Shown piece by piece: positions 1 through 64,000 of a stretch of DNA of 64,000 bases. The notes under the pieces are model-generated. The model saw nothing but the letters and a program-made list of their open reading frames with translations, searched no databases and was not told the DNA's origin. This stretch comes from Candidatus Baltobacteraceae bacterium (GTDB lineage Bacteria; Vulcanimicrobiota; Vulcanimicrobiia; Vulcanimicrobiales; Vulcanimicrobiaceae): NCBI GenBank assembly GCA_036489885.1, contig DASXEW010000001.1:620001-684000 (forward strand), in the 5' to 3' direction. The translations under genes and the position numbers were made by a program. Within the stretch, counting starts at the first letter, position 1. Each line of letters begins with the position of its first letter.

Positions 1-1
1 G

Positions 2-49
2 CTGTCGCTGCTTCGGACGCGTCCTTCCAGGATTGGAGCAGGCGTATGA
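2..49 (+). CDS. 3' end of an upstream gene (partial)
   Basis: An open frame enters from the left edge and ends at TGA 47-49, overlapping the ATG of the next gene as ATGA. That is the coupling pattern used throughout this window, so the end of an upstream operon gene is likely. Only about 15 residues are visible and they match no family I recognise. In the second chemosensory operon at 60.6 kb, CheR precedes CheW, so a CheR is a reasonable guess from order alone. Confidence 0.3.
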   Translation: MSLLRTRPSRIGAGV

Positions 50-558
50 GTGCACAAGAGGTTCTCATTCGGCGTGCGGAGCGGCTCTCGCAGTCGGCGG
101 CTCTCCGCGAACCGACCCGTTTGGTCGAGCTCCTCTGCTTTCAGATTGGCGGCGAGCGGTACGCGATCGAGACGCGCTTCACGTTCAGCGTATTGCAGCG
201 GGCGAGGCCCGCAGCACTGCCGGGATCTCCCGCGCACTTTCTCGGTATACTCGGTGTCCAAGGTGACATCGTCCCGGCAATCGATCTCGCCCGGATCTGG
301 GGTACCCAGCCGGTTCGGTCCGAGGCCCTGTCGGCCGTGATTCTTGGTGTCGACGAGCCGGAGTTTGCTATCGTTGCCGACAGCCTTGATGAGCTCGTCC
401 GCTTCCCCGAATCGGAAATTGCCGCGGCGCCTGCGCTCGAGGACCATCACGAGTTCGTAGCGCGCCTGTTTCGCGAGATGTTGCTTTTGGACGGCAAGGC
501 GCTACTGCAGGACGGCCGCTTTGCGATTCGCTCTTCGGCCGAAGAAAGGGACACCTAA
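46..558 (+). CDS. cheW: CheW-like chemotaxis coupling protein
   Basis: A 170-residue CheW-domain adaptor expected to link chemoreceptors to the CheA kinase in the cytoplasm. The CheW fold starts near residue 28 ([16 protein letters not shown]), followed by the conserved region around [18 protein letters not shown], residues 65-85. The N-terminal 25 residues are a charged extension. The frame stays open to the window edge, so an earlier start is possible, but ATG 46 sits in an ATGA overlap with an upstream stop and is the natural start. The stop shares one base with the next start (TAATG at 556-560), so it is coupled to the receptor gene. It is similar in architecture to the CheW at 61400. Confidence 0.85.
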
Positions 559-2033
559 TGCGCCGCTGGAGTATCGCGCGTAAGCTAGCTCTCGTTTTTG
601 CGCTCGGGCCGCTAGCGATCGTGGCGCTGGCTCTTCTGGGCTACGCGAGTACCCAAAACTTGCTTATCGCAAGAGGGTGGGTGCTGCACACCTACGACGT
701 GCGCTATTCGATCGCATCGATGGAGATACAGGCAACCAAGTCCCTCGCCGATGAGCGCGCGTATCTCCTATCGGGGCGCCAGAGTGTCGCAGAAGCGTAC
801 CTCAATGACGTCGCGGCATTTCACGCATCGCTCGGAACTTTTACGCGTCTTAGTGTGGACAATCCGCGCCAGCAAGAGCGAGCGCGCATGCTGCGCGATA
901 CATTCGATGCAGAGCAACGCGTTCGAGCGCAAGCAATGGCCGTGCGCCGCGCGAAAGGTCTCGCGGGATTACTGAAGACCGTCACACCCGGTCTTGCCAA
1001 CGATCTGAGCGCGCGTGTTCAAAGGACACTGCAGGAGGCCGACGACGAAGAAAACCGGCTGCAAGCTGAACGTGACGTCGACGCGCAAAACGCGACCAAT
1101 TTGACGCTCAACGCGATCGCTTTTGGTGGAGCTGCAGCAATTCTGGTGCTCATCGTCATCGGGTTTATCGCGATTCGTAATCTAAGCGCGCCGATCGAGG
1201 AGGCCATCGCAACACTTTCAGCGGCGACGGCGGAGATCGTCGCCGGGACGACCCAACAGGCAGCTGGCGTGCAAGAGCAGGCCGCAGCCGTTGCGCAGAC
1301 GGTCGCCACCGTCGAAGAAATCACGCAAACCGCAGAACAATCGAACGAGCGCGCCAAAGCAGTCGTTGATTCTTCGCGACGTGCTACCGATGGCGGCGCG
1401 GTCGGGCGGCGTTCGGTCGAGAGCACGATCGTCGTGATGGGCGACATAAAAACGCGCACGGAGTCGATCGCAAAAAGCATCTTGGCGCTCGCCGAACAGG
1501 CGCAGGCGATCGGCGAGATCATCGCGGTCGTCAACGATCTTGCCGAGCAAACAAATATTCTGGCGCTCAATGCTTCGATCGAAGCGACGCGTGCCGGTGA
1601 CCAGGGCAAAGGCTTCAGCGTCGTCGCTGCAGAGATCAAAGCACTCGCCGATCAATCGAAGAAGGCGACCGTACAAGTTCGCCAGATTCTTGCCGAGATT
1701 CAGAAGTCGACGAATGCTGCCGTCATGGCGACGGAACAAGGTACGAAGAGTGTCGACGAAGCGATGCGAATCGTCAACGAAGCCGACGAAGCAATTCGGC
1801 TGCTCGTCGACACGATCGTCGAAGCGGCTCAAGCCTCGACCTCGATCAGCACCTCCGTCGGCCAGCAAGTCGTCGGAATGTCGCAGATCCAGTCGGCGAT
1901 GCGTAACATCGACCAAGCGACGTCGCAGAATCTCGCATCGACGCAACAATCGGAACAAGCTGCCCGAAATCTCGAGGGCATAGGTTCTCGCTTGCGGCTG
2001 CTGCTGCGCGGCGCAAACGGAGTCGCCGGATGA
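558..2033 (+). CDS. Methyl-accepting chemotaxis protein
   Basis: A 491-residue transmembrane chemoreceptor. A membrane segment at about residues 9-30 and a second at 186-207 enclose a roughly 155-residue, mostly helical sensor domain of the four-helix-bundle/CHASE3 type. The cytoplasmic part is a long coiled coil with the MCP signalling tip: [18 protein letters not shown] followed by [18 protein letters not shown]. The tip binds CheA and CheW, whose genes flank it. Many Gln/Glu/Ala positions could be methylation sites, but I cannot assign them. The gene starts in a TAATG overlap with cheW and ends in an ATGA overlap with cheA (2030-2033). The ligand is unknown. Confidence 0.92.
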
Positions 2034-3961
2034 CGACTATCTCGGAGCGCTTGCTGACAACGTTCTTGGGCGAGCTCCAAGAGCGTTTGGGCGCGTTCGA
2101 GCAAGATCTCTTGGCGCTCGAGGGCGTCACGAGCGATGGTGAGCGCCACGAGCTCGTCAACGCTCTTTTCCGGGAAGCGCATAGCTTGAAGGGTGCGGCA
2201 AACGCCGTCGGTCTCGCCGACATTGCCGACGTCTGTCATCGCGCCGAGGACCTCCTCGCGACTTGTCGCGACCAGCCCGCGGCGCTCGACCAGAAATCGG
2301 TCGAGACGCTGTTCGGCGTCGTCGACTCACTTCGTGCACGAGCGGATCGATTGCGCGCTCCGCCTAGCACGCCGGCGCCGGCGCCGGTTGCAGTAACGGG
2401 AACCACGGCCGCGACACCGGTGGTCCCTACTGCACCGGCACCGGTGCCCGTTCACGACACGACCTTGCGGGTCGCGTCGGATAAACTTGATGTGCTCCTG
2501 CAACATACCGGCGAGCTCCTCGTTGCGCTTACAACCGGGGCCGACCGGGCGTTCCTGGAGCGCGCGGCGCGGCGCGTCGACGAGGAAGTCCGCAACATCC
2601 GGATGCTCCCGTTTTCGCTCGCCTGCGAGGGTCTCGAGCGAATCGTACGCGATTGCGCCGCGAGCGAAGGCAAGAAGTGCCGCCTGCACATCGTCGGCGG
2701 CGGGATCGAGCTCGACCGCGCGATTCTCGACGGGCTGCGTGATCCGCTCCAGCATCTCGTGCGCAACGCCATAATCCACGGAATCGAGCCGCCGGCTCAG
2801 CGCGCGGGGGCGGGTAAGGCGGCGGATGGCTCGATCACGGTCTACGCCGCTTTGCACGGCGGCGGCGTGGAAGTGACGGTTTCCGACGACGGCAATGGCC
2901 TCGATCTGGCTGCGATTCGAACGCGTGCGGAAGAACGTGGTTACACGATCAGCGATCTCGACGTCGGAGGCGCGATATTCTTGCCGGGCGTCTCGACTGC
3001 GCGCGGACTCACGAAAGAGGCTGGGCGCGGCGTCGGGATGGATGCCGTTCGTTCATCGATCGACGACCTGCGCGGAACGATAACCGTGCACTCGGACTCC
3101 GGTGCCGGAGCACGTTTCGTGATGATGGTCCCGCTCACGCTTACGACCGTGCGCGCCGTCGTCTTTGAAGTTGCGGGAAACACGCTGGCGATCGAGTCGT
3201 CGGCGGTCGAACGTTTTGTCCGCGTGCGTCCGGAGGAGATCGTATCGGTCGAAGGGCGTCCGCGGATCATCCGCGAGGGCTCTGCAACGTCGCTCGTCGA
3301 TTGCGCAAGCATCTTGCATCTCAACGACGAGATGCGTTCTCCGAACGACGCGCGTTACGTCATTTTTATCAAAGACACGCTGGGGCGCGTTGCGCTGGCA
3401 GTGGACGATCTGATCGAGGAACGCGAAGTCGTCGTTCGTCCGTTCGGACCACGCCTGGGCGGGATACGTAGCGCAATCGGCGCGACGATTCTTGCGGACG
3501 GTTCTACCGCGGTCATTTTGCGAGGCGGCTACATCGTGCAACAGGCCCACGAGCGCGGCCGCTCCTCTGCAAGTGCAAACGGCGAAGCGCGGGCCGGGCG
3601 AAAGCGTGTGTTACTCGTCGAAGATTCGATCACGACTCGAACGCTCGAACGCAGCATTTTGGAAGCCGCGGGTTACGACGTTGCAACGGCTGGCGACGGA
3701 GAAGAAGCGTGGTCGGTGTTGCAAGACGTCCCGGTCGACCTGGTCGTCACCGACGTCGACATGCCGCGTCTGGATGGCTTTGGACTGACGCAGCGGATTC
3801 GCGGCTCGCAACATCTCAGCGATCTTCCCGTGGTTTTGGTTACGGCGCGCGGGACCGATGAAGACAAGCGGCGTGGCGTCGACGCGGGCGCGGATGCTTA
3901 TGTCACCAAAGGCAATTTCGACCAAGGTGCGCTGCTGCAGACGTTGGCGGAGCTCTTATGA
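2030..3961 (+). CDS. cheA: CheA histidine kinase with fused receiver
   Basis: A 643-residue hybrid CheA. An N-terminal Hpt domain carries the phosphorylated His ([12 protein letters not shown], His51). A Pro/Ala-rich linker follows at about residues 115-140. The P3/P4 dimerisation and ATPase part holds the N box ([14 protein letters not shown]) and G boxes ([17 protein letters not shown]). A CheW-like P5 domain and a C-terminal receiver (about 525-643, phospho-acceptor Asp575 in [12 protein letters not shown]) complete it. There is no separate P2 CheY-binding domain, which is common in CheA-REC fusions. It is coupled by ATGA overlaps to the receptor upstream and cheB downstream. It likely passes phosphate to its own receiver, to CheB-like partners or to the downstream hybrid kinase. 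Confidence 0.92.
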
Positions 3962-4566
3962 AACACGCTGTCGTCGCAGTCGGCGCGTCGGCGGGAGGAC
4001 CGGCGGCACTGCACCAGATTCTTTCAAAGCTCGATCGAAACTTCTCACTACCGATCGTCGTCACGCAGCACATCACTCCTGGTTTCGTGGATGGCATGGT
4101 TCGATGGCTCGACGATGCAAGCGACTTGAAAGTCAAGGTAGCGGAACACGGTGAGCCGCTGCGCGAAGGCGTTGTTTACGTTGCAGCCGACGAGCATCAT
4201 CTGACTATTGCTGCGGACCGAACGATCGCGCTTTCCGACGAGCCGCTGGTGGCCGGGCACCGGCCTTCGGCGACGATGCTGTTCAAGTCGGTTGCAAGGA
4301 CGTATGGCGCGAGCGTGCTCGCGATAATACTTACTGGGATGGGTAAAGACGGTGTTGACGGGCTAGCGGCCATACGAAACGCCGGCGGTACCGTCATTGC
4401 GCAAGACGAGAAAAGCAGCGCGGTCTTTGGTATGCCCAAAGCCGCAATCGAGGCAGGATGCACCGACGAAATCATTTCTCTGGACGGGATCATCGCACGT
4501 ATTTGGGCAGCGGGTCGTCCAAACGGAGTTCAAGGGGGTAACCATGGCACGATTACTAGTCGTTGA
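3958..4566 (+). CDS. cheB: CheB-type methylesterase, catalytic domain only
   Basis: A 202-residue protein covering only the CheB C-terminal catalytic domain. The expected triad is visible: Ser11 in GASAGGP, His38 in TQHITPGF and Asp131 in LTGMGKDG. This family removes methyl groups from receptor glutamates and can deamidate glutamines. The usual N-terminal receiver is absent, so activity cannot be switched by direct phosphorylation in the standard way; it may be constitutive or controlled by protein contacts. It starts in an ATGA overlap with cheA. Its 3' end overlaps the next gene by 23 bases. Confidence 0.88.
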   Translation: MKHAVVAVGASAGGPAALHQILSKLDRNFSLPIVVTQHITPGFVDGMVRWLDDASDLKVKVAEHGEPLREGVVYVAADEHHLTIAADRTIALSDEPLVAGHRPSATMLFKSVARTYGASVLAIILTGMGKDGVDGLAAIRNAGGTVIAQDEKSSAVFGMPKAAIEAGCTDEIISLDGIIARIWAAGRPNGVQGGNHGTITSR

Positions 4567-7483
4567 GGACAGCGCGACGCAGGCCGAGCAACTTCGCTCG
4601 ATCCTCGAAGCGGAAGGTTGGGAGGTCGTCGTTGCAAGCGATGGTCTCGCAGCCCTTGACATCCTTAAAGAAGATGCCATCGACCTCGTCATCTCCGACA
4701 TCGTCATGCCCAAAATGTCCGGCTACGAGCTTTGCAGCAAAGTCAAAGCCGCCGAAGCAACGCGCGACGTTCCCGTCATGCTCGTCTCGTCGCTCAGCGA
4801 AGCCATGGACGTCATCCGCGGTCTCGAGGCCGGTGCCGACAACTTTCTGACCAAACCGTACGACGAACACCATCTCGTCGGTCGCGTGCGCGCGATTCTG
4901 GACAATCGTGCGGTCCGCTTAGGCCGTAAACTGTCGGTCGGCATCGAGGTCGTTTTCCTCGGAAAGCGCTTCACGATCACGTCGGAAAAAGAGCAGATCC
5001 TCGATTTGCTCATGTCGACGTTCGAGGATACGGTTCGTGCAAATCGCGAGCTGCAAAAGCATCGCTCCGAGCTGGCGGCTGCGAAAGAAAAGCTCGAAGA
5101 ATATGCGCTGTTACTCGAAAGCCGCGTCCATGTCTCGGAAGAGAAGTACGCGACGCTGTTGGAAAACGCGAGCAGCGGAATCTTGCTCTGCGACAAAGAG
5201 GGCGTGATCCGCGAGGCCAACCGCGAAGCCGGCAAGATCGCGGGACGTCCGCACAACAAGCTCGTCGGAGCGAAGCTCGTCGACTTGGCGCCTCATCTGA
5301 TGGGCGATGACAATGCGACATGGAAACAGCTGCTCCACGACGGAAGCGGACATCTGCACACGGTTGCGGTCCGGCGCGACGACGGATCGCGGCTTTGGAT
5401 CGACATCACGGCTTCGCTGATCACAATCGATGACGTCGAGTGCGTCCAGGTCATCTGGCACGACGTCACCGAGCGCAAGATGCTCGAGGACCGCTTACGC
5501 CGCTCGCAGCGCATGCGCTACGCGTTGCTCTCCGAGAATACGCGCGAGCTGATTCTCTTCATCGACAACGACACGCATCAGATCGTCGAGGCGAACGCGG
5601 CCGCGGTCGAAGTGTACGGCTACACGCGCGACGAGCTGCTCACGATGAACATCGAACAGATCCGAGCGCCCGAAGTGCACGAGCAGATCCAAGCGCTCTT
5701 CCCACGTGTTCCGGAGGGGTTCACGGCCGAAACGATTGCGCTACGCAAAGACGGTTCGACGTTTCCGATCGAGATCTACGTTCGGGCCGGCGAAGTCGAC
5801 GGGCGGAGCGTTAGCCTTTCGGTCGGCCGCGATATCACGGAACGTCGCGAAAACATGCGCGATCTCCGTACTGCGCTCGAACAAGCACTGCAAGCGAACA
5901 AGCTCAAGTCCGAGTTCGTCGCGACGGTCAGCCACGAAATCCGCACGCCGCTCAACGGCATCGTCGGAATGTCGGAGCTGTTGCAGCGCACGAACCTCGA
6001 TGCGGATCAGTCCGAATCCGCGCGAACGATTCACGAATCGTCGCTCGCACTCCTCAAGATCATCAACGACATCCTCGATTTCTCGAAGCTGGAATCGGGC
6101 CGCGCGCAGCTCGAGCTGGTCGAATTCGAGCTGGAGCCGGTCGTCAACAGCGTCGTCGAGCTGATCGGACGCGCGATCAAGCGCGAGTCGCTGACGCTCA
6201 TGACCTACGTCGCGCCAGGCGTCCCCGGCTCGTTCCGTGGCGATCCCGGCCGTTTGCGTCAAGTGCTCATGAACCTCGTCGGCAATGCCGTCAAGTTCAC
6301 GGAATCGGGGCACATCTTGCTCTCCGTGCAATTGGGCGAGAAGCTCGCCGACGGGCGCGCAATGCTGCGCGTCAGCGTCGCGGATACCGGCATCGGTATG
6401 GACGAGGAAACACAGCGGAAGCTGTTCACGCCGTTCGTGCAAGGCGACGCGTCGACCACGCGCAAGTTCGGCGGAACGGGCCTAGGTCTCTCGATCTGCA
6501 AAGCCTACGTCGAGCTGATGAATGGCGACATTCATCTCGAGAGCGCGCCGGGTGAAGGGACGACCGTCACGTTCACGGTGATGTTGGAAGTCGCATCGGA
6601 ACGCCGCAACCGTCCGCATCCGGGAATACTCGCCGGGCTGCGCCTCATGGTCATCGATGAAGACGAAGACACGCGCATTATGCTCAAGCGCTATGCGGAA
6701 GACTGGGATATGAAGGTCGTCGAGACGTCGGAGGGCCGGTCGGCGCTGGATACGTTGCGGAAATCTGCGCGCGATCTCGAGCCCTTCGACGTTGCGATCG
6801 TCGGCTCGCTCAAAGGTTCGATCAACGAGCTCGGTTTGGGCTATGAGATCAAGCGCGACGCGGACATCGCGGCGACCCGTCTCATGATGCTGACGTTCAA
6901 CGACGTCGAGGAACCTTCAAAGGGCGTGAAAGCCTACGGCTTCGAGACGTATCTGACGAAGCCGCTCGTGCAATCACACGTCTACGACCGGCTAATAACG
7001 ATGTTCGCGAAGAAAAGCGGCAACAGCGAGCCGGTTCCGACGCAGAAGGACACAGGCGAAATCGTGCCGCTCGAAACCCCGTTGCGAGTTCTCGTCGCCG
7101 AAGACAACGCGCTCAACCGGCGCGTTGCCGAGAGGCAGCTCGCGATGCTCGGCTGTCAGGTTGCGATGGTCGAGAACGGTAGCGAAGTGCTTGCAATTCT
7201 CGAGAAAGAGATGTTCGACGTCGTTCTGATGGATTGCAATATGCCGGTGATGGACGGCTTCGAGGCGACGCGCGCCCTTCGCGAGCTCGAGCATGCAGGC
7301 ATTCGCTCACGCAGCCTCATCGTCGCAATGACGGCGAATGCAACACAAGAAGATCGCGATCGATGCTTGGCAGCCGGAATGGACGATTACGTCTCGAAAC
7401 CGATCCTGATGGCTCCACTGCGTGAGGCTCTCATCCGTGCGACCTCGACGCTGACGCCTGCAGGAGGCGCACGTATCGAGTAA
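4544..7483 (+). CDS. Hybrid sensor histidine kinase (REC-PAS-PAS-HisKA-HATPase-REC-REC)
   Basis: A 979-residue soluble hybrid kinase. Domains: receiver (1-120, Asp52 in SDIVMPKMSG), coiled coil (about 160-200), two PAS domains (about 200-440), HisKA with His464 (VSHEIRTPLNG), HATPase with NLVGNAVKFT and DTGIGM, a receiver-like domain (about 700-825), and a true receiver with Asp897 (LMDCNMPVMDG). In the middle receiver the phospho-acceptor position reads VAIVGSLKGS, so the Asp is missing and it is probably a pseudo-receiver. The start is ATG 4544, preceded by a strong AAGGGGG ribosome site; a start 147 bases upstream lies inside cheB and adds residues unlike the family. It is the last signalling gene of the chemosensory operon and a likely target or modulator of CheA. 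Confidence 0.9.
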   Translation: MARLLVVEDSATQAEQLRSILEAEGWEVVVASDGLAALDILKEDAIDLVISDIVMPKMSGYELCSKVKAAEATRDVPVMLVSSLSEAMDVIRGLEAGADNFLTKPYDEHHLVGRVRAILDNRAVRLGRKLSVGIEVVFLGKRFTITSEKEQILDLLMSTFEDTVRANRELQKHRSELAAAKEKLEEYALLLESRVHVSEEKYATLLENASSGILLCDKEGVIREANREAGKIAGRPHNKLVGAKLVDLAPHLMGDDNATWKQLLHDGSGHLHTVAVRRDDGSRLWIDITASLITIDDVECVQVIWHDVTERKMLEDRLRRSQRMRYALLSENTRELILFIDNDTHQIVEANAAAVEVYGYTRDELLTMNIEQIRAPEVHEQIQALFPRVPEGFTAETIALRKDGSTFPIEIYVRAGEVDGRSVSLSVGRDITERRENMRDLRTALEQALQANKLKSEFVATVSHEIRTPLNGIVGMSELLQRTNLDADQSESARTIHESSLALLKIINDILDFSKLESGRAQLELVEFELEPVVNSVVELIGRAIKRESLTLMTYVAPGVPGSFRGDPGRLRQVLMNLVGNAVKFTESGHILLSVQLGEKLADGRAMLRVSVADTGIGMDEETQRKLFTPFVQGDASTTRKFGGTGLGLSICKAYVELMNGDIHLESAPGEGTTVTFTVMLEVASERRNRPHPGILAGLRLMVIDEDEDTRIMLKRYAEDWDMKVVETSEGRSALDTLRKSARDLEPFDVAIVGSLKGSINELGLGYEIKRDADIAATRLMMLTFNDVEEPSKGVKAYGFETYLTKPLVQSHVYDRLITMFAKKSGNSEPVPTQKDTGEIVPLETPLRVLVAEDNALNRRVAERQLAMLGCQVAMVENGSEVLAILEKEMFDVVLMDCNMPVMDGFEATRALRELEHAGIRSRSLIVAMTANATQEDRDRCLAAGMDDYVSKPILMAPLREALIRATSTLTPAGGARIE

Positions 7484-8750
7484 ACCCACCGTCGTCATAG
7501 GGGGCGGAGCTGCGGGTCTTGCCGCGGCACGCTTGATTTCGCGCGCCGGCGGTTCTGCAATCCTACTGGAGGCACGTGATCGGCTCGGCGGCAGAGCCTA
7601 TACGCGCTCGCTACCCGGTCTCGCAGCGGCGGCTGAGCTTGGCGCAGAATACATTCACGGCAGCCCACAGATAACGCTCGATCTCTTGCATGACGCCGGG
7701 ACGACGAACATCGAGGTTGCCGACGGAAACTTCGAACGCGTCGGCGGCGAATTCGTCCGCGGCGCCGATCGATTTGAACTTGCATACCGGGTCGTCGAAC
7801 GAGCCGGCAATCTGCAGCGCGATCTCAGCGTCGACGATTTCTTGCGCGAGATCGAGAACGAGCACGATCTCGACGAAGCTGCGCGCTGGTTCCGCGTCCT
7901 CGTCGAAGGTTACGATGCCGCGGATCCGGCACGCGCGAGCCTCAAAGAGATCATCGCCGAGTGGAACGGTCCCACATTAACCGGCTCGACGCGCCCGCTT
8001 GGCGGCTATGGGCCGCTCATCGACACGCTGGTGCGCTCGTTCGATCCGGCTCGAATCGACATTCGTCTTCAAAGCATCGTGGAAGAGATTGCGTGGAAAC
8101 CCGGAGCCGTCGTCGTTTCCGGCCAGACGCACGGCGAGCGGTTTTCGATCGAAGGAGCGGTCGCAATCGTCACCGTGCCGATCAAGGTGCTTTCGGAAAT
8201 CCGCTTCTCGCCGCCGCTGGACGCTGAAAAAACCGTTGCTTTGGGTGCGATCGCGATGGGCAGCGTGGTGAAGGTCCTCTTGCATTTTCGTTCTGCATGG
8301 TGGGAAGAGCTCGACGAGCGAATCGGCGCTGGCGCATTCTTTCACAACTTCGCGACGGATTTTCCGACGTTTTGGACACAGCTGCCTTTACATGTCCCAC
8401 TATTGACCGCGTGGGCGGGCGGGCCAAGAGCCGAGCGGCTCGAGGGACTCGGCGAGGACGAAATCGTGCATCGCGCCATCACGTCGCTCGAGACGACGTT
8501 CGCCCTACGCTCCGCCGACATGCATTTGGAATCTGCGCTTGCGCACGACTGGGGCGCCGATCCGTTCGCTCGCGGCGCCTACAGCTACGTGCTCGTCGGC
8601 GGTAGCGGCGCACGTGAGAAGCTCTCCAAGCCGATTGCCTCGACGCTGTTCTTTGCGGGTGAGGCGACCTCGCCCGATGCATCGGGCACAGTCTCCGGCG
8701 CTCTTGAAAGCGGCGAGCGCGCTGCGCGAGACGCACTCGCCGCACGATAG
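7473..8750 (+). CDS. FAD-dependent amine oxidase-family protein, start codon unclear
   Basis: A flavin monoamine oxidase-type protein of about 425 residues that would oxidise an unknown amine using FAD. The N-terminal FAD-binding motif is intact: VVIGGGAAGLAAARLI, then LLEARDRLGGRAYT. The C-terminal FAD motif is LFFAGEATSPDASGTVSGA. The first ordinary start codon, TTG 7533, would cut away the dinucleotide-binding motif. Upstream to the in-frame stop at 7452 there is no ATG, GTG or TTG. The only well-placed candidate is GTA 7473, five bases after a perfect AGGAGG (7462-7467). The 5' end lies within the 3' end of the hybrid kinase gene. The role beside chemotaxis genes is unknown. Confidence 0.82.
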   Translation, partial: VSSKPTVVIGGGAAGLAAARLISRAGGSAILLEARDRLGGRAYTRSLPGLAAAAELGAEYIHGSPQITLDLLHDAGTTNIEVADGNFERVGGEFVRGADRFELAYRVVERAGNLQRDLSVDDFLREIENEHDLDEAARWFRVLVEGYDAADPARASLKEIIAEWNGPTLTGSTRPLGGYGPLIDTLVRSFDPARIDIRLQSIVEEIAWKPGAVVVSGQTHGERFSIEGAVAIVTVPIKVLSEIRFSPPLDAEKTVALGAIAMGSVVKVLLHFRSAWWEELDERIGAGAFFHNFATDFPTFWTQLPLHVPLLTAWAGGPRAERLEGLGEDEIVHRAITSLETTFALRSADMHLESALAHDWGADPFARGAYSYVLVGGSGAREKLSKPIASTLFFAGEATSPDASGTVSGALESGERAARDALAAR

Positions 8751-8850
8751 CGCTCCGATGCTCAGGAGGCGGACTTCTCCACAGGGCACTTGAAATGGCC
8801 CTTAAGGCACTCGGCACGGGTTGTGACGGGGGCTCCATGGGTGTTTGTTA

Positions 8851-10230
8851 ATGTCAACGGTCGCAAGCGAATCTCCCGAAAGGCTGCCGCGAAAGGTTCA
8901 AGACCCAAGCCGGCTCTTGCGCGAGCTAGAGGCGCGTTTCCGCAGTTCGACGGATCCGCATGAGCGCGCCATGCTTGCGGACGCGATCGTTCCCGAGTAT
9001 GTCTCGATTGGCGACGCAGCTCGAGCGGCGGAAGTCATCGATTCCATCCCTGACGTCGATGATCCGGACCTTGCCGCGCGGCTCACGGCACTGCGCGCGA
9101 TCGTCGAGGCAATGCACGGCAACGATCCCGAGAAAATTCTGGTCGATGTTGTATCAAAGAAGTCGTTGGCGTCCGCAACAAGCGCAGTTGTCCAACATCG
9201 AGCCGGATTGGCATATTTTTATGCCCGCCGACCACATGCCGCCGAAAATCACGCATTGCAAGCCCTGTGGTTTGCGGATGCTGACGGGCAGCGGCGGCTT
9301 GCCGCACGCGCCGCGAGTGTTCTTTACGCGGTGCACTATCATCTGACCGGCGACATGAAGGCCGCTCGATACTACGCCGAGGTCGCAGCCGTAGAGGCGA
9401 CGGCAGCGGGCGAAGCCGTCATCCGACGGTTGTTTCTGATCGCGCAACTCGATCTCGCTGTTTGCTTTGGTGAATGGGATCGTGCGCGTTCCCTTCTTGA
9501 ACTATTGCGACGAGACAAGTGGTACGACACGTATTCGGGAGGACAAGCTGCTCAGGTTGGATTGATTATGATCTTGGGTCATTCGGGAGATTTCGCAACG
9601 ATGAAGGGAGCCGTTGACTCGTTCCTTGAGGCTGCGCGCTCTAAGGCCGACTACAGTCTAGCCTATGCGTTGTCGGCGCTCGCGCTTGCCGGCTCGGGAA
9701 TCGATGATGAAGCGGCCAGGCTAGCGCGTCGTGCTATCAGCATGAGCCGCGAAGGCGGCGTTCCGGAAAACGCCGGTGACTCGATACGTCGGCGACTCGC
9801 TTCTGTGATCGGAGCTTTTGTCTGCATCCTGGTCGGTGACGTTCACCGTGGAACTCGCGCTCTAGAAGCTCGAACTAAGTTGCCGGGAGGCAGTGGCGCT
9901 CTGGCGCGAGCGCTCTTTGCATCGATCCGAGGCCATCAAGTCGAGATGGCCGACCCTATGCTCCAAAACGTGCGCGGTCTCGTGGAACTGCTCACGGGCG
10001 TGAAGCGAGTCCGTCTCGATCGTGTCCAGCGAATTCCTGAGCGAGCTCGAGCTTTGACGCATACGGAGTTGACGCTCCTTCGCGCGACCGCAACGGGCAA
10101 AACCAACGGTGAGATCGCGAAGGAACGAGGGGTGACCCGGAACGCTGTGGAGCGCCGGTTGATGAGCGCGTATGAAAAGCTCGGTGTTCGGAATCGCACT
10201 GAAGCGATCGCGAAGTTAGCTGAAATCTAA
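8851..10230 (+). CDS. LuxR-type transcriptional regulator with helical-repeat sensor region
   Basis: A 460-residue protein with a C-terminal LuxR/NarL helix-turn-helix at about residues 395-460 (LTHTELTLLRATATGKTNGE, then AVERRLMSAYEKLGV). The N-terminal 390 residues look all-alpha, with tetratricopeptide-like helix pairs, as in MalT/LAL-type regulators but without an ATPase domain. The inducer and targets are unknown. ATG 8851 is chosen over the TTG two codons upstream; no clear ribosome site is visible for either. It stands alone, 100 bases after the amine oxidase gene and 278 bases before the next gene. Confidence 0.75.
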   Translation: MSTVASESPERLPRKVQDPSRLLRELEARFRSSTDPHERAMLADAIVPEYVSIGDAARAAEVIDSIPDVDDPDLAARLTALRAIVEAMHGNDPEKILVDVVSKKSLASATSAVVQHRAGLAYFYARRPHAAENHALQALWFADADGQRRLAARAASVLYAVHYHLTGDMKAARYYAEVAAVEATAAGEAVIRRLFLIAQLDLAVCFGEWDRARSLLELLRRDKWYDTYSGGQAAQVGLIMILGHSGDFATMKGAVDSFLEAARSKADYSLAYALSALALAGSGIDDEAARLARRAISMSREGGVPENAGDSIRRRLASVIGAFVCILVGDVHRGTRALEARTKLPGGSGALARALFASIRGHQVEMADPMLQNVRGLVELLTGVKRVRLDRVQRIPERARALTHTELTLLRATATGKTNGEIAKERGVTRNAVERRLMSAYEKLGVRNRTEAIAKLAEI

Positions 10231-10508
10231 CCTGGGCGTGGCTTCGCGCCACACGGTCAGTATCTCCTGATCACGCGACTTTTCACGCGATGACATCATG
10301 GCCTCAGAGCTCTTGCTTGTGAGGTACATGAAATGGTCGCTCTCATCGGGTTTTACAGTGTTTTCCACGTGATCTTTTCAGTTGTCGGGCACGTCTCGCG
10401 ACACATCATGGGGTGTGTTGGCGTTCTGCCGGTCTGCTAACGTTGCAAACTGCACCCTTTTCGTTGCTGGCGTCCTCGGCGTTCGGTGAGGCCCTGCTAT
10501 TTCTCGCC
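10231..10508 (+). other. Intergenic region, longest in the window
   Basis: This 278-base gap follows the LuxR-type regulator. A short hairpin (GTGGC, five-base loop, GCCAC, 10238-10252) lies just after the stop but has no T tract, so I do not call it a terminator. The 10-base palindrome ATGACATCAT follows further on. I see no convincing promoter. The frame of the next small ORF is open from 10413, but that 5' part reads as an unlikely protein. Confidence 0.4.
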
Positions 10509-10796
10509 ATGAATAGTCCGATCCGAATTACGGATCGGCGCATCGCGCTGGTGCGTGAGCTTGCTCGCACGGAGATTCGACGCGAGCTCGGTCTGGAACA
10601 AGAGCAGCACGTTTCGCAGCGTCTGCTCGCGCGCGAGCGCGAAAGTGTTTTGACCGAGCTCCGCCGGGCTGCGGAGTTCGGCTCGACGGTGGCCATTCAA
10701 CGGCTTCGTACCGGGACAGCCGTCCCACATGCGTCGGCGGGACCGCAGCATGAACGGCAGCCTCACAGGCGAAAGCTGATTCCAGAGGTCGCATAA
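10509..10796 (+). CDS. Small hypothetical protein, 95 residues
   Basis: I do not recognise a family. The first 55 residues after ATG 10509 are strongly helical and charged (RRIALVRELARTEIRREL, then QRLLARERESVLTEL), like a coiled coil. The C-terminal third is rich in His, Arg and Pro and looks disordered. Starting at 10413 would add a Leu/Ala-rich stretch; ATG 10509 gives a more coherent protein. Its stop TAA (10794-10796) overlaps an in-frame ATA that is the best start for the following Hpt gene, which supports it being a real operon member upstream of Hpt and HD-GYP. It may be a small scaffold in that signalling unit; this is inference only. Confidence 0.5.
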   Translation: MNSPIRITDRRIALVRELARTEIRRELGLEQEQHVSQRLLARERESVLTELRRAAEFGSTVAIQRLRTGTAVPHASAGPQHERQPHRRKLIPEVA

Positions 10797-11149
10797 CGCC
10801 GAAGGTTCTCAATCTCGATTCGCTCCAATCGCTGTTTGCGGATGATCCCGAAAATCTACGTGCCTTGGTCGCAGAAGCCGTAGAGCATAGCGCGGGTCTC
10901 ATCAATCGCTTACAGGCGCTTTGCGACGCTCGCAGCGATGATGCGAGCAAGGTTCTGCACGAGCTCAAGGGGCTCACGCGGACGGTCGGCGCCGAGGAGC
11001 TTGGCGATCTTAGCGAGCGAGCGGAAGGATGGGCGCGTGCCACCCGCTGGGGCGATCTCGCGCAAGACATCGGCGCGCTCCAGGCAGCCCAGGAGCGCCT
11101 TGCAAAGGCGGTCGCGGCTCTAGGGGACGATATAACCGGAAGTGAATAG
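10793..11149 (+). CDS. Hpt-domain phosphotransfer protein, apparent ATA start
   Basis: A stand-alone Hpt four-helix protein of about 118 residues. The phospho-His motif is VLHELKGLTRTVGAEELG, with a typical following helix (LSERAEGWARA). The N-terminal helix LDSLQSLFADDPENLRALV is characteristic of Hpt domains and lies upstream of the first canonical start (TTG 10865), so translation must begin earlier. Between the in-frame stop at 10751 and that helix there is no ATG, GTG or TTG. ATA 10793 overlaps the preceding TAA (ATAA), with AGAGG four bases upstream; ACG 10796 is an alternative. The gene overlaps the HD-GYP gene by 8 bases. It probably shuttles phosphate between hybrid kinases and the HD-GYP receiver. 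Confidence 0.75.
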   Translation: MTPKVLNLDSLQSLFADDPENLRALVAEAVEHSAGLINRLQALCDARSDDASKVLHELKGLTRTVGAEELGDLSERAEGWARATRWGDLAQDIGALQAAQERLAKAVAALGDDITGSE

Positions 11150-12206
11150 GCCCGACTCGATGGGCACGGTCGTCGTCATTGCAGACAATACGGCAAATTT
11201 GCATGCATATGAGTACAATCTCAAGCAGATTTCTGATGTGCAGGTTTTGACGTTTGCCTCTCCGGCGACCGCCGTCAAACAAGCTGCCGGTCTGGACTCG
11301 GATGTATTGGTCGTCGATTTCCGGATGCCGGATGTACGCAGCTTGGATTTCGTCGATCAATTTCGCAAACGTGCGCGCGGCGACGTGCCCGTCGTCATCG
11401 TCACCGATGCCGATGAGAACGAGCTGCGTATTCACGCGCTGCGCATTGGAATCGACGACGTCGTCAAGAAACCGATCGATGCGCTCGTCCTAGCGGAACG
11501 CGTGCAGAAGATGCTCAAGCTTCGTGCGCGCAGCCGCAAGCTCGCCGACAAAGCCGCTGCGCTCGAAGAAGAGGTAGCGCGCTCGACTCGCAATATCCGT
11601 CAACGCGAGCTCGAGACGATTCACCGCTTGACGCGCGCCGCGCAACATCGTGCCAAAGAGAGCCGCAACCACGTCGTGCGGATGGGTCACTACGCGCATA
11701 TCCTGGCGAAGGCATACGGCACCGACCTCATGACGCAGGAGCTTATCTTCCGCGCCGCGCCGATGTACGACATTGGCAAGGTTGCCGTGTCGGATCGCAT
11801 CTTGCTCAAACGCGGGCCGCTCAGTCCGGCCGAGCGTGAGATCATCAAGACCCATACGGTCGCAGGTCACGACATTTTACGCGATAGCGAATCGCCGCTC
11901 ATCCAGCTCGCCGGTTTGATCGCGTTGTCGCATCACGAGAAGTACGACGGTACCGGCTATCCGGACGGCGTCGCGCGCGAAGCCATTCCACTTGCGGCTC
12001 GAATCTGCGCGATTGGCGACGTTTTCGACGCACTCTTGGCGACGCGTCCTTACAAGGCTCCCTGGTCGCTGCCCGACACGATTCAGACGTTGCGGCGCGG
12101 CCGCGGCTCGCATTTCGACCCGCATCTGCTCGACGCGTTCTTGGACATGATGCCGAAGATCCAAGAGATCCGTAACGAGTTTCCGGACACCGAAGCGGCC
12201 GCCTAA
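11142..12206 (+). CDS. Response regulator with HD-GYP domain
   Basis: A 354-residue protein: an N-terminal receiver (Asp59 in LVVDFRMPD), a coiled-coil linker (about 125-170) and an HD-GYP domain (about 170-340). HD-GYP enzymes hydrolyse cyclic di-GMP using a two- or three-metal site. Visible ligand motifs are THTVAGHDIL (His238, His243), SHHEKYDGTGYP (His264, His265, GYP at 272-274) and KVAVSD. The namesake HD pair reads YD (Tyr209-Asp210 in PMYDIGK), so one metal ligand is replaced and activity could be altered. GTG 11142 overlaps the Hpt gene; ATG 11160 is an equally possible start. Confidence 0.88.
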   Translation: MNRPDSMGTVVVIADNTANLHAYEYNLKQISDVQVLTFASPATAVKQAAGLDSDVLVVDFRMPDVRSLDFVDQFRKRARGDVPVVIVTDADENELRIHALRIGIDDVVKKPIDALVLAERVQKMLKLRARSRKLADKAAALEEEVARSTRNIRQRELETIHRLTRAAQHRAKESRNHVVRMGHYAHILAKAYGTDLMTQELIFRAAPMYDIGKVAVSDRILLKRGPLSPAEREIIKTHTVAGHDILRDSESPLIQLAGLIALSHHEKYDGTGYPDGVAREAIPLAARICAIGDVFDALLATRPYKAPWSLPDTIQTLRRGRGSHFDPHLLDAFLDMMPKIQEIRNEFPDTEAAA

Positions 12207-12226
12207 CTTCTGGGCATAGTGTCCCC

Positions 12227-12934
12227 ATGCGCGCAAATTTGGCGCTGCTTGCGGGACTCATTGTCCTTGCGATCGTGCTCGGGCCGTGGTTCGACGTGCT
12301 CTCCGACCGCGCGTTCGCGTGGCACATGCTTGCGCATGTCATCATCATGCTGGTGGCCGCACCGCTCTTACTGCTCGGCGCTCCGCTGCGACGGTTGTTG
12401 GCGTTGCTGCCTACCGGCGCCGCACGCCGAGTTTCTCATACGCTGCGCACGCCGCTCCTTCTGACGCTCGCATCACCGGTCGTTGCGTGGCTCGCGTTTG
12501 CGGTCGTTTTGTACGCGACGCATTTCTCACCGATGTACGAAGCTGCGCTCGACCATCCCGCCGTGCATGGCTTCGAGCACGTTCTTTATCTGACCGTGGC
12601 TTTGGTGTTTTGGAATCCGATCTTAGCCGTCGCGCCGGCGCCCCACGCGCTTTCGTATCCCGCGCGTATCTTCTACGTGTTCATGGCTATGCCGATCTGC
12701 GGCTTTCTGGCGCTCGCGATTTACACCGCATCGCATCCGATGTATCCAAACTACGCGGCGCGGCTAGGCTCAGCTGCAGCGCTCGTCGATCAAGCCTACG
12801 GCGGCGAGATCATGTGGCTGGGCGGCGGAGCGGCCCTATTCGTCGCGTTGATAGGGCTCGCGGCGCAGTGGTTGCGCGACGAGGAACGCCGCGCGCTCGT
12901 CTACGACCGTCAGCCTTGGATGGAGCCGAGATAG
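12227..12934 (+). CDS. ctaG: CtaG/Caa3-type cytochrome oxidase assembly-like membrane protein
   Basis: A 235-residue integral membrane protein with about six to seven hydrophobic segments. It matches the Caa3_CtaG family, proposed to help build the copper centre of aa3/caa3 oxidases. Conserved features include WHMLAHVIIMLVAAPLL near residue 32, with membrane-embedded His, and HGFEHVLYLTVALVFWNPI near 115. No oxidase subunit gene is nearby, so it is an orphan copy. The start is the ATG 20 bases after the HD-GYP gene; no strong ribosome site is visible. Its last 25 bases overlap the 3' end of the convergent transporter ATPase gene. Confidence 0.82.
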   Translation: MRANLALLAGLIVLAIVLGPWFDVLSDRAFAWHMLAHVIIMLVAAPLLLLGAPLRRLLALLPTGAARRVSHTLRTPLLLTLASPVVAWLAFAVVLYATHFSPMYEAALDHPAVHGFEHVLYLTVALVFWNPILAVAPAPHALSYPARIFYVFMAMPICGFLALAIYTASHPMYPNYAARLGSAAALVDQAYGGEIMWLGGGAALFVALIGLAAQWLRDEERRALVYDRQPWMEPR

Positions 12935-14439
12935 CGCTCGGCGAGAGCTTCCGACTCGGCGAGGACGGATGGTGCGCCTTCCTCGATAATGCGACCGCCC
13001 TCGATGAGGTACGCGCGGCGTGCAATGGGAGCAACCCATGTGACGTTTTGCTCGGCGATCATCACCGGAAGACCTTCGTCACGCAATTGCGCGACGATCG
13101 ACGCAAGCTCGTCGACGATCGTTGGTGCGAGCCCGATCGAAGGCTCGTCGAGCAACAGCAATTTTGGCCGGCGCATCAGCACTTTCGCGATCGCCAGCAT
13201 CTGGCGCTCACCGCCGCTCAGACTTCCGCCAAGCGAGGTGCGGCGCTGCGCAAGTCGTGGAAAGCGCGTCATCATCTCGTCGACGCGCGCGGCAAACTCG
13301 GCGCGCGAGAGACGAATTCCGAACGTCGCGAGAAGGAGATTGTCATCGACCGATTGGCGCGCGATGATCGCGCGCTGTTGTGGAACCAAACCGATTCCGG
13401 CTGTGACGATGCGATCCGTACTCAGCCCGCGAATCGAGCGGCCTTCCCAGACGACGTCGCCGCTGCGCGGACGCGGATCGCCAAGAATCGTGTTGAGCAG
13501 TGTCGTCTTCCCGGCACCGTTTCGCCCGAGCAGCGCGACGATCTCGCCCGTGCCGACGTGCAAGCTCGCATCGCGAATGATCGTGGTGTTTCCATAACCC
13601 GACGTCAGATCGCGCACGTCGAGAATGCGCGTCACCTCGCCCGCTTGCGGTTCGATGGGCGCCGATTTGACGGTCTCACCATGATGTGGACCCAGATACG
13701 ACTCGACAACTGCTTCGTTGACCCGAATCTCGACCGGCGTTCCGGATGCGATGCGTGCCCCTTCGTGCATTGCGGTGACCGTGTTGCACAACCCGAAGAC
13801 GAACGGGACGTTATGTTCGACCAGCAAGATCGTCACGCCGCGTTCGTCACGCACCGAACGAAGCATCGCGGCAAGACGCGCGATTTCCGCGCCGGTCAGG
13901 CCAGCCGTCGGCTCGTCGAGCAGCAGAATACGCGGCTCACTTATCAGCGTCCGCGCGACTTCGATTTGCCGCTGTGGGCCGAAGGCCAAGCGTTTCGCGG
14001 GCTCGCTGGGATCTTGCTCGTATCCGACCGCGCGCAACAGCTCGACGGCGCGCGTGGAGAGCTCGCGGTCCTCTTTCAAAGCGAGATTCGTTCCGAGCGA
14101 CCCATTGATGACGCCCGTCCTACCCTGAGCGTGCGCGCCGACTAAGACATTCTCGAGCGCGCTGAGGTCGAAGAAGATTGCCGGCTTTTGAAACGTGCGC
14201 CCGATGCCGTACTCGACAAGACGGCGCGGTCGTGGATTGATCGGCCGGCCGCCAACTTCGATTTCGCCACCCTGCCGTTCCACGACGCCGCACAACGTGT
14301 TGATTGCGGTCGTCTTCCCGGCGCCGTTCGGCCCAATGAGTCCATGAATCTCGCCCGCGTCGAGCGAGATCGAGAAGCTGCGGAGAGCGTGCACGCCGCC
14401 GAATGAGACGTCGACGTTACGCATTTGTAAGATCGCTAT
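12910..14439 (-). CDS. Fused LivG-LivF ABC transporter ATPase, apparent ATA start
   Basis: One polypeptide of about 509 residues carries two complete ABC ATPase domains of the branched-chain amino-acid (HAAT) type. Numbering from the internal Met (ATG 14424), domain 1 (LivG-like) has Walker A GPNGAGKTT (31-39) and Walker B ILLLDEPTAG (166-175); its signature is degenerate (FGPQRQ). Domain 2 (LivF-like) has GRNGAGKTT (300-308), LSGGERQ and LLLLDEPSIG. In most bacteria these are two genes. The usual LivG N-terminus (AILQMRNVDVSFGG) begins 5 codons before ATG 14424, and the only start-like codon there is ATA 14439-14437, which overlaps the LivM stop as ATAG. It is the last gene of the uptake operon. 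Confidence 0.88.
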   Translation of the reverse strand: MAILQMRNVDVSFGGVHALRSFSISLDAGEIHGLIGPNGAGKTTAINTLCGVVERQGGEIEVGGRPINPRPRRLVEYGIGRTFQKPAIFFDLSALENVLVGAHAQGRTGVINGSLGTNLALKEDRELSTRAVELLRAVGYEQDPSEPAKRLAFGPQRQIEVARTLISEPRILLLDEPTAGLTGAEIARLAAMLRSVRDERGVTILLVEHNVPFVFGLCNTVTAMHEGARIASGTPVEIRVNEAVVESYLGPHHGETVKSAPIEPQAGEVTRILDVRDLTSGYGNTTIIRDASLHVGTGEIVALLGRNGAGKTTLLNTILGDPRPRSGDVVWEGRSIRGLSTDRIVTAGIGLVPQQRAIIARQSVDDNLLLATFGIRLSRAEFAARVDEMMTRFPRLAQRRTSLGGSLSGGERQMLAIAKVLMRRPKLLLLDEPSIGLAPTIVDELASIVAQLRDEGLPVMIAEQNVTWVAPIARRAYLIEGGRIIEEGAPSVLAESEALAERYLGSIQG

Positions 14440-15401
14440 CGGCCTGGTCTCGCGCGGCCTTTTGTCAGATCGAATATCGTTCCCGTGATTCCGTTCGGTG
14501 CCAGGATGAGCACGAGCAATAAAACGGCTCCGTAGAATACTTCGCGGTATTGCCCAATTGCGCGAAACAGCTCGGGTATGACGAAGAGGATGAATGGTCC
14601 AACGACCGGGCCGACCACGCTCGCCGTCATGCCTCCGACGACGACGTAGGTCAAATGCGCGACCGCAACGTTCAAGCTGTAGGCGCTCGGGTTCGTGACG
14701 CCGAGAAGCAAGGCTTGATACGTACCTGCGAGCGTCGCAAGGGCGCTCGAAACCGCAAACGCGAGCGTCTTCATGCGCGGGACGTCGATGCCTTGGATCT
14801 CGGCGGCGATTGGTTCGTCCTTGATCGCGAGCCACGCGCGTCCGATGCGCGAGCGCTGCAGCTCGCGGACGAGCACGATCGCGAGGCTGGCCGTGAATGC
14901 GCAGATCGCAATCACCACGTCGAGCGTGACGTTGCCGATTAGCGGCAGCGTCGTGGGCGGGGCGATCAGACCGTAGCCGCCGCCCGTCCAATCACCGCCC
15001 TCATTCAAAATGACGAGAAAGACGTCGAGGAACCCGAACGTCACCATTGCGAGATAGAAGCCGGCCAAGCGCAATGAGACGAAGCCGAGAATCCACCCGA
15101 TGCACCATCCCACGATGACGGCAATCGGAATCGAAATGAGTATTGGAACGTGGGCGCGGAGCATGATCGCCGTCGAGAGGTTGGCGCCGATCCCGACAAA
15201 GGCGGGACTTGCGAGCGACAGCAAACCGGCAACGCCAAGCAGCAGGTTCACGCCGAGCGTAATGATGACCAGCACCGCGAATTGTCCGAAGACGAATCGC
15301 GGGTATGCCGGTAGCGTGAACTCGAACGCGATCGCAGCTATTCCCAGCAACGAACCGTAAACGAAGGGCGAGTAGGGAAACCGGGGGAGTAGCTTCGTCA
15401 A
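14436..15401 (-). CDS. livM: Branched-chain amino-acid-type ABC permease (LivM)
   Basis: A 321-residue inner-membrane permease with about nine to ten hydrophobic segments and the LivM-family core (LLLGVAGLLSLASPAFVGIGA near residue 53, and the cytoplasmic loop IGRAWLAIKDEPIAAEIQGI near 187 that contacts the ATPase). It starts at TTG, overlapping the LivH stop as TTGA. It pairs with LivH to form the channel for substrate delivered by the binding protein upstream in the operon. The substrate need not be an amino acid; HAAT systems also carry amides, aromatic acids and other small acids. Confidence 0.92.
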   Translation of the reverse strand: MTKLLPRFPYSPFVYGSLLGIAAIAFEFTLPAYPRFVFGQFAVLVIITLGVNLLLGVAGLLSLASPAFVGIGANLSTAIMLRAHVPILISIPIAVIVGWCIGWILGFVSLRLAGFYLAMVTFGFLDVFLVILNEGGDWTGGGYGLIAPPTTLPLIGNVTLDVVIAICAFTASLAIVLVRELQRSRIGRAWLAIKDEPIAAEIQGIDVPRMKTLAFAVSSALATLAGTYQALLLGVTNPSAYSLNVAVAHLTYVVVGGMTASVVGPVVGPFILFVIPELFRAIGQYREVFYGAVLLLVLILAPNGITGTIFDLTKGRARPGR

Positions 15402-16264
15402 TGCGTACGCAGCTTGACGGTCGAGAAGATGCCCTGCGGACGCCAGATCAAGACCGCGACGAGTAACGCGAAGGTTATGACGTCGCGAGCAACGCCGCCG
15501 ACTCCGACGACCGCATAGGTCTGTACGACGCCGAGGATGACGCCGCCGAACAGCGCACCGAAGACGCTCTCGAAGCCGCCGATTGCGGCGGCGATAAAGG
15601 CGGGAAAGAGCACACCGGCGCCCATGGCCGGAAAGACGCCGGTAATCGGCGCCAGCAGCACGCCGGCAATCGCCGCGACGGCTCCGCCCAGTGACCAGCT
15701 GAGCGCGAGCATACGATTGACCGGAATGCCGGTGATCGCTGCGCGTCGCGGATCTTCCGCGACGGCACGCATCGCCTTACCGTATGTCGTGGTCGTGAAC
15801 GTGACGTATAAGGCGGCGAAGATGATCAGCGTGACTGCGACGACCGTGAAGCTGTTGAGTGAGACCGTCCCTGCGCCGCCGAGCGAGACATCATGGTCGC
15901 CGAAGAGCCAAGGGACGGCGCGTATCGGATTGTCGGTGAATTGCAGTCGCGCGGCCGCTTGCATGAGGATCGAGATCGCGAGCGTGCCGATAACGATGCT
16001 GATCTCGGGGGCCCGGCCTAAGAGAATGCGCGTTACGAAGAAGAACATGAGGCCGATCACTGCGCCGAGCGCAATCGGTCCCAAAATCTGCACGAGCGTG
16101 CTTTGTCCGTTTTGCGCCAGAAATACGTATGCGTACGCTCCTGCCATCAGCATTTCGCCCTGTGCGAAATTGACGACGCCCGTGGCGCGAAAGATCAGCG
16201 TCAGCCCAATCGCGATCAGAGCGTAGACCGCTCCGATCGCGATGCCGCCGACGAGTAATGTCAC
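15398..16264 (-). CDS. livH: Branched-chain amino-acid-type ABC permease (LivH)
   Basis: A 288-residue permease with eight or so membrane segments. The N-terminus VTLLVGGIAIGAVYALIAIG and the following FRATGVVNFAQGEMLMAGAY are hallmarks of LivH. The loop AMRAVAEDPRRAAITGI is the conserved coupling region. I place the start at GTG 16264, which overlaps the stop of the binding-protein gene (GTGA); a longer reading to 16321 adds a charged stretch foreign to the family. It forms the heterodimeric channel with LivM. Confidence 0.92.
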   Translation of the reverse strand: MTLLVGGIAIGAVYALIAIGLTLIFRATGVVNFAQGEMLMAGAYAYVFLAQNGQSTLVQILGPIALGAVIGLMFFFVTRILLGRAPEISIVIGTLAISILMQAAARLQFTDNPIRAVPWLFGDHDVSLGGAGTVSLNSFTVVAVTLIIFAALYVTFTTTTYGKAMRAVAEDPRRAAITGIPVNRMLALSWSLGGAVAAIAGVLLAPITGVFPAMGAGVLFPAFIAAAIGGFESVFGALFGGVILGVVQTYAVVGVGGVARDVITFALLVAVLIWRPQGIFSTVKLRTH

Positions 16265-17481
16265 GTACCGAAGTTCTCGACGCGGGTGTAGTCGCCGTTC
16301 TTGACGACGATCAAGACGCACTCGCGGTTACCTTTGTGATCTCCGTTTCGAAACGAGCGTGGAAGACCGATCGGTACGGCCCACGTGAAAAACGAATCCT
16401 TGCCCGCGATAAAGTTGTGGACGTGCTCGAGTCCGTCAACCGTTTTGTCTTGGGTCGGATTCGCTCCCGCGCGGCGTAAGCCGTCGGCGAACACGTAGAA
16501 GTCCGCATAGCCCGCGAGCGAAAACGAGTTGGGCGTGTTGGGCGGCGGGTTGGGAAAGGCTTTCGCAAAACGCATTTTCCATTCACCCATCGGGCCGGTC
16601 TTCTCGCCCATGAATTGTTCGGAGTTGATCCAGAGCGAATAGAATCCGTCGGCTGCCGGTCCGGCAAGTTTCGGTACGACCGTGTCGCCGAAGACGGTGT
16701 CTCCGAGCAGCTTCGAGGTTATTCCGGCGCGCTTGAGCTGCGGAAGAAGACGTCCGCCGTCGGCCGGAAGCCCGCACAGGTACATGGCATCCGGGTTTGC
16801 GGACTTGATCGCGTTTGCTTGAGCCGTAAAGTCGGTGTCACCGCTCTTGAACTTTTCTTGCAAAACGACTTTGATGCCCTGATCGGCGAGCCGCGGAATC
16901 ATGAATGGCAGTACCGTCGTACAAAATGCTTCGTCGCTCGAAAGAAAGCCGACGGTGTGCGCTTTGAACGTTTGGCCCAGAACTTTGGCAGCGTATGCGG
17001 CAACATCTGCGCGTACGACGGTCATGCCGCTGAAGACGTAGGGGCTATAGTTTTGCAGGACGCGCGGGTCGCTCGCGAGCGAGTCGTAGTACAAGAACTT
17101 CGACTGCTGAATCAACGGAATCACCGAGGCCGTCGAGGTGCTCGTGCCGCCCCCGAAGATCGCGAAGACTTTGTCTTGATCCATCAAGCGGCGCACCGCG
17201 GAGATGCCGCCTTCGGCCGTGCCGGCGTCGTCTTCGTACACGACGTCAATGTGACGGCCATTGATCCCCCCGTGCGCGTTGATCTCGTCGACCGCCATCT
17301 GCGTTCCGGCCTTGAAACCCTGCCCAACCGTACTGGCCGGACCAGTCAGCGAGACTTGCACGCCGATCAGAATACTTTTTGCACCCAGACCTTGGACGCC
17401 CGCGGCGCGTGCCGGAACGTACGCAAGCGTCGAGACGAGCGCGACGAGTGCGACCCAAGCGAAAAAGCGGATTCCCCTCAT
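16261..17481 (-). CDS. Periplasmic substrate-binding protein, HAAT family
   Basis: A 406-residue secreted type I periplasmic-binding protein. Residues 1-26 form a signal peptide (FAWVALVALVSTLAYVPARA). The mature part has the Leu/Ile/Val-binding fold: ILIGVQVSLTGPASTVGQGF and the segment around AVDEINAHGGINGRHI. It would capture the substrate for the LivH/LivM/LivGF transporter. ATG 17481 is preceded by AAAGGAG and overlaps the amidohydrolase stop (ATGA). The operon's two CoA ligases suggest a carboxylic acid ligand rather than an amino acid; this is inference. Confidence 0.92.
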   Translation of the reverse strand: MRGIRFFAWVALVALVSTLAYVPARAAGVQGLGAKSILIGVQVSLTGPASTVGQGFKAGTQMAVDEINAHGGINGRHIDVVYEDDAGTAEGGISAVRRLMDQDKVFAIFGGGTSTSTASVIPLIQQSKFLYYDSLASDPRVLQNYSPYVFSGMTVVRADVAAYAAKVLGQTFKAHTVGFLSSDEAFCTTVLPFMIPRLADQGIKVVLQEKFKSGDTDFTAQANAIKSANPDAMYLCGLPADGGRLLPQLKRAGITSKLLGDTVFGDTVVPKLAGPAADGFYSLWINSEQFMGEKTGPMGEWKMRFAKAFPNPPPNTPNSFSLAGYADFYVFADGLRRAGANPTQDKTVDGLEHVHNFIAGKDSFFTWAVPIGLPRSFRNGDHKGNRECVLIVVKNGDYTRVENFGT

Positions 17482-18356
17482 ACCTTGACTCCTTTGGTTG
17501 ACGCCGAGTGAATTTCGAAGAAACGCTCGGCGTTGCGATAGAAAATTTTCTCGAGAATCTCGGGCGCGTAACCTTCCTTCGTCCAATCCAGGACCAGCCG
17601 TTCGTAGGTGAACAACGGAAAGTCGGCGCCGAACATGACGCGGTCTTTGAGGCGGCGCGATATCTCGTGTTTGAGCGCGGGCGTGTGATACTTCGGCGAC
17701 CAGCCATGCAGCTCGTACCAAACATTCGGCTTGTGCAGCATGATCGCGATCATCTCGTCTTGCCACGGCCACGCTGGTCGCGCAGCGATGATCGTGAGAT
17801 CGGGGTGCGAAGCAGCGACCTCGTCGAGATGCCGTGGATGCGTTGCATCCAGGCGAATGCCGCCGCCGCCGGGTAAGCCGGCTCCGGCACCGGTCGTTCC
17901 GACGAAGATTAGCGCGGGCGCTCCCGCGTCGGTGCACATCTGATAGAAGGGCTCCCAGGCGGGATCGCTCGCGGCTGTGGAGCCGGCGCTCGAAACAGCG
18001 AGCCCGCAAAATCCGGCGCCGGCGCGCAAGCAATACTCAAACTCATCGAGCGCGGGCCTGCCGGCTTTGGGATCGACATGAATCCAATTCCCGATCACGC
18101 AGTCCGGGTACGTGCGCTGGTACTCGAACGCATAGTCATGGATCTGGCGCGCTTCCCCGCCGATCAGCCCCTTGTCGAATCCGAAGTCGAGGATAACGCG
18201 GACGCCGCTCTGACGGAAGTACTGAGCCTGTTCCTCTTCCGTATAATAGCGCGGCTTCGAACGCCAGGTGTGTTGCTGCTGTTCGAGTTGCTCGGGCGTG
18301 CGCAGAACGTAGCCGCGCTTCGTACCCCAGTGCGAGTGCATGTCGATCAGCTTCAT
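17478..18356 (-). CDS. Amidohydrolase-2 family metal-dependent hydrolase or decarboxylase
   Basis: A 292-residue TIM-barrel protein of the amidohydrolase-2 family, which holds decarboxylases of aromatic acids (the ACMSD/gamma-resorcylate group) and hydrolases. The N-terminal metal motif is DMHSHWG (residues 5-11). The C-terminal motif FGADFPLF supplies the conserved Asp. In the middle, the usual HGG-like strand reads IIAARPAWPWQDE, so one expected His ligand is not obvious. It is coupled by ATGA overlaps on both sides, between a CoA ligase and the binding protein, so it probably acts on the imported compound. The substrate is unknown. Confidence 0.8.
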   Translation of the reverse strand: MKLIDMHSHWGTKRGYVLRTPEQLEQQQHTWRSKPRYYTEEEQAQYFRQSGVRVILDFGFDKGLIGGEARQIHDYAFEYQRTYPDCVIGNWIHVDPKAGRPALDEFEYCLRAGAGFCGLAVSSAGSTAASDPAWEPFYQMCTDAGAPALIFVGTTGAGAGLPGGGGIRLDATHPRHLDEVAASHPDLTIIAARPAWPWQDEMIAIMLHKPNVWYELHGWSPKYHTPALKHEISRRLKDRVMFGADFPLFTYERLVLDWTKEGYAPEILEKIFYRNAERFFEIHSASTKGVKV

Positions 18357-19984
18357 GCCGTCGCCTTGGACTCGATGAGATCGCGCAGGCGCCCCTTTTG
18401 GACTTTACCGGTCGGAGTACGTGGTAGGACTTCGATCTGCTCGAGACGCTCGGGCAGCTTGTATTTGGCAATTTGGGGAGCCAGAAACGCGCTCATCTCT
18501 TCGAATCCGAAGGTCATCCCAGGCCGAACGACGACGCACGCGACGACTTGTTCGCCGGTTCGCGGATGCGGCGTCCCGATCACGGCGCAATCAGCGATGG
18601 CGGGATGCTTGAAGAGCACCTCTTCGATTTCGCGCGGATAGATGTTGGCGCCGCCGCGAATGATCATCTCTTTCTTGCGGCCGACGATCTTGAGGTAACC
18701 GTCGGAATCGAGAACGCCAAGGTCTCCGGTCTTGAACCAATTATCCTTGGTGAAGGCGCGCTCGTTCGCCGACGCGTTGTTGTAATATCCCGGCGTCACC
18801 GAAGGACCAATGTTTGCAATCTCGCCGGCGGTACCGACTGGAACATCCTGATCGTTCTCATCCAAGATGCGCAGCGGTACCTCGGGAACTTGGCGTCCGA
18901 CGAGTCCGACCACGCGCTCGGGATCGTCACCCGTAAGCGTTTGCGCCTGCGAACCGGTTTCGAGCATCCCGTACATTTCTAGGAGCCGTCCCGGAATTTC
19001 GCGTTCGGCGCGCAGGATGACTTCGATCGGGCAAGATGCGCCGCCGACGACATATGCGCGCAGCGAGGTGAGATCGTATTTCTTCAGATCGGCATGATCG
19101 AGCATCGCGATCACCGCTGCCGGTGCGGACGCGAAGTGGGTGATCTTCTCGCGCTCGATCTGTTGCATCATCAGTCCCGCATCGAAACGATCCATCAAAA
19201 CGGCCTTCGCGCCGGCAAGGATGGCTTCGACGATCAGCATGAGCCCCCAGTTAAGGCCGACGGGTAAGAAGATAAGCGTCGCGCCGTCCTCACCCAGGAG
19301 TTGATTGCGGTTGCAGACGTAGCACGCACAGATCGTCGTGTTATATGTGTGCTGCACGGCCTTCGGATCGCCGGTCGTTCCCGACGTAAACGCGACACGG
19401 CAGAGATCGTTGCCCTTGGGACGTCGCGGACGCAGCGCAGCATCATCGATCTTTTGCGAGCGATCGGCAAGGAACGCACGGAGATCGAATGTTCCGCTCG
19501 GGATATTGTCGCCGACCATCATGAGATGCTTCAGCCGCGGCAAGCGTGCGCGCATCTCGTCGACCATCGGAGCGTATGCGAAGCCGCGGAACTCCTGCGC
19601 GAAGACGAAACACGTTGCTTCTGCGAACGAAAGGATGAACTCGACTTCCTTGGCTCGGAAGTCGGCATGAAACTGGCAGAACGGAATCCCCACCAGCATC
19701 GCAGCGTTCACGGCGATCGCAAACTCGGTCCAATTCGGAAGCTGAATCGCGACGACGTCCTCGCGCGTGATCCCCATCTCGACGAATTTCGTTGCGAGCC
19801 GCTGGACTGCGCCCCAATACTCGCCGTACGTGATTCGCAAACGGCCATCTACGAGCGCAATACGATCCGGAAACCGGCGAGCGTTCTCTTCGAGAACTTC
19901 GCAAGCCGTCGTCTGGGTCCAAAGCCCTGCCGTCTCGTACTGCTTGATGACGGCAGGGGTCAGTCGTTCTCTCAGGAGTTGCAT
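18353..19984 (-). CDS. AMP-forming acyl-CoA ligase (copy 1)
   Basis: A 543-residue member of the ANL (acyl-CoA synthetase) superfamily that activates a carboxylic acid to an acyl-AMP and then an acyl-CoA. Visible motifs are the P-loop VAFTSGTTGDPKAVQHT, the A5-type motif MYGMLETGSQ, the A7-type motif FKTGDLGVLDSDGYLKIVGR, the hinge region GGANIYPREIEEV, and the catalytic Lys near the end (RTPTGKVQKGRL). ATG 19984 follows GAGGGAAA and gives the usual N-terminus; a longer reading to 20287 overlaps the SDR gene and is foreign. It is a close paralogue of the ligase at 20786-22375. The substrate is not predictable from sequence alone; cyclic or aromatic acids are plausible. Confidence 0.92.
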   Translation of the reverse strand: MQLLRERLTPAVIKQYETAGLWTQTTACEVLEENARRFPDRIALVDGRLRITYGEYWGAVQRLATKFVEMGITREDVVAIQLPNWTEFAIAVNAAMLVGIPFCQFHADFRAKEVEFILSFAEATCFVFAQEFRGFAYAPMVDEMRARLPRLKHLMMVGDNIPSGTFDLRAFLADRSQKIDDAALRPRRPKGNDLCRVAFTSGTTGDPKAVQHTYNTTICACYVCNRNQLLGEDGATLIFLPVGLNWGLMLIVEAILAGAKAVLMDRFDAGLMMQQIEREKITHFASAPAAVIAMLDHADLKKYDLTSLRAYVVGGASCPIEVILRAEREIPGRLLEMYGMLETGSQAQTLTGDDPERVVGLVGRQVPEVPLRILDENDQDVPVGTAGEIANIGPSVTPGYYNNASANERAFTKDNWFKTGDLGVLDSDGYLKIVGRKKEMIIRGGANIYPREIEEVLFKHPAIADCAVIGTPHPRTGEQVVACVVVRPGMTFGFEEMSAFLAPQIAKYKLPERLEQIEVLPRTPTGKVQKGRLRDLIESKATA

Positions 19985-19994
19985 CGCGTTTCCC

Positions 19995-20786
19995 TCACAA
20001 TAGGCTGCGGATCGTCCCTCCGTCGGCTTGAATCGCCGTGCCCGTGACGTAGCCGGCACGGGTCGAGCACAAAAAGGCCGCCAGCGCCGCGATGTCCTCC
20101 GGCTCACCTGCGTGGCCCACCGGGATTCGCTTGACGTCTTCGGCGACCATCTCTTGATAGTCGCGACCAGAACGCTCGGCTTCGTATCGTAGCACGATCT
20201 CGAGCCGTTCGGTGTTGATGCGTCCCGGCATAATCGTATTGATCGTGATGCCGTCGCCGGCGATCTCGAGCGACAGCGTTTTCGCAAAACCGAAGAGCCC
20301 CGCCCAAGTCGAAACGGAAAGCCCGTATTGCGGGATCGGCGACTTCGCGGACGTGGCCGTTATGTTGATGATGCGGCCCCACGCGTTTTTTTGCATGTGC
20401 GGAACGCACAGCCGCGTCATTCGAACCGCGGAGAGAAAATTGCGTTCGATAGCTTTCAGCCAAGCAGCGTCATCAAACTTCATTAGATCGCCGAGCGGCG
20501 GCGCACCATCGTTGTTGACGAGGATGTCGAGACGTCCACGCGCGGCTACGGTGTCGCCGACTACGCGCTCGTTGTCGGCGGCCTTCGTCCAATCACCCGG
20601 AATTTGCAAGACGTCGGCGCCGGTGAGCTCTTTGATCTTCTTTGCAGCATTCGCGAGATTTTCGGCTTTGCGCGAGGTGATCGTCACTTGCGCGCCTTCT
20701 TGCGCAAGCTCGCGTGCGATCGCAAATCCGATTCCTTGTGCCGAACCGCACACGATTGCGGCTTTGCCGCGAAGTCCCAAGTCCAC
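19995..20786 (-). CDS. Short-chain dehydrogenase/reductase with altered catalytic motif
   Basis: A 263-residue classical-SDR-type protein. The cofactor site is present (VCGSAQGIGFAIAREL, and LVNNDGAPP in place of NNAG). The active-site Ser is in TATSAKS. The catalytic YxxxK, expected in the helix before GFAKTLSLE, is absent: by spacing, Tyr is replaced by Ser and Lys by Trp (SVSTWAGLFGFAKTL). I recall a subgroup of SDRs with PGRI-T-R (here MPGRINTERL) that also lacks the Lys, so this may be a family trait rather than decay. The GTG start overlaps the upstream ligase stop as TAGTG, and copy-1 ligase starts 10 bases downstream. Confidence 0.85.
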   Translation of the reverse strand: MDLGLRGKAAIVCGSAQGIGFAIARELAQEGAQVTITSRKAENLANAAKKIKELTGADVLQIPGDWTKAADNERVVGDTVAARGRLDILVNNDGAPPLGDLMKFDDAAWLKAIERNFLSAVRMTRLCVPHMQKNAWGRIINITATSAKSPIPQYGLSVSTWAGLFGFAKTLSLEIAGDGITINTIMPGRINTERLEIVLRYEAERSGRDYQEMVAEDVKRIPVGHAGEPEDIAALAAFLCSTRAGYVTGTAIQADGGTIRSLL

Positions 20787-22375
20787 TATTTCGCCTCCAC
20801 GAGCTGCGCGAGGGACGGCTTTTGAACTTTCCCGGTCGGCGTGCGCGGAAGCTCGTCGAGGACGATCAAACGCTCGGGTAGTTTGTAGCGCGCAATGCGG
20901 GGCTCGAGGAACGCAATCATGTCGTCAAACCCAAAGTGTTGGCCTGGACGAAGGACGACGCACGCCACCGCCGTCTCGCCCAGACGTGGGTGCGGGACTC
21001 CGACGATCGCGCAGTCGGCAACCTTCGGATGTTCGAAGAGCACCTCTTCGATCTCGCGCGGATAGATGTTGGCTCCGCCGCGAATGATCATCTCTTTCGT
21101 TCGCCCTGCTATGCGCAGCAATCCGCTGGTGTCGAATACGCCGAGATCACCGGTGCGGAAGAACCCGTCTGCGGTGAACGCCCGCTTGTTCGCATCGGGA
21201 TTCTCGTAGTAGCCAAACATCACCGACGGCCCGAAGCACTCGATTTCGCCGACCGTTTCTGCGGGGACAAGACGATCTTCGGCATCGCATACACGCACCT
21301 GCGCCTCGCGCACGGGCCGTCCGACGGTTCCGGCGACGAGCTGATAGTCGTCTTCGATGTACGTCCGCGATTGGACGCCGGATTCGAGCATACCGTACAT
21401 CTCGAGAACGCGTGCACCAAAACGTTGTTGCGCGCGTTTCATAACCTCGATCGGACATGACGCGCCGCCCGATACGATCACTTCGAGCGAGGTGAGATCG
21501 TAGTTCCCGCCGTCGGCCGCGTCCATCATCGTGACGAGGCTTGCAGGGGCGGTGACGAAATGCGTGATGCGCTCGCGCTCGATGATCTCGAGCGCCTTTC
21601 GCGCCTCGAAGCGTTCCATGTACACGATCTTGCAGCCGGAGAACAACGACTGCTTGGTGCAGCCGAGTCCCCAATTGAGTCCGACCGGTAGAAACAGCAG
21701 CATGGCGCTCTGCTCGCTCATGCGTTGATCGCGCGCCGAGGAACGTGCCGTGCAGCTTGACGTATTGTGCGTGTGCACGACCGCCTTGGGATCGCCGGTC
21801 GTTCCCGAAGTAAACGCCATCCGGCAGAGGTCGTCGCTCTTCGGCCGGCGCTCGGCAAGTTGCGCCAGCGCATGTTGGGACGCCGGAGGAACCGGATCGG
21901 ATGCAATGATGACGCGCTCGAGATTGGGGAGCTTCGGGCGCAGCTCGGCGATCATCGCCGCATAGTCGAAGCCGTGGTGCACGCCCGGGATTACGACGGC
22001 ACGCGCTCGCGAGAACTCGAGCACGAAGCCGACTTCCTTGCTACGGAATCCGTGATGAAATTGACAGAACGGGATCCCGGCACGCATCGCGGCGTTGATG
22101 GTTATCGGGAAATCGACGCCGTTCGGGAGCTGCACCGCGATCACGTCGTCACGCGTAAGCCCCAATTCGAGGAACGCGGAAGCCAGGTTTATGGCTGCCT
22201 CTTGATATTCTCTGAACGTCAACCGCCGCGTCGAATCGACGAGCGCTAATGCATCTGGCCGAAGCTGTGCTAAGCGATCCAGCGTTTCGTTCGCAGTTTG
22301 CTCTTGCCAGTCACCGCTGCGATAGAAGCCGGAAACAACCTCGGGTGTTAGCCGTTCGGGCCAAGGCACACGCAC
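20786..22375 (-). CDS. AMP-forming acyl-CoA ligase (copy 2)
   Basis: A 529-residue ANL-superfamily ligase, clearly paralogous to copy 1 through its whole length. Motifs: MAFTSGTTGDPKAVVHTHN, MYGMLESGVQSRTY, FRTGDLGVFDTSGLLRIAGR, GGANIYPREIEEVLFEHP and PRTPTGKVQKPSL with the catalytic Lys. It is the first gene of the uptake and activation operon, 40 bases after the CheR-like gene, so the operon may be read through from the kinase genes or have its own promoter in that gap. GTG 22375 is the annotated start; GTG two codons later is equally possible. Two paralogous ligases in one operon suggest two related substrates or successive steps. Confidence 0.9.
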   Translation of the reverse strand: MRVPWPERLTPEVVSGFYRSGDWQEQTANETLDRLAQLRPDALALVDSTRRLTFREYQEAAINLASAFLELGLTRDDVIAVQLPNGVDFPITINAAMRAGIPFCQFHHGFRSKEVGFVLEFSRARAVVIPGVHHGFDYAAMIAELRPKLPNLERVIIASDPVPPASQHALAQLAERRPKSDDLCRMAFTSGTTGDPKAVVHTHNTSSCTARSSARDQRMSEQSAMLLFLPVGLNWGLGCTKQSLFSGCKIVYMERFEARKALEIIERERITHFVTAPASLVTMMDAADGGNYDLTSLEVIVSGGASCPIEVMKRAQQRFGARVLEMYGMLESGVQSRTYIEDDYQLVAGTVGRPVREAQVRVCDAEDRLVPAETVGEIECFGPSVMFGYYENPDANKRAFTADGFFRTGDLGVFDTSGLLRIAGRTKEMIIRGGANIYPREIEEVLFEHPKVADCAIVGVPHPRLGETAVACVVLRPGQHFGFDDMIAFLEPRIARYKLPERLIVLDELPRTPTGKVQKPSLAQLVEAK

Positions 22376-22415
22376 GCGCCAGCGTTCGCTGGAGTTTTTG
22401 CCATGTCATCCCGGG

Positions 22416-23251
22416 CTATCGTATGCGGCGGTGGATCTGTTCGATCTGCGAGACGCGCTCGAAGCAGCGCTGATGCGGGGCGAGACGGATCGATTCGCTC
22501 GGTCCGAGTGCGAGATACCCGCCGCGACTGAGCGAGTCGAAGATGACCTGATGGGCGCGATACGCGAGATGTTTGTTGAATTGCGGCAGCTGCTCGCGGC
22601 ACAACACTAAGTGAAATTCGTTGAACGACCCGTCCGACACGAGACTGTGCGTCGAGAAGACGATGTTTTCTCGTAAGGCCGGATCCATCGAGGGCGCCTC
22701 GCCTTCGAACGAGATGTAATCTTCGAGCGTCGATTTTCCGCCGGACTCGCGATATCGTCGAAACGCCCCATCGAGCGTCTCAGCGTGGATCTTACCTTCC
22801 TTTGCGCATGCGATCGCCGTGCCGGATAGATCCGTGGCGTAGATCCGTGCGCGCCGCGCGAGGCCTTCTTCGCGGAAGAGGATAGCGAGCGAATAGGCTT
22901 CTTCGCCGCGGCCGCATCCGACGATCCAAGCACGAATCAACGGGAACGTGCGCAACATCGGCATGATCGTGGTGCGCAGCTCCGCGAATAGCGACGGTTC
23001 GTCGAAAAGCTCGCTCGAGCGCGAGCTCAGTCCGAAAACGAAACGATCGAGCGCTTCGCCGTCGTGCAGAACGCGTTCTTGCAGCCCGGAGATCGTCCGC
23101 AAACTCTCTGCCCGCATTCGCTCGGCCACCCGGCGCTTGACGAATGCGGGAGCGTAGTCACGGAAATCGTAGCCGGAGAATCGATTGACGGCTTCGAGAA
23201 GAAGCTGCAACTCGATGTCGGCTACCGAGACCGTGCTCGGAAGCGGTACGA

Positions 23252-23255
<4 letters not shown>
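22416..23255 (-). CDS. CheR-like methyltransferase, divergent
   Basis: A 279-residue CheR-family SAM-dependent methyltransferase: an N-terminal helical CheR_N domain (about 10-75) and a catalytic domain with [19 protein letters not shown] in place of the classic SAGCSTGEEPYSLAM. The motif that normally reads CRNVLIYF is [10 protein letters not shown] here, so the substrate or activity may differ from chemotaxis CheR. GTG 23255 overlaps the kinase stop (GTGA), so both are made together. In this position the target could be the giant HAMP-array kinase rather than a chemoreceptor; this is inference. A longer reading to 23348 lies within the kinase gene and is not family-like. Confidence 0.85.
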
Positions 23256-29047
<5,792 letters not shown>

Positions 29048-29128
29048 AAGCAGACTCCGTGAAGTCAGAAAGGAGGCGTGGTCCCATGAGGGAAGCGCAC
29101 ACCTCGCACTGGCCAGTTTTGCCCGGAA

Positions 29129-29154
29129 ATACCCGAAATCACGAGCATTTAAAC
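29129..29154 (-). promoter_or_regulatory. Sigma-B-like promoter for the HAMP-array kinase
   Basis: On the minus strand the sequence reads GTTTAA, 14 bases, GGGTAT. This matches the consensus of SigB/SigF-type general-stress sigma factors (GTTT, 12-15 bases, GGGWAW). Transcription would start about 75 bases before the kinase ATG. The neighbouring divergent gene encodes an RsbU/RsbW-type regulator of such sigma factors, which fits. No sigma-B gene lies in the window. Confidence 0.6.
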
Positions 29155-29185
29155 GTTAGCTCTGTGGTCGCAAGGGCGAGAGTGC

Positions 29186-29211
29186 GTTTGGCCGCTTCCT
29201 CGCATGGGCAA
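29186..29211 (+). promoter_or_regulatory. Possible sigma-B-like promoter for the RsbU-type gene
   Basis: The plus strand reads GTTTGG, 14 bases, GGGCAA, a weaker match to the same GTTT-N14-GGGWAW pattern (C for W in the -10). It lies about 30 bases before the start of the phosphatase gene and divergent from the better motif at 29129-29154. Confidence 0.35.
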
Positions 29212-29240
29212 AACTGCGGCATACCTGCAGGGGTGCTCGT

Positions 29241-30779
29241 TTGAGTTTAACCAATGCGCTCGCCGTGACCGATGACGATCTGACGCAGTCGGTTCAGGGA
29301 GTTCTCGAACTCCTATCGTCCGCGAGTCGTCTCCTATTGCCAGCCGAGGACATCGAGAGCGCGCTACCCGTGCTCGCCGAATTGCTCGTGCCCGCATGGG
29401 TCGACGGCTGCACCATCGGGCTGCTTGGGAGCGAAGACGAGGTTCGCGTCGCCGCGTCGGCCGGTCGCGCGCCGAGCGAGACGGCGCTAAACCGGCGCCT
29501 CCCCCATGCGCCGATCACGTCGCTGCGAAGTGAGGGAGGCTGGGCGCTCGAGGTCGCGATCACTGGACGCGCGACGCCGTACGGCTTCTTGTGGCTGGCG
29601 GGAGCCGGCGATGCGCCTTCCTCTTTGATAGGAAGCTTGGCTGAGGAGCTCGCCCTTCGGATTGCGATCGGCATCGACACGGCGCAGGCCATTGCCCGAG
29701 AACACCACGTAGCCGAAACGCTGCAGCGCGCGTTGCTGCCGGAGGTGTTGCCCCGCAACGGTTCGGCGGTCCTCGACGCGGCGTATCGTCCCGCCGCCGG
29801 CGAATCGATCGTAGGCGGCGACTGGTACGACGCCTTCGAGCTCCCGGACGGCCGCATTGGTATATCGATCGGTGACGTAGCCGGCCACGGACTCTCGGCA
29901 GCGGTCGTAATGGGCGAGGCACGGCAGGCTGTGCGCGCGTCGACGTACGATGCTCGCTCGCCCGGCGAGGTGCTGAGTCGCGCCAATCAGATGCTGCGCT
30001 CGATGCCGATGATGGTCACGGCGCTCGTCGGCATCTTCGATCCGCGCACGTCAGTCTTCACCTACGCGAGCGCCGGCCATCCGCCGCCGCTGGTCATCAC
30101 TCCCGATGGCCATTCGTTCATGCTTCCGAACGGTGACTTACCGCTTGGTGTCGTCGACGATTTAGCGCCCACACCGTGGACGTTTACGTTTTCACCGGGG
30201 ACGCTCGTCGTGCTTTATACGGACGGTATCGTCGAGTTCGAGCGCGATGTCTTTTTCGGCGAGTCGGCTTTGATTCGAGCGTCGCTCGACGAGCTTGCCG
30301 AGCTTTCCGCGCATCCGGCCAAATCGGTTCAGGACCGCGTCTTTGGGTCAAAGCAAAACGTCGACGACGTTGCCACGATGACGTTGTTCATCCAGCCGCG
30401 CGCGGTCGAGGCCTTCGATTGCGTCTTTTCCGCCGTTCCATTTGCGGCGCCGTTCGTTAGGCGGGGCCTGGAGCGTTTTCTGATCGATCAGGGGATCGGC
30501 GACGACCACCGGTTTGCAGTCATAACAGCGGTCGGCGAGGCGGTTGCCAATGCAGTCGAACATGCCTACGCGGACGTTCCCGGGACGGTCCATCTTTGCG
30601 TGCGGGTCGACGAGTCCATAATCCGCGTACACATCGAAGACTCCGGCCGTTGGCGCGCCGCGACCAAAGAAGAAGAACGCGGTCGTGGCATTCCGTTGAT
30701 GCGCGCGTTGATGGACCGCGTCGAGATACGTACCGATAGCGCGAGTACGCAAGTTCGCATGCAAATGCAAACGACATAA
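29241..30779 (+). CDS. RsbU-type PP2C phosphatase fused to an RsbW-like ATPase domain
   Basis: A 512-residue cytoplasmic regulator. Residues 10-165 look like a GAF-type sensor. Residues 185-385 are a SpoIIE/RsbU PP2C phosphatase (LQRALLPEVLP, VGGDWYDAFEL, SIGDVAGHGLSAA, DDVATMTLF). Residues 390-510 are a GHKL ATPase of the anti-sigma kinase type (VGEAVANAVEHAYAD, HIEDSGRWR, RGRGIPLMRALMD). In partner switching, the kinase domain phosphorylates a STAS antagonist and the phosphatase reverses this, here in one chain. The likely partner is the STAS protein at 31735-32088. TTG 29241 follows AGGGG. It is divergent from the HAMP-array kinase. Confidence 0.9.
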   Translation: MSLTNALAVTDDDLTQSVQGVLELLSSASRLLLPAEDIESALPVLAELLVPAWVDGCTIGLLGSEDEVRVAASAGRAPSETALNRRLPHAPITSLRSEGGWALEVAITGRATPYGFLWLAGAGDAPSSLIGSLAEELALRIAIGIDTAQAIAREHHVAETLQRALLPEVLPRNGSAVLDAAYRPAAGESIVGGDWYDAFELPDGRIGISIGDVAGHGLSAAVVMGEARQAVRASTYDARSPGEVLSRANQMLRSMPMMVTALVGIFDPRTSVFTYASAGHPPPLVITPDGHSFMLPNGDLPLGVVDDLAPTPWTFTFSPGTLVVLYTDGIVEFERDVFFGESALIRASLDELAELSAHPAKSVQDRVFGSKQNVDDVATMTLFIQPRAVEAFDCVFSAVPFAAPFVRRGLERFLIDQGIGDDHRFAVITAVGEAVANAVEHAYADVPGTVHLCVRVDESIIRVHIEDSGRWRAATKEEERGRGIPLMRALMDRVEIRTDSASTQVRMQMQTT

Positions 30780-30803
30780 CATTGCGTTAGTCCCCAAGCA
30801 AAA

Positions 30804-31037
30804 ATGGGGATAATGTGCGAGATGTCACTGGAACGAATCTTGATCTGTCCGTGCGGACATTATCTCGAGTGGCACGGCCGGCACGGCTGCGTCGCGCCTT
30901 TGCAAAGCGATGAACCCATGCGCTGCGAATGCATGTTGACCCGGCCGCAGATGGTGGATCGTTTGGTGCGCGTTGAACGCGACGAGATTCGTGCGCAATG
31001 GATTGATGTCGGTCCCGGTTTCAGTGGCGGCTCCTAG
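30804..31037 (+). CDS. Small Cys/His-rich protein, probable zinc-binding (copy A)
   Basis: A protein of 71-77 residues with the pattern ICPCGH, four residues, H, three residues, GC, then CEC: six-cysteine, two-His spacing typical of a zinc ribbon or knuckle. It is paralogous to the 73-residue protein at 32221-32442, which shares LE-x-(I/L)-hydrophobic-C-x-C-G-H, x4, H, x3, G-C, C-x-C. ATGs at 30804, 30813 and 30822 are all possible; GGGGA precedes 30813. It sits 24 bases after the RsbU-type gene and is followed by a hairpin and a terminator. The function is unknown. Confidence 0.7.
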   Translation: MGIMCEMSLERILICPCGHYLEWHGRHGCVAPLQSDEPMRCECMLTRPQMVDRLVRVERDEIRAQWIDVGPGFSGGS

Positions 31038-31051
31038 GGAAGAATCGGATT

Positions 31052-31069
31052 GGATCGCTTGCGCGATCC
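31052..31069 (+). other. Hairpin after the small Cys-rich gene
   Basis: A perfect 7-base-pair stem (GGATCGC and GCGATCC) with a TTGC loop. It has no T tract, so alone it is not a terminator; it may protect the 3' end of the transcript ahead of the terminator at 31106. Confidence 0.5.
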
Positions 31070-31105
31070 CAACCCGAAAAAGCATCACACACCCTCAAAG
31101 CGCGG

Positions 31106-31143
31106 CGGACCGGACTTAGCGTTCGGTCCGTCGTTTTAATTTT
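31106..31143 (+). terminator. Rho-independent terminator
   Basis: A 9-base-pair stem (CGGACCGGA with TTCGGTCCG, one G-U pair), a 7-base loop and then a T-rich run (31131-31143). It closes the RsbU-type and Cys-rich transcription unit just before the SRPBCC gene. Confidence 0.8.
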
Positions 31144-31151
31144 GGTGATCA

Positions 31152-31631
31152 ATGTCGCGGCAAACAGCCTCAATTATCGTGCACGCTCCCGTCGAACGCA
31201 TTTACTCGTTGTGGACGAACTTTCCGGAGTATCCGTCTTTCATGTCGCACGTGCGTAGCGTTTCGTATATCGATCGCGAGCGCACGCGCTGGGTCGTCAA
31301 TATCGTCGGACGCCACGAATGGGCAGCCCGTAACGAGAATTGGATTCCCGGCCGCCAAATCGGCTGGCGTTCGATCGACGGATTAGAAAACAGCGGACTG
31401 GTCGCGTTCACGCCGCGTCCAGATGGCGATACTGACGTCGAAATAACGATCGAATACACGCCGCCGTCCGGAATGATAGGCAAAATCAGCGAGATTCTCG
31501 GCGCCGGGAAAGCGTTCGAGCTTCAGTTACGCAGCGATCTCGCGCGTTTCGCCGAGAGCCTGGAGTCGAAGATCAGCCCCAAGGCTCCGTCATCGGCGGG
31601 TGCTCAGGCGGCACCGGCGCTTCAGGCGTAG
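31152..31631 (+). CDS. SRPBCC (START-like) domain protein
   Basis: A 159-residue protein with the polyketide-cyclase/START-like fold: SIIVHAPVERIYSLWTNFPEYPSFMSHV at the N-terminus is the classic opening strand and helix, and the long C-terminal helix is around residues 120-145. Such proteins bind a hydrophobic ligand in a helix-grip cavity; members of this subgroup often lie beside stress genes. The C-terminal tail is Ala/Pro-rich and low-complexity. It starts 8 bases after the upstream terminator, so its promoter must overlap that terminator or it depends on read-through. Its 3' end overlaps a small convergent Pro-rich ORF. Confidence 0.8.
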   Translation: MSRQTASIIVHAPVERIYSLWTNFPEYPSFMSHVRSVSYIDRERTRWVVNIVGRHEWAARNENWIPGRQIGWRSIDGLENSGLVAFTPRPDGDTDVEITIEYTPPSGMIGKISEILGAGKAFELQLRSDLARFAESLESKISPKAPSSAGAQAAPALQA

Positions 31632-31728
31632 CGGGAGCTTGACCCGGCGGATACGGCATCTCGGGCGGTATCGGCTCGGGAGTGGGTCCGGGTCCGGTCG
31701 GTGGAACGTCGGGCGGAAGGCGATGCAT
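31573..31728 (-). CDS. Proline-rich mini-protein, 51 residues
   Basis: A short ORF with 21 prolines in 51 residues (LPPDVPPTGPGPTPEPIPPE, later PPEMPYPP and VPPEHPPMTEPWG). It begins 6 bases after the STAS stop on the same strand, as the second gene of that transcript would. Its 3' part overlaps the last 59 bases of the SRPBCC gene, antisense. I recognise only a general type: short Pro-rich proteins of unknown role. No strong ribosome site is visible (GTGAAG just upstream), but coupling to the STAS gene is possible. Confidence 0.42.
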   Translation of the reverse strand: MHRLPPDVPPTGPGPTPEPIPPEMPYPPGQAPATPEAPVPPEHPPMTEPWG

Positions 31729-31734
31729 CTTCAC

Positions 31735-32088
31735 TTAGAGCTGCGACGTTGCGTCTTCGATTGCGGCACGGAAATCGTCATGAACGAGGAGCGCGCGGTG
31801 TAATCCGGTCGCTTCGAAAATCTTGCGAATCTTTGAATGGTGGGGGACGATCACGTGCAGTCTTTTCCCAAAATGTCGATGCGCGCTCACGAGCGCAGTG
31901 ATGCCGGACGTATCGATGTACGTACACTCGACGAATGCGACGAGAATTGGGTCGGGCGATCCGGCGCCTGCTCGCTCGATCGCTTCGCTGAGCTCGTGAT
32001 AGTTCGTGATGTCGAGCTCGCCGAGGACATGAACGAGTGTCAGCCTTCCAAGCTGCTCCACCGTCACCGGCGCAAATGTCGTCGTCAT
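31735..32088 (-). CDS. STAS-domain anti-sigma factor antagonist (RsbV-like)
   Basis: A 117-residue single STAS domain. The phosphorylatable Ser lies in the conserved helix start CTYIDTSGITALVSAHR (DTSG). The N-terminal strands (GRLTLVHVLGELDITNYHEL) are typical. In the RsbV/SpoIIAA mechanism the unphosphorylated form binds the anti-sigma kinase and frees the sigma factor. The fused phosphatase-kinase at 29241 is the obvious partner. ATG 32088 is preceded by GAGAGG; the longer reading to 32121 adds 11 unrelated residues. A possible sigma-B-like promoter lies at 32114-32139. Confidence 0.92.
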   Translation of the reverse strand: MTTTFAPVTVEQLGRLTLVHVLGELDITNYHELSEAIERAGAGSPDPILVAFVECTYIDTSGITALVSAHRHFGKRLHVIVPHHSKIRKIFEATGLHRALLVHDDFRAAIEDATSQL

Positions 32089-32113
32089 AGAAAATGACCT
32101 CTCCGAGAACCTT

Positions 32114-32139
32114 GTACCCAAGCCCTAGACAGATTAGGC
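32114..32139 (-). promoter_or_regulatory. Possible sigma-B-like promoter for the STAS gene
   Basis: The minus strand reads GCCTAA, 14 bases, GGGTAC, a partial match to GTTTAA-N14-GGGTAT with the same 14-base spacing as the stronger motifs nearby. The predicted start would leave about 20 bases of leader containing the ribosome site. Confidence 0.35.
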
Positions 32140-32153
32140 TTTGCGGGCAGAAG

Positions 32154-32179
32154 GTTTGCCCGAAAGACTCACGGGGTAT
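32154..32179 (+). promoter_or_regulatory. Sigma-B-like promoter for the small Cys-rich gene (copy B)
   Basis: The plus strand reads GTTTGC, 14 bases, GGGTAT, followed by TTC exactly as at the kinase promoter (GGGTATTTC in both). The predicted start is about 35 bases before ATG 32221, leaving room for the GAGGAGG ribosome site. Confidence 0.55.
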
Positions 32180-32220
32180 TTCAACGCTCAATCGCACTCC
32201 GGGCGAGGAGGCCTTTTTCT

Positions 32221-32442
32221 ATGGAAATGGTTCGACGTTACGCACAAGGGGCCGCGGGAACGACTGCCCTCGAAGAGCTGGTTGTTTGCGAGTGCGGACA
32301 TGCGATCGGAATGCACGACAGTATGGGATGCCGCGCGCTGCGCCCACGTACGTGCACCTGTTCGCGGGATCGGGGCTGGGTGCTCGACGCAGCAGTAGCA
32401 CGTTCGATTTCGGATCATCGCTCAGTCTTTCCGAAAGCCTAG
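32221..32442 (+). CDS. Small Cys/His-rich protein, probable zinc-binding (copy B)
   Basis: A 73-residue protein with VVCECGH, four residues, H, three residues, GC, then CTCSRDRG. It is a paralogue of the protein at 30804-31037; the segment between GC and the last C-x-C pair is shorter here (7 rather than 10 residues). ATG 32221 sits 10 bases after GAGGAGG; ATG 32227 is a less likely second choice. A sigma-B-like promoter motif lies directly upstream, divergent from the STAS gene, which suggests a stress-induced role. The function is unknown. Confidence 0.75.
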   Translation: MEMVRRYAQGAAGTTALEELVVCECGHAIGMHDSMGCRALRPRTCTCSRDRGWVLDAAVARSISDHRSVFPKA

Positions 32443-32450
32443 CAAGCGTC

Positions 32451-32474
32451 GTTGTAGATCCTGGGACGGGGTAA
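32451..32474 (+). promoter_or_regulatory. Weak sigma-B-like motif
   Basis: GTTGTA, 12 bases, GGGTAA lies 25 bases before the next gene. The spacing is at the short end of the accepted range and the -35 is imperfect. Confidence 0.25.
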
Positions 32475-32499
32475 AAGCCTTCACCAGGAGGTGCCAAAC

Positions 32500-32796
32500 G
32501 TGGCAGATATGTCCGACCGACCCGTAGTGGTTCAAGGCGGAGGCGGCACGGCCGGTGTTGCAATCGTCGCCGTTATCGCGATCGCGCTCATCGTTGCAGT
32601 CCTTTTGTGGCACCCGTGGGCAACGACGTCGAATACGACGATCATTCAGCCGCCTGCGCAAAGCCAGGGCGCAGCCGGATCGCAAGGCAGTTCGAACGGC
32701 TCAACCGGTTCGAGCAACTCGAGCGGCAGTTCGGGCTCAACGAGCGGTAGTGGCGCCGGAAGCAATAGCGGAACGACCAATGGAAGTAGCCACTAG
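32500..32796 (+). CDS. Small single-pass membrane protein with Ser/Gly-rich tail
   Basis: A 98-residue protein: a short N-terminus, one strongly hydrophobic segment at about residues 19-38 (VAIVAVIAIALIVAVLLW), then a 55-residue tail of Ser, Gly, Asn and Thr that looks disordered. There is no signal-peptidase site, so it is probably membrane-anchored with the tail outside. GTG 32500 is chosen because AGGAGG ends 8 bases upstream; GTG 32491 overlaps that ribosome site. No family is recognised. It is the second gene of the small envelope/stress group. Confidence 0.65.
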   Translation: MADMSDRPVVVQGGGGTAGVAIVAVIAIALIVAVLLWHPWATTSNTTIIQPPAQSQGAAGSQGSSNGSTGSSNSSGSSGSTSGSGAGSNSGTTNGSSH

Positions 32797-32900
32797 CTCT
32801 AACTCGCATTCCCAGCGTTTTTTGCCCGGGCTCTAATTCTGAGTTAAAGCGCTAGCAACAGGCGGGCAGTACGATGAGCACGTCAGACAGAGGAGTCCAC

Positions 32901-33284
32901 GTGTTCATTCGTACTGCCATCGCGGTACTCGTCGCCGCCGCGGTTATACAAACCGGCGCCGCGTTCGCGCAAACGGCACCGCAACCCGCACCGCCGCCGG
33001 CTGCGGCCCAACGTCATCATCATTCTTCGCTTTTCAAGGGCTTGAATCTCACGTCCGGTCAGAAAGCGAGGATCAAGGCCATCCATCAGAAGTACCGCGC
33101 GCAAAACCAAGGCGTCGCCGATCGCAGTCAGCGTCGTGCGAGCATGCATGCGCAACGGCAAGAAATCATGGCGGTACTGAATCCCGATCAGCGCGCGAAG
33201 TTCCAGCAGCGTCTCCAAACGCTACGGGAACGTCATCGCCAAGACCAACAAGTGCCGAGCGCTCCGTCGCCGCAGAGCCGGTAA
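32901..33284 (+). CDS. Spy/CpxP-like secreted protein
   Basis: A 127-residue exported protein. A clean signal peptide (FIRTAIAVLVAAAVIQTGAAFAQ) precedes a Pro/Ala linker with a HHH patch and a helical domain with LNLTSGQKARIKAIHQKY and LNPDQRAKFQQRLQ, the LTxxQ-type repeats of Spy/CpxP periplasmic proteins. Relatives act as chaperones or metal-stress sensors. GTG 32901, five bases after AGAGGAG, gives the clean signal peptide; the ATG 27 bases upstream would spoil it. Its stop is one base from the end of the convergent proC. Confidence 0.75.
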   Translation: MFIRTAIAVLVAAAVIQTGAAFAQTAPQPAPPPAAAQRHHHSSLFKGLNLTSGQKARIKAIHQKYRAQNQGVADRSQRRASMHAQRQEIMAVLNPDQRAKFQQRLQTLRERHRQDQQVPSAPSPQSR

Positions 33285-33285
33285 T

Positions 33286-34089
33286 CTAAGCTAAGGTGCC
33301 TGCGATGCGCGTCGCCTCGGCGATTGCGCGCGCCAGCACCGAGCGGATCTTTCCGTCTTCGAGCACCAAGAGCGCACCGATCGTGCACCCGGCCGGAGTC
33401 GTGACGTCGTCACGCATAGCCGCCGGGTGCCGTTCGCTATCCTGAACCATCTTTGATGCGCCGAGAACCGTTTGCGCGACCAGCTCACGCGCAACGTCGC
33501 GAGGAAGCCCGACGCTAACGCCCGCGTCCGCGAGAGCTTCGATTATAAGGAAGACGTAGGCCGGTCCGCAGCCGCTGATTGCAGTGACGGCGTTGAGATG
33601 GTGCTCGGGCAGCTCGATGCAGCGTCCGACGGATTTAAAAATGTCCGTCGCTTCGGAGGCCTGATCTTTGGTTACGTGACGTCCGAGTGCGATGACGGTC
33701 ATACCTTCGCTCACGAGCGCGGGCACGTTCGGCATGGCGCGGATCACGGCGACGTCGTCGCCGATCGCGCGCTCGAGCGCAGCGATCGAAACTCCCGCGG
33801 CTACCGAGATGACGAGTGCATGTTTTTTGAGTCCGGCTTTGCGTAGCCGCTCGAGTGTTGCATCGGTTTGCGCCGGCTTGACGCAGACGAGGACAACGTC
33901 GGTTTCCGGTACAAGCTCGTCGTATTCATCGGTTGCCGTGATCGAGAAATCGCGTTCGATGCGCGCCGCGGATTGCGGCGTACGCGTCGCAGCCCAAATC
34001 TTGAACGGAGCCGAGCCGGATTGCAGGCCGCGCAGCAATGCCTGGCCGATCGCGCCCGCACCGACGATCCCCAATGTTTTCTTTTTCAT
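33286..34089 (-). CDS. proC: Pyrroline-5-carboxylate reductase
   Basis: A 267-residue ProC, which reduces pyrroline-5-carboxylate to proline with NAD(P)H in the cytoplasm. The N-terminal dinucleotide motif is LGIVGAGAIGQALLRGL. The C-terminal signature is ISGCGPAYVFLIIEALADAG followed by GLPRDVARELVAQTVLG. The length matches the family (260-280). ATG 34089 is chosen; a longer reading to 34383 overlaps the divergent gene. The 63 bases between it and the divergent hydantoinase gene must hold both promoters. Confidence 0.95.
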   Translation of the reverse strand: MKKKTLGIVGAGAIGQALLRGLQSGSAPFKIWAATRTPQSAARIERDFSITATDEYDELVPETDVVLVCVKPAQTDATLERLRKAGLKKHALVISVAAGVSIAALERAIGDDVAVIRAMPNVPALVSEGMTVIALGRHVTKDQASEATDIFKSVGRCIELPEHHLNAVTAISGCGPAYVFLIIEALADAGVSVGLPRDVARELVAQTVLGASKMVQDSERHPAAMRDDVTTPAGCTIGALLVLEDGKIRSVLARAIAEATRIAGTLA

Positions 34090-34152
34090 GCTCAAGCGCT
34101 CTTTCGCCGTCCGCAAGGACGTTCCGTTTGCAAACATGAAGCGCCAAAATAC

Positions 34153-36303
34153 GTGGGGACTGGCCTCGGGATACGCATCGGTATCGACGTCGGCGGCACG
34201 TTTACTGATGCCGTTGCAATAGACGCGACCTCGCTGGAGCTGATCGGTCATGTCAAGGTCCCGACGACGCATCGTTCGCCGCAGGGCGTAGCGGCTGGGA
34301 TCATCGAGGCGCTGCAGCGTTTGCTTTCGACGCACAATCTGCAGGCATCCGACGTGCGCTACATTTCGCACGGTACGACGCAAGCCACGAACGCACTACT
34401 CGAGGGCGACGTTGCACTCGTTGGGATTGTCGGAATCGGCGGGGGACTCGAAGGCTTGCGGGCCCGTTCCCAGACGTTCATCAAGCCGATCGAGCTCGCG
34501 CCTGGTACGTATCTGCGTTCGATGCGCGAGTTTCTTGCGACGTCGGCGCCGAGCGCAGAGGACGCCGATCGTGCTATTCGCGCGTTGCTTGGACAAGGTG
34601 CAGGCGTGATCGTAGCCAGCGGTTTGTATAGCGTTGACGATTCTACGGCGGAAGACACGGTGACGGACGCGGCACGGCGCGCGAATGTTCCCGCGGCTGC
34701 GGCCCACCAGATCAGCAAGCTCTACGGTTTGCGAACGCGGACGAGGACCGCCGTGATTAACGCGTCGATCTTGCCGCGAATGATTGAAACGGCCAACAGT
34801 GTGGAATCGAGCGTCAGCAGTGCGGGGATCACCTCGCCGCTCATGATCATGCGAGGCGACGGCGGCGTGATGCGAATCGATCAACTGCGCAGCCGTCCGA
34901 TACTGACGCTGGTCTCCGGGCCCGCAGCCGGAGTGGCTGGCGCGCTCATGTACGAGCGCGTCTCGGATGCAGTCTTTCTGGAAGTCGGTGGAACGAGCGT
35001 CGACATTTCGGCGATTCGCGACGGTCGCGTCCAAGTGCGCTACGCGATGCTCGGCGGCCACCGAACGTTTCTGCAGTCACTCGACGTCCGCTCGATCGGA
35101 ATCGGCGGCGGGTCGATGGTGCGCGTTCGCAACGGAAAGATCGACGTCGGTCCTCGCAGCGCGCACATTGCGGGGCTCGACTATGCGGTCTACGCGAGTT
35201 CCGGCGCGTGCGCAAACGCGCGGTTGATCGAATTTCGTCCGTTGCCGTCCGATCCCGAAGACTACATCGCGGTTGACGCCGCAGGTCGACGCTCGGCGTT
35301 GACGCTCTCGTGCGCGGCCAACATTGCCGGGTTTGTTCCGGATGGAGACTGGGCGCGAGGTGATGTGGAAAACGCGCGAGTCGCGTTCGGACCGCTGGCT
35401 GAACGTTTCGGTTGTACGGTCGATGAGATCGCGCGGGCCGTTATCGATGCAGCGGTTGCGAAGACACGCTCGACTGTCGACGAGTTGGCGGCCGATTACG
35501 GCCTGGACCTAAAGCGAATGGTGTTGGTTGGCGGCGGGGGCGGAGCTTCGGCGCTCGTTCCAGCGCTCGCGAAGACACTCGGCTGCGAATTCCGCATCGC
35601 GCGAAACGCGCACGTCATCTCGCCTATCGGCGTGGCGCTGGCGCTGGTACGTGACGTCGTCGAACGCATGATCCCGAGTCCCACGCCTCTGGACATCGCG
35701 CAGATTCGAGCGGAAGCGGAAGATGCCGCCGTCGCGGCCGGAGCGGCGCGCGAGAGCGTCGAGGTCGATGTCAGCGTCGATTCTCAGCGCAACATCGTGC
35801 GTGCCGCTGCCAGCGGAGCGACTGAGCTGCGCGCGCGAGATCTCAGGCGTATGGAAGCCGCCGAAGACGAGCGGCGCAGCATCGCGGCCGAGTCGATGGG
35901 CGCAGCGCCCGAGGTCCTCGAGCTGGCGGCAAGCACACCGCAGTTTTCCGTTTATACGGCGCGAATGCAGCCGTCGGGTTTGTTGCGCTATTTCGGATCC
36001 GCGAAAGATCCCGTGCGCGTCATCGACCGCGAAGGCGTGATTCGGTTACGCGTGCCGGACGCGCGGATCGTCCCAACGACGATCGCGCAGGCCGAAGATG
36101 AGCTGCGTGAGATTCTCGAGGCACTGACGTCGTACGGCGACGCTGGGAAGATGCTTCCCGCGCTGCACTTGCTGCTGCGTGACCGGATCGTCAACTTGAG
36201 CGGGATGGTCGATCCGGAGCTCGTGGTCACGATCGCATCCGACCATCTTCGTACGATGAGCGCCACCGAACCGGGCATCATCGTCGCCGAGCATCGCGCG
36301 TGA
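34153..36303 (+). CDS. Hydantoinase/oxoprolinase-family protein (HyuA-like)
   Basis: A 716-residue ATP-dependent hydantoinase/oxoprolinase A-type protein of the actin-like ATPase fold. The N-terminal phosphate motif is RIGIDVGGTFTDAVAID; ISHGTTQATNALLEG and GGTSVDISAIRDGR are further conserved nucleotide-site segments. It normally pairs with a HyuB subunit, which is absent here; instead a mini-metallopeptidase and a transporter follow in GTGA overlaps. GTG 34153 places the motif at residue 8, as usual; the longer reading crosses proC antisense. The substrate is unknown (hydantoins, 5-oxoproline or other cyclic amides in relatives). Confidence 0.85.
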   Translation: MGTGLGIRIGIDVGGTFTDAVAIDATSLELIGHVKVPTTHRSPQGVAAGIIEALQRLLSTHNLQASDVRYISHGTTQATNALLEGDVALVGIVGIGGGLEGLRARSQTFIKPIELAPGTYLRSMREFLATSAPSAEDADRAIRALLGQGAGVIVASGLYSVDDSTAEDTVTDAARRANVPAAAAHQISKLYGLRTRTRTAVINASILPRMIETANSVESSVSSAGITSPLMIMRGDGGVMRIDQLRSRPILTLVSGPAAGVAGALMYERVSDAVFLEVGGTSVDISAIRDGRVQVRYAMLGGHRTFLQSLDVRSIGIGGGSMVRVRNGKIDVGPRSAHIAGLDYAVYASSGACANARLIEFRPLPSDPEDYIAVDAAGRRSALTLSCAANIAGFVPDGDWARGDVENARVAFGPLAERFGCTVDEIARAVIDAAVAKTRSTVDELAADYGLDLKRMVLVGGGGGASALVPALAKTLGCEFRIARNAHVISPIGVALALVRDVVERMIPSPTPLDIAQIRAEAEDAAVAAGAARESVEVDVSVDSQRNIVRAAASGATELRARDLRRMEAAEDERRSIAAESMGAAPEVLELAASTPQFSVYTARMQPSGLLRYFGSAKDPVRVIDREGVIRLRVPDARIVPTTIAQAEDELREILEALTSYGDAGKMLPALHLLLRDRIVNLSGMVDPELVVTIASDHLRTMSATEPGIIVAEHRA

Positions 36304-36656
36304 CCGCGCGCGCCCTCGCCAAGCGTTTAGGCGCCAAGATTGTCGAGCGCCGCGGGGGGATCGGTGAGGATCGCTGGATCATCTCGGAATTCGATGCACG
36401 TGAAAAGACGATCGTGATCTATCTCGACACGCTCGAGATGCTCTCAGAGTTGGTGCTCGTCAACGATTTGCCGTTCGATCCGGAGCATCTCGACGAGATT
36501 GCGATCGCGCACGAGTGCTTTCATATGATCTCCGGGAGTTCGCACGGTCCGCAAGGCGAAGAGGACGCGCATAGGTTTGCGCGCGAGCTCCTCGATTTGC
36601 CGGCCTCACCGGAGTTGCTCAACGAGCTTTTGAGCCGTCAATCAGGTCAGCCGTGA
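36300..36656 (+). CDS. Mini ImmA/IrrE-like metallopeptidase-domain protein
   Basis: A 118-residue protein with a zinc-peptidase motif HECFH (in IAIAHECFHMISG) and, about 17 residues later, EEDAHRFARELLDLP, matching the HExxH...E-xx-A-xx-FA-xxLL-P layout of the ImmA/IrrE (DUF955) family. No HTH is present. Family members cleave repressor proteins or act in stress responses. Here it is locked by GTGA overlaps between the hydantoinase-like gene and a transporter gene, so a role in that pathway is more likely than phage control. Family assignment rests on the motif only. Confidence 0.65.
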   Translation: MTARALAKRLGAKIVERRGGIGEDRWIISEFDAREKTIVIYLDTLEMLSELVLVNDLPFDPEHLDEIAIAHECFHMISGSSHGPQGEEDAHRFARELLDLPASPELLNELLSRQSGQP

Positions 36657-37942
36657 CCGGTGCGCTGCTGCTCGCCGCGATGGCGATCTTCGTCATTCTG
36701 ATGATGACGAAGAAGCTTGCGACGCCGCTCGCCTTGATGGCGCTTGCGGTAGTCGTCGGGATCATTCTCGGAATCCCGTGGATCGGGAAGCCCGATGATA
36801 GTATCCTGGGCGGCATCATCGCAAGCGGCGCAACGGCGCTCGCAGCGACAATCGTCGCGGTAGTTTTCGGGAGCTGGCTCGGCGCCGTCATGGACGAGAC
36901 CGGAATCGCGCAAACGCTCGTGCGCAAAGCGGTTGAGCTCGGAGGTGATCGCCCGTACGCAGTGGCCTTTGCCGTCTGGTTCGTCGCGATCTTCGTTGGA
37001 ACGGTTACCGGCAGCGCGCCCGCAGCGATCCTGGTAGGATTGATCGGGATTCCCGCGATGTTGGCGGCAGGCGTGCCGCGCACGGTTGCAGCCTCTACGG
37101 TGGTCGTCGGGCTGTGGTGCGGAAATCCGCTTCAATTGCAAACCTGGAAATATCTTTCGCAAGCGATGGGCGTACCGCAAGCCGACGTCGTCGGATTCCT
37201 GGTGCGCTATTTCCCGATCGTCCTGATCGGCGGCTTGTCGTTCTTGTTCGTTCAGTCACGGATTTCGGGCCGTGTCTACAATTGGGCCGTGTCCGCGCCG
37301 CGAACGCGTCAAGCCGCACGCACGGCGCCATGGTACGCGCTTATCACGCCGGCGATTCCGATTGCACTGGTGCTCGGGAGCGCTGCATTCGGGATTTCGT
37401 TCGATGTCATTCCCGCGCTTATCATCGGAATTCTCTACGGCGTGCTGACCACTCGACCACGCGCATTCAATGAAGTGATGCTCAAGACCGCATATCGCGG
37501 CCTGGAACTGGCCGCGGCGCCAATGTATCTCTTCATCGTAATCGGGATGCTGCTCACGGCCGTACGCATGCCGGGAATCGTCGACGCACTTCATCCGATC
37601 GTCAGTGCGATCGCGCCCCACAATCCGTGGGTGTATGCGATCGGGTTCGGCCTGCTCGCGCCGCTCGCGCTCTACCGCGGTCCTCTCAACATCGTCGGAA
37701 TGGGAGTTGGAATCGCGGGCGTCCTGCTCGCACTTGGAACGTATCCGGCGCTGCTCGTGCTCGGCACCTTTGCGTCGATCAATGGAATCGTCGGCGTCTC
37801 GGATCCGACAGGGACCCAAACGGTGTGGAGCGCCGAATACGCGGGCGTTCGCCCGGAGGACGTGATGCGTCAAACGCTGCCATTCACGTGGGCAACAGCG
37901 TTCGCCGGCGTCGTCCTCGCCGTATTGCTCTATTTGCGCTAG
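36653..37942 (+). CDS. Ion-transporter-superfamily permease (GntP/CitMHS/DcuC-like)
   Basis: A 429-residue membrane protein with about eleven to twelve hydrophobic segments. Its architecture resembles secondary carriers of organic acids: two related halves, with GTVTGSAPAAILVGLIGIPAML near residue 121 and APLALYRGPLNIVGMGVGIAG near 335 as the likely re-entrant loops. The exact family is uncertain. GTG start, overlapping the peptidase-like gene (GTGA). It probably imports the substrate of the hydantoinase-like enzyme. Its last 4 bases overlap the convergent malic enzyme gene. Confidence 0.75.
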   Translation: MTGALLLAAMAIFVILMMTKKLATPLALMALAVVVGIILGIPWIGKPDDSILGGIIASGATALAATIVAVVFGSWLGAVMDETGIAQTLVRKAVELGGDRPYAVAFAVWFVAIFVGTVTGSAPAAILVGLIGIPAMLAAGVPRTVAASTVVVGLWCGNPLQLQTWKYLSQAMGVPQADVVGFLVRYFPIVLIGGLSFLFVQSRISGRVYNWAVSAPRTRQAARTAPWYALITPAIPIALVLGSAAFGISFDVIPALIIGILYGVLTTRPRAFNEVMLKTAYRGLELAAAPMYLFIVIGMLLTAVRMPGIVDALHPIVSAIAPHNPWVYAIGFGLLAPLALYRGPLNIVGMGVGIAGVLLALGTYPALLVLGTFASINGIVGVSDPTGTQTVWSAEYAGVRPEDVMRQTLPFTWATAFAGVVLAVLLYLR

Positions 37943-39645
37943 ACGGCGCGGATCGTGCGGTAGCGCGCCTGCCAAGCTGTGGCGTCGATTTTTTGCGCGA
38001 GATCGCTGATGGGCGCGCCGACGATCCCTTCGCGCGCCGCTTGCTCGCCAACCGCAATTGCCACCTTGCGCGAAACGTCACGTAAAGTTGAAACGGGCGG
38101 AAGAATCGCGGCGCCGAGCGTCGAGGCGTCGACCATCTCGGCGAGGGCGCTGGCCGCAGCAACGAACATGGCATCGCTGATGACGCGTGCGCGCGTAACG
38201 ATCGCACCAAGGCCGAGGCCCGGGAAGATAATGGCGTTGTTGGCTTGTCCGATTGTGTACGAGATGCCGTCGTGCAACACCGGATCGAACGGGCTTCCCG
38301 TCGCGATCAGCGCGCGCCCGTCGGTCCACTCGACCAGATTTTCCGGAACCGCTTCGGAGAGTGCCGTCGGATTCGAGAGCGGCAAGATGATCGGGCGCGG
38401 CGTTCCCTGCGCCATCGCATGCACGACCTCTGCGGTAAACGCGCCGCTTTGCCCGGAGCAGCCGATCAAGACGGTCGGGTGAACGCGACGGACGACTTCG
38501 GCGAGCGTGATGCCGCGCTGGGGATCGGCAGTCCAATCACGAACGTCGTCTCGCTTGCGAGCAAACGGCGCCTGGAAGTCGCGAATGTTCGGCATGTCGC
38601 GCACCAGCAAACCATTGCGATCGATACACCAGAAACTGCGAGCCGCTTCCTCATCTGTTACGCCTTGCGTTGCGATCGCGCGGCGAATGAGATCCGCGAT
38701 ACCGATTCCGGCCGTTCCCGAGCCGAAGATCACGATGCGCTCGTCGCGTAGCCGGCCGCCCGTTACCTCGAGCGCAGAGAGAATCGCCGCCAGCACGACG
38801 CCGGCCGTTCCCTGAATGTCGTCGTTAAACGTGCACAGTTTCGAACGATACTGATCCAGAATCCAACGCGCGTTCGAGGCCGCGAAGTCTTCCCAGTGCA
38901 GAAGAGCGTTGGGAAACAGACGGTGCGCGGTCTGCACGTAGCGATCGACGAAGGCTTGATATAGCGCGCCGCGCACGCGTGCATGCCGGTAGCCAAGGTA
39001 CAGCGGATCGTCCATCAACGACGGGTTGTCGGTCCCGACATCGAGCATTACCGGGATCACGCGCGTCGGATCGATTCCGGCCGCCGCCGTGTAGACGGCG
39101 AGCTTGCCGATGCAGATGTCCATCCCGCCGACGCCCCAGTCGCCGATCCCAAGAATCGCTTCGGCGTCGGTTGCGACCAGCAGGTCGATGTCGTCGCTTG
39201 ACGCGCCGGCATTGCGCAGCGATTCTTCGAGCAGCTCCGGGTGTTCGATCGAGAGAAACACCCCGCGTGGGCGTTGATACTGGCGGCTGTACTGCTGAAT
39301 TGCCGTTCCGACCGTCGGTGTGTAGACGATCGGAAACATCTCGACGACGTGTTGACCGAACAAGTAGAAGAACAACGTCTCGTTGCGATCCTGCAGCGCG
39401 GCAAGAAACTGGTTCTTCGCAAGATCGTTCGGCAGACGTGAGTACATGTCGTACAAACGAGCTGCTTGCTGCTCGATCGAAACGACGGCCGGCGGCAGCA
39501 ATCCCGTAAGTCCCAGAGCGGCGCGCTCCACGTTCGTGAACGCAGTCCCTTTGTTGATCGCCGGGAGATGTAAAACATCCGATCCACGCGCGGAGATTTC
39601 GAATTCCCCGCGGGCATTCGTTGTATACGGTCGAGCTGCGGGCAC
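37939..39645 (-). CDS. maeA: Malic enzyme, NAD(P)-dependent (MaeA-type)
   Basis: A 568-residue large-type malic enzyme that oxidatively decarboxylates malate to pyruvate with NAD(P) and a divalent metal. Conserved parts: MFPIVYTPTVGTAIQQYS (active-site Tyr), VATDAEAILGIGDWGVGG, LDVGTDN, CTFNDDIQGTAGVVLAAIL (metal-binding Asp) and the nucleotide motif IVIFGSGTAGIGIADLI. The length agrees with the SfcA/MaeA group (540-570). The GTG start is preceded by AGGGAAC. It lies 8 bases downstream of the RseB-like gene and could be cotranscribed with the ECF operon, though its function is unrelated. Confidence 0.93.
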   Translation of the reverse strand: MPAARPYTTNARGEFEISARGSDVLHLPAINKGTAFTNVERAALGLTGLLPPAVVSIEQQAARLYDMYSRLPNDLAKNQFLAALQDRNETLFFYLFGQHVVEMFPIVYTPTVGTAIQQYSRQYQRPRGVFLSIEHPELLEESLRNAGASSDDIDLLVATDAEAILGIGDWGVGGMDICIGKLAVYTAAAGIDPTRVIPVMLDVGTDNPSLMDDPLYLGYRHARVRGALYQAFVDRYVQTAHRLFPNALLHWEDFAASNARWILDQYRSKLCTFNDDIQGTAGVVLAAILSALEVTGGRLRDERIVIFGSGTAGIGIADLIRRAIATQGVTDEEAARSFWCIDRNGLLVRDMPNIRDFQAPFARKRDDVRDWTADPQRGITLAEVVRRVHPTVLIGCSGQSGAFTAEVVHAMAQGTPRPIILPLSNPTALSEAVPENLVEWTDGRALIATGSPFDPVLHDGISYTIGQANNAIIFPGLGLGAIVTRARVISDAMFVAAASALAEMVDASTLGAAILPPVSTLRDVSRKVAIAVGEQAAREGIVGAPISDLAQKIDATAWQARYRTIRAV

Positions 39646-39653
39646 CCCGTTCC

Positions 39654-40742
39654 CTACGAGACGCTAGCGGCTATTGCCTTGAGCTCCTTGATATCGAGAT
39701 CGCCGACCAGCGCAAAGGTCAGGCCGGCGTTTTTCCACGACAACAGCGTCGTCGAACCGTCGTTCATATAGAGCGCATCCCGGTTCTCGATCTTGATCGG
39801 AACGGGCTTCGTGTGTCCGAAATCTGCCGTAACGTTTGTGGCATTCTCGAAAAGCGAAAGCGAACGTACCCCGTCCGAATACATCAGCTGCAACGTCTTC
39901 ACGCCCTTGACGATCGTTACGTCGGCGCTCACAACCGTGAATCCCTCCGGTAGATAGCGCGGGCTTGCCGGTGTAAATCCCGCATCTTTGACCACGCGTT
40001 CGATATCGGTTGCGTTTGATGTCGGCGTTTGGTTTTCGACGACGTGATAGCCGGCCGGGATCGGCGTCGAGAAAAGCGTATTCGGCATGGCTTGCGTGTA
40101 GCGAACGTTCTCGAATTGCGTGCGCGATCCGATCGTCCCGTCGGCGCGATACGTTTCCTTTTGCAGGATCAAGTGCGTTTGAGCATCGATCCAGACGCGC
40201 ATCACGCGCACCCCGGTGAAGCGGTTGACGAGCGCGCACGGAATCGTCGGCCGGCCCGCGACGATCTCCGGCGCGGCGATTATCGGACGGTAGTTCGCCA
40301 AGAGCAGTGCGAGGTTTCCGTTCGTGATCGTCTGCGGATCGAACGTCGGTCCATGCGAAATGACGACGCGCTGATGTTGCGCGTCGTACGAAAATGTTTC
40401 GGCGCCGTGAATGACGACGCTGTCGCCGTACATCTCTTGGGGCGCGAGGTAGAGCTTGTGAGTTTGATTAGGCGCGAGGTGTTCTTCGCGCGCGATCGTC
40501 GCGACGGTGCCGGACGGCCCGAAATGGATCGTCTGCACTTGCGCCATGTAAGAGATTGACTGGCGCGCGTGCATTGCGTCGCTGAGCAGCTCCGTGGCTC
40601 GCGCGTCGTCTTGATTCGGATTTGCCGAAGTAGCGGCTGTCGCGCTCGGCGCCGGTGTTGCGGCGCCCGCGGAACAAACTCCGGCGATGACCGCAGCTAG
40701 GCCGCTAAGATACGCAAACGTTAGCGCTTTAGCGCGACGCAT
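39654..40742 (-). CDS. RseB/MucB-like sigma regulatory exported protein
   Basis: A 362-residue secreted protein. Signal peptide at about 1-28 (FAYLSGLAAVIAGVCSAGAA), then a domain resembling the LolA-like N-terminal fold of RseB/MucB, which binds outer-membrane or lipid signals and shields the anti-sigma factor (YMAQVQTIHFGPSG, APQEMYGDSVVIHG, RVWIDAQTHLILQKETYRADG). The C-terminal third (about 265-360, FTPASPRYLPEGFTVV) fits the RseB C-terminal domain. It overlaps the anti-sigma gene by 14 bases, so sigma, anti-sigma and RseB form one operon. Its presence suggests an envelope-stress pathway. Confidence 0.8.
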   Translation of the reverse strand: MRRAKALTFAYLSGLAAVIAGVCSAGAATPAPSATAATSANPNQDDARATELLSDAMHARQSISYMAQVQTIHFGPSGTVATIAREEHLAPNQTHKLYLAPQEMYGDSVVIHGAETFSYDAQHQRVVISHGPTFDPQTITNGNLALLLANYRPIIAAPEIVAGRPTIPCALVNRFTGVRVMRVWIDAQTHLILQKETYRADGTIGSRTQFENVRYTQAMPNTLFSTPIPAGYHVVENQTPTSNATDIERVVKDAGFTPASPRYLPEGFTVVSADVTIVKGVKTLQLMYSDGVRSLSLFENATNVTADFGHTKPVPIKIENRDALYMNDGSTTLLSWKNAGLTFALVGDLDIKELKAIAASVS

Positions 40743-41229
40743 CAACGGCTTGCATCACCGGTACGCCGTCATTCGTCGAGTTCAGCGACGACAAAATGAC
40801 TGCGCTCCGGTCACCAAGCGGATTCTCCTGTGCCCGAACGTCATGCTCTTGCAGATAATAGCTGACGGGGAGCCCAGCGCTCTGCGACGCCGGCGGCGAC
40901 AAGACGGGCGTGAGGAAGAAGGCGCCGGCGGCGATGGCAGCGGCGAACGGAACGATCACGATCGGACGCAAGAACTTATGCAATGCATGCCAGCGATTTG
41001 GGCGCAGGTCCGCGATGCGTGCCATGATCGCGCTTTGCATGCCCAGCGGAAGATCGAGCTCTTCGGCCCGCGCGACTGCGCGCAGCCGGTCGGTTATGGT
41101 TGCCTCGACGTTGAGTTCGTGCTTGCATTCTTCACACGTCTCGAGATGTGCTAGTACGCGAGCGTCGTCCGCGGGGCCGAGCTCGTGGTGGAGGTAGTCG
41201 ATGAGTAGGTCGCTCGTGAGATGCTGCAT
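40729..41229 (-). CDS. Zinc-finger anti-sigma factor
   Basis: A 166-residue membrane-anchored anti-sigma protein. The N-terminal ZAS motif is HHELGPADDARVLAHLETCE followed by EC, giving the H-x3-C-x2-C zinc site. A single membrane segment is at about 94-113 (IVIVPFAAAIAAGAFFLTPV) and the remaining 50 residues would be extracytoplasmic, where the RseB-like protein could contact them. ATG 41229 overlaps the sigma stop (TAATG). Upstream readings add residues from the sigma gene and are not used. Confidence 0.88.
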   Translation of the reverse strand: MQHLTSDLLIDYLHHELGPADDARVLAHLETCEECKHELNVEATITDRLRAVARAEELDLPLGMQSAIMARIADLRPNRWHALHKFLRPIVIVPFAAAIAAGAFFLTPVLSPPASQSAGLPVSYYLQEHDVRAQENPLGDRSAVILSSLNSTNDGVPVMQAVDASR

Positions 41230-41804
41230 TATCGTGATTGAGAACGCTCGTTTTCTTGTTGAACCAAACGCCGAAGCAGTGCGCGAGCACGATGAAGCCG
41301 AGACCGGACCGTTCCGATCGAACACCCCATTATGTCCGCGATTTCCTGGTAGCTGTATTCCTCGATGTCGGCTAGTATGATCACTTGTCGTTGGTCTTGC
41401 GAAAGCTTCCGCAGAGACCGTGAAAGCGGTTCGGAGAGTTGCCTGTCGACGTATTCCTCGATTGGGTCGACGGCGAGCGGGCGCTGGCCACCGAATTCCT
41501 GGGGAGCGTTGTCTTCAGGTATCTCCTCTTGGAAACGTCCCTTTCGCCGTCTTAGTTCGTCGCGATAGAGGTTTGTGACGATTCTATAGATCCAGGAGAG
41601 GAACGAGGTGCCTGGTTGGAACGACCGCCAAGCCCGGTAGACGCGGATAAAGGCCTCTTGCGCGAGATCACGCGCGTCGGTTTCGTTTCCGACGAGGCGG
41701 AACGCGAAGTTATAGGTCGCCTTCCCATACTGCTCAATCGCCCGCTCGACGAACGCCGTCTGTTCCGCCGACGGGGGCTCGGGCCTCTTTCGGGGCTGTC
41801 CCAC
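41229..41804 (-). CDS. ECF RNA polymerase sigma factor (RpoE-type)
   Basis: A 191-residue ECF sigma factor. Region 2 spans about 20-90 (ARDLAQEAFIRVYRAWRSF; SFLSWIYRIVTNLYRDELRR) and region 4 about 130-185 (LSQDQRQVIILADIEEYSYQ, then GCSIGTVRSRLHRARALL). The acidic linker EEIPEDNAPQEF is typical of the RpoE-like ECF groups. GTG start 41804. It leads the operon sigma, anti-sigma, RseB-like, as in RpoE-RseA-RseB. The 138 bases upstream hold two GC-rich hairpins but no promoter I can name. Confidence 0.93.
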   Translation of the reverse strand: MGQPRKRPEPPSAEQTAFVERAIEQYGKATYNFAFRLVGNETDARDLAQEAFIRVYRAWRSFQPGTSFLSWIYRIVTNLYRDELRRRKGRFQEEIPEDNAPQEFGGQRPLAVDPIEEYVDRQLSEPLSRSLRKLSQDQRQVIILADIEEYSYQEIADIMGCSIGTVRSRLHRARALLRRLVQQENERSQSR

Positions 41805-41819
41805 GGTCAGGCTGATTCT

Positions 41820-41856
41820 GGGGCCCGAGAAGTGGCCCCCTCGCCCCGACAGGGGC
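41820..41856 (+). other. Two GC-rich hairpins between divergent genes
   Basis: GGGGCC pairs with GGCCCC across 8 bases (41820-41839), and GCCCC pairs with GGGGC across GACA (41843-41856). Neither has a T tract. They lie between the ECF operon and the gene at 41943, and would fold in the sigma leader transcript. Confidence 0.4.
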
Positions 41857-41942
41857 AGCCGTCATGCGGGTACGAATGGCAAGACCCCCCAGCCGCCGTT
41901 CGAGTACGCTCAGGACGGCTTCTCCGTCCTTAGAAGCAGATA

Positions 41943-42491
41943 ATGATTTCGACGAAGGTTCCGCTCGAAAATAGTGATACGGTCGACTCGATCGTTTCGC
42001 TTTTGGTGCGCTTTCCAGAGATCTCGTCGCTGTGGTCGCATCCGACCGACGGGACGTTGCGGCTTACGTACGTCGTCGCACGACGGCTGACCAGGCTCGA
42101 GCAGCGGGAGCTTGCTGCGGTGCTCGACGATCACGTCCGTGCGTTCGTTGCGCTCGAGGGGCGGGATGTGAGCACGATTAGCGTGCGGTGCGAGACGGAC
42201 CACGCGGTGACGTTCGTTCACTGCACGCGTGATTCGGCGTCCTTCACACGCGAAGAGCTGTTGCTGCAGATAGGCGTGCTCAGTGCGCGCTATGGCGACG
42301 CTCTCGTGAAGAATCCGGTCGAAGAACAAGACGAAGAAAACGCGGAGCTCGAGGACTTGCAAGTCGAGCACGCGATCGATGCGATGCGCGATCCGGATCA
42401 AAAGCGTTCGCTCGTCGGATATCGCGACGAACGGCGCGTCATGGTGTATTTCGTAAAAAATCGCAAAGCGAAGGCTCCGGCGCGCCGATAA
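41943..42491 (+). CDS. Hypothetical protein, 182 residues
   Basis: No family recognised. The protein is soluble, with alternating strands and helices (LRLTYVVARRLTRLEQRELA; VSTISVRCETDHAVTFVHCT) and an acidic stretch EEQDEENAELEDLQVEHAID near residue 127, ending in a basic tail. It is the first gene of a unit that continues with YmdB and SpoVS homologues; its stop TAA overlaps the apparent ATA start of ymdB. Coupling suggests a related role in RNA turnover or developmental control, but nothing in the sequence shows it. Confidence 0.6.
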   Translation: MISTKVPLENSDTVDSIVSLLVRFPEISSLWSHPTDGTLRLTYVVARRLTRLEQRELAAVLDDHVRAFVALEGRDVSTISVRCETDHAVTFVHCTRDSASFTREELLLQIGVLSARYGDALVKNPVEEQDEENAELEDLQVEHAIDAMRDPDQKRSLVGYRDERRVMVYFVKNRKAKAPARR

Positions 42492-43285
42492 GCAACGCGC
42501 TCAACGTTCTCGTTATAGGCGATGTCGTCGGCTCACCCGGCCGCGAGACGCTGAAGCGTTGCCTGCCGTCGACTCGCGAGCAGCATCAAATTCATTGCTG
42601 CATTGCCAACGGTGAAAATGCTGCGGGTGGATTCGGCTTGACCGTTCCGACGGCCCAAGAGATGTTCAGCGTCGGCGTCGACGTGATTACGAGCGGCAAC
42701 CACATTTGGGACAAGCGCGAGTTTCGTTCGCACCTCGAGGACTCCGATCGCATCATCCGCCCGGCTAATTATCCGCCCGGCACGCCCGGCCGCGGCTCGA
42801 CGACGATCGACGTCGACGGCGTCCGCGTTGGCGTGCTCAATCTGATGGGCCGCGTATTCATGCCCACGGTCGACGATCCGTTTCGCGTCGGGCGTGAGCT
42901 CGTCGACGAGCTGCGCGAAGCGACGCCGATCATCATCGTTGACATGCACGCCGAAGCGACGTCCGAAAAAATGGCGATCGCTCGGTTCTTCGATGGTCAA
43001 GTTAGCTTCGTCTACGGGACGCACACACACGTGCAGACCGCAGACGATCAAGTTTTTTCCGGTGGGACGGCCTATCTGAGCGACGTCGGGATGACCGGAC
43101 CGACTGAAGGCGTGATCGGAATGGAAGCGGCCGGAGTCATCGACCGCTTCACGACTGCGTTTTCAGAACGGTTCAATGTGGAGAAGGGAGGTTTGAAGCA
43201 ATTTTGTGCGGCGGTTGTCGCAATCGACCGCACAAGCGGCAAGGCCCTCGATATCAAACGCATCTTTCTCCGAGGGATCGCATGA
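42488..43285 (+). CDS. ymdB: YmdB-family metallophosphoesterase, apparent ATA start
   Basis: A YmdB-like 2',3'-cAMP/phosphodiesterase of the calcineurin fold. Metal and active-site motifs: VIGDVVGSPGRETLKR (metal Asp), ANGENAAGGFGLT (Asn), TSGNHIWDKREF (Asn, His), DMHAEATSEK and YGTHTHVQTAD (His pair). The first canonical start, TTG 42638, would remove 50 residues including the first two metal motifs. From the preceding TAA to GDVVG there is no ATG, GTG or TTG; ATA 42488 overlaps that stop (ATAA) and gives 265 residues, the length I recall for Bacillus YmdB (about 264). SpoVS follows, the same pair as in Bacillus. Confidence 0.9.
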   Translation: MSNALNVLVIGDVVGSPGRETLKRCLPSTREQHQIHCCIANGENAAGGFGLTVPTAQEMFSVGVDVITSGNHIWDKREFRSHLEDSDRIIRPANYPPGTPGRGSTTIDVDGVRVGVLNLMGRVFMPTVDDPFRVGRELVDELREATPIIIVDMHAEATSEKMAIARFFDGQVSFVYGTHTHVQTADDQVFSGGTAYLSDVGMTGPTEGVIGMEAAGVIDRFTTAFSERFNVEKGGLKQFCAAVVAIDRTSGKALDIKRIFLRGIA

Positions 43286-43590
43286 ATGAAAATCCCGGCA
43301 CACCTCCGTCCCGAAGTCCCGGAACGCACATCCTCAAAGTCTCCGCACAGAGCAACCCGAACTCGGTCGCCGGCGCGCTTGCCGGCGTACTGCGCGAGCG
43401 TGACACCGCCGAACTGCAAGCCATAGGCGCCGGCGCTACGAACCAAGCCGTGAAGGCAATCGCCATCGCTCGCTCGTACCTCGAGGCGAGCGCTTACGAT
43501 CTCGTGTGCGTGCCGGAATTTATCGACGTGCAAATCGACGGAAAGGAACGAACCGCCATTCGTCTCGCAGTCGAGCGTAGATCCAAATAG
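43282..43590 (+). CDS. spoVS: SpoVS-family protein
   Basis: A 102-residue protein. After a 17-residue Pro/Ser/Asn-rich N-terminus it carries the highly conserved SpoVS domain (LKVSAQSNPNSVAGALAGVL; AIGAGATNQAVKAIAIARSY; IDVQIDGKERTAIRLAVE), related to the Alba-like nucleic-acid-binding fold. SpoVS occurs in sporulating and non-sporulating bacteria; in Bacillus it influences septation and coat assembly. ATG 43282 overlaps the ymdB stop (ATGA). No other sporulation gene is in the window. Confidence 0.93.
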   Translation: MNENPGTPPSRSPGTHILKVSAQSNPNSVAGALAGVLRERDTAELQAIGAGATNQAVKAIAIARSYLEASAYDLVCVPEFIDVQIDGKERTAIRLAVERRSK

Positions 43591-43593
43591 ATC

Positions 43594-44400
43594 TTGCTCG
43601 TCGATTTTCACTCGCATACACGCAATAGCGATGGGAGTCTGTCGACCGCCGAGCTGGTCGAGTCGATGGACCGGCGCGGCGTCCGCATCTTTTCGATCAC
43701 CGACCATGACACGACGCGTGCGTACGGTGAGCTGCCGGAATCACGCGCGCAGATCGTCCCGGGCATCGAGATCAACACAACCCGCGACGGTGTCGACATT
43801 CACATTCTCGGCTACGCTTTCGACCCGTCTTCCGCGGCGCCGATCCATGCCACACTCGAGGCAAATCGCCAAGCCCGGACCGTACGCATCAAAACGATGA
43901 TCGAGCGGCTCGCGCGTGCCGGCTACCCGCTAACGGAAGAGATGGTCGCTGCGGAGGCCGGCGGTAGTGAATCCCTTGGCCGGCCGCACGTAGCAAAGGC
44001 ATTGGTCCGCTCCGGGATGGTCAAAGACGTGCAGACCGTCTTCAATGATCTGGTCGGGCGGGACGGCCCCGGATACGTCCCTTCGGCGCATATCACGGCC
44101 CCGGAGGCGATCGAGGCGATTGCGCGCTCGGGCGGCGTCCCGGTCCTCGCCCATCCTGGGCGGCTCTCCGACTACTCGATCATCGACGAGATGGCCGCGC
44201 ACGGCGTTGTCGGCCTCGAGGTCTTCTATCCATCGCATACCCCACCGATGATCGCTCATTTTCGAGCCCAAGCCGAGCGTCTCGGACTGGTCATGACAGG
44301 GGGCTCTGACTTCCACGACTCACGCTGGAATTCAAGCGTGGTCGGCATGGACGTCGAAGAGGGGGATATCGCGCCGTTTCTGGAGCTAATCGGCCGATAA
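43594..44400 (+). CDS. PHP-domain phosphoesterase
   Basis: A 268-residue PHP-superfamily metal-dependent phosphoesterase, related to 3',5'-nucleoside bisphosphate phosphatases (YciV/TrpH group). Metal ligands are visible in DFHSHTRNSDGS (residues 4-15), ITDHDTTRAYG, VPGIEINT, VLAHPGRLSDY and GGSDFHD. The likely substrate is 3'-phosphoadenosine 5'-phosphate or short RNA ends. TTG 43594 starts just after the spoVS stop. Its place after YmdB fits nucleotide/RNA turnover, and before AhcY/MetK fits sulfur and nucleoside metabolism. Confidence 0.85.
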   Translation: MLVDFHSHTRNSDGSLSTAELVESMDRRGVRIFSITDHDTTRAYGELPESRAQIVPGIEINTTRDGVDIHILGYAFDPSSAAPIHATLEANRQARTVRIKTMIERLARAGYPLTEEMVAAEAGGSESLGRPHVAKALVRSGMVKDVQTVFNDLVGRDGPGYVPSAHITAPEAIEAIARSGGVPVLAHPGRLSDYSIIDEMAAHGVVGLEVFYPSHTPPMIAHFRAQAERLGLVMTGGSDFHDSRWNSSVVGMDVEEGDIAPFLELIGR

Positions 44401-44405
44401 AGTAA

Positions 44406-45746
<1,341 letters not shown>

Positions 45747-46976
45747 ATGGCGTATCGCAGATTGTTCACCAGCGAATCGGTAACCGAGGGTCATCCCGAC
45801 AAGATTGCCGATCAGATTTCCGATGCCGTTCTCGATGCCATTATGGAGAAGGACCCGAACGGCCGAGTCGCCGTCGAGACTTTTGCGATCACCGGCCAGA
45901 TTCACATCGCAGGAGAGGTGACGACCTCGAGCTATATCGATATTCCGCGCATCGTCCGTAAGACGATTGCCGACATCGGATATACGAAATCACACGTCGG
46001 CTTCGACGCCGAAACGTGCGGCGTCAGCGTCTCGATCGACGAGCAATCGCCCGACATCGCGATGGGAGTCGACCGCGCGCTGGAAACCAAGGAAGCCGGT
46101 TCGCACGAAGCGTTCGATCTGATCGGCGCCGGCGACCAAGGTATGATGTTCGGTTACGCGTGCCGCGAGACGAACGAGCTGATGCCGCTGCCGATCACGC
46201 TCGCGCACAATTTGACGCGCATGCTGGCATCGGTTCGCAAGAACGAGAATATTCCGTATCTGCGCCCCGACGGCAAGTCGCAGGTTACGGTAGAGTACGA
46301 CGGTCAACGTCCCGTGCGCGTTGATGCAGTCGTCATTTCAACGCAGCACGAGCCTGACGTCCCGCTCGATACACTCCGTCAGGAAGTAACCGAGCGTGTC
46401 ATCGATCACGTGATTCCCAAAGCGCTCCGCGATAAGGATCTGCGCGTGTTCGTCAATCCGACGGGCCGCTTCGTCATCGGTGGGCCTAAGGGCGACGCCG
46501 GTTTGACCGGGCGCAAGATCATCGCCGACACCTACGGCGGCATGTCGCGCCACGGCGGCGGTGCTTTCAGCGGAAAGGATCCGACCAAAGTCGACCGCTC
46601 GGCTGCATACATGGCGCGCTATGTTGCGAAGAACGTCGTCGCCGCGGGACTTGCCGATCGTTGCGAATTACAGGTTGCGTATGCAATTGGCGTCGCGCAT
46701 CCGGTTAGCGTCCTGGTGGAGACCTTCGGAACCGCCAAAATCGACGAAGAAAAGATTGCTGCGCTCGTCGCTAAGCATTTCGATTTGCGTCCGGCGGCAA
46801 TCATCCGGCATCTCGATCTGCGACGTCCGATCTATCAACAGACCGCGGCGTACGGGCATTTCGGGCGGCCCGATCTCAACCTGCCGTGGGAGCAGATCGA
46901 CAAGGCTGCTACGTTGCGGGAAGCCGCCGGCCTCAAGGGCGCTCCGCCCGATCCGGAACTAACGCTCGTCGGGTAA
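45747..46976 (+). CDS. metK: S-adenosylmethionine synthetase
   Basis: A 409-residue MetK that forms SAM from methionine and ATP in the cytoplasm. Signatures: [33 protein letters not shown], and [20 protein letters not shown] (Mg/K/phosphate site). The C-terminal YGHFGR is as expected. The length is slightly over the usual 385-400. ATG follows directly on the ahcY stop (TAA-ATG), so translation is coupled. Confidence 0.97.
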
Positions 46977-46991
46977 GGTTCTGCTGGGCGG

Positions 46992-48539
46992 ATGGCTCAG
47001 CAAGACCTGGGTTCGAATGTCGTAGAGTACGGCAGCGCACGCGTGATCGTTGTCATCGGCGTCATGCTTGCAACGTTGTTGCAGACGCTCGACACGACGA
47101 TCGTCAACGTGGCGTTGCCGACGATTCAGGGAAATCTCGGCGCGACGATTGATGAGGGTGCTTGGATCGTCACGGGTTACATCATTTCGGCCGTCGTCAT
47201 CATCCCGCTGACGCCTTGGCTTCAGCTGCGTTTCGGGCGCCGGCAATATTACGCAACGGCCATCTTCGGCTTCACGATCGCATCGATGCTGTGCGGCATC
47301 TCCAGCTCGATCGAGCAGCTCATTTTCTGGCGCATCGTGCAAGGCGCGTTCGGCGGCGGTTTGATCGCGACGGGTCAAGCGACGCTGCGCGACACGTTTC
47401 CGAAAGCGCAGCTCGGCGCCAGCCAAGCCATTTTTGCGCTGGGCGCAATCGTCGGTCCGAGCGTCGGCCCCTATCTCGGCGGCCTGCTCACCGACAACTA
47501 CGCGTGGAACTGGGTCTTTTTCATCAACCTCGTTCCGGGAACGCTGGCCGGCATCATCGTTCTCATGCGATTGCGCAATCCGACGGAGCCGCGTAAGCTG
47601 CCGATCGATGCAATCGGCTTGAGTTTGCTGGCGATTGGCCTTGGCTCGTTGCAGTACGTTCTCGGTCAGGGGGAGCGCAGCGAGTGGTTTGATTCCGGTG
47701 TGATCCGGTTTTTCGTTGCGTCGACCGCAGCTGCGCTGATTGCCTTCGTATGGTGGGAGTTGAGGACAAACAATCCCGTCGTTGACCTTCGCGTCCTGAA
47801 GTTTCGCAGCGTGTGGTCGGGCTCGATGCTCGCGTTTACCGTCGGTGCGTCGCTTTACGGCGCAATCGTTATCTTGCCGCAGTACGTTCAAGGCATCCTG
47901 GGGTTCACGGCGACGCTTTCGGGCGAACTGATCTTCGTCCGCGCGATCTGTATTGCGATAACCACGATTCCGATCGCGAATCTGGTTGGGCGCGGAAAAT
48001 TGGATGCGCGCCTGTCGCTTGGGATCGGTTTCCTGTTGCTCTCGGTCTCGAACTATCTCCAGTGTCTCGACACGACCTCGATCTCGACGTTCTGGACGTT
48101 TCTATGGGCTCAGTTGACGGGTGGGGTTGGACTCGGGATGCTCTTCGTTCCGATCTCGATCGCCGTGCTTTCAGCCGTTCCGCAAGACGTTGCGCCCAAG
48201 GCCGTCGCGTTTACGTCGCTTTCGTTGCAGCTGGGCGGTTCAATCTCGACGGCAATTCTCGTGACGTTGCTCGACCGCCGGGCAGCAGCGCATCTCTCGG
48301 ACTTAGCCGGCAACGCGACGCTGCGCAATCCGGCCGTCGCCGAGTGGCTAGCGCACAGACTTCCTCTCGCGCAGCTCTTCGGCATCATCAATCGGGAAGC
48401 GTTGACGCTAGCTTTTGCGGACGCTTCGATGTTTCTCGCTCTGCTGAGCCTCGTGCTCGCACCACTCGTGTTCCTGATACGTAAGCCGGCGCCGCACAAT
48501 CCTCAACAAGCGCAGCACGTTTCTATCGAAGCCGCTTAG
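46992..48539 (+). CDS. MFS drug transporter, DHA2 (EmrB/QacA) family
   Basis: A 515-residue permease with about 14 membrane segments. Typical DHA2 signatures are LQTLDTTIVNVALPTIQGNL in helix 1 and GPSVGPYLGGLLTDNYAWNW (motif C and helix 5). It probably exports a toxic organic compound by proton antiport. No HlyD-type adaptor is beside it, unlike EmrAB. It starts 15 bases after metK and its stop overlaps the convergent MFS gene by 4 bases. The substrate is unknown. Confidence 0.9.
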   Translation: MAQQDLGSNVVEYGSARVIVVIGVMLATLLQTLDTTIVNVALPTIQGNLGATIDEGAWIVTGYIISAVVIIPLTPWLQLRFGRRQYYATAIFGFTIASMLCGISSSIEQLIFWRIVQGAFGGGLIATGQATLRDTFPKAQLGASQAIFALGAIVGPSVGPYLGGLLTDNYAWNWVFFINLVPGTLAGIIVLMRLRNPTEPRKLPIDAIGLSLLAIGLGSLQYVLGQGERSEWFDSGVIRFFVASTAAALIAFVWWELRTNNPVVDLRVLKFRSVWSGSMLAFTVGASLYGAIVILPQYVQGILGFTATLSGELIFVRAICIAITTIPIANLVGRGKLDARLSLGIGFLLLSVSNYLQCLDTTSISTFWTFLWAQLTGGVGLGMLFVPISIAVLSAVPQDVAPKAVAFTSLSLQLGGSISTAILVTLLDRRAAAHLSDLAGNATLRNPAVAEWLAHRLPLAQLFGIINREALTLAFADASMFLALLSLVLAPLVFLIRKPAPHNPQQAQHVSIEAA

Positions 48540-49741
48540 CGGCGCTCTTCGTGCACCGTCCGGTTCGCAGCGATCCAAACGACGACACAGGCGATGCCAA
48601 TCGTACTCGCGGCGATTGCGGTTCGTGCGTCATAGACGTCGGCGATTATTCCGCCCAGCAGCGCTCCCGGCAATGTTCCGCCGAGCACGATCAAGCGCGC
48701 GGCGCCGAAGACGCGACCGACCGTCTCCTCTGGAATGATGCGCATGCGCCAACCGAGCGTCGCCGACACGGTCCAGCCGCCGCCAACGGATAGAATCCCG
48801 AGGACGATTGCGGCGAGGACGGTACTGTGCGACCACAGCAGACCGAATTGAAGAAGACCCCAGAGATATCCGATCACCATGATCTTCCCGAACGGTACGT
48901 GCACGCGCGAAACCAAGAGCGCACCAAGCACCGTGCCCGCGCCCATTGCGCCGAAAACGATACCGACGCTCAAGTCGTTGCCACCGAGATCGCGCTTGAT
49001 GAACGGAACGTATGCCGTAAAGCCGATGCTGCCAAAAAAGTTAGATATGAATGACGCAAAGGTCACGATCCGCATCGCTTTGTCGGCGAACAGAAAGCGA
49101 AACCCAACCGCGATGTCGCTCGCGACGTGATGCACGCGCGGGAAACCCGTGACCGTTTCCGGTCCGAGGTCGCGAATGATGCTCAGCGAAAAGATCGATG
49201 CGAGATACGTCGCCGCGTTTACGATCAGCGCGGGGAACGGACCAAAAAGGCCAAAGATCGCGCCGCCCAGCGGCGGAACGGCCGTGTTCACCGCCGACTC
49301 CGTGCCGATGAGTGCTGAGACGGCGCGAGTCGCACGATCTTTGCCGAGCACGTACGGTATGCTGGAGGCTTGACCGCCGTTGAAGATTGCGCCGCAAGCC
49401 GTGTGCAGAACAATTCCGACGTAGAGCAACGGCAACGTTAACCAACCGCTTCGATAGCCGAGCGCGAAGCTGAGAATGATCAGCGAACGAACGACGTCGG
49501 CGGAAATCATCAGACGCTTGCGGTTGAGACGATCGGCAAGCGATCCGCCGACCAGACTGAAAACGCCGAAGGAAAACCATTCGAGCGAAAACGTTAGACC
49601 CAAGTTGAGCGCCGAGCCGGTCAGCTTGAAGACGAGCAGCGGCAACGCAATCGTGCGCAGCCCATCACCGATGTAGCTGGTCGCTTGCCCGAAATAAAAG
49701 AGACGGAAGTCGCGAGAGCGGAAGATGCTCTCGCGCGCCAT
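48536..49741 (-). CDS. MFS exporter, MFS_3/EntS-like
   Basis: A 401-residue transporter with about 12 membrane segments. The N-terminus FRSRDFRLFYFGQATSYIGDGL and GGSLADRLNRKRLMI (motif A) are typical of the TMS-type exporters related to EntS. It probably exports a small molecule. It starts with ATG just upstream of the dehydratase gene's 3' end, 2 bases away on the same strand, so the two are likely cotranscribed. Confidence 0.88.
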   Translation of the reverse strand: MARESIFRSRDFRLFYFGQATSYIGDGLRTIALPLLVFKLTGSALNLGLTFSLEWFSFGVFSLVGGSLADRLNRKRLMISADVVRSLIILSFALGYRSGWLTLPLLYVGIVLHTACGAIFNGGQASSIPYVLGKDRATRAVSALIGTESAVNTAVPPLGGAIFGLFGPFPALIVNAATYLASIFSLSIIRDLGPETVTGFPRVHHVASDIAVGFRFLFADKAMRIVTFASFISNFFGSIGFTAYVPFIKRDLGGNDLSVGIVFGAMGAGTVLGALLVSRVHVPFGKIMVIGYLWGLLQFGLLWSHSTVLAAIVLGILSVGGGWTVSATLGWRMRIIPEETVGRVFGAARLIVLGGTLPGALLGGIIADVYDARTAIAASTIGIACVVVWIAANRTVHEERR

Positions 49742-49743
49742 CC

Positions 49744-51504
49744 TTAGTGGCTCTCGCGCGCGACGAACGCCCCGCTATGGCCGACCAGAAAGTCGAGATC
49801 GGCGCCGCGCTCCGGTCCGAGCACGTGGTCGACGTACAGTCTGCCGTACCCGCGTTCGAAGCTCACTGGCGGATAGTGCTGCGCGCGCCGGCGAGCGTCG
49901 AGTTCGGTCTCGCTTACGGCAAGATCGAGACGGCGTGCGTTGACGTCGAGCTCGATGCGGTCGCCGCTTTTCACAAGACCCAGGGGCCCGCCATTCGCGG
50001 CTTCGGGCGCCGTGTGCAAAACGACGGTGCCATACGCAGTTCCGCTCATGCGGCCGTCGGAGACGCGCACCATGTCGGTGATTCCCTTGGCGAGAATCTT
50101 CGGCGGCAGCGGCATGTTGCCGACTTCCGGCATTCCCGGATAGCCTTTGGGACCCGCGCCTTTGAGGACAAGAACGCACGTTTCGTCGACGTCGAGATTC
50201 GGATCGTCGATGCGCGCGTGAAAGTCTTCGACATTTTCGAAAACGACGGCGCGTCCGCCGTGTTTGAGCAGCTTCGGTGTCGCTGCGGACGGTTTTATCA
50301 CTGCGCCGGTCGGCGCAAGGCTGCCTTTGAGTACTGCGATGCCGGCGTGCTCTTGGAACGGCTTCTCGAACGTAGCAATGACGTCGGAATTCCAATTCTT
50401 TGCGTCGGCTATGTTGTCACCCATCGGCTTGCCGCTCACGGTCATAGCGCGATCGTTCAAGAGACGATTCTTCGAAAGCTCACGCATCACGACCGGGACG
50501 CCGCCCGCATAGTAAAAGTCTTCCATCAAATACTTGCCCGACGGCATCAAGTTGACGAGTAGCGGCAGATCGTGGCCCAGGCGATCAAAGTCGTCGAGCT
50601 CGAGCGGAACACCGAGACGTCCCGCAATTGCGAGCAGGTGGATCACTGCATTCGTCGAGCCGCCGATGGCTGCATTGACGCGAATTGCATTTTCGAACGC
50701 CTCGCGTGTTGCAATCTTCGACATGCGCAAATCTTCGCGCACCATTTCGACGATGCGGCGTCCGGCCAACTGCGCAAGCGCGTAGCGGCGCGAATCGACC
50801 GCCGGAATCGCAGCGTTGCCGGTCGGAGCCATGCCGAGTGCTTCCGACATGCTCGCCATCGTGGAAGCGGTGCCCATCGTCATGCAGTGACCGTTGGAAC
50901 GCGATTGCCCGGCTTCGGCTTCGAAGAACTCTTCGGTCGTCAGTTTCCCGGCGCGCACGTCTTCGCTCAGGCGCCATACAGCCGTACCCGAACCGATGTC
51001 TTCACCGCGCCATTTTCCGTTGAGCATGGGGCCACCGGTGAGTTGCAGTGTCGGGAGGTCGACGCTGGCTGCGCCCATCAATTGCGCCGGCGTCGTCTTG
51101 TCGCATCCCGAGAGCAGCACGACGCCGTCGACCGGATTTGCGCGCAAGCACTCTTCGACGTCCATCGACATGAGATTGCGAAAGAGCATCGCGGTCGGAC
51201 GCATGTAGGTTTCGCCGAGCGAGATCGTCGGGAATTCGAGCGGCCAACCACCGGCTTCCCAAACGCCGCGTTTCACGGATTCGGCGATGCGGCGAAGATG
51301 AACGTTACACGACGTCAGCTCCGACCAGGAATTGCAGATGCCGATGACCGGGCGTCCGTCGAAAACGTCGGGTGCGAAGCCTTCGCTGCGCATCCAGCTT
51401 CGGTGAATGAAGCCGTCGCGATCGTTCTTCGAAAACCAACCGTGACTGCGAAGCTCGCCTGAGCCCTTTCCGTTACGCTTGCTGCCGTTCGACTGTCCGC
51501 CCAT
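49744..51504 (-). CDS. IlvD/Edd-family dehydratase (probable sugar-acid dehydratase)
   Basis: A 586-residue Fe-S dehydratase. The three cluster/Mg motifs are present: GICNSWSELTSCN, LLSGCDKTTPAQLMGA and GHCMTMGTASTMASMSEALG; GGSTNAVIHLLAIAGR is the substrate loop. The opening FSKNDRDGFIHRSWMRSEGF is typical of the arabonate/xylonate dehydratase branch rather than true dihydroxy-acid dehydratase, so it likely converts an aldonic acid to a 2-keto-3-deoxy acid. ATG 51504 follows GGAAGGAA; it overlaps the upstream MFS gene by 32 bases. With flanking MFS genes this looks like a sugar-acid uptake and catabolism unit. Confidence 0.88.
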   Translation of the reverse strand: MGGQSNGSKRNGKGSGELRSHGWFSKNDRDGFIHRSWMRSEGFAPDVFDGRPVIGICNSWSELTSCNVHLRRIAESVKRGVWEAGGWPLEFPTISLGETYMRPTAMLFRNLMSMDVEECLRANPVDGVVLLSGCDKTTPAQLMGAASVDLPTLQLTGGPMLNGKWRGEDIGSGTAVWRLSEDVRAGKLTTEEFFEAEAGQSRSNGHCMTMGTASTMASMSEALGMAPTGNAAIPAVDSRRYALAQLAGRRIVEMVREDLRMSKIATREAFENAIRVNAAIGGSTNAVIHLLAIAGRLGVPLELDDFDRLGHDLPLLVNLMPSGKYLMEDFYYAGGVPVVMRELSKNRLLNDRAMTVSGKPMGDNIADAKNWNSDVIATFEKPFQEHAGIAVLKGSLAPTGAVIKPSAATPKLLKHGGRAVVFENVEDFHARIDDPNLDVDETCVLVLKGAGPKGYPGMPEVGNMPLPPKILAKGITDMVRVSDGRMSGTAYGTVVLHTAPEAANGGPLGLVKSGDRIELDVNARRLDLAVSETELDARRRAQHYPPVSFERGYGRLYVDHVLGPERGADLDFLVGHSGAFVARESH

Positions 51505-52696
51505 AGAGGTTCCTTCCCGTAGCTGTGCCGCGGATTGCGAGCACGACGAGCGAACCCGCCGCAAACGCGAATGCCGCACTAAAGAACAAGATTTGATAGC
51601 CGAGGACCGTGCCGCCGAAATGAACGAGCACCCAGCCACCGATGACCGGCGCGACCACCGCCGGAATGTTGGAAGCGAGTCCCCAGATACCTAGATCGCG
51701 CGCAACGTCGCGCAACTGCGGCACCGAATCGATCGCGAGCGCCCACGCGCTCGAAAAGACGCCCCCGTAGCCGAAACCGAACAACAGCGCGAAGATGTAA
51801 ATGAAGTGCATGTTCGGCACCATAGCAAAGCCGAAGGCCGCAAGCGCCATCGGGGCGCCGCAGAATGCGACGACCAACTTACGGTCGACGCGATCCGAGA
51901 GCTTGCCGAGTGACATCGTCGACACGATCGCGCCGAGGATCGAGCAGCCGGCGACGAGTCCCGTCCCGGCTTGCGGATTTGCGGTGTGAATGACGTCGCG
52001 GAAGAAGTAGAGCGCGAACGTCATCAAAAGCGAGAGCCCGAATCCAACGAACAAGCGTGCGATAAAGGCGACGATGAAGTCGTGCCAGTCACGTACCTTC
52101 GCGTGCTCTTCCTCGTCGTGGTGCGCGCCTGGACGGATGGCATAGACCGAAACGGTCCCCAAGGCAACGAAGATGGCCGTTACGATTAGAGTGCCGGCGG
52201 GGCTTATGACCGCCGCAATGCCGAGACCGATGACCGTTCCAATCAACGTCGCGGCGCCGCGCATTCCGGAAACCTCGCCCCAGGCAGCGCGCGGAACCGT
52301 ATCCGGCAGCAGGGCTTGATATGCGGCGATCGCGGTCATGACGCCCAGAATCGATCCGCAGATAAAGACCCCGAAGGCGATGGTCGTGGTAGCTCGTGCG
52401 GCCAGCGCGAGACAGATGATGTCGACAGTTGCTCCGGCGACGATGATCGTCTTGCGTGTTCCACCGCGTTGACGCCGCAAATGATCGGAGATCGTCCCGG
52501 CGATCGGCGGTGCGATCATCGAGACGACCGCGCACAAGGAAGCGATCGTCGCAAGCGCGGTTGTATAGGAGGTAGGCGCGAGCTTCAGGAGACGCGCCGG
52601 TACCGCTATTGCCAAAAGTGCTGCCTCTTGAAAGGCGAGCGGAACCCAGAACGCGTTAAGCAGTGCCGAAGCGCGTAATGGATACGGAGCGCTCAT
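51473..52696 (-). CDS. MFS transporter
   Basis: A 407-residue major-facilitator protein with about 12 membrane segments and a cytoplasmic loop APPIAGTISDHLRRQRGGTR (motif A, DHLRRQRGG). Related to glycoside/sugar or general MFS_1 carriers. ATG 52696 gives the usual short N-terminus; an extension to 52780 runs into the divergent gene. Translationally coupled to the dehydratase, so a sugar-acid importer is plausible. Confidence 0.85.
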   Translation of the reverse strand: MSAPYPLRASALLNAFWVPLAFQEAALLAIAVPARLLKLAPTSYTTALATIASLCAVVSMIAPPIAGTISDHLRRQRGGTRKTIIVAGATVDIICLALAARATTTIAFGVFICGSILGVMTAIAAYQALLPDTVPRAAWGEVSGMRGAATLIGTVIGLGIAAVISPAGTLIVTAIFVALGTVSVYAIRPGAHHDEEEHAKVRDWHDFIVAFIARLFVGFGLSLLMTFALYFFRDVIHTANPQAGTGLVAGCSILGAIVSTMSLGKLSDRVDRKLVVAFCGAPMALAAFGFAMVPNMHFIYIFALLFGFGYGGVFSSAWALAIDSVPQLRDVARDLGIWGLASNIPAVVAPVIGGWVLVHFGGTVLGYQILFFSAAFAFAAGSLVVLAIRGTATGRNLYGRTVERQQA

Positions 52697-52743
52697 CCAG
52701 TCTGCATTTGAGAACCGAGGTTCCGCCGTCCTGGTTGGCGCAG

Positions 52744-53712
52744 ATGATCGCCATGCAAACAAAGCGACCGCCCGGCTCAAATTGGGGCGATTACGGCGAT
52801 ACGGACCGCCGTGGACGCCTTAATGAGCTAACGCCTAAGCGTGTGCGTCGTGCTGCGGAAGAGATTCGCACGGGGATGCGTTTCTGCCTGAGTTTACCGC
52901 TTGACTTGCCGGGCGGAAATGTATTGCACCCGAGCCGTCATCCGCCCGAGCATCGGTTCGTCGAACGGACGAACGGCATTCCGGCTCACGATTTTCCGCT
53001 GAGTTTGCAACGCGAGGGAGCAACCGGCGTCGTCAACGACGACATGGTCGTGCTGTACACGCAATACTCGACGCAGTGGGATGCGTTCAGCCACATCGGC
53101 TCGCACTTCGACGCGAACGGCGACGGCGAGCCCGAGATTTGCTACTACAACGGCACCTACCCGGGTCCGGACGTCGAGGAGATGGCTGCGGCCTGCATCG
53201 TCGGGCGGGGCGTAATGGTCGATTTGCACCGGGCTTACGGAACGGCAAAGACCTACGTTGACTACGACATGCTTCGCGACGTGATGCGCGATCAAAAGGT
53301 GACTTTGAAGAAGGGCGACATCCTCGCGCTTCACACCGGCTTCGGTCAGGTGATTCTCAACATGCACGGTCGCCCGGACAAAGAGACGTTGCACAACTCG
53401 TGCGCGGCCTTGGACGGTTCTGATCCCGAGCTGCTAGAGTGGATCACGAAGTCGGGCGTCGTCGCAATCGTTGCCGACAATTTTGCAGTCGAAGCCTATC
53501 CGGCCCGCGTGCGCGATCCGGGGACGCCGTTCTTACCGCTGCACGAACACTGTCTTTTCAAGCTCGGCATTCACCTCGGCGAGATCTGGTATCTCACCGA
53601 GCTTGCGCTGTGGCTCGAAAAGCACGATCGCTTTCGGTTCTTTTTGGCTGCGCCGCCGCTGCGCTTGCGCGGCCACGTCGGCTCGCCGGCAAACCCAATT
53701 GCTGTAGTCTAG
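52744..53712 (+). CDS. Cyclase-family (kynurenine formamidase-like) metal hydrolase
   Basis: A protein of about 322 residues of the cyclase family (PF04199). The metal motif HxGTHxD appears as DAFSHIGSHFDANG, with Ser in place of Thr. Conserved parts downstream are VVAIVADNFAVEAYPA and PLHEHCLFKLGIHLGEIWYL. Family members hydrolyse amides or lactones such as N-formylkynurenine or isatin. ATGs at 52744 and 52753 and an upstream TTG are all possible; I use 52744. It is divergent from the MFS gene, with only 47 bases between them. Confidence 0.82.
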   Translation: MIAMQTKRPPGSNWGDYGDTDRRGRLNELTPKRVRRAAEEIRTGMRFCLSLPLDLPGGNVLHPSRHPPEHRFVERTNGIPAHDFPLSLQREGATGVVNDDMVVLYTQYSTQWDAFSHIGSHFDANGDGEPEICYYNGTYPGPDVEEMAAACIVGRGVMVDLHRAYGTAKTYVDYDMLRDVMRDQKVTLKKGDILALHTGFGQVILNMHGRPDKETLHNSCAALDGSDPELLEWITKSGVVAIVADNFAVEAYPARVRDPGTPFLPLHEHCLFKLGIHLGEIWYLTELALWLEKHDRFRFFLAAPPLRLRGHVGSPANPIAVV

Positions 53713-53715
53713 ATT

Positions 53716-53762
53716 TGTCATCCCGAGCGTAGCGGCCCCGAAGGGCGCGTAGTCGAGGGACA
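53716..53762. repeat. REP-like palindromic intergenic element
   Basis: Between two convergent genes lies an imperfect palindrome: TGTCATCCCGAGCGTAGCG at one end and CGCGTAGTCGAGGGACA at the other, with a GCCC/GGGC hairpin at the centre. The CATCCCGAGCGTAG type recurs as a scattered repeat in many bacterial genomes. I see only this one full copy in the window. It fills the whole gap and may act as a two-way terminator. Confidence 0.6.
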
Positions 53763-53763
53763 G

Positions 53764-55152
53764 CTACAAGGGCGGCCGGCGCTTGTGAAACGACGTTCGG
53801 GCTTGATACGCGTTGCCGATCGCGACCAGCTGCGGTTCGCGCCATGCGTTTGCGATGATGCCGAGTCCCGTTGGCAGGCCGTGCTCGGCAAAACCGTTGA
53901 GCACGCTCATCGCCGGAATGCCGGCCAGATTCGATGAGGTAACGGGATCGACGGCGCCCGGCCACTGGGTGTATGTCTTGCTAAAGCGAGGACCGACCGG
54001 ATAAGCAACGGTCGGCTGCGTCGGATGCACCAGCGCGTCAAACGGCGCTATCATCCGGCGAATGGCTTTGTCGATCTTCGCACGTTGGCGCATCGAGTCG
54101 ACGAAGTCTACGGCTAGCGTCGCATATTGCTCGTAGCCGCCGATCTTATCGTCCGGCGAGTGCAGCAGCTTCGAGCGTCCGCTTTCGATTAAATCGCGAA
54201 ATGCAGACGCGCATTCTCCCGACAACAGTGTGCCGAACACTTCGCCGTAGGGAAATTCCGGATGCGGAACGTCTTCGGTGACGTCGGCGAAATCGCGGAG
54301 CACCTCGAGCGAACGCTTGAAATTCGCGACGACGGAGGGCTGCGTCTTGTCCATCGACTTCGCGATGATGCCGATGCGCGGACGGCGTGTAGCAGCACGG
54401 AACGGGATGCTCTTTGCACTCGAGTCGTGCGGATCGGCGCCGGCGATCGTGCGCAAAATCAATCCGGTATCGCGCGCCGAGCGCGCCATCGGCCCAAGTT
54501 TATCCGACGTCCACATGAGCGCCATCGCACCATAGCGGCTTACGCGGCCGAACGTGGGACGCAGTCCGCTGACACCGCAATTCGTGCTCGGGTTCATGAT
54601 CGAACCGTCCGTTTCGGAACCGATTGCAAAGCCGACGAGGCCCGCTGCAACGGCAGCTCCCGGACCACTCGAACTGCCGCCGCTCCAATAGGCGCGATTC
54701 CACGGCGTGCGTCCGGGGCCGGTCAGCGATGCGTCGGCTTGATCGTAACCGAAGCCGCCGGCAAGCTCGACCATCGATAACTTTGCCAGCAACACCGCGC
54801 CGGCCGCGCGCAAGCGCGCAACGACCGTTGCATCATAGTCGAAGGTTTGCGTGCGATACGGCGCCGCGCCCCATGTCGTCGGTCCGCCGACGGCGGCAAG
54901 CAGATCCTTGACGCCGTACGGGACGCCGTGCAACGCGCTCAAGGGCTGACCTTGTGCGAGTGCTCGATCCGCAGCTTGCGCTTCGGCGCGCGCGCGATCG
55001 TGCAGAATCGTTACGACTGCGCCGAATCTCGCGCCGTAGCGTTCGAGACGATCGAGATAGATGTTGGTCAGCTCGAGCGAGCTGATCTTTTTCGCGGCGA
55101 CCAGTTTCCCGAGCGCCGTAGCATCGGAAAACGCGAGATCGTCGTGCGTCAT
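53764..55152 (-). CDS. Amidase-signature family hydrolase
   Basis: A 462-residue amidase-signature enzyme that hydrolyses a C-N amide bond. The catalytic Lys is in GVPYGVKDLL, the cis-Ser in SGGSSSGPGAAVAAGL and the nucleophilic Ser region in GSETDGSIMNPSTNCG. No signal peptide. ATG 55152 overlaps the stop of a small secreted-type protein gene (ATGA), so the two are coexpressed. It is not part of a GatCAB set, so a catabolic amidase is most likely. The substrate is unknown. Confidence 0.9.
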   Translation of the reverse strand: MTHDDLAFSDATALGKLVAAKKISSLELTNIYLDRLERYGARFGAVVTILHDRARAEAQAADRALAQGQPLSALHGVPYGVKDLLAAVGGPTTWGAAPYRTQTFDYDATVVARLRAAGAVLLAKLSMVELAGGFGYDQADASLTGPGRTPWNRAYWSGGSSSGPGAAVAAGLVGFAIGSETDGSIMNPSTNCGVSGLRPTFGRVSRYGAMALMWTSDKLGPMARSARDTGLILRTIAGADPHDSSAKSIPFRAATRRPRIGIIAKSMDKTQPSVVANFKRSLEVLRDFADVTEDVPHPEFPYGEVFGTLLSGECASAFRDLIESGRSKLLHSPDDKIGGYEQYATLAVDFVDSMRQRAKIDKAIRRMIAPFDALVHPTQPTVAYPVGPRFSKTYTQWPGAVDPVTSSNLAGIPAMSVLNGFAEHGLPTGLGIIANAWREPQLVAIGNAYQARTSFHKRRPPL

Positions 55153-55427
55153 TCGCCGATCTCGAAGAAGGGCGACATCGGATCACCGTTCTCTAGTCCT
55201 TTGTGCACCTTCGCGCCGACCTTCCACGTATCGTCGTTGCTCTTGGCGATATCGTGCAGCTGCTTCGGGGTCAGCGACGGATCGAAGCGGCGCATGCGAT
55301 TCGCGAACTCGATGGCCGCGGGCGATGGCGCCGGATCGGCCTTGGCGATCGTTTCGGCTTGTGCGACGGTGGCCGTACTCGCGGCAATAGCGGCCGCTGC
55401 TAAGAATTCCTTACGCGTGCTTCCCAT
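55149..55427 (-). CDS. Small exported protein coupled to amidase, 92 residues
   Basis: The N-terminus STRKEFLAAAAIAASTATVAQA looks like a signal peptide of Tat style with Arg-Lys instead of Arg-Arg. The mature part (about 65 residues) has a helix (PAAIEFANRMRRFDPSLTPK) and a terminal stretch ending DPMSPFFEIGE. I do not know the family. The DPMSPF ending and the coupling to the amidase (ATGA) recall small partner proteins next to amidase genes, but this is inference. About 90 bases separate it from the divergent tRNA. Confidence 0.6.
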   Translation of the reverse strand: MGSTRKEFLAAAAIAASTATVAQAETIAKADPAPSPAAIEFANRMRRFDPSLTPKQLHDIAKSNDDTWKVGAKVHKGLENGDPMSPFFEIGE

Positions 55428-55516
55428 TGTGAGGGGCCACTTCGTAAACCATGTGTAGGGACCTCGGACGGGGGAAGGGTACGAGTACCGCCGGGCGAAC
55501 CACGGGCGGTTGCCGG

Positions 55517-55592
55517 TCCCGGATAGCTCAGTTGGTAGAGCAGCTGACTGTTAATCAGCGGGTCGTTGGTTCGAGTCCAACTCCGGGAGCCA
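55517..55592 (+). tRNA. tRNA-Asn (GTT)
   Basis: A 76-base tRNA with an encoded CCA end. The acceptor stem TCCCGGA/TCCGGGA pairs fully, with G as discriminator. The D arm AGCTCAGTTGGTAGAGC, the anticodon loop CTGTTAA with anticodon GTT and the T loop TTCGAGT are all canonical. No neighbouring tRNA is present. Confidence 0.97.
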
Positions 55593-55620
55593 ATTCATGC
55601 GAACGCCGGATGACGGCATC

Positions 55621-55651
55621 GAGGAGCCCGAGCAATCGGGCTTCTCTTTTT
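55621..55651 (+). terminator. Rho-independent terminator after tRNA-Asn
   Basis: An 11-base-pair stem (GAGGAGCCCGA with TCGGGCTTCTC, one G-U pair), a GCAA tetraloop and TTTTT. It ends the tRNA transcript 28 bases after the CCA end. Confidence 0.9.
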
Positions 55652-55684
55652 GATGCGGAGTTTTTCGGTTTGTAGCGAAACGGT

Positions 55685-57100
55685 ATGCAAATGGCCGGCG
55701 CTACGATGTTCGACAAGATCTGGGACGCGCATGTGGTCGCAACGCTTGAAGACGGCAGCGATCTCCTCTACATCGACCGTCACATCATGCACGACTTGAC
55801 CTCCTTGAAAGCATTCGCCGATCTGGAGCGATCCGGTCAGAGCTTGCGGCGGCCGGATCTAACGCTCGCTGTGCAGGACCATTTGCTTGCGACCAATGAG
55901 GATCGCAACGATCTCAGCTACGACAAGGGCACGGTCTTCATCCAAGCGCAGCGACGCAATTCAAGGGCGTACGGGGTTGCGTTGCTCGATATCAACGATG
56001 CCGAGCAAGGAATCATCCACGTCGTCGGCCCCGAGCTTGGCGTAACCTTACCTGGGCTTACGCTCGCGTGTGGCGACAGCCATACATGTACGAACGGCGG
56101 TCTCGGTGCACTGGCATTCGGCCTCGGTACGAGCGACGTTACGCACGTGCTGGCGACACAAACGCTCCCGATGAAGCGTCCTGAGCCGATTCGTGTAACC
56201 GTCGAAGGCCGGATGGGGCCTGGGTTATACGCCAAGGACATGATCCTCTATATCATCAGCCAGGCCGGCTCTGCGGCCGGCAACGGCATGGCGGTAGAAT
56301 ACGCCGGCGCAGCAGTGCGTGCGCTGTCTATCGAGGCACGTTTGACGCTTTGCAATATGTCGATCGAGTGGGGAGCTCGTATTGGGATGGTCGCTCCCGA
56401 CGACGTCACGTATGAATATCTTGCCGATCGGCGCTACGCTCCCAAAGGAAGCGCTTGGGAATCGGCGCTTCAATATTGGCGCACGCTTCCGAGCGACGTC
56501 GACGCTCATTTCGAACGTGAGATTAGCGTCGACGCCACACGCATTGCACCGCAGATCACGTGGGGAACCAATCCCATGGACACCATTGGCGTCGACGAAC
56601 CTGTCCCAAATCCCGAAATGGAGACGAGCTCCGAACGCCGCGAAGCGATGGCGCGCGCGCTCCGTTACACCGATCTGAGACCCGGCACCAGCATGGAAGG
56701 TTTGCCCATCGACGTCGTCTTTATCGGCTCATGCACGAACAGTCGCATCAGCGACTTGCGTGTCGCCGCCGACGTTGCGAAAGGACGCAAGGTAGCTCCA
56801 GGTATCCGTGCGATGGTCGTACCCGGGTCATCGTCCGTCAAGCGACAAGCCGAAGCAGAGGGCTTAGATCGGATCTTTAAAGAGGCGGGCTTCGAGTGGC
56901 ACGCGTCGGCGTGCTCGATGTGCGCGGCGGTTAATGCGGATTTCGTGCCGCCCGGTGCGCGTTGCGTTTCGACTGCAAACCGCAATTATGAAAATCGTCA
57001 AGGCCGAGATTCTCGCACGCATCTGGCGAGCCCCGCGATGGCGGCCGGCGCTGCGGTAAGCGGGAAGATCGTGGACGTCCGAAAGCTTATGCAAAACTGA
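55685..57100 (+). CDS. leuC: 3-isopropylmalate dehydratase large subunit
   Basis: A 471-residue aconitase-superfamily large subunit of the bacterial LeuC type. Cluster cysteines are in GSCTNSRISDL and ACSMCAAVNAD; other signatures are CGDSHTCTNGGLGALAFGLG and LATQTLPMKRP. It would isomerise 2- and 3-isopropylmalate in leucine synthesis with LeuD. Start: ATG 55685, 55691 and 55706 are in frame; 55706 (MFDKIWDAHVV) fits the family best, the first is kept as the longest. No other leucine gene is here; the neighbours (lyase, thiol-disulfide fusion, binding protein) leave room for a catabolic hydratase role. Confidence 0.88.
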   Translation: MQMAGATMFDKIWDAHVVATLEDGSDLLYIDRHIMHDLTSLKAFADLERSGQSLRRPDLTLAVQDHLLATNEDRNDLSYDKGTVFIQAQRRNSRAYGVALLDINDAEQGIIHVVGPELGVTLPGLTLACGDSHTCTNGGLGALAFGLGTSDVTHVLATQTLPMKRPEPIRVTVEGRMGPGLYAKDMILYIISQAGSAAGNGMAVEYAGAAVRALSIEARLTLCNMSIEWGARIGMVAPDDVTYEYLADRRYAPKGSAWESALQYWRTLPSDVDAHFEREISVDATRIAPQITWGTNPMDTIGVDEPVPNPEMETSSERREAMARALRYTDLRPGTSMEGLPIDVVFIGSCTNSRISDLRVAADVAKGRKVAPGIRAMVVPGSSSVKRQAEAEGLDRIFKEAGFEWHASACSMCAAVNADFVPPGARCVSTANRNYENRQGRDSRTHLASPAMAAGAAVSGKIVDVRKLMQN

Positions 57101-57738
57101 TGGAAAAGTTCAAACACATCAGCGGCGTCGCTGTTCCTATGCTGCGCGACAATATCGACACCGACGCGATCATCCCCGTTCCTTTTCTCAAGGACCCGAA
57201 CACGGATTTTGGCGCGCATCTCTTTCATAATCTGCGCTACGACGTCGATGGTCGCGAAATTCCGGCCTTTATCCTAAATCGACGCGAATATCGCAGGGCT
57301 CAAATCGTCGTGGCGCAAAAAAATTTCGGATGTGGAAGCTCACGCGAGCATGCCGTCTGGGCTCTCATGGGATTTGGGATTCGTTGCGTCATTGCTGAGA
57401 GTTTCGGCGACATCTTCTATAACAGTAGCCTGCGCATGGGACTGTTGCCGGTGATCTTGCCTGGCTCGGCTATCAGCGCTGTCGGCGACGCAGTTGAACG
57501 TTCTGCCGGGCGCAATCCGATGCATGTGGATCTTGAAGCTCAGAGGATCACGACCCCTGACGGCGTCGAGTTTCACTTTGAAATTGAACCTATGCGCCGT
57601 CGGATGCTGCTTGAGGGCCTTGACGCCGTTGGCGTAACGCTGCTGCAAGCTGACAAGATCGAAGCGTTCGAAAAGCAGGCCCGTGCCCGGCGGCCATGGA
57701 TGTATGACGTCGGATTCGAGAACGGTACGCCAGTTTGA
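57100..57738 (+). CDS. leuD: 3-isopropylmalate dehydratase small subunit
   Basis: A 212-residue small subunit carrying the aconitase swivel domain. Signatures: NIDTDAIIPVPFLKD and NFGCGSSREHAVWALMGFGI (substrate-binding GSSRE). The length agrees with bacterial LeuD (about 200). ATG overlaps the leuC stop (TGATG). The selenocysteine-candidate gene follows after 11 bases with its own strong ribosome site. Confidence 0.92.
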   Translation: MEKFKHISGVAVPMLRDNIDTDAIIPVPFLKDPNTDFGAHLFHNLRYDVDGREIPAFILNRREYRRAQIVVAQKNFGCGSSREHAVWALMGFGIRCVIAESFGDIFYNSSLRMGLLPVILPGSAISAVGDAVERSAGRNPMHVDLEAQRITTPDGVEFHFEIEPMRRRMLLEGLDAVGVTLLQADKIEAFEKQARARRPWMYDVGFENGTPV

Positions 57739-57749
57739 AAGGAGCCGCC

Positions 57750-58577
57750 GTGGACTCAGTTGTCCTCTTTCATCTTCCTGGTTGAACTACGTGTGTAATC
57801 GTCAAGGAGTTCCTTGGCAAGAACAACGTTCCGTTCGTCGCGATCAACCCGTTGCAGGACGAACAATCGACGCAGCAATGGAAGGACCTCGGCTCCCCAC
57901 TCGTCCCGGCCGTCAAGGTCGGCAGTTACGTCGGCACGATTCTGCACGTTTCGCAGCTGTTCTCGCTGCTTGGACTAGCAATGCCGGCGGAATTCGACGA
58001 GAGACGTTTCGCCTGGGATATTGAGACGATGCTCGAGACGTGGCTAAGGCTCGTGCAGTCATTGAGCTGGGACGCGTTCATCATGCCGACGCCGGCGCGC
58101 AGCCGTTCGACGCGCGACCTGGTCGGAGACGTGTTTGAGAAAATCGCCGAAGGTCCGCGCGCACGGAATGAAGGCGACTATCGGCTAACGATTGACACGG
58201 AGCATATCGCACAACGGTTGCAGTCGACGACTGACGCGGTCCGATATATGGAGGGACATATCGCCGATTGGCAAGCGTTTCTCATGGAGCACTACGACGC
58301 CCAGACGAGTGACGCTGGTCCCGACGTCATGGTTTGGGAGCAAGGATCAGGACGCGACAAAAGCAACGGTAAACCGTGGCCGTTCAGCATCGTCTTGGGT
58401 TTCTTGCGAAACCATACGGCGATGCATTTGAAGCAAGTCACGACGGCATTGGATCGCGCCGGGATCGAGCATCCGAGTGACGGGCTAGATGCTTTTAAGG
58501 GTCTGCATCTCCCAGCGGACGTCTATGGCACTAACGCTGCGGAGATGGGACGGCTAGATCACGTTAGGCTCGTCTAA
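57750..58577 (+). CDS. Probable selenoprotein: UxxC glutaredoxin fused to a DinB-like domain
   Basis: Reading from GTG 57750 gives VDSVVLFHLPG, then TGA (57783-57785, codon 12), then TTCVIVKEFLGKNNVPFVAI. This is a glutaredoxin N-terminus (strand, PG-C-xx-C, VKEFL, later LVPAVKVGSYVG with the cis-Pro), and the TGA falls exactly on the first Cys of CxxC. AAAGGAG lies 5 bases before the GTG, so translation should start upstream of the TGA. The frame then stays open to 58577, about 275 residues in all. Residues 80-275 resemble a DinB/maleylpyruvate-isomerase-type helical bundle (RSTRDLVGDVFEKIAEG; RNHTAMHLKQVTTALDRAGI). A SECIS-like hairpin follows the TGA. A start at TTG 57852 would remove most of the glutaredoxin domain. 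A nonsense mutation is the alternative; the conserved domain on both sides argues against decay. Confidence 0.8.
57801..57818 (+). promoter_or_regulatory. Candidate bacterial SECIS element
   Basis: GTCAAGG pairs with CCTTGGC (7 base pairs, one G-U) around the loop AGTT. The loop starts 22 bases after the TGA, inside the 16-37 base window I recall for bacterial SECIS elements, and has a G among its first two bases, as SelB recognition usually requires. A further ACGT/ACGT pairing at 57789-57792 and 57826-57829 could form a lower stem. Confidence 0.6.
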
Positions 58578-59453
58578 TTATTTTGGGGGCAAAAATTGAT
58601 CTTCGAGATTCTTGACGCCATCTAGGCCGACCAGATCGTTGTAATCGGTGAATGAGATCATGCGATCTCTCGCGCGCTTTGTTGAACCGTCTTGCTTTAG
58701 GATCTCGAGCCCCCAACGCATCGCATAGCAGACTGAATATCGAAGAATACCGGGATATACGGCAAGCTTAACGCCCATTGTGGCGAGCTCTGCGACGGTA
58801 TACTGCGCCGAGACGCTGCTCTCGTCTTGATTAATCATAATGGGACCGTCGACGCCTTTTACGATCGCTTCGATTTGGTTCTTCGTCCACGCACCCTCGA
58901 CGAACCCCACGTCGGCGCCCGCCCCCAAGAAAGCATTTGCGCGGCGAATTGCCTCATCGAGTCCGTGAGCGGACGCTGAATCGGTTCGACCGATTAGGAC
59001 AAAATCCGGATCGCGTCGTGCGGATGCCGCCGCCGCAATCTTTCCGACGGCTTCATCGAACCCGACGACCTCGCGGTTTCCTGCGAGTAGACCACAACGT
59101 TTTGGATTCACTTGGTCTTCCAACATTATTCCAGCCGCTCCGGCCGCTTCAAGAACGCGAACAGTGTGGTAGGCGTTGACCGCGTTTCCATAACCTGTAT
59201 CCGCGTCAACAATTAAAGGTAAATCCACGTTTCGCGCGATGTTGGCCGTAACGGTTGCAACGTCGGTGAGGTTGAGAAATCCGACATCGGGGAGCGCAAG
59301 TGCGCTTGCGGATACTCCATTGCCGGTTAGAAAGACGACTTGGAAGCCTGCACGGGCGACCTCAAGCGCCGACATTCCGTCGAATGCGGCCGGCATTACG
59401 ACGATGCCGGGATCTGCAAGGGCTCGGCGTAGCGCTGCCGTTTCGGCGCTCAT
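58578..59453 (-). CDS. Isocitrate lyase/PEP mutase superfamily lyase
   Basis: A 291-residue enzyme of the methylisocitrate/dimethylmalate lyase type. The metal site DADTGYGNAVN and the catalytic loop EDQVNPKRCG (KRCG Cys) are present; the Cys indicates a C-C lyase rather than a phosphonomutase. It would cleave a 2-methyl- or 2,3-dimethyl-substituted malate or (methyl)isocitrate to pyruvate and a dicarboxylic or 2-keto acid. Its stop abuts the convergent selenoprotein gene with no gap. A hydratase of the LeuCD fold next to such a lyase recalls dimethylmaleate degradation, though LeuCD here looks like the standard type. Confidence 0.86.
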   Translation of the reverse strand: MSAETAALRRALADPGIVVMPAAFDGMSALEVARAGFQVVFLTGNGVSASALALPDVGFLNLTDVATVTANIARNVDLPLIVDADTGYGNAVNAYHTVRVLEAAGAAGIMLEDQVNPKRCGLLAGNREVVGFDEAVGKIAAAASARRDPDFVLIGRTDSASAHGLDEAIRRANAFLGAGADVGFVEGAWTKNQIEAIVKGVDGPIMINQDESSVSAQYTVAELATMGVKLAVYPGILRYSVCYAMRWGLEILKQDGSTKRARDRMISFTDYNDLVGLDGVKNLEDQFLPPK

Positions 59454-59494
59454 GAATTAGAGAGGACTTTGCGCGTTCTGAAGAATCCCCTTTG

Positions 59495-60496
59495 ATGCAA
59501 CAACGTGGAACATTCATCGCATCAAGCGCATGCGTACTCATGCAAGCCGTGATGTCGCAGCCGGTGCTTGCAGCGACCGCGAATCTGAATATTGAGGTAG
59601 CCCAGTATCCCGGATTCGATTACGGGATGCCCGTCGCAATCGCGCAGCATTTGGGCTACATGCAACGTGAGGGAATTGTCTTAGGAGAGATCACGGGATC
59701 GAACGGCGGGGGGACGAGCATTCGCAACATCTCGCAAGGCGGGCTTTCGCTCGGGCTGGTCGCGACGTCGGCTGCAATCAAGGCGATCCTGGCCGGAGAA
59801 GATCTGAAGATTATAGCAGGTGGCGTCCAAACTCCCGGCACGTGTTGTTGGGTCGTGAAGAAGAATTCGCCTATTAAGTCTATCCACGATTTCGTTGGAA
59901 AGCGCGTCGGTTTTACGCAGCCGACGTCGAGCAGTCAGGCGATGATCACACTCTGTCTGCAGGCAGCCGGTATCGATCCTGCGAGCGTTCAGCTCATTGC
60001 GGCCGGTGGTGTGGGCGACAACTTAGTCCTTCTAAACGGTGGCGGGCTCGACGTTGCGTTCACCGTCGATCCGACCTTAAGTCAGCATGAGAGCGAGATT
60101 CGGTTGATTTTTTACGTGCGCGACTACCTCCCGCACTACATGCAAACCGTATGGGTCGCGACACCACAGTTTCTTCGCGAGCAGAAAGATCTTGTCGCGG
60201 GGTTCCTGCGCGCTTGCGCTCAGGCGGTCGACTACATCGTCGGTCATCCATTGCAGTCAGCGCATATCTACGCGCAGCTCGGAGGATCGGACGAGCATTA
60301 TTTGAGCCTTGGCCTCGCACACGAACGGCCTACGGCGTATTTCGGCAAGGGCGAGTTGAACATCGAAGGGATGAAGCTCGCGATTGATTCGATGCGTCTC
60401 GGAAAGCTGATCGGTCCTGAAAAAGTCGATCTCCCGCGAATCTGCGATCAAAGCACTTTGCCGCCTTCGCAGCGCGTCGCACTCAAGCCGATCTAG
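59495..60496 (+). CDS. NMT1/SsuA-type substrate-binding protein
   Basis: A 333-residue secreted type II periplasmic-binding protein. The N-terminal 28 residues form a signal peptide (TFIASSACVLMQAVMSQPVLA). The fold of the nitrate/sulfonate/thiamine-precursor group is seen in VAQYPGFDYGMPVAIAQHLG and KRVGFTQPTSSSQAM. No permease or ATPase gene is beside it, so it may serve a transporter elsewhere. ATG 59495 is chosen over the TTG just upstream. It is divergent from the lyase gene with 41 bases between, so the two may be co-regulated. Confidence 0.82.
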   Translation: MQQRGTFIASSACVLMQAVMSQPVLAATANLNIEVAQYPGFDYGMPVAIAQHLGYMQREGIVLGEITGSNGGGTSIRNISQGGLSLGLVATSAAIKAILAGEDLKIIAGGVQTPGTCCWVVKKNSPIKSIHDFVGKRVGFTQPTSSSQAMITLCLQAAGIDPASVQLIAAGGVGDNLVLLNGGGLDVAFTVDPTLSQHESEIRLIFYVRDYLPHYMQTVWVATPQFLREQKDLVAGFLRACAQAVDYIVGHPLQSAHIYAQLGGSDEHYLSLGLAHERPTAYFGKGELNIEGMKLAIDSMRLGKLIGPEKVDLPRICDQSTLPPSQRVALKPI

Positions 60497-60575
60497 GTTA
60501 CGGGTTCCCTACACGGGGGCCAAGGCTGCGCGCGCCTAAGTCTAAAGCGTCGCGAAAGGAAGTCCGCACCCAGGG

Positions 60576-61403
60576 GTGACCCGGCTCCGTCTCCAGGAAC
60601 TCGTCAAGGATCGCTTTGGAATCAAGGCCGAGTCGATGCAGTCTAACCGCATCGATCTCGCTCTTGCGCGCGCGACGGCGGCACTGCGTGTCTCACCGGA
60701 TGCGGCGGTGGATTGGCTGGCAACCGCTGGGACGGATCAGGCGGTGTGGCAAGACCTCATCGAGCTGCTGCTGGTTCGCGAGACGAGTTTTTTCCGGCAC
60801 AACGCCTGGTTTGCGAGTCTCGAAGACCAGGTGCTCGCGCCGCTCATCGCAGCCAAGCGGGCCGGCGTAAAGCGACTCAACGTTTGGAGCGCGGGTTGTG
60901 CCTCCGGCGAAGAGCCCTATAGTATCGCAATCGCGCTCGATGGAATGCTGCGCGGCGAGAATTGGGAAGTGCGCATCATTGGAACGGACGTCAACGAACG
61001 CGCGCTCGATGCCGCGCGCACCGGGCGATACCGTGCATGGGCACTCCGCGAAGTCGATGCCGCGTTGCGCGCGCGCTATTTTACCGAAGTCGAATCCGAC
61101 GTCTTCGAGATCGCGAAATCTATCCGCGAGAAAGTCTCGTTCTACGCGGTGAACCTGGCCGACACTCCGGGTATCGCGAACATCGATCTGCTCGTTTGCC
61201 GCAACGTCCTCATCTATTTAACGCCGGAGCATCAAGCCGGGCTCGCGCGCCGGTTGGCTGAATGTCTTGCCTCAGGTGGCTGGCTCGCGGTTGCGCCGGT
61301 CGAGGCGAATTCGGAATGGTTTCCGGGGCTGAGGCCTCTGCGGCTGCCGAGCGCGATCTTCTTTCAATATGCACGCACCGGCGAAGAATTGAGTCTCGTT
61401 TGA
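60576..61403 (+). CDS. cheR: CheR chemotaxis methyltransferase
   Basis: A 275-residue CheR with all classic motifs, in contrast to the copy at 22416: VRETSFFRHNAWF, VWSAGCASGEEPYSIAIAL (SAM site), IIGTDVNERALDAARTGRY and LVCRNVLIYL. It methylates receptor glutamates using SAM. The N-terminal helical domain is about residues 1-65. GTG 60576 is the start; a GAAAGGAAG stretch lies about 15 bases upstream. The stop overlaps the next start as TTGA. First gene of the second chemosensory operon. Confidence 0.93.
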   Translation: MTRLRLQELVKDRFGIKAESMQSNRIDLALARATAALRVSPDAAVDWLATAGTDQAVWQDLIELLLVRETSFFRHNAWFASLEDQVLAPLIAAKRAGVKRLNVWSAGCASGEEPYSIAIALDGMLRGENWEVRIIGTDVNERALDAARTGRYRAWALREVDAALRARYFTEVESDVFEIAKSIREKVSFYAVNLADTPGIANIDLLVCRNVLIYLTPEHQAGLARRLAECLASGGWLAVAPVEANSEWFPGLRPLRLPSAIFFQYARTGEELSLV

Positions 61404-62026
61404 GTTCCGATCGCGATGCACGCAGAATTCGCGCGCCGCTCGACTGGAGAAATGCCTACGCGCGTTTGCGGTCGGCCGAGGAGCGTATCAATGCGATCGA
61501 CCTGCGCTCGCAAGAAGAAATCGAAGCGCTCGTTCGCGCGCGCGCACGACAGCTCGAAGCACTGGCGAACGCGCCTCCGTTACCCGACGCCATCGACCTC
61601 GTGATATTGCTGGTCGCCGGTGAACGCTATGCATTTGACGTCAAAGAGGCTTCCGAAGCAATCGCCATCACGCATGTAACGGCCTTACCCGGTGTGCCGA
61701 CGTTCTTTCGCGGATTGATAAGCCATCGCGGCAGCGTCTATCCGCTGCTCGACATTCGGCCGCTCGTGGGTGGTGCGCTGTTGCGGAGCGTCCAATTTTC
61801 TCAAGCGATTTTGTTCACCTCGGGCGGCGCGGCCGTTGCGGTAGGCGCGCATGCGGTCGAATCACTCCAGCGTGTCGACGTAGCCGGAATCGATGGGTGG
61901 CAGGCGGCAGACGGTGCCAAGATCGTCGATATGCGGGCACTAATCGCGGACGTCCGGCTCGTCGTCGACGATCGCATCGGCGTCGCAGAGCATTCATCGA
62001 GTGGGGATTCGGGCAATGCAGGCTGA
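61400..62026 (+). CDS. cheW: CheW-like coupling protein
   Basis: A 208-residue protein. The first 70 residues are an Arg/Glu-rich helical extension (EERINAIDLRSQEEIEALVR), then a CheW domain (VILLVAGERYAFDVKEASEA; LPGVPTFFRGLISHRGSVYP; LLDIRPLVGG). TTG 61400 overlaps the cheR stop and gives a sensible N-terminus; a reading from 61262 lies inside cheR. It couples a receptor, not seen here, to the CheA downstream. The start of cheA overlaps its end by 11 bases. Confidence 0.88.
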   Translation: MSSDRDARRIRAPLDWRNAYARLRSAEERINAIDLRSQEEIEALVRARARQLEALANAPPLPDAIDLVILLVAGERYAFDVKEASEAIAITHVTALPGVPTFFRGLISHRGSVYPLLDIRPLVGGALLRSVQFSQAILFTSGGAAVAVGAHAVESLQRVDVAGIDGWQAADGAKIVDMRALIADVRLVVDDRIGVAEHSSSGDSGNAG

Positions 62027-64000
62027 TCGCGCGGAGGCCCTGCGTGCGCGGCTGCTCGCCACCTTCCGGCTCGAAGCAGAAGAGCATTTGCAGACGATTG
62101 CCGCCGAGCTCGAGGTTCTCTCGGACGATTCGTCATCCGATACTCCGACGCACGTCGAAACGCTCTTTCGTGTCATGCATACGCTCAAAGGCGCGTCGCG
62201 CTCCGTAGGCCTCGAGTCATTCGAGGCGGCGGCGCATCGCTGCGAATCGATTCTGCGTTCGCACGTCGATGCCGGAACCGCCCCGGATGCGGGCACGATT
62301 CGCTCGCTCCGTGAGGCCGCGGAGATGTTCGCGGGCTTCCTCGCCGGAGCGGTTGATGCGAAAGATCTCGCGCAGGTCGGCGGTGAGAAGAAGGCGGCTC
62401 AGGTCGCGGATACGCCGGTTCGTACGCATGCCGTACCGATCACTCAGCCGGCGACTGACGTCATTCGCGTCGAGGCGTCGCGTCTCGACCGGCTCGTCGT
62501 ATTAATGGAAGATCTGTTGAGTCCGAAGCTCGCCGTAGCTGCACATGCGACGCAGGCGATCGAAATCGCGGAAGAAATCGTCCGGTTGCGCGAAACCGCG
62601 AAGGGCGAGGTTCTGGAAGGGCTGCGGACGCTCGAGGCACGCGCGCGTCGTCATTTGGATGCGCTTCGCTCGGACCAGCGCGCCCTGCAAACGACCATTG
62701 ACGACCTTTACGATGAGTTATTGCGCGCACGCCTGACGCCGGCGCAGACGATACTCGAGGCTTTTCCCGCGATGGTTCGAGATTTGTGCCGCATGACCGG
62801 GAAGGAAGTAGTCTGGAAGTCTTCGGGCGAGCACTTGGAAGTCGATCGGAAAGTGCTCAATCTCGTGAAGGACCCATTGATTCACATGGTTCGCAACGCG
62901 ATCGATCACGGCATCGAATCGCCGGAGGAACGCGCTGCAAACGGGAAGCCGCGCGCGGGAAACGTCTCCGTAACGATCGCGCCCGCGGACGGAAACAAGG
63001 TCAGCATCGAAGTCCGCGACGACGGCCGCGGATTTGCGATTGATGCGATTCGCGGTGCTGCGCTGCGTTCGCATCTCTCGACACCCGACGCGGTCGCCGG
63101 TATGAGCGACGCCGAAGTAACGGAACTCGCGTTTAGTGCCGGCGTCAGCACGGCGCCCGTGGTGACCACGATCTCAGGTCACGGGCGTGGCCTTGCGATC
63201 GTCCGCGATTCGATCGAACGCGTCGGCGGACGTGTTTCGACCCGATCGTCGCCGGGGAAAGGCACGGCCATACGACTCGATCTTCCGGCGAGCATCGTCA
63301 CGTATCGTGCGTTGCTCGTCAGCGCGGGCGGACAGCAATTTCTTTTTCCAATTGAATCGGTCGAGCGGACGCTCCTGATCTCGCGCGAAGATGCGCTGCC
63401 TGCGCTTGAGGCCGGAACGTTCGTGCAGAAAGAGCGGTCTCTGCCGTTTGGAAGCCTCGATGCGACGCTCGGTCTGATCCGGCACGGCAGCGACGACGAG
63501 GTTCGGCGTGAGATGCCCGCGTTGGTAGTCGCGAACGGCGACCGTCGTGGCGTCGTGCTCGTCGATGACGTGATCGGTGAGCGCGAGATCGTCGTGAAGC
63601 CGCTCTTGCCGCCGTTGCGTCGCGTGCGAAACGTCCTCGCTGCGGGCCTCTTGGGATCGGGAGAGCTGGTCCTCGTTCTCCGTCCCCTCGACGTTCTGAC
63701 GTCCCTTGGTTCGCACGCAACCGTTCGCGATGAAAGCGACGCGCTCGCTCGACCGCGCATCCCGCGCGTTCTCATCGTCGACGATTCGATTACGACCCGC
63801 ACGATGGAACGGAATCTCTTCGAGGTTGCCGGCTATCTCGTCTCGCTTGCGGCCGACGGTATGGAGGCGTGGGAGCTGTTGCAAACACAAGAGTTCGATC
63901 TCATCGTCTCGGACATCGACATGCCGAGAATGGACGGTTTTGAACTGACGTCGCGCATTCGGGGACACGCAACGCTCGCGAACCTGCCGGTCGTGCTGGT
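62016..64000 (+). CDS. cheA: CheA histidine kinase with fused receiver (3' partial)
   Basis: At least 661 residues, cut by the window end. Order: Hpt (about 1-115, His in LFRVMHTLKGASRSVG), linker, dimerisation helices (about 150-270), ATPase (VRNAIDHGIESPEE; DDGRGFAIDA; GHGRGLAIVRDSI), CheW-like P5 (FPIESVERTLLISREDALPA) and a receiver whose Asp lies in VSDIDMPRMDGFEL near the right edge. It has the same CheA-REC layout as the gene at 2030. ATG 62016 is preceded by GGGG. It differs enough in the linker and dimerisation part to be a separate pathway. Confidence 0.92.
   Translation, partial: MQADRAEALRARLLATFRLEAEEHLQTIAAELEVLSDDSSSDTPTHVETLFRVMHTLKGASRSVGLESFEAAAHRCESILRSHVDAGTAPDAGTIRSLREAAEMFAGFLAGAVDAKDLAQVGGEKKAAQVADTPVRTHAVPITQPATDVIRVEASRLDRLVVLMEDLLSPKLAVAAHATQAIEIAEEIVRLRETAKGEVLEGLRTLEARARRHLDALRSDQRALQTTIDDLYDELLRARLTPAQTILEAFPAMVRDLCRMTGKEVVWKSSGEHLEVDRKVLNLVKDPLIHMVRNAIDHGIESPEERAANGKPRAGNVSVTIAPADGNKVSIEVRDDGRGFAIDAIRGAALRSHLSTPDAVAGMSDAEVTELAFSAGVSTAPVVTTISGHGRGLAIVRDSIERVGGRVSTRSSPGKGTAIRLDLPASIVTYRALLVSAGGQQFLFPIESVERTLLISREDALPALEAGTFVQKERSLPFGSLDATLGLIRHGSDDEVRREMPALVVANGDRRGVVLVDDVIGEREIVVKPLLPPLRRVRNVLAAGLLGSGELVLVLRPLDVLTSLGSHATVRDESDALARPRIPRVLIVDDSITTRTMERNLFEVAGYLVSLAADGMEAWELLQTQEFDLIVSDIDMPRMDGFELTSRIRGHATLANLPVVL

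Follow-up and report, generated by a model that had tools for sequence, protein, structure and literature searches.

Examination of a 64,000-nt stretch of a Candidatus Baltobacteraceae genome (the window) and of its relatives indicates that a HyuA-type ATPase, a small HExxH protein and a symporter-like transporter almost certainly make up a conserved module, usually accompanied by an enzyme of the FAD_oxidored family. The small protein is best read, from its sequence and predicted fold, as a minigluzincin-type zinc hydrolase. As an explanation of the whole we favor a zinc-dependent hydrolase that works with HyuA, perhaps in the place of HyuB, and we hold this tentatively, at somewhat below an even chance.

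The window locus and the predicted fold of the small protein

A first-pass annotation of the window had described a small HExxH gene held between a hydantoinase-type ATPase gene and a carrier gene, and this arrangement is confirmed (Table 1). A dicodon model trained on long open reading frames scores the small frame as coding (23.3) and assigns HyuA its GTG start. Given a homologue in a second genome and a family profile match at 5.5e-8, the small gene is not a chance reading frame. It also starts with GTG, its product continues from residue 87 as EEDAHRFARELLDLP, and it is joined to the gene on either side by the 4-nt GTGA overlaps of stop and start codons that had been noted at first pass. 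The window HyuA matches the Pfam models Hydantoinase_A (5e-65) and Hydant_A_N (3e-27). No Pfam or NCBIfam model matches the small protein at E ≤ 1, no HTH domain is found in it with Pfam, and no Pfam model matches the transporter at that threshold either. The earlier remark that no HTH or phage gene lies near agrees with the coding-model gene list of the window.

Table 1. Features of the module locus, in window coordinates
Feature	Position	Strand	Description and basis
Small gene (subject)	36300..36656	+	118-aa minigluzincin-like HExxH...E protein; open reading frame, coding model, profile match, fold model
HyuA-type (hydantoinase/oxoprolinase) ATPase, 716 aa	34153..36303	+	Pfam PF01968 and PF05378; coding model, GTG start
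HyuA C-terminal domain	35653..36300	+	no Pfam match; classical Hydant_A_C not found
GTGA overlap, HyuA/small gene	36300..36303	+	sequence
HECFH, residues 71-75	36510..36524	+	two predicted zinc ligands and catalytic Glu
Glu87, predicted third zinc ligand, next helix	36558..36560	+	invariant column; helix 84-98 in model
GTGA overlap, small gene/transporter	36653..36656	+	sequence
Transporter, 429 aa	36653..37942	+	distantly like citrate/gluconate symporters; no Pfam match

In an AlphaFold2 model (pLDDT 92.6, pTM 0.88) the 118-aa protein has an active-site helix at 61-78 and a glutamate helix at 84-98, so that HExxH is followed by a Glu on the next helix, as in the compact catalytic domain of about 100 residues by which minigluzincins are recognized. 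When the model was compared with the PDB by Foldseek there was no row at E ≤ 0.001, and the seven best rows were all selecase, abylysin or jannalysin (E 2.9e-3 to 2.7e-2, probability 0.96-1.00). VIA-align gave Z scores that were all below 8: 7.3 for BepA, 7.2 for YbeY, 7.0 for PprI, 6.8 for abylysin and 6.6 for IrrE (3dti, 77 residues at 2.5 Å), with six entries of the minigluzincins selecase, abylysin and jannalysin at 6.0-6.8 and 4qhh at 4.1. Among viral models a phage peptidase came first (E 2.7e-3), and several IrrE-like phage proteins ranked lower. Because these matches are all middling, the zincin class is clear but the exact family is not. The family profile A2 returned a single non-significant row (E 0.34) from PDB sequences.

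The archaeal minigluzincins resemble the window protein in size (~105-118 aa), in HExxH with a distal Glu and in providing the best Foldseek rows; they differ in that the window protein is linked to a HyuA/transporter module and that the family profile finds no significant sequence match in the PDB. The first-pass annotation had called the protein ImmA/IrrE-like, which was roughly right as to fold class. As in M78 (ImmA/IrrE) peptidases, HExxH is followed by E..A..FA (EEDAHRFARELL is the stretch beginning at residue 87 of the 118-aa window protein). The M78 model itself (PF06114) matches 12 of 41 members at E ≤ 1, one relative exactly at the gathering score of 22.0 bits, but not the window protein, which we therefore call M78-like and not an M78 member. 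It also differs from that group in that we saw no HTH domain, mobile-element setting or other ImmA-type context, and no repressor regularly next to the gene at the bacterial loci.

Distribution of the family and its gene neighborhoods

As the sole query against 98 related genomes, the window protein finds just its own genome and G001, the other genome of the genus examined, where a homologue of 45% identity lies between the same two genes; against the wider genome contigs and viral contigs it finds nothing. These searches come back empty because the window version is too divergent, and the family came to light through relatives of HyuA and the transporter. Homologues of the transporter (E ≤ 1e-5) occur in 72 of the 98 genomes and of HyuA (E ≤ 1e-20) in 74. 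A HExxH protein of 102-120 aa was present downstream of HyuA in four of the first 20 stretches examined, and a search with one such protein gave matches in 60 genomes. With an all-types profile the family is found in 62 genomes, in single copy except for two copies in G014; family f3 (14 genomes) has neither the small gene nor, at E ≤ 1e-20, HyuA. A profile built from 60 sequences outside the window's genus recovers both the window protein (5.5e-8) and its G001 homologue (5.6e-6). The reading of the gene as a lone oddity was dropped once the family surfaced downstream of HyuA in related genomes, and a role in phage or plasmid maintenance was dropped in view of the 62 carriers and of the metabolic neighbors at the loci examined.

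The predicted metal site is conserved. Of 62 distinct sequences, 61 have HExxH; the 62nd is cut by the end of its locus and is complete in L106. H71, E72, H75 and the distal Glu are invariant in a 24-row alignment and in 21 representatives, and among the latter no other column is invariant. Conservation of HExxH and of the distal Glu had been proposed as a check on the first reading, and the feared homologues without HExxH did not turn up. Linkage, the other proposed check, is likewise not unique to the window's genome: a single contig carries both HyuA and the small gene in 48 of the 62 genomes, including both of the window's genus, and in every one of these the small gene has the strand of HyuA and lies 0-12.9 kb downstream. 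For the remaining 14 there was no HyuA row on the small gene's contig among the matches listed. G015, which belongs to family f1, carries this HyuA on a 7.3-kb contig, and the small gene was not found in it.

Scanning named genomes for the motif gave 68 loci. The records of 63 are titled Eremiobacterota, Eremiobacteria, Vulcanimicrobiota or "bacterium"; these loci and the related genomes are not independent sets, since many of the contigs seem to occur in both. Of the remaining five (L228 and L230-L233), L230 matches the motif by chance within other genes. Homologues of the small protein without a HyuA in the stretch covered were seen in a Candidatus Hebobacteria MAG (L228:7923-8342) and a Dive96 MAG (L232:7791-8453). 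Of the 65 loci with a called small gene, 60 have a BadF-family kinase, 56 a FAD_oxidored gene and 43 HyuA, and in 54 FAD_oxidored lies directly before the small gene and the kinase directly after. The strict co-production suggested at first pass holds for the window locus; in these 54 the immediate neighbors are instead the genes for a FAD oxidoreductase and for a NagK-like kinase. The more complete loci run in the order GH20, transporter, (M20, methyltransferase), HyuA, FAD_oxidored, small gene, NagK-like kinase and ManNAc-6-P epimerase; SSF and NanE-type genes also occur with the M20 peptidase and GH20 genes. The epimerase model scores above its cut-off in this native cluster and the NagK model below. 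By inference from this gene content, the native cluster appears to be an amino-sugar catabolic setting.

The module is also seen in other lineages. An Alphaproteobacteria MAG carries transporter, HyuA and small gene, broken off at the contig end, and a Bacillota MAG carries HyuA and small gene; both loci were found via the motif, so that HExxH there is not independent evidence. Plasmid records gave ten matches to this HyuA, with a family member behind it in six; a small HExxH protein follows HyuA in two Haladaptatus records, one Halostagnicola record, one Halocatena record and Streptomyces sp. NBC_01237, and in a second Halocatena record it appears in the same place as a tblastn match only. 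The Streptomyces order is FAD, HyuA, small gene, transporter. The Selenomonas and Deinococcus plasmids have no small HExxH gene just downstream of HyuA, and in two E. faecium plasmid records the match covers 26% of HyuA only. Enterococcus faecium plasmids also carry a transporter homologue (L236, typed conjugative), and in H27 and H28 the short HyuA match adjoins it.

In other lineages of the phylum, a HExxH frame lies within about 1.4 kb downstream of HyuA in eight of 19 genomes (G085, G088, G089, G091, G097, G104, G105 and G106), at gaps of 0 to 0.4 kb; the small genes of family f10 were located by open-frame search, G083 and G094 were left out of the 19 because HyuA is cut, and the other 11 have this HyuA with no small HExxH gene just downstream. 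Since HExxH was the search criterion here, it is the frequency that counts, namely 8 of 19 against a background of 6 of 459 small called proteins, a figure that itself includes one such HyuA-linked gene. Taken singly, the proteins of the haloarchaea, Streptomyces and G089 give weak or non-significant E values (0.006 to 3.1) against the core profile at a database size of 1000. When these proteins are aligned with one another as six long forms and compared profile to profile, they match the core family at 1.5e-8 (probability 95.5; reversed control 0.0035); the six were chosen by position, leaving out the Bacillota protein and L231. In G081 what comes after this type of HyuA is a large, presumably DUF4127-like protein (L074:6087-7583) and no small zincin.

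The window transporter is 28% identical to its Alphaproteobacteria relative, whose plasmid homologues are annotated as gluconate:proton symporter, SLC13 permease or citrate transporter. This annotation is what likens it to the CitMHS/GntP-like symporters of sugar acids and citrate; it is set apart from them by an identity of 24-34% to the annotated plasmid homologues and by its own lack of a Pfam match. A longer relative of the transporter matches the citMHS model far below its cut-off.

HyuA without an adjacent HyuB and the possible role of the small protein

Characterized HyuA subunits activate the carbonyl of their substrate with ATP, and the characterized ATP-dependent hydantoinases are two-subunit enzymes. 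The gene clusters of such hydantoinases are described, in the relevant passage of PMC5214803, as just two genes, alpha and beta. HyuB is present in 44 of the 98 related genomes. No HyuB was found beside a module HyuA in any of the 98, and in the seven cases of a shared contig the two are at least 65 kb apart. Among 68 genomes with a module HyuA (E < 1e-100), 28 are without HyuB (no PF02538 match at E ≤ 1e-10), and 12 of the 28 are at least 95% complete. The earlier statement that HyuB is missing is accurate for the window locus and not for the genome, which has two copies, one ~500 kb off on the same contig and one on contig C3.

Module HyuAs resemble those of HyuAB and caprolactamase (CapAB) in having both N-terminal Pfam domains and in keeping the Asp of IDVGGT where that segment is present. 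They differ in having no HyuB partner found and a small zincin in the neighborhood instead, and in the absence of the C-terminal domain PF19278 (Hydant_A_C) from all five tested; the domain is present in a HyuB-paired paralogue. The region in its place in the window HyuA is well conserved in 29 rows and has an AlphaFold2 model of pLDDT 91.9 and pTM 0.72; Foldseek gave no PDB match at E ≤ 0.001, no convincing fold emerged from the PDB comparisons, and no HyuA-type chain was among the matches listed; even so, the fold may be a shared one. The Selenomonas HyuA lacks PF19278 and the small gene alike, so loss of this domain does not track the small gene. A further difference lies at D295 of CapA, which by alignment numbering corresponds to the acid before GGTS, a Glu in 34 and an Asp in 3 of 37 module HyuAs.

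Caprolactamase requires both the ATP site in CapA and the metal site in CapB, as stated in the pertinent part of PMC8453981. From this double requirement and the D295 equivalence we infer for the module a carbonyl-activating HyuA acting with a metal hydrolase, a chemistry to which we give rather less than an even chance. The substrate brought in by the transporter would be a small amide or a lactam, which may come from an amino sugar or a sugar acid; HyuA would activate the carbonyl of the imported substrate with ATP; and the small protein, whether bound as a subunit or following HyuA as a separate enzyme, would perform the metal-dependent hydrolytic step, as the HyuB metal site does in caprolactamase. 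That the small protein might stand in HyuB's place had been suggested at first pass. The suggestion gains from the lack of a nearby HyuB, from the 28 carriers without HyuB and from the missing C-terminal domain in the five tested, and it loses from those HyuAs of this type with no small gene just downstream, which in 11 of the 19 genomes above and in Selenomonas and Deinococcus imply that HyuA may work without the small protein.

The main rival, which we regard as unlikely, is a regulatory or maturation protease, in which the small protein, in the manner of ImmA/IrrE, BlaR1-type zincins or selecase, would respond to substrate by cutting or trimming one of the module's proteins, be it HyuA, the transporter or a regulator. 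The list of similar folds includes IrrE/PprI, BepA, BlaR1 and selecase, a HyuA with no small gene nearby is what one would expect of a regulator, and IclR regulators adjoin four haloarchaeal modules; on the other hand, a core form of ~100-120 aa leaves little room for sensing, the window protein shows no HTH match, and no repressor or other regulator regularly adjoins the small gene in the 65 bacterial loci. Against a partnership with HyuA count the homologues at L228 and L232, with no HyuA in the stretch covered, and the 54 loci that couple the small gene to FAD_oxidored and BadF/NagK genes and not to HyuA. Together with the catabolic M20, GH20, SSF and NanE-type genes, these 54 loci would suit a stand-alone amidase or peptidase whose substrate is a small peptide or an N-acyl product and whose step precedes or follows that of HyuA or of the FAD enzyme, with no contact with HyuA itself. 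We consider this improbable, as the small gene directly follows HyuA in other lineages, and in the window's genus it accompanies HyuA and the transporter while the FAD and kinase genes lie elsewhere. In HExxH the catalytic Glu shows the same invariance as the zinc ligands, and a purely structural site would not need it, which makes it very improbable that the protein is a metal-binding scaffold or subunit for HyuA assembly with no hydrolytic activity, even though its very small size and the overlap or abutment of its gene with HyuA in several lineages would fit such a part.

Under the favored reading, a zinc-dependent hydrolase working with HyuA, the pairing of HyuA with a tiny zincin without HyuB would represent another means of completing the ATP-driven opening of stable amides, and minigluzincin-like proteins would gain a metabolic role. 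A wider claim, which we hold to be doubtful, is that the module represents an undescribed class of ATP-dependent amidohydrolases, distributed among both bacteria and archaea. In this class a minigluzincin of 100-200 residues would take over from HyuB as the hydrolytic half that bears the metal, and it would pass horizontally in a single cassette along with its HyuA and transporter. We found no paper on a HyuA-associated small zincin in the open-licence PMC literature, as judged by titles and the starts of abstracts. At 118 aa, the small protein should be easy to express and assay.

Apparent cassette replacement in the genus of the window

The window's genome has one match each for the transporter, HyuA (E ≤ 1e-20) and the small gene, and all three lie in the window. 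The rest of the native cluster is on contig C3, where the FAD gene runs straight into the kinase gene by a 4-nt overlap, the small gene being absent from between them, and where a 241-aa remnant behind GH20 (L162:6048-6773) corresponds to the C-terminal domain of the native long transporter. In G001 the FAD and kinase genes are adjacent on one contig, and a gene for the transporter C-terminal domain lies behind GH20 on another (L164:771-1505). The remnant domain (L162, L164) is weakly PDZ-like, and the membrane part sits in the window operon.

In a transporter tree of 35 rows, the window, G001 and Streptomyces sequences are joined with support of 100/100, and placing the transporter in one clade with 18 sequences of the family is rejected (lnL 114 lower, p-AU 4e-117). 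A HyuA tree of 36 rows, from which a long paralogue row and Deinococcus were left out, follows the same trend more weakly (89/86, p-AU 0.034). One column of the small protein is Asn in 56 of 60 core sequences and Tyr both in the window protein and in 9 of 14 outside representatives. Apparently, then, a HyuA-small gene-transporter cassette in the Streptomyces order was acquired and the three native genes were lost. This reading is tempered in several ways: GC3 of the three window genes (0.72-0.73) is normal for the window, there is a long-branch warning in the transporter tree where the window/G001/Streptomyces trio meets the haloarchaea, the tested groups were named after a first tree, and Streptomyces is the one close outside sequence. 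Old paralogy may instead account for the pattern. The exchange of a foreign cassette for three dispersed native genes would amount to a natural experiment indicating that the three belong together.

A second BadF-family kinase lies about 45 kb away from the window operon (L165, C1:700000-706000 of the same genome), next to a protein that, judging from its first residues, we take to resemble an anhydro-MurNAc kinase; this is a possible amino-sugar recycling locus.

Follow-up and report, generated by a model that had tools for sequence, protein, structure and literature searches.

A probable selenoprotein joining a glutaredoxin to a DinB-like domain in a Candidatus Baltobacteraceae genome, with relatives mostly in Proteobacteria

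The window analysed here, a stretch of 64,000 nucleotides from a Candidatus Baltobacteraceae bacterium, carries a gene with an in-frame UGA which, as sequence comparisons strongly support, encodes a selenoprotein: a glutaredoxin (Grx) with selenocysteine (Sec) in its UxxC motif, followed by a DinB-like helical domain. We consider it likely, at a probability of roughly 0.7, that Sec is inserted with the help of a hairpin SECIS and that the Sec-Grx acts together with a DinB domain holding a putative metal site as an enzyme that conjugates or de-conjugates its substrates. The gene belongs to a family with at least 64 complete members containing Sec.

Reading frame and selenocysteine machinery

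The frame that starts at GTG 57750 runs through TGA 57783-57785 and stays open to the TAA at 58575-58577 (Table 1). The Shine-Dalgarno sequence, the 5-base spacer, the GTG, the TGA and the downstream open frame all lie where the original prediction had placed them, except that the GTG, described there as preceding eleven sense codons, is itself the first of the eleven codons ahead of the TGA. The residues on both sides of the TGA form one glutaredoxin domain, as proposed (PF00462, E 9e-8, residues 4-58, above the gathering score), with both the [CU]xxC and the conserved proline of this family. The UxxC reading with Sec also stands, although the term 'resolving-pair Cys' was loose, as Sec occupies the N-terminal, attacking position.

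Table 1. Features of the gene and its upstream neighbours, in window positions
Feature	Positions	Strand	Remarks
LeuC-like aconitase-family large subunit	55685..57100	+	Upstream, same direction; PF00330, TIGR00170 above cut-off
LeuD-like small subunit	57100..57738	+	PF00694, TIGR00171 above cut-off
Shine-Dalgarno AAAGGAG	57738..57744	+	5 bases ahead of GTG; read from the sequence
Sec-glutaredoxin-DinB gene	57750..58577	+	275 aa, with UGA as Sec (U12)
Glutaredoxin domain	57759..57923	+	Residues 4-58; PGUTTC; Pro53 in VPAVKVG; PF00462
In-frame UGA, first position of UxxC	57783..57785	+	UGA also in paralogue and listed loci
Putative SECIS hairpin GUCAAGG-AGUU-CCUUGGC	57801..57818	+	Synonymous-shuffle test; codon constraint in homologues
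DinB/S-transferase-like helical domain	57999..58574	+	Putative metal ligands D127, H222, H226

The genome of the window (G000; 3.48 Mb, 96% complete) encodes selA, selB, selD and tRNA-Sec, the set for which the original prediction had asked. The selB match scores 291.5 bits, over the curated cut-off, with selA directly upstream (TIGR00474, E 6.6e-147), and the tRNA-Sec, about 23 kb away, scores 74.8 bits, the gathering score being 47. In selD (contig L019, 1501-2436, +) there is an in-frame UGA at the catalytic-loop codon (SGUASK), and the SelD encoded there is thus itself Sec-containing. Since selB was found in 77 of the 99 genomes of the taxonomic family, the Sec trait is no peculiarity of this genome.

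A second Sec-Grx-DinB copy lies on another contig of the same genome (L018:1489-2241, +). It is about 26-28% identical to the window protein, with which it shares the position of the UGA. The gene starts at a GTG that overlaps the stop codon of a PLP aminotransferase gene (TAGTG), and this copy is nearer the main body of the Sec-Grx-DinB family than the window copy. In 12 homologues, the Sec position is occupied by Cys (TGY). With the paralogue as tblastn query, plasmid-borne Grx-DinB fusions that align to 98% of its length were detected in Caballeronia, Variovorax, Roseomonas and Rhizobium, and Cys occupies the Sec position in all six that were read (PGCSSC or TGCSSC). The homologue comparison thus came out as anticipated, with UGA or Cys as the aligned residue and homology on both sides of the UGA. 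Neither of the two observations named beforehand as contrary to a selenoprotein was encountered, namely a genome without Sec machinery together with homologues lacking Cys at this position, or resequencing that gives a Cys codon.

It is highly improbable that the TGA is a sequencing error or a nonsense mutation in a decayed gene, with only the downstream ORF being made. The window copy is highly divergent and a mechanical ORF caller begins at TTG 57852, both of which would fit such an artefact, but the same UGA recurs in the paralogue on a separate contig and in 80 independent loci among the matches listed, which contradicts error or mutation. Moreover, the Shine-Dalgarno sequence serves a start just eleven codons before the UGA, and the genome encodes the machinery to read it.

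Family distribution and the putative SECIS

We defined the family by the motif PGU[ST][ST]CxxxKEF together with a DinB domain, and a DNA pattern for this motif was run on 84,980 genomes, for which about two chance matches were estimated from the bit count. At least 120 stretches matched. Among the matches listed there are 80 loci, 64 of them with a complete Sec-Grx-DinB frame (at least 230 residues counted from the motif, and a start codon that could be identified, in many cases behind a Shine-Dalgarno sequence), so that at least 64 complete members exist; most of the non-complete loci end at contig edges. The window protein fits the definition, with PGUTTCVIVKEF and a leave-one-out full-length E of 6.1e-23.

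The hosts among the matches listed are mostly Proteobacteria (Burkholderiales, other betaproteobacteria, Reyranella, Acetobacteraceae, and other alpha- and gammaproteobacteria), along with Binatota, Myxococcota and Chloroflexota; they were taken from record titles, in which MAG labels such as 'Chitinophaga' and 'Bordetella parapertussis' are untrustworthy. In the order of one Burkholderiales genome, the family was present in 28 of 300 genomes, and the 43 near-full matches in this set comprised 37 with one TGA and six with none. Up to four copies occur per genome (G331). A Rokubacteria contig (L050, 741-947, +) encodes a stand-alone Sec-glutaredoxin that lacks the DinB domain, has a similar hairpin and reaches from its PGUTSC motif over 68 residues to a TAG.

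Genomes with the Sec form also tend to encode selB: it was over the cut-off in 41 of 47 Sec-carrying genomes among the matches listed (many of them MAGs) versus 2 of 14 controls, and in all 15 further Sec genomes versus three of six Cys-only genomes. In the tree, a minimum of four changes is needed to explain the Sec and Cys rows, which makes repeated switching of the residue probable. The original call of a probable selenoprotein is therefore borne out by the Sec machinery, the UGA of the paralogue, the Cys homologues and the co-occurrence of at least 64 complete Sec homologues with selB.

The hairpin predicted 15 bases past the TGA was recovered. With synonymous codons shuffled and the peptide kept, it folds at -9.8 kcal/mol against a mean of -2.3 (z -3.5, p 0.017), the segment being stabler than 98% of the shuffles; in the paralogue, the same test was significant in the tightest segment only. 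Codon choice over the hairpin is under strong constraint in the 71 Sec homologues compared, much more so than in the remainder of each gene: at the equivalent positions Phe is TTT in 63 of 71 (89%) versus 20% elsewhere in these genes, Leu is CTT in 43 versus 8%, and Ser is TCG in 68 versus 38%. The stability signal is weaker in the 12 Cys homologues (mean z -0.4 vs -1.5). The variant CAAGGAGTTCCTTGG, with a four-base loop, is common to the window and to loci L117 and L120, and the pairing register of the window hairpin is one base off the common type. Given this shifted register, a misoriented L056 and L117 lying one base off, we claim no covariation from consensus folding. In alphaproteobacterial loci such as L105 and L114, the post-UGA fold is unlike the betaproteobacterial type, with two hairpins at about +15 and +34, and the SECIS of the family may thus come in two forms.

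Domain structure, genomic context and possible function

The DinB part of the window protein is below the Pfam threshold, yet a leave-one-out profile of 37 relatives finds it with an E of 5.5e-6, against 0.33 for the best of 200 shuffles. The AlphaFold2 model (pLDDT 82.9, pTM 0.81) matches Bacillus subtilis YfiT/BstA (1rxq, E 6.5e-4) in its DinB half and the glutaredoxin-like BC3987 (3zit, E 8.5e-4) in its Grx half; it also matches the mycothiol-dependent maleylpyruvate isomerase 2nsf, and the full-length match to glutathione S-transferases (GSTs) is weak (TM 0.3). Glutaredoxin was detected in all 38 family members and DinB_2 in 32, which, with the 1rxq match and the leave-one-out profile, places a four-helix DinB fold in the window protein. 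DinB-family transferases are metal-dependent, with three His ligands (PMC5815605), and in the mycothiol S-transferase (MST) of Mycobacterium tuberculosis the metal is held by two His and one Asp (PMC10950700). By alignment, the family has H-H-H at window positions 127, 222 and 226 (without exception at 222 and 226, and in at least 90% at 127), and the window protein has D-H-H (D127, H222, H226), a putative metal site.

Upstream, the stop codon of the LeuD-like gene overlaps the Shine-Dalgarno sequence of the Sec gene. Genes for an IlvD-like dehydratase, an MFS transporter, a cyclase, an amidase, a PrpB-like lyase and an NMT1-like binding protein are also nearby. Recurrent neighbours in the loci listed are TctC-like binding proteins (18), MnmA (11), CoA-transferase (8), GST (8), SelA (8), SelB (7), thioredoxin reductase (4) and a UGSC-like protein (4), most of these names having been assigned by reading the sequences. 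The family is found in two kinds of setting, sel operons and catabolic clusters. In betaproteobacteria (L058, L071, L109, L116 and others), the Sec-Grx-DinB gene can directly precede selA-selB; in many cases it has mnmA upstream, and a thioredoxin reductase gene further along. Adjoining the gene in L109, the protein encoded at 2029-3423 (-) weakly matches the end of the UGSC (seleno)protein family and is possibly part of a longer UGA-split gene.

We propose that the UGA would be read as Sec through the SECIS by the genome's own SelA, SelB, SelD and tRNA-Sec, giving an NrdH/Grx-type UxxC domain fused to a DinB (S-transferase-like, STL) four-helix domain with its putative metal site. This arrangement would amount to the GST layout, an N-terminal thioredoxin fold plus a helical domain, built from a different helical part. 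The DinB metal may bind and activate a low-molecular-weight thiol, which would attack an electrophilic metabolite or be taken off an adduct; the Sec of the Grx could then exchange with the resulting mixed (seleno)disulfide or thioether, with the nearby Cys resolving it. One polypeptide might in this way conjugate and reductively de-conjugate substrates in the catabolic clusters of many hosts. The GST, CoA-transferase and TctC-like genes among the common neighbours count in favour of this proposal, while the position beside selA-selB in several betaproteobacteria, outside any catabolic cluster, counts against it. No gshB (TIGR01380) or bshC family match was found in the window's genome. The wider view, a large unrecognised GST-like family in which a Sec-glutaredoxin and a metal-dependent DinB thiol transferase bring a selenol and a metal-activated thiol to one and the same substrate, serving catabolic pathways in many proteobacteria and in several further phyla, is tentative, and we hold it at somewhat less than even odds.

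The sel-operon setting would suit a simple Sec-glutaredoxin serving disulfide reduction or the selenium pathway (as antioxidant or in selenium delivery), with DinB only docking or binding a thiol. In seven to eight of the loci listed, selA and selB follow immediately downstream of the gene; mnmA is found upstream in 11 loci and thioredoxin reductase in four, and in the window copy conservation is highest in the Grx part. This explanation is nevertheless unlikely, as the putative metal ligands are conserved in the family, and the multiple copies per genome with CoA-transferase, transporter and amidase neighbours suggest substrate-specific use.

Less probable still is a thiol-dependent cis-trans isomerase resembling maleylpyruvate isomerase, with the selenol as built-in nucleophile in a small-acid pathway. 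It would agree with the match of the DinB fold to 2nsf, with the LeuC/LeuD-like, IlvD-like, PrpB-like, amidase and cyclase neighbours in the window, and with the Cys homologue in Roseomonas, which lies among isochorismatase-family, amidase and Asp/Glu racemase-family genes; 2nsf, however, is not the best structural match, and homologues sit in many other contexts. The idea of a small-acid pathway, raised in the original prediction, would be compatible with the neighbouring genes.

For the conjugating enzyme that we favour, the activity of the window copy itself may have changed, considering its very long branch (7.4 changes per column, with unsure tree placement) and its loss of conserved family residues. 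An exact-peptide-pattern scan of contigs with the window protein alone found no relatives, as this copy is too divergent, and a search of 97 relatives with it returned only the paralogue in its own genome. No other family member was found in the 149 genomes searched in its phylum; Grx matches there, where readable, were stand-alone Cys glutaredoxins whose single TGA was their own stop. This absence, together with the divergence, suggests that the window copy was acquired from outside its phylum.

Relation to known systems

Genes with Sec UGA codons are usually annotated as cut short or missed, so many hosts of the Sec-Grx-DinB family probably carry wrong annotations of it. The prokaryotic selenoproteome would gain a sizeable family, whose genes often lie beside selA-selB and which is possibly one reason for the retention of the Sec trait in many soil and freshwater proteobacteria. 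In addition, selenocysteine would here be joined to a metal-dependent thiol-transferase fold, with closely related Cys enzymes allowing direct comparison.

The Sec form of the fusion appears to be unrecorded as a selenoprotein family. A 2026 review of 119 prokaryotic selenoprotein families and subfamilies includes stand-alone Grx and UXX-star and not the DinB fusion (PMC13188914), and a full-text literature search for selenocysteine or selenoprotein with DinB returned nothing relevant, within an incomplete coverage that an unindexed description could escape. The fusion as such had been thought new, which does not hold, as Caballeronia, Variovorax, Roseomonas and Rhizobium have its Cys form, already annotated under 'glutaredoxin domain-containing protein' or 'DinB family protein'. 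These Cys fusions (WP_244817409.1, WP_162571355.1, WP_207446294.1; 33-37% identical to the paralogue over 98% of its length) share the two-domain layout but have Cys (TGY) for Sec and, in the 12 sequences, a weaker hairpin signal.

Stand-alone Sec-glutaredoxins (PF00462, PMC13188914) likewise have Sec first in the UxxC of a Grx fold, but are single domains of about 84 aa, whereas the window protein has DinB fused behind the Grx; its best PDB sequence matches are the single-domain glutaredoxins 7c10 and 7c12. UXX-star (NF041212) and the HUGP/GUXX-star fusion (NF045501) are also glutaredoxin-like selenoproteins, some of them fused, though to a different partner domain, and the window protein scores 16.9 bits with UXX-star against a cut-off of 66. 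Members of the DinB/YfiT superfamily (BstA-H, mycothiol S-transferase, maleylpyruvate isomerase) have a four-helix fold and metal ligands like those proposed here, the D-H-H of the window protein resembling M. tuberculosis MST as described in PMC10950700, but the cited sources report no Grx domain or Sec in them, and their own thiol cofactors are bacillithiol or mycothiol. GSTs share the N-terminal thioredoxin fold followed by a helical domain, as the weak full-length structural match reflects, but they have a C-terminal domain of their own, in place of which the window protein carries a DinB domain with putative metal ligands.
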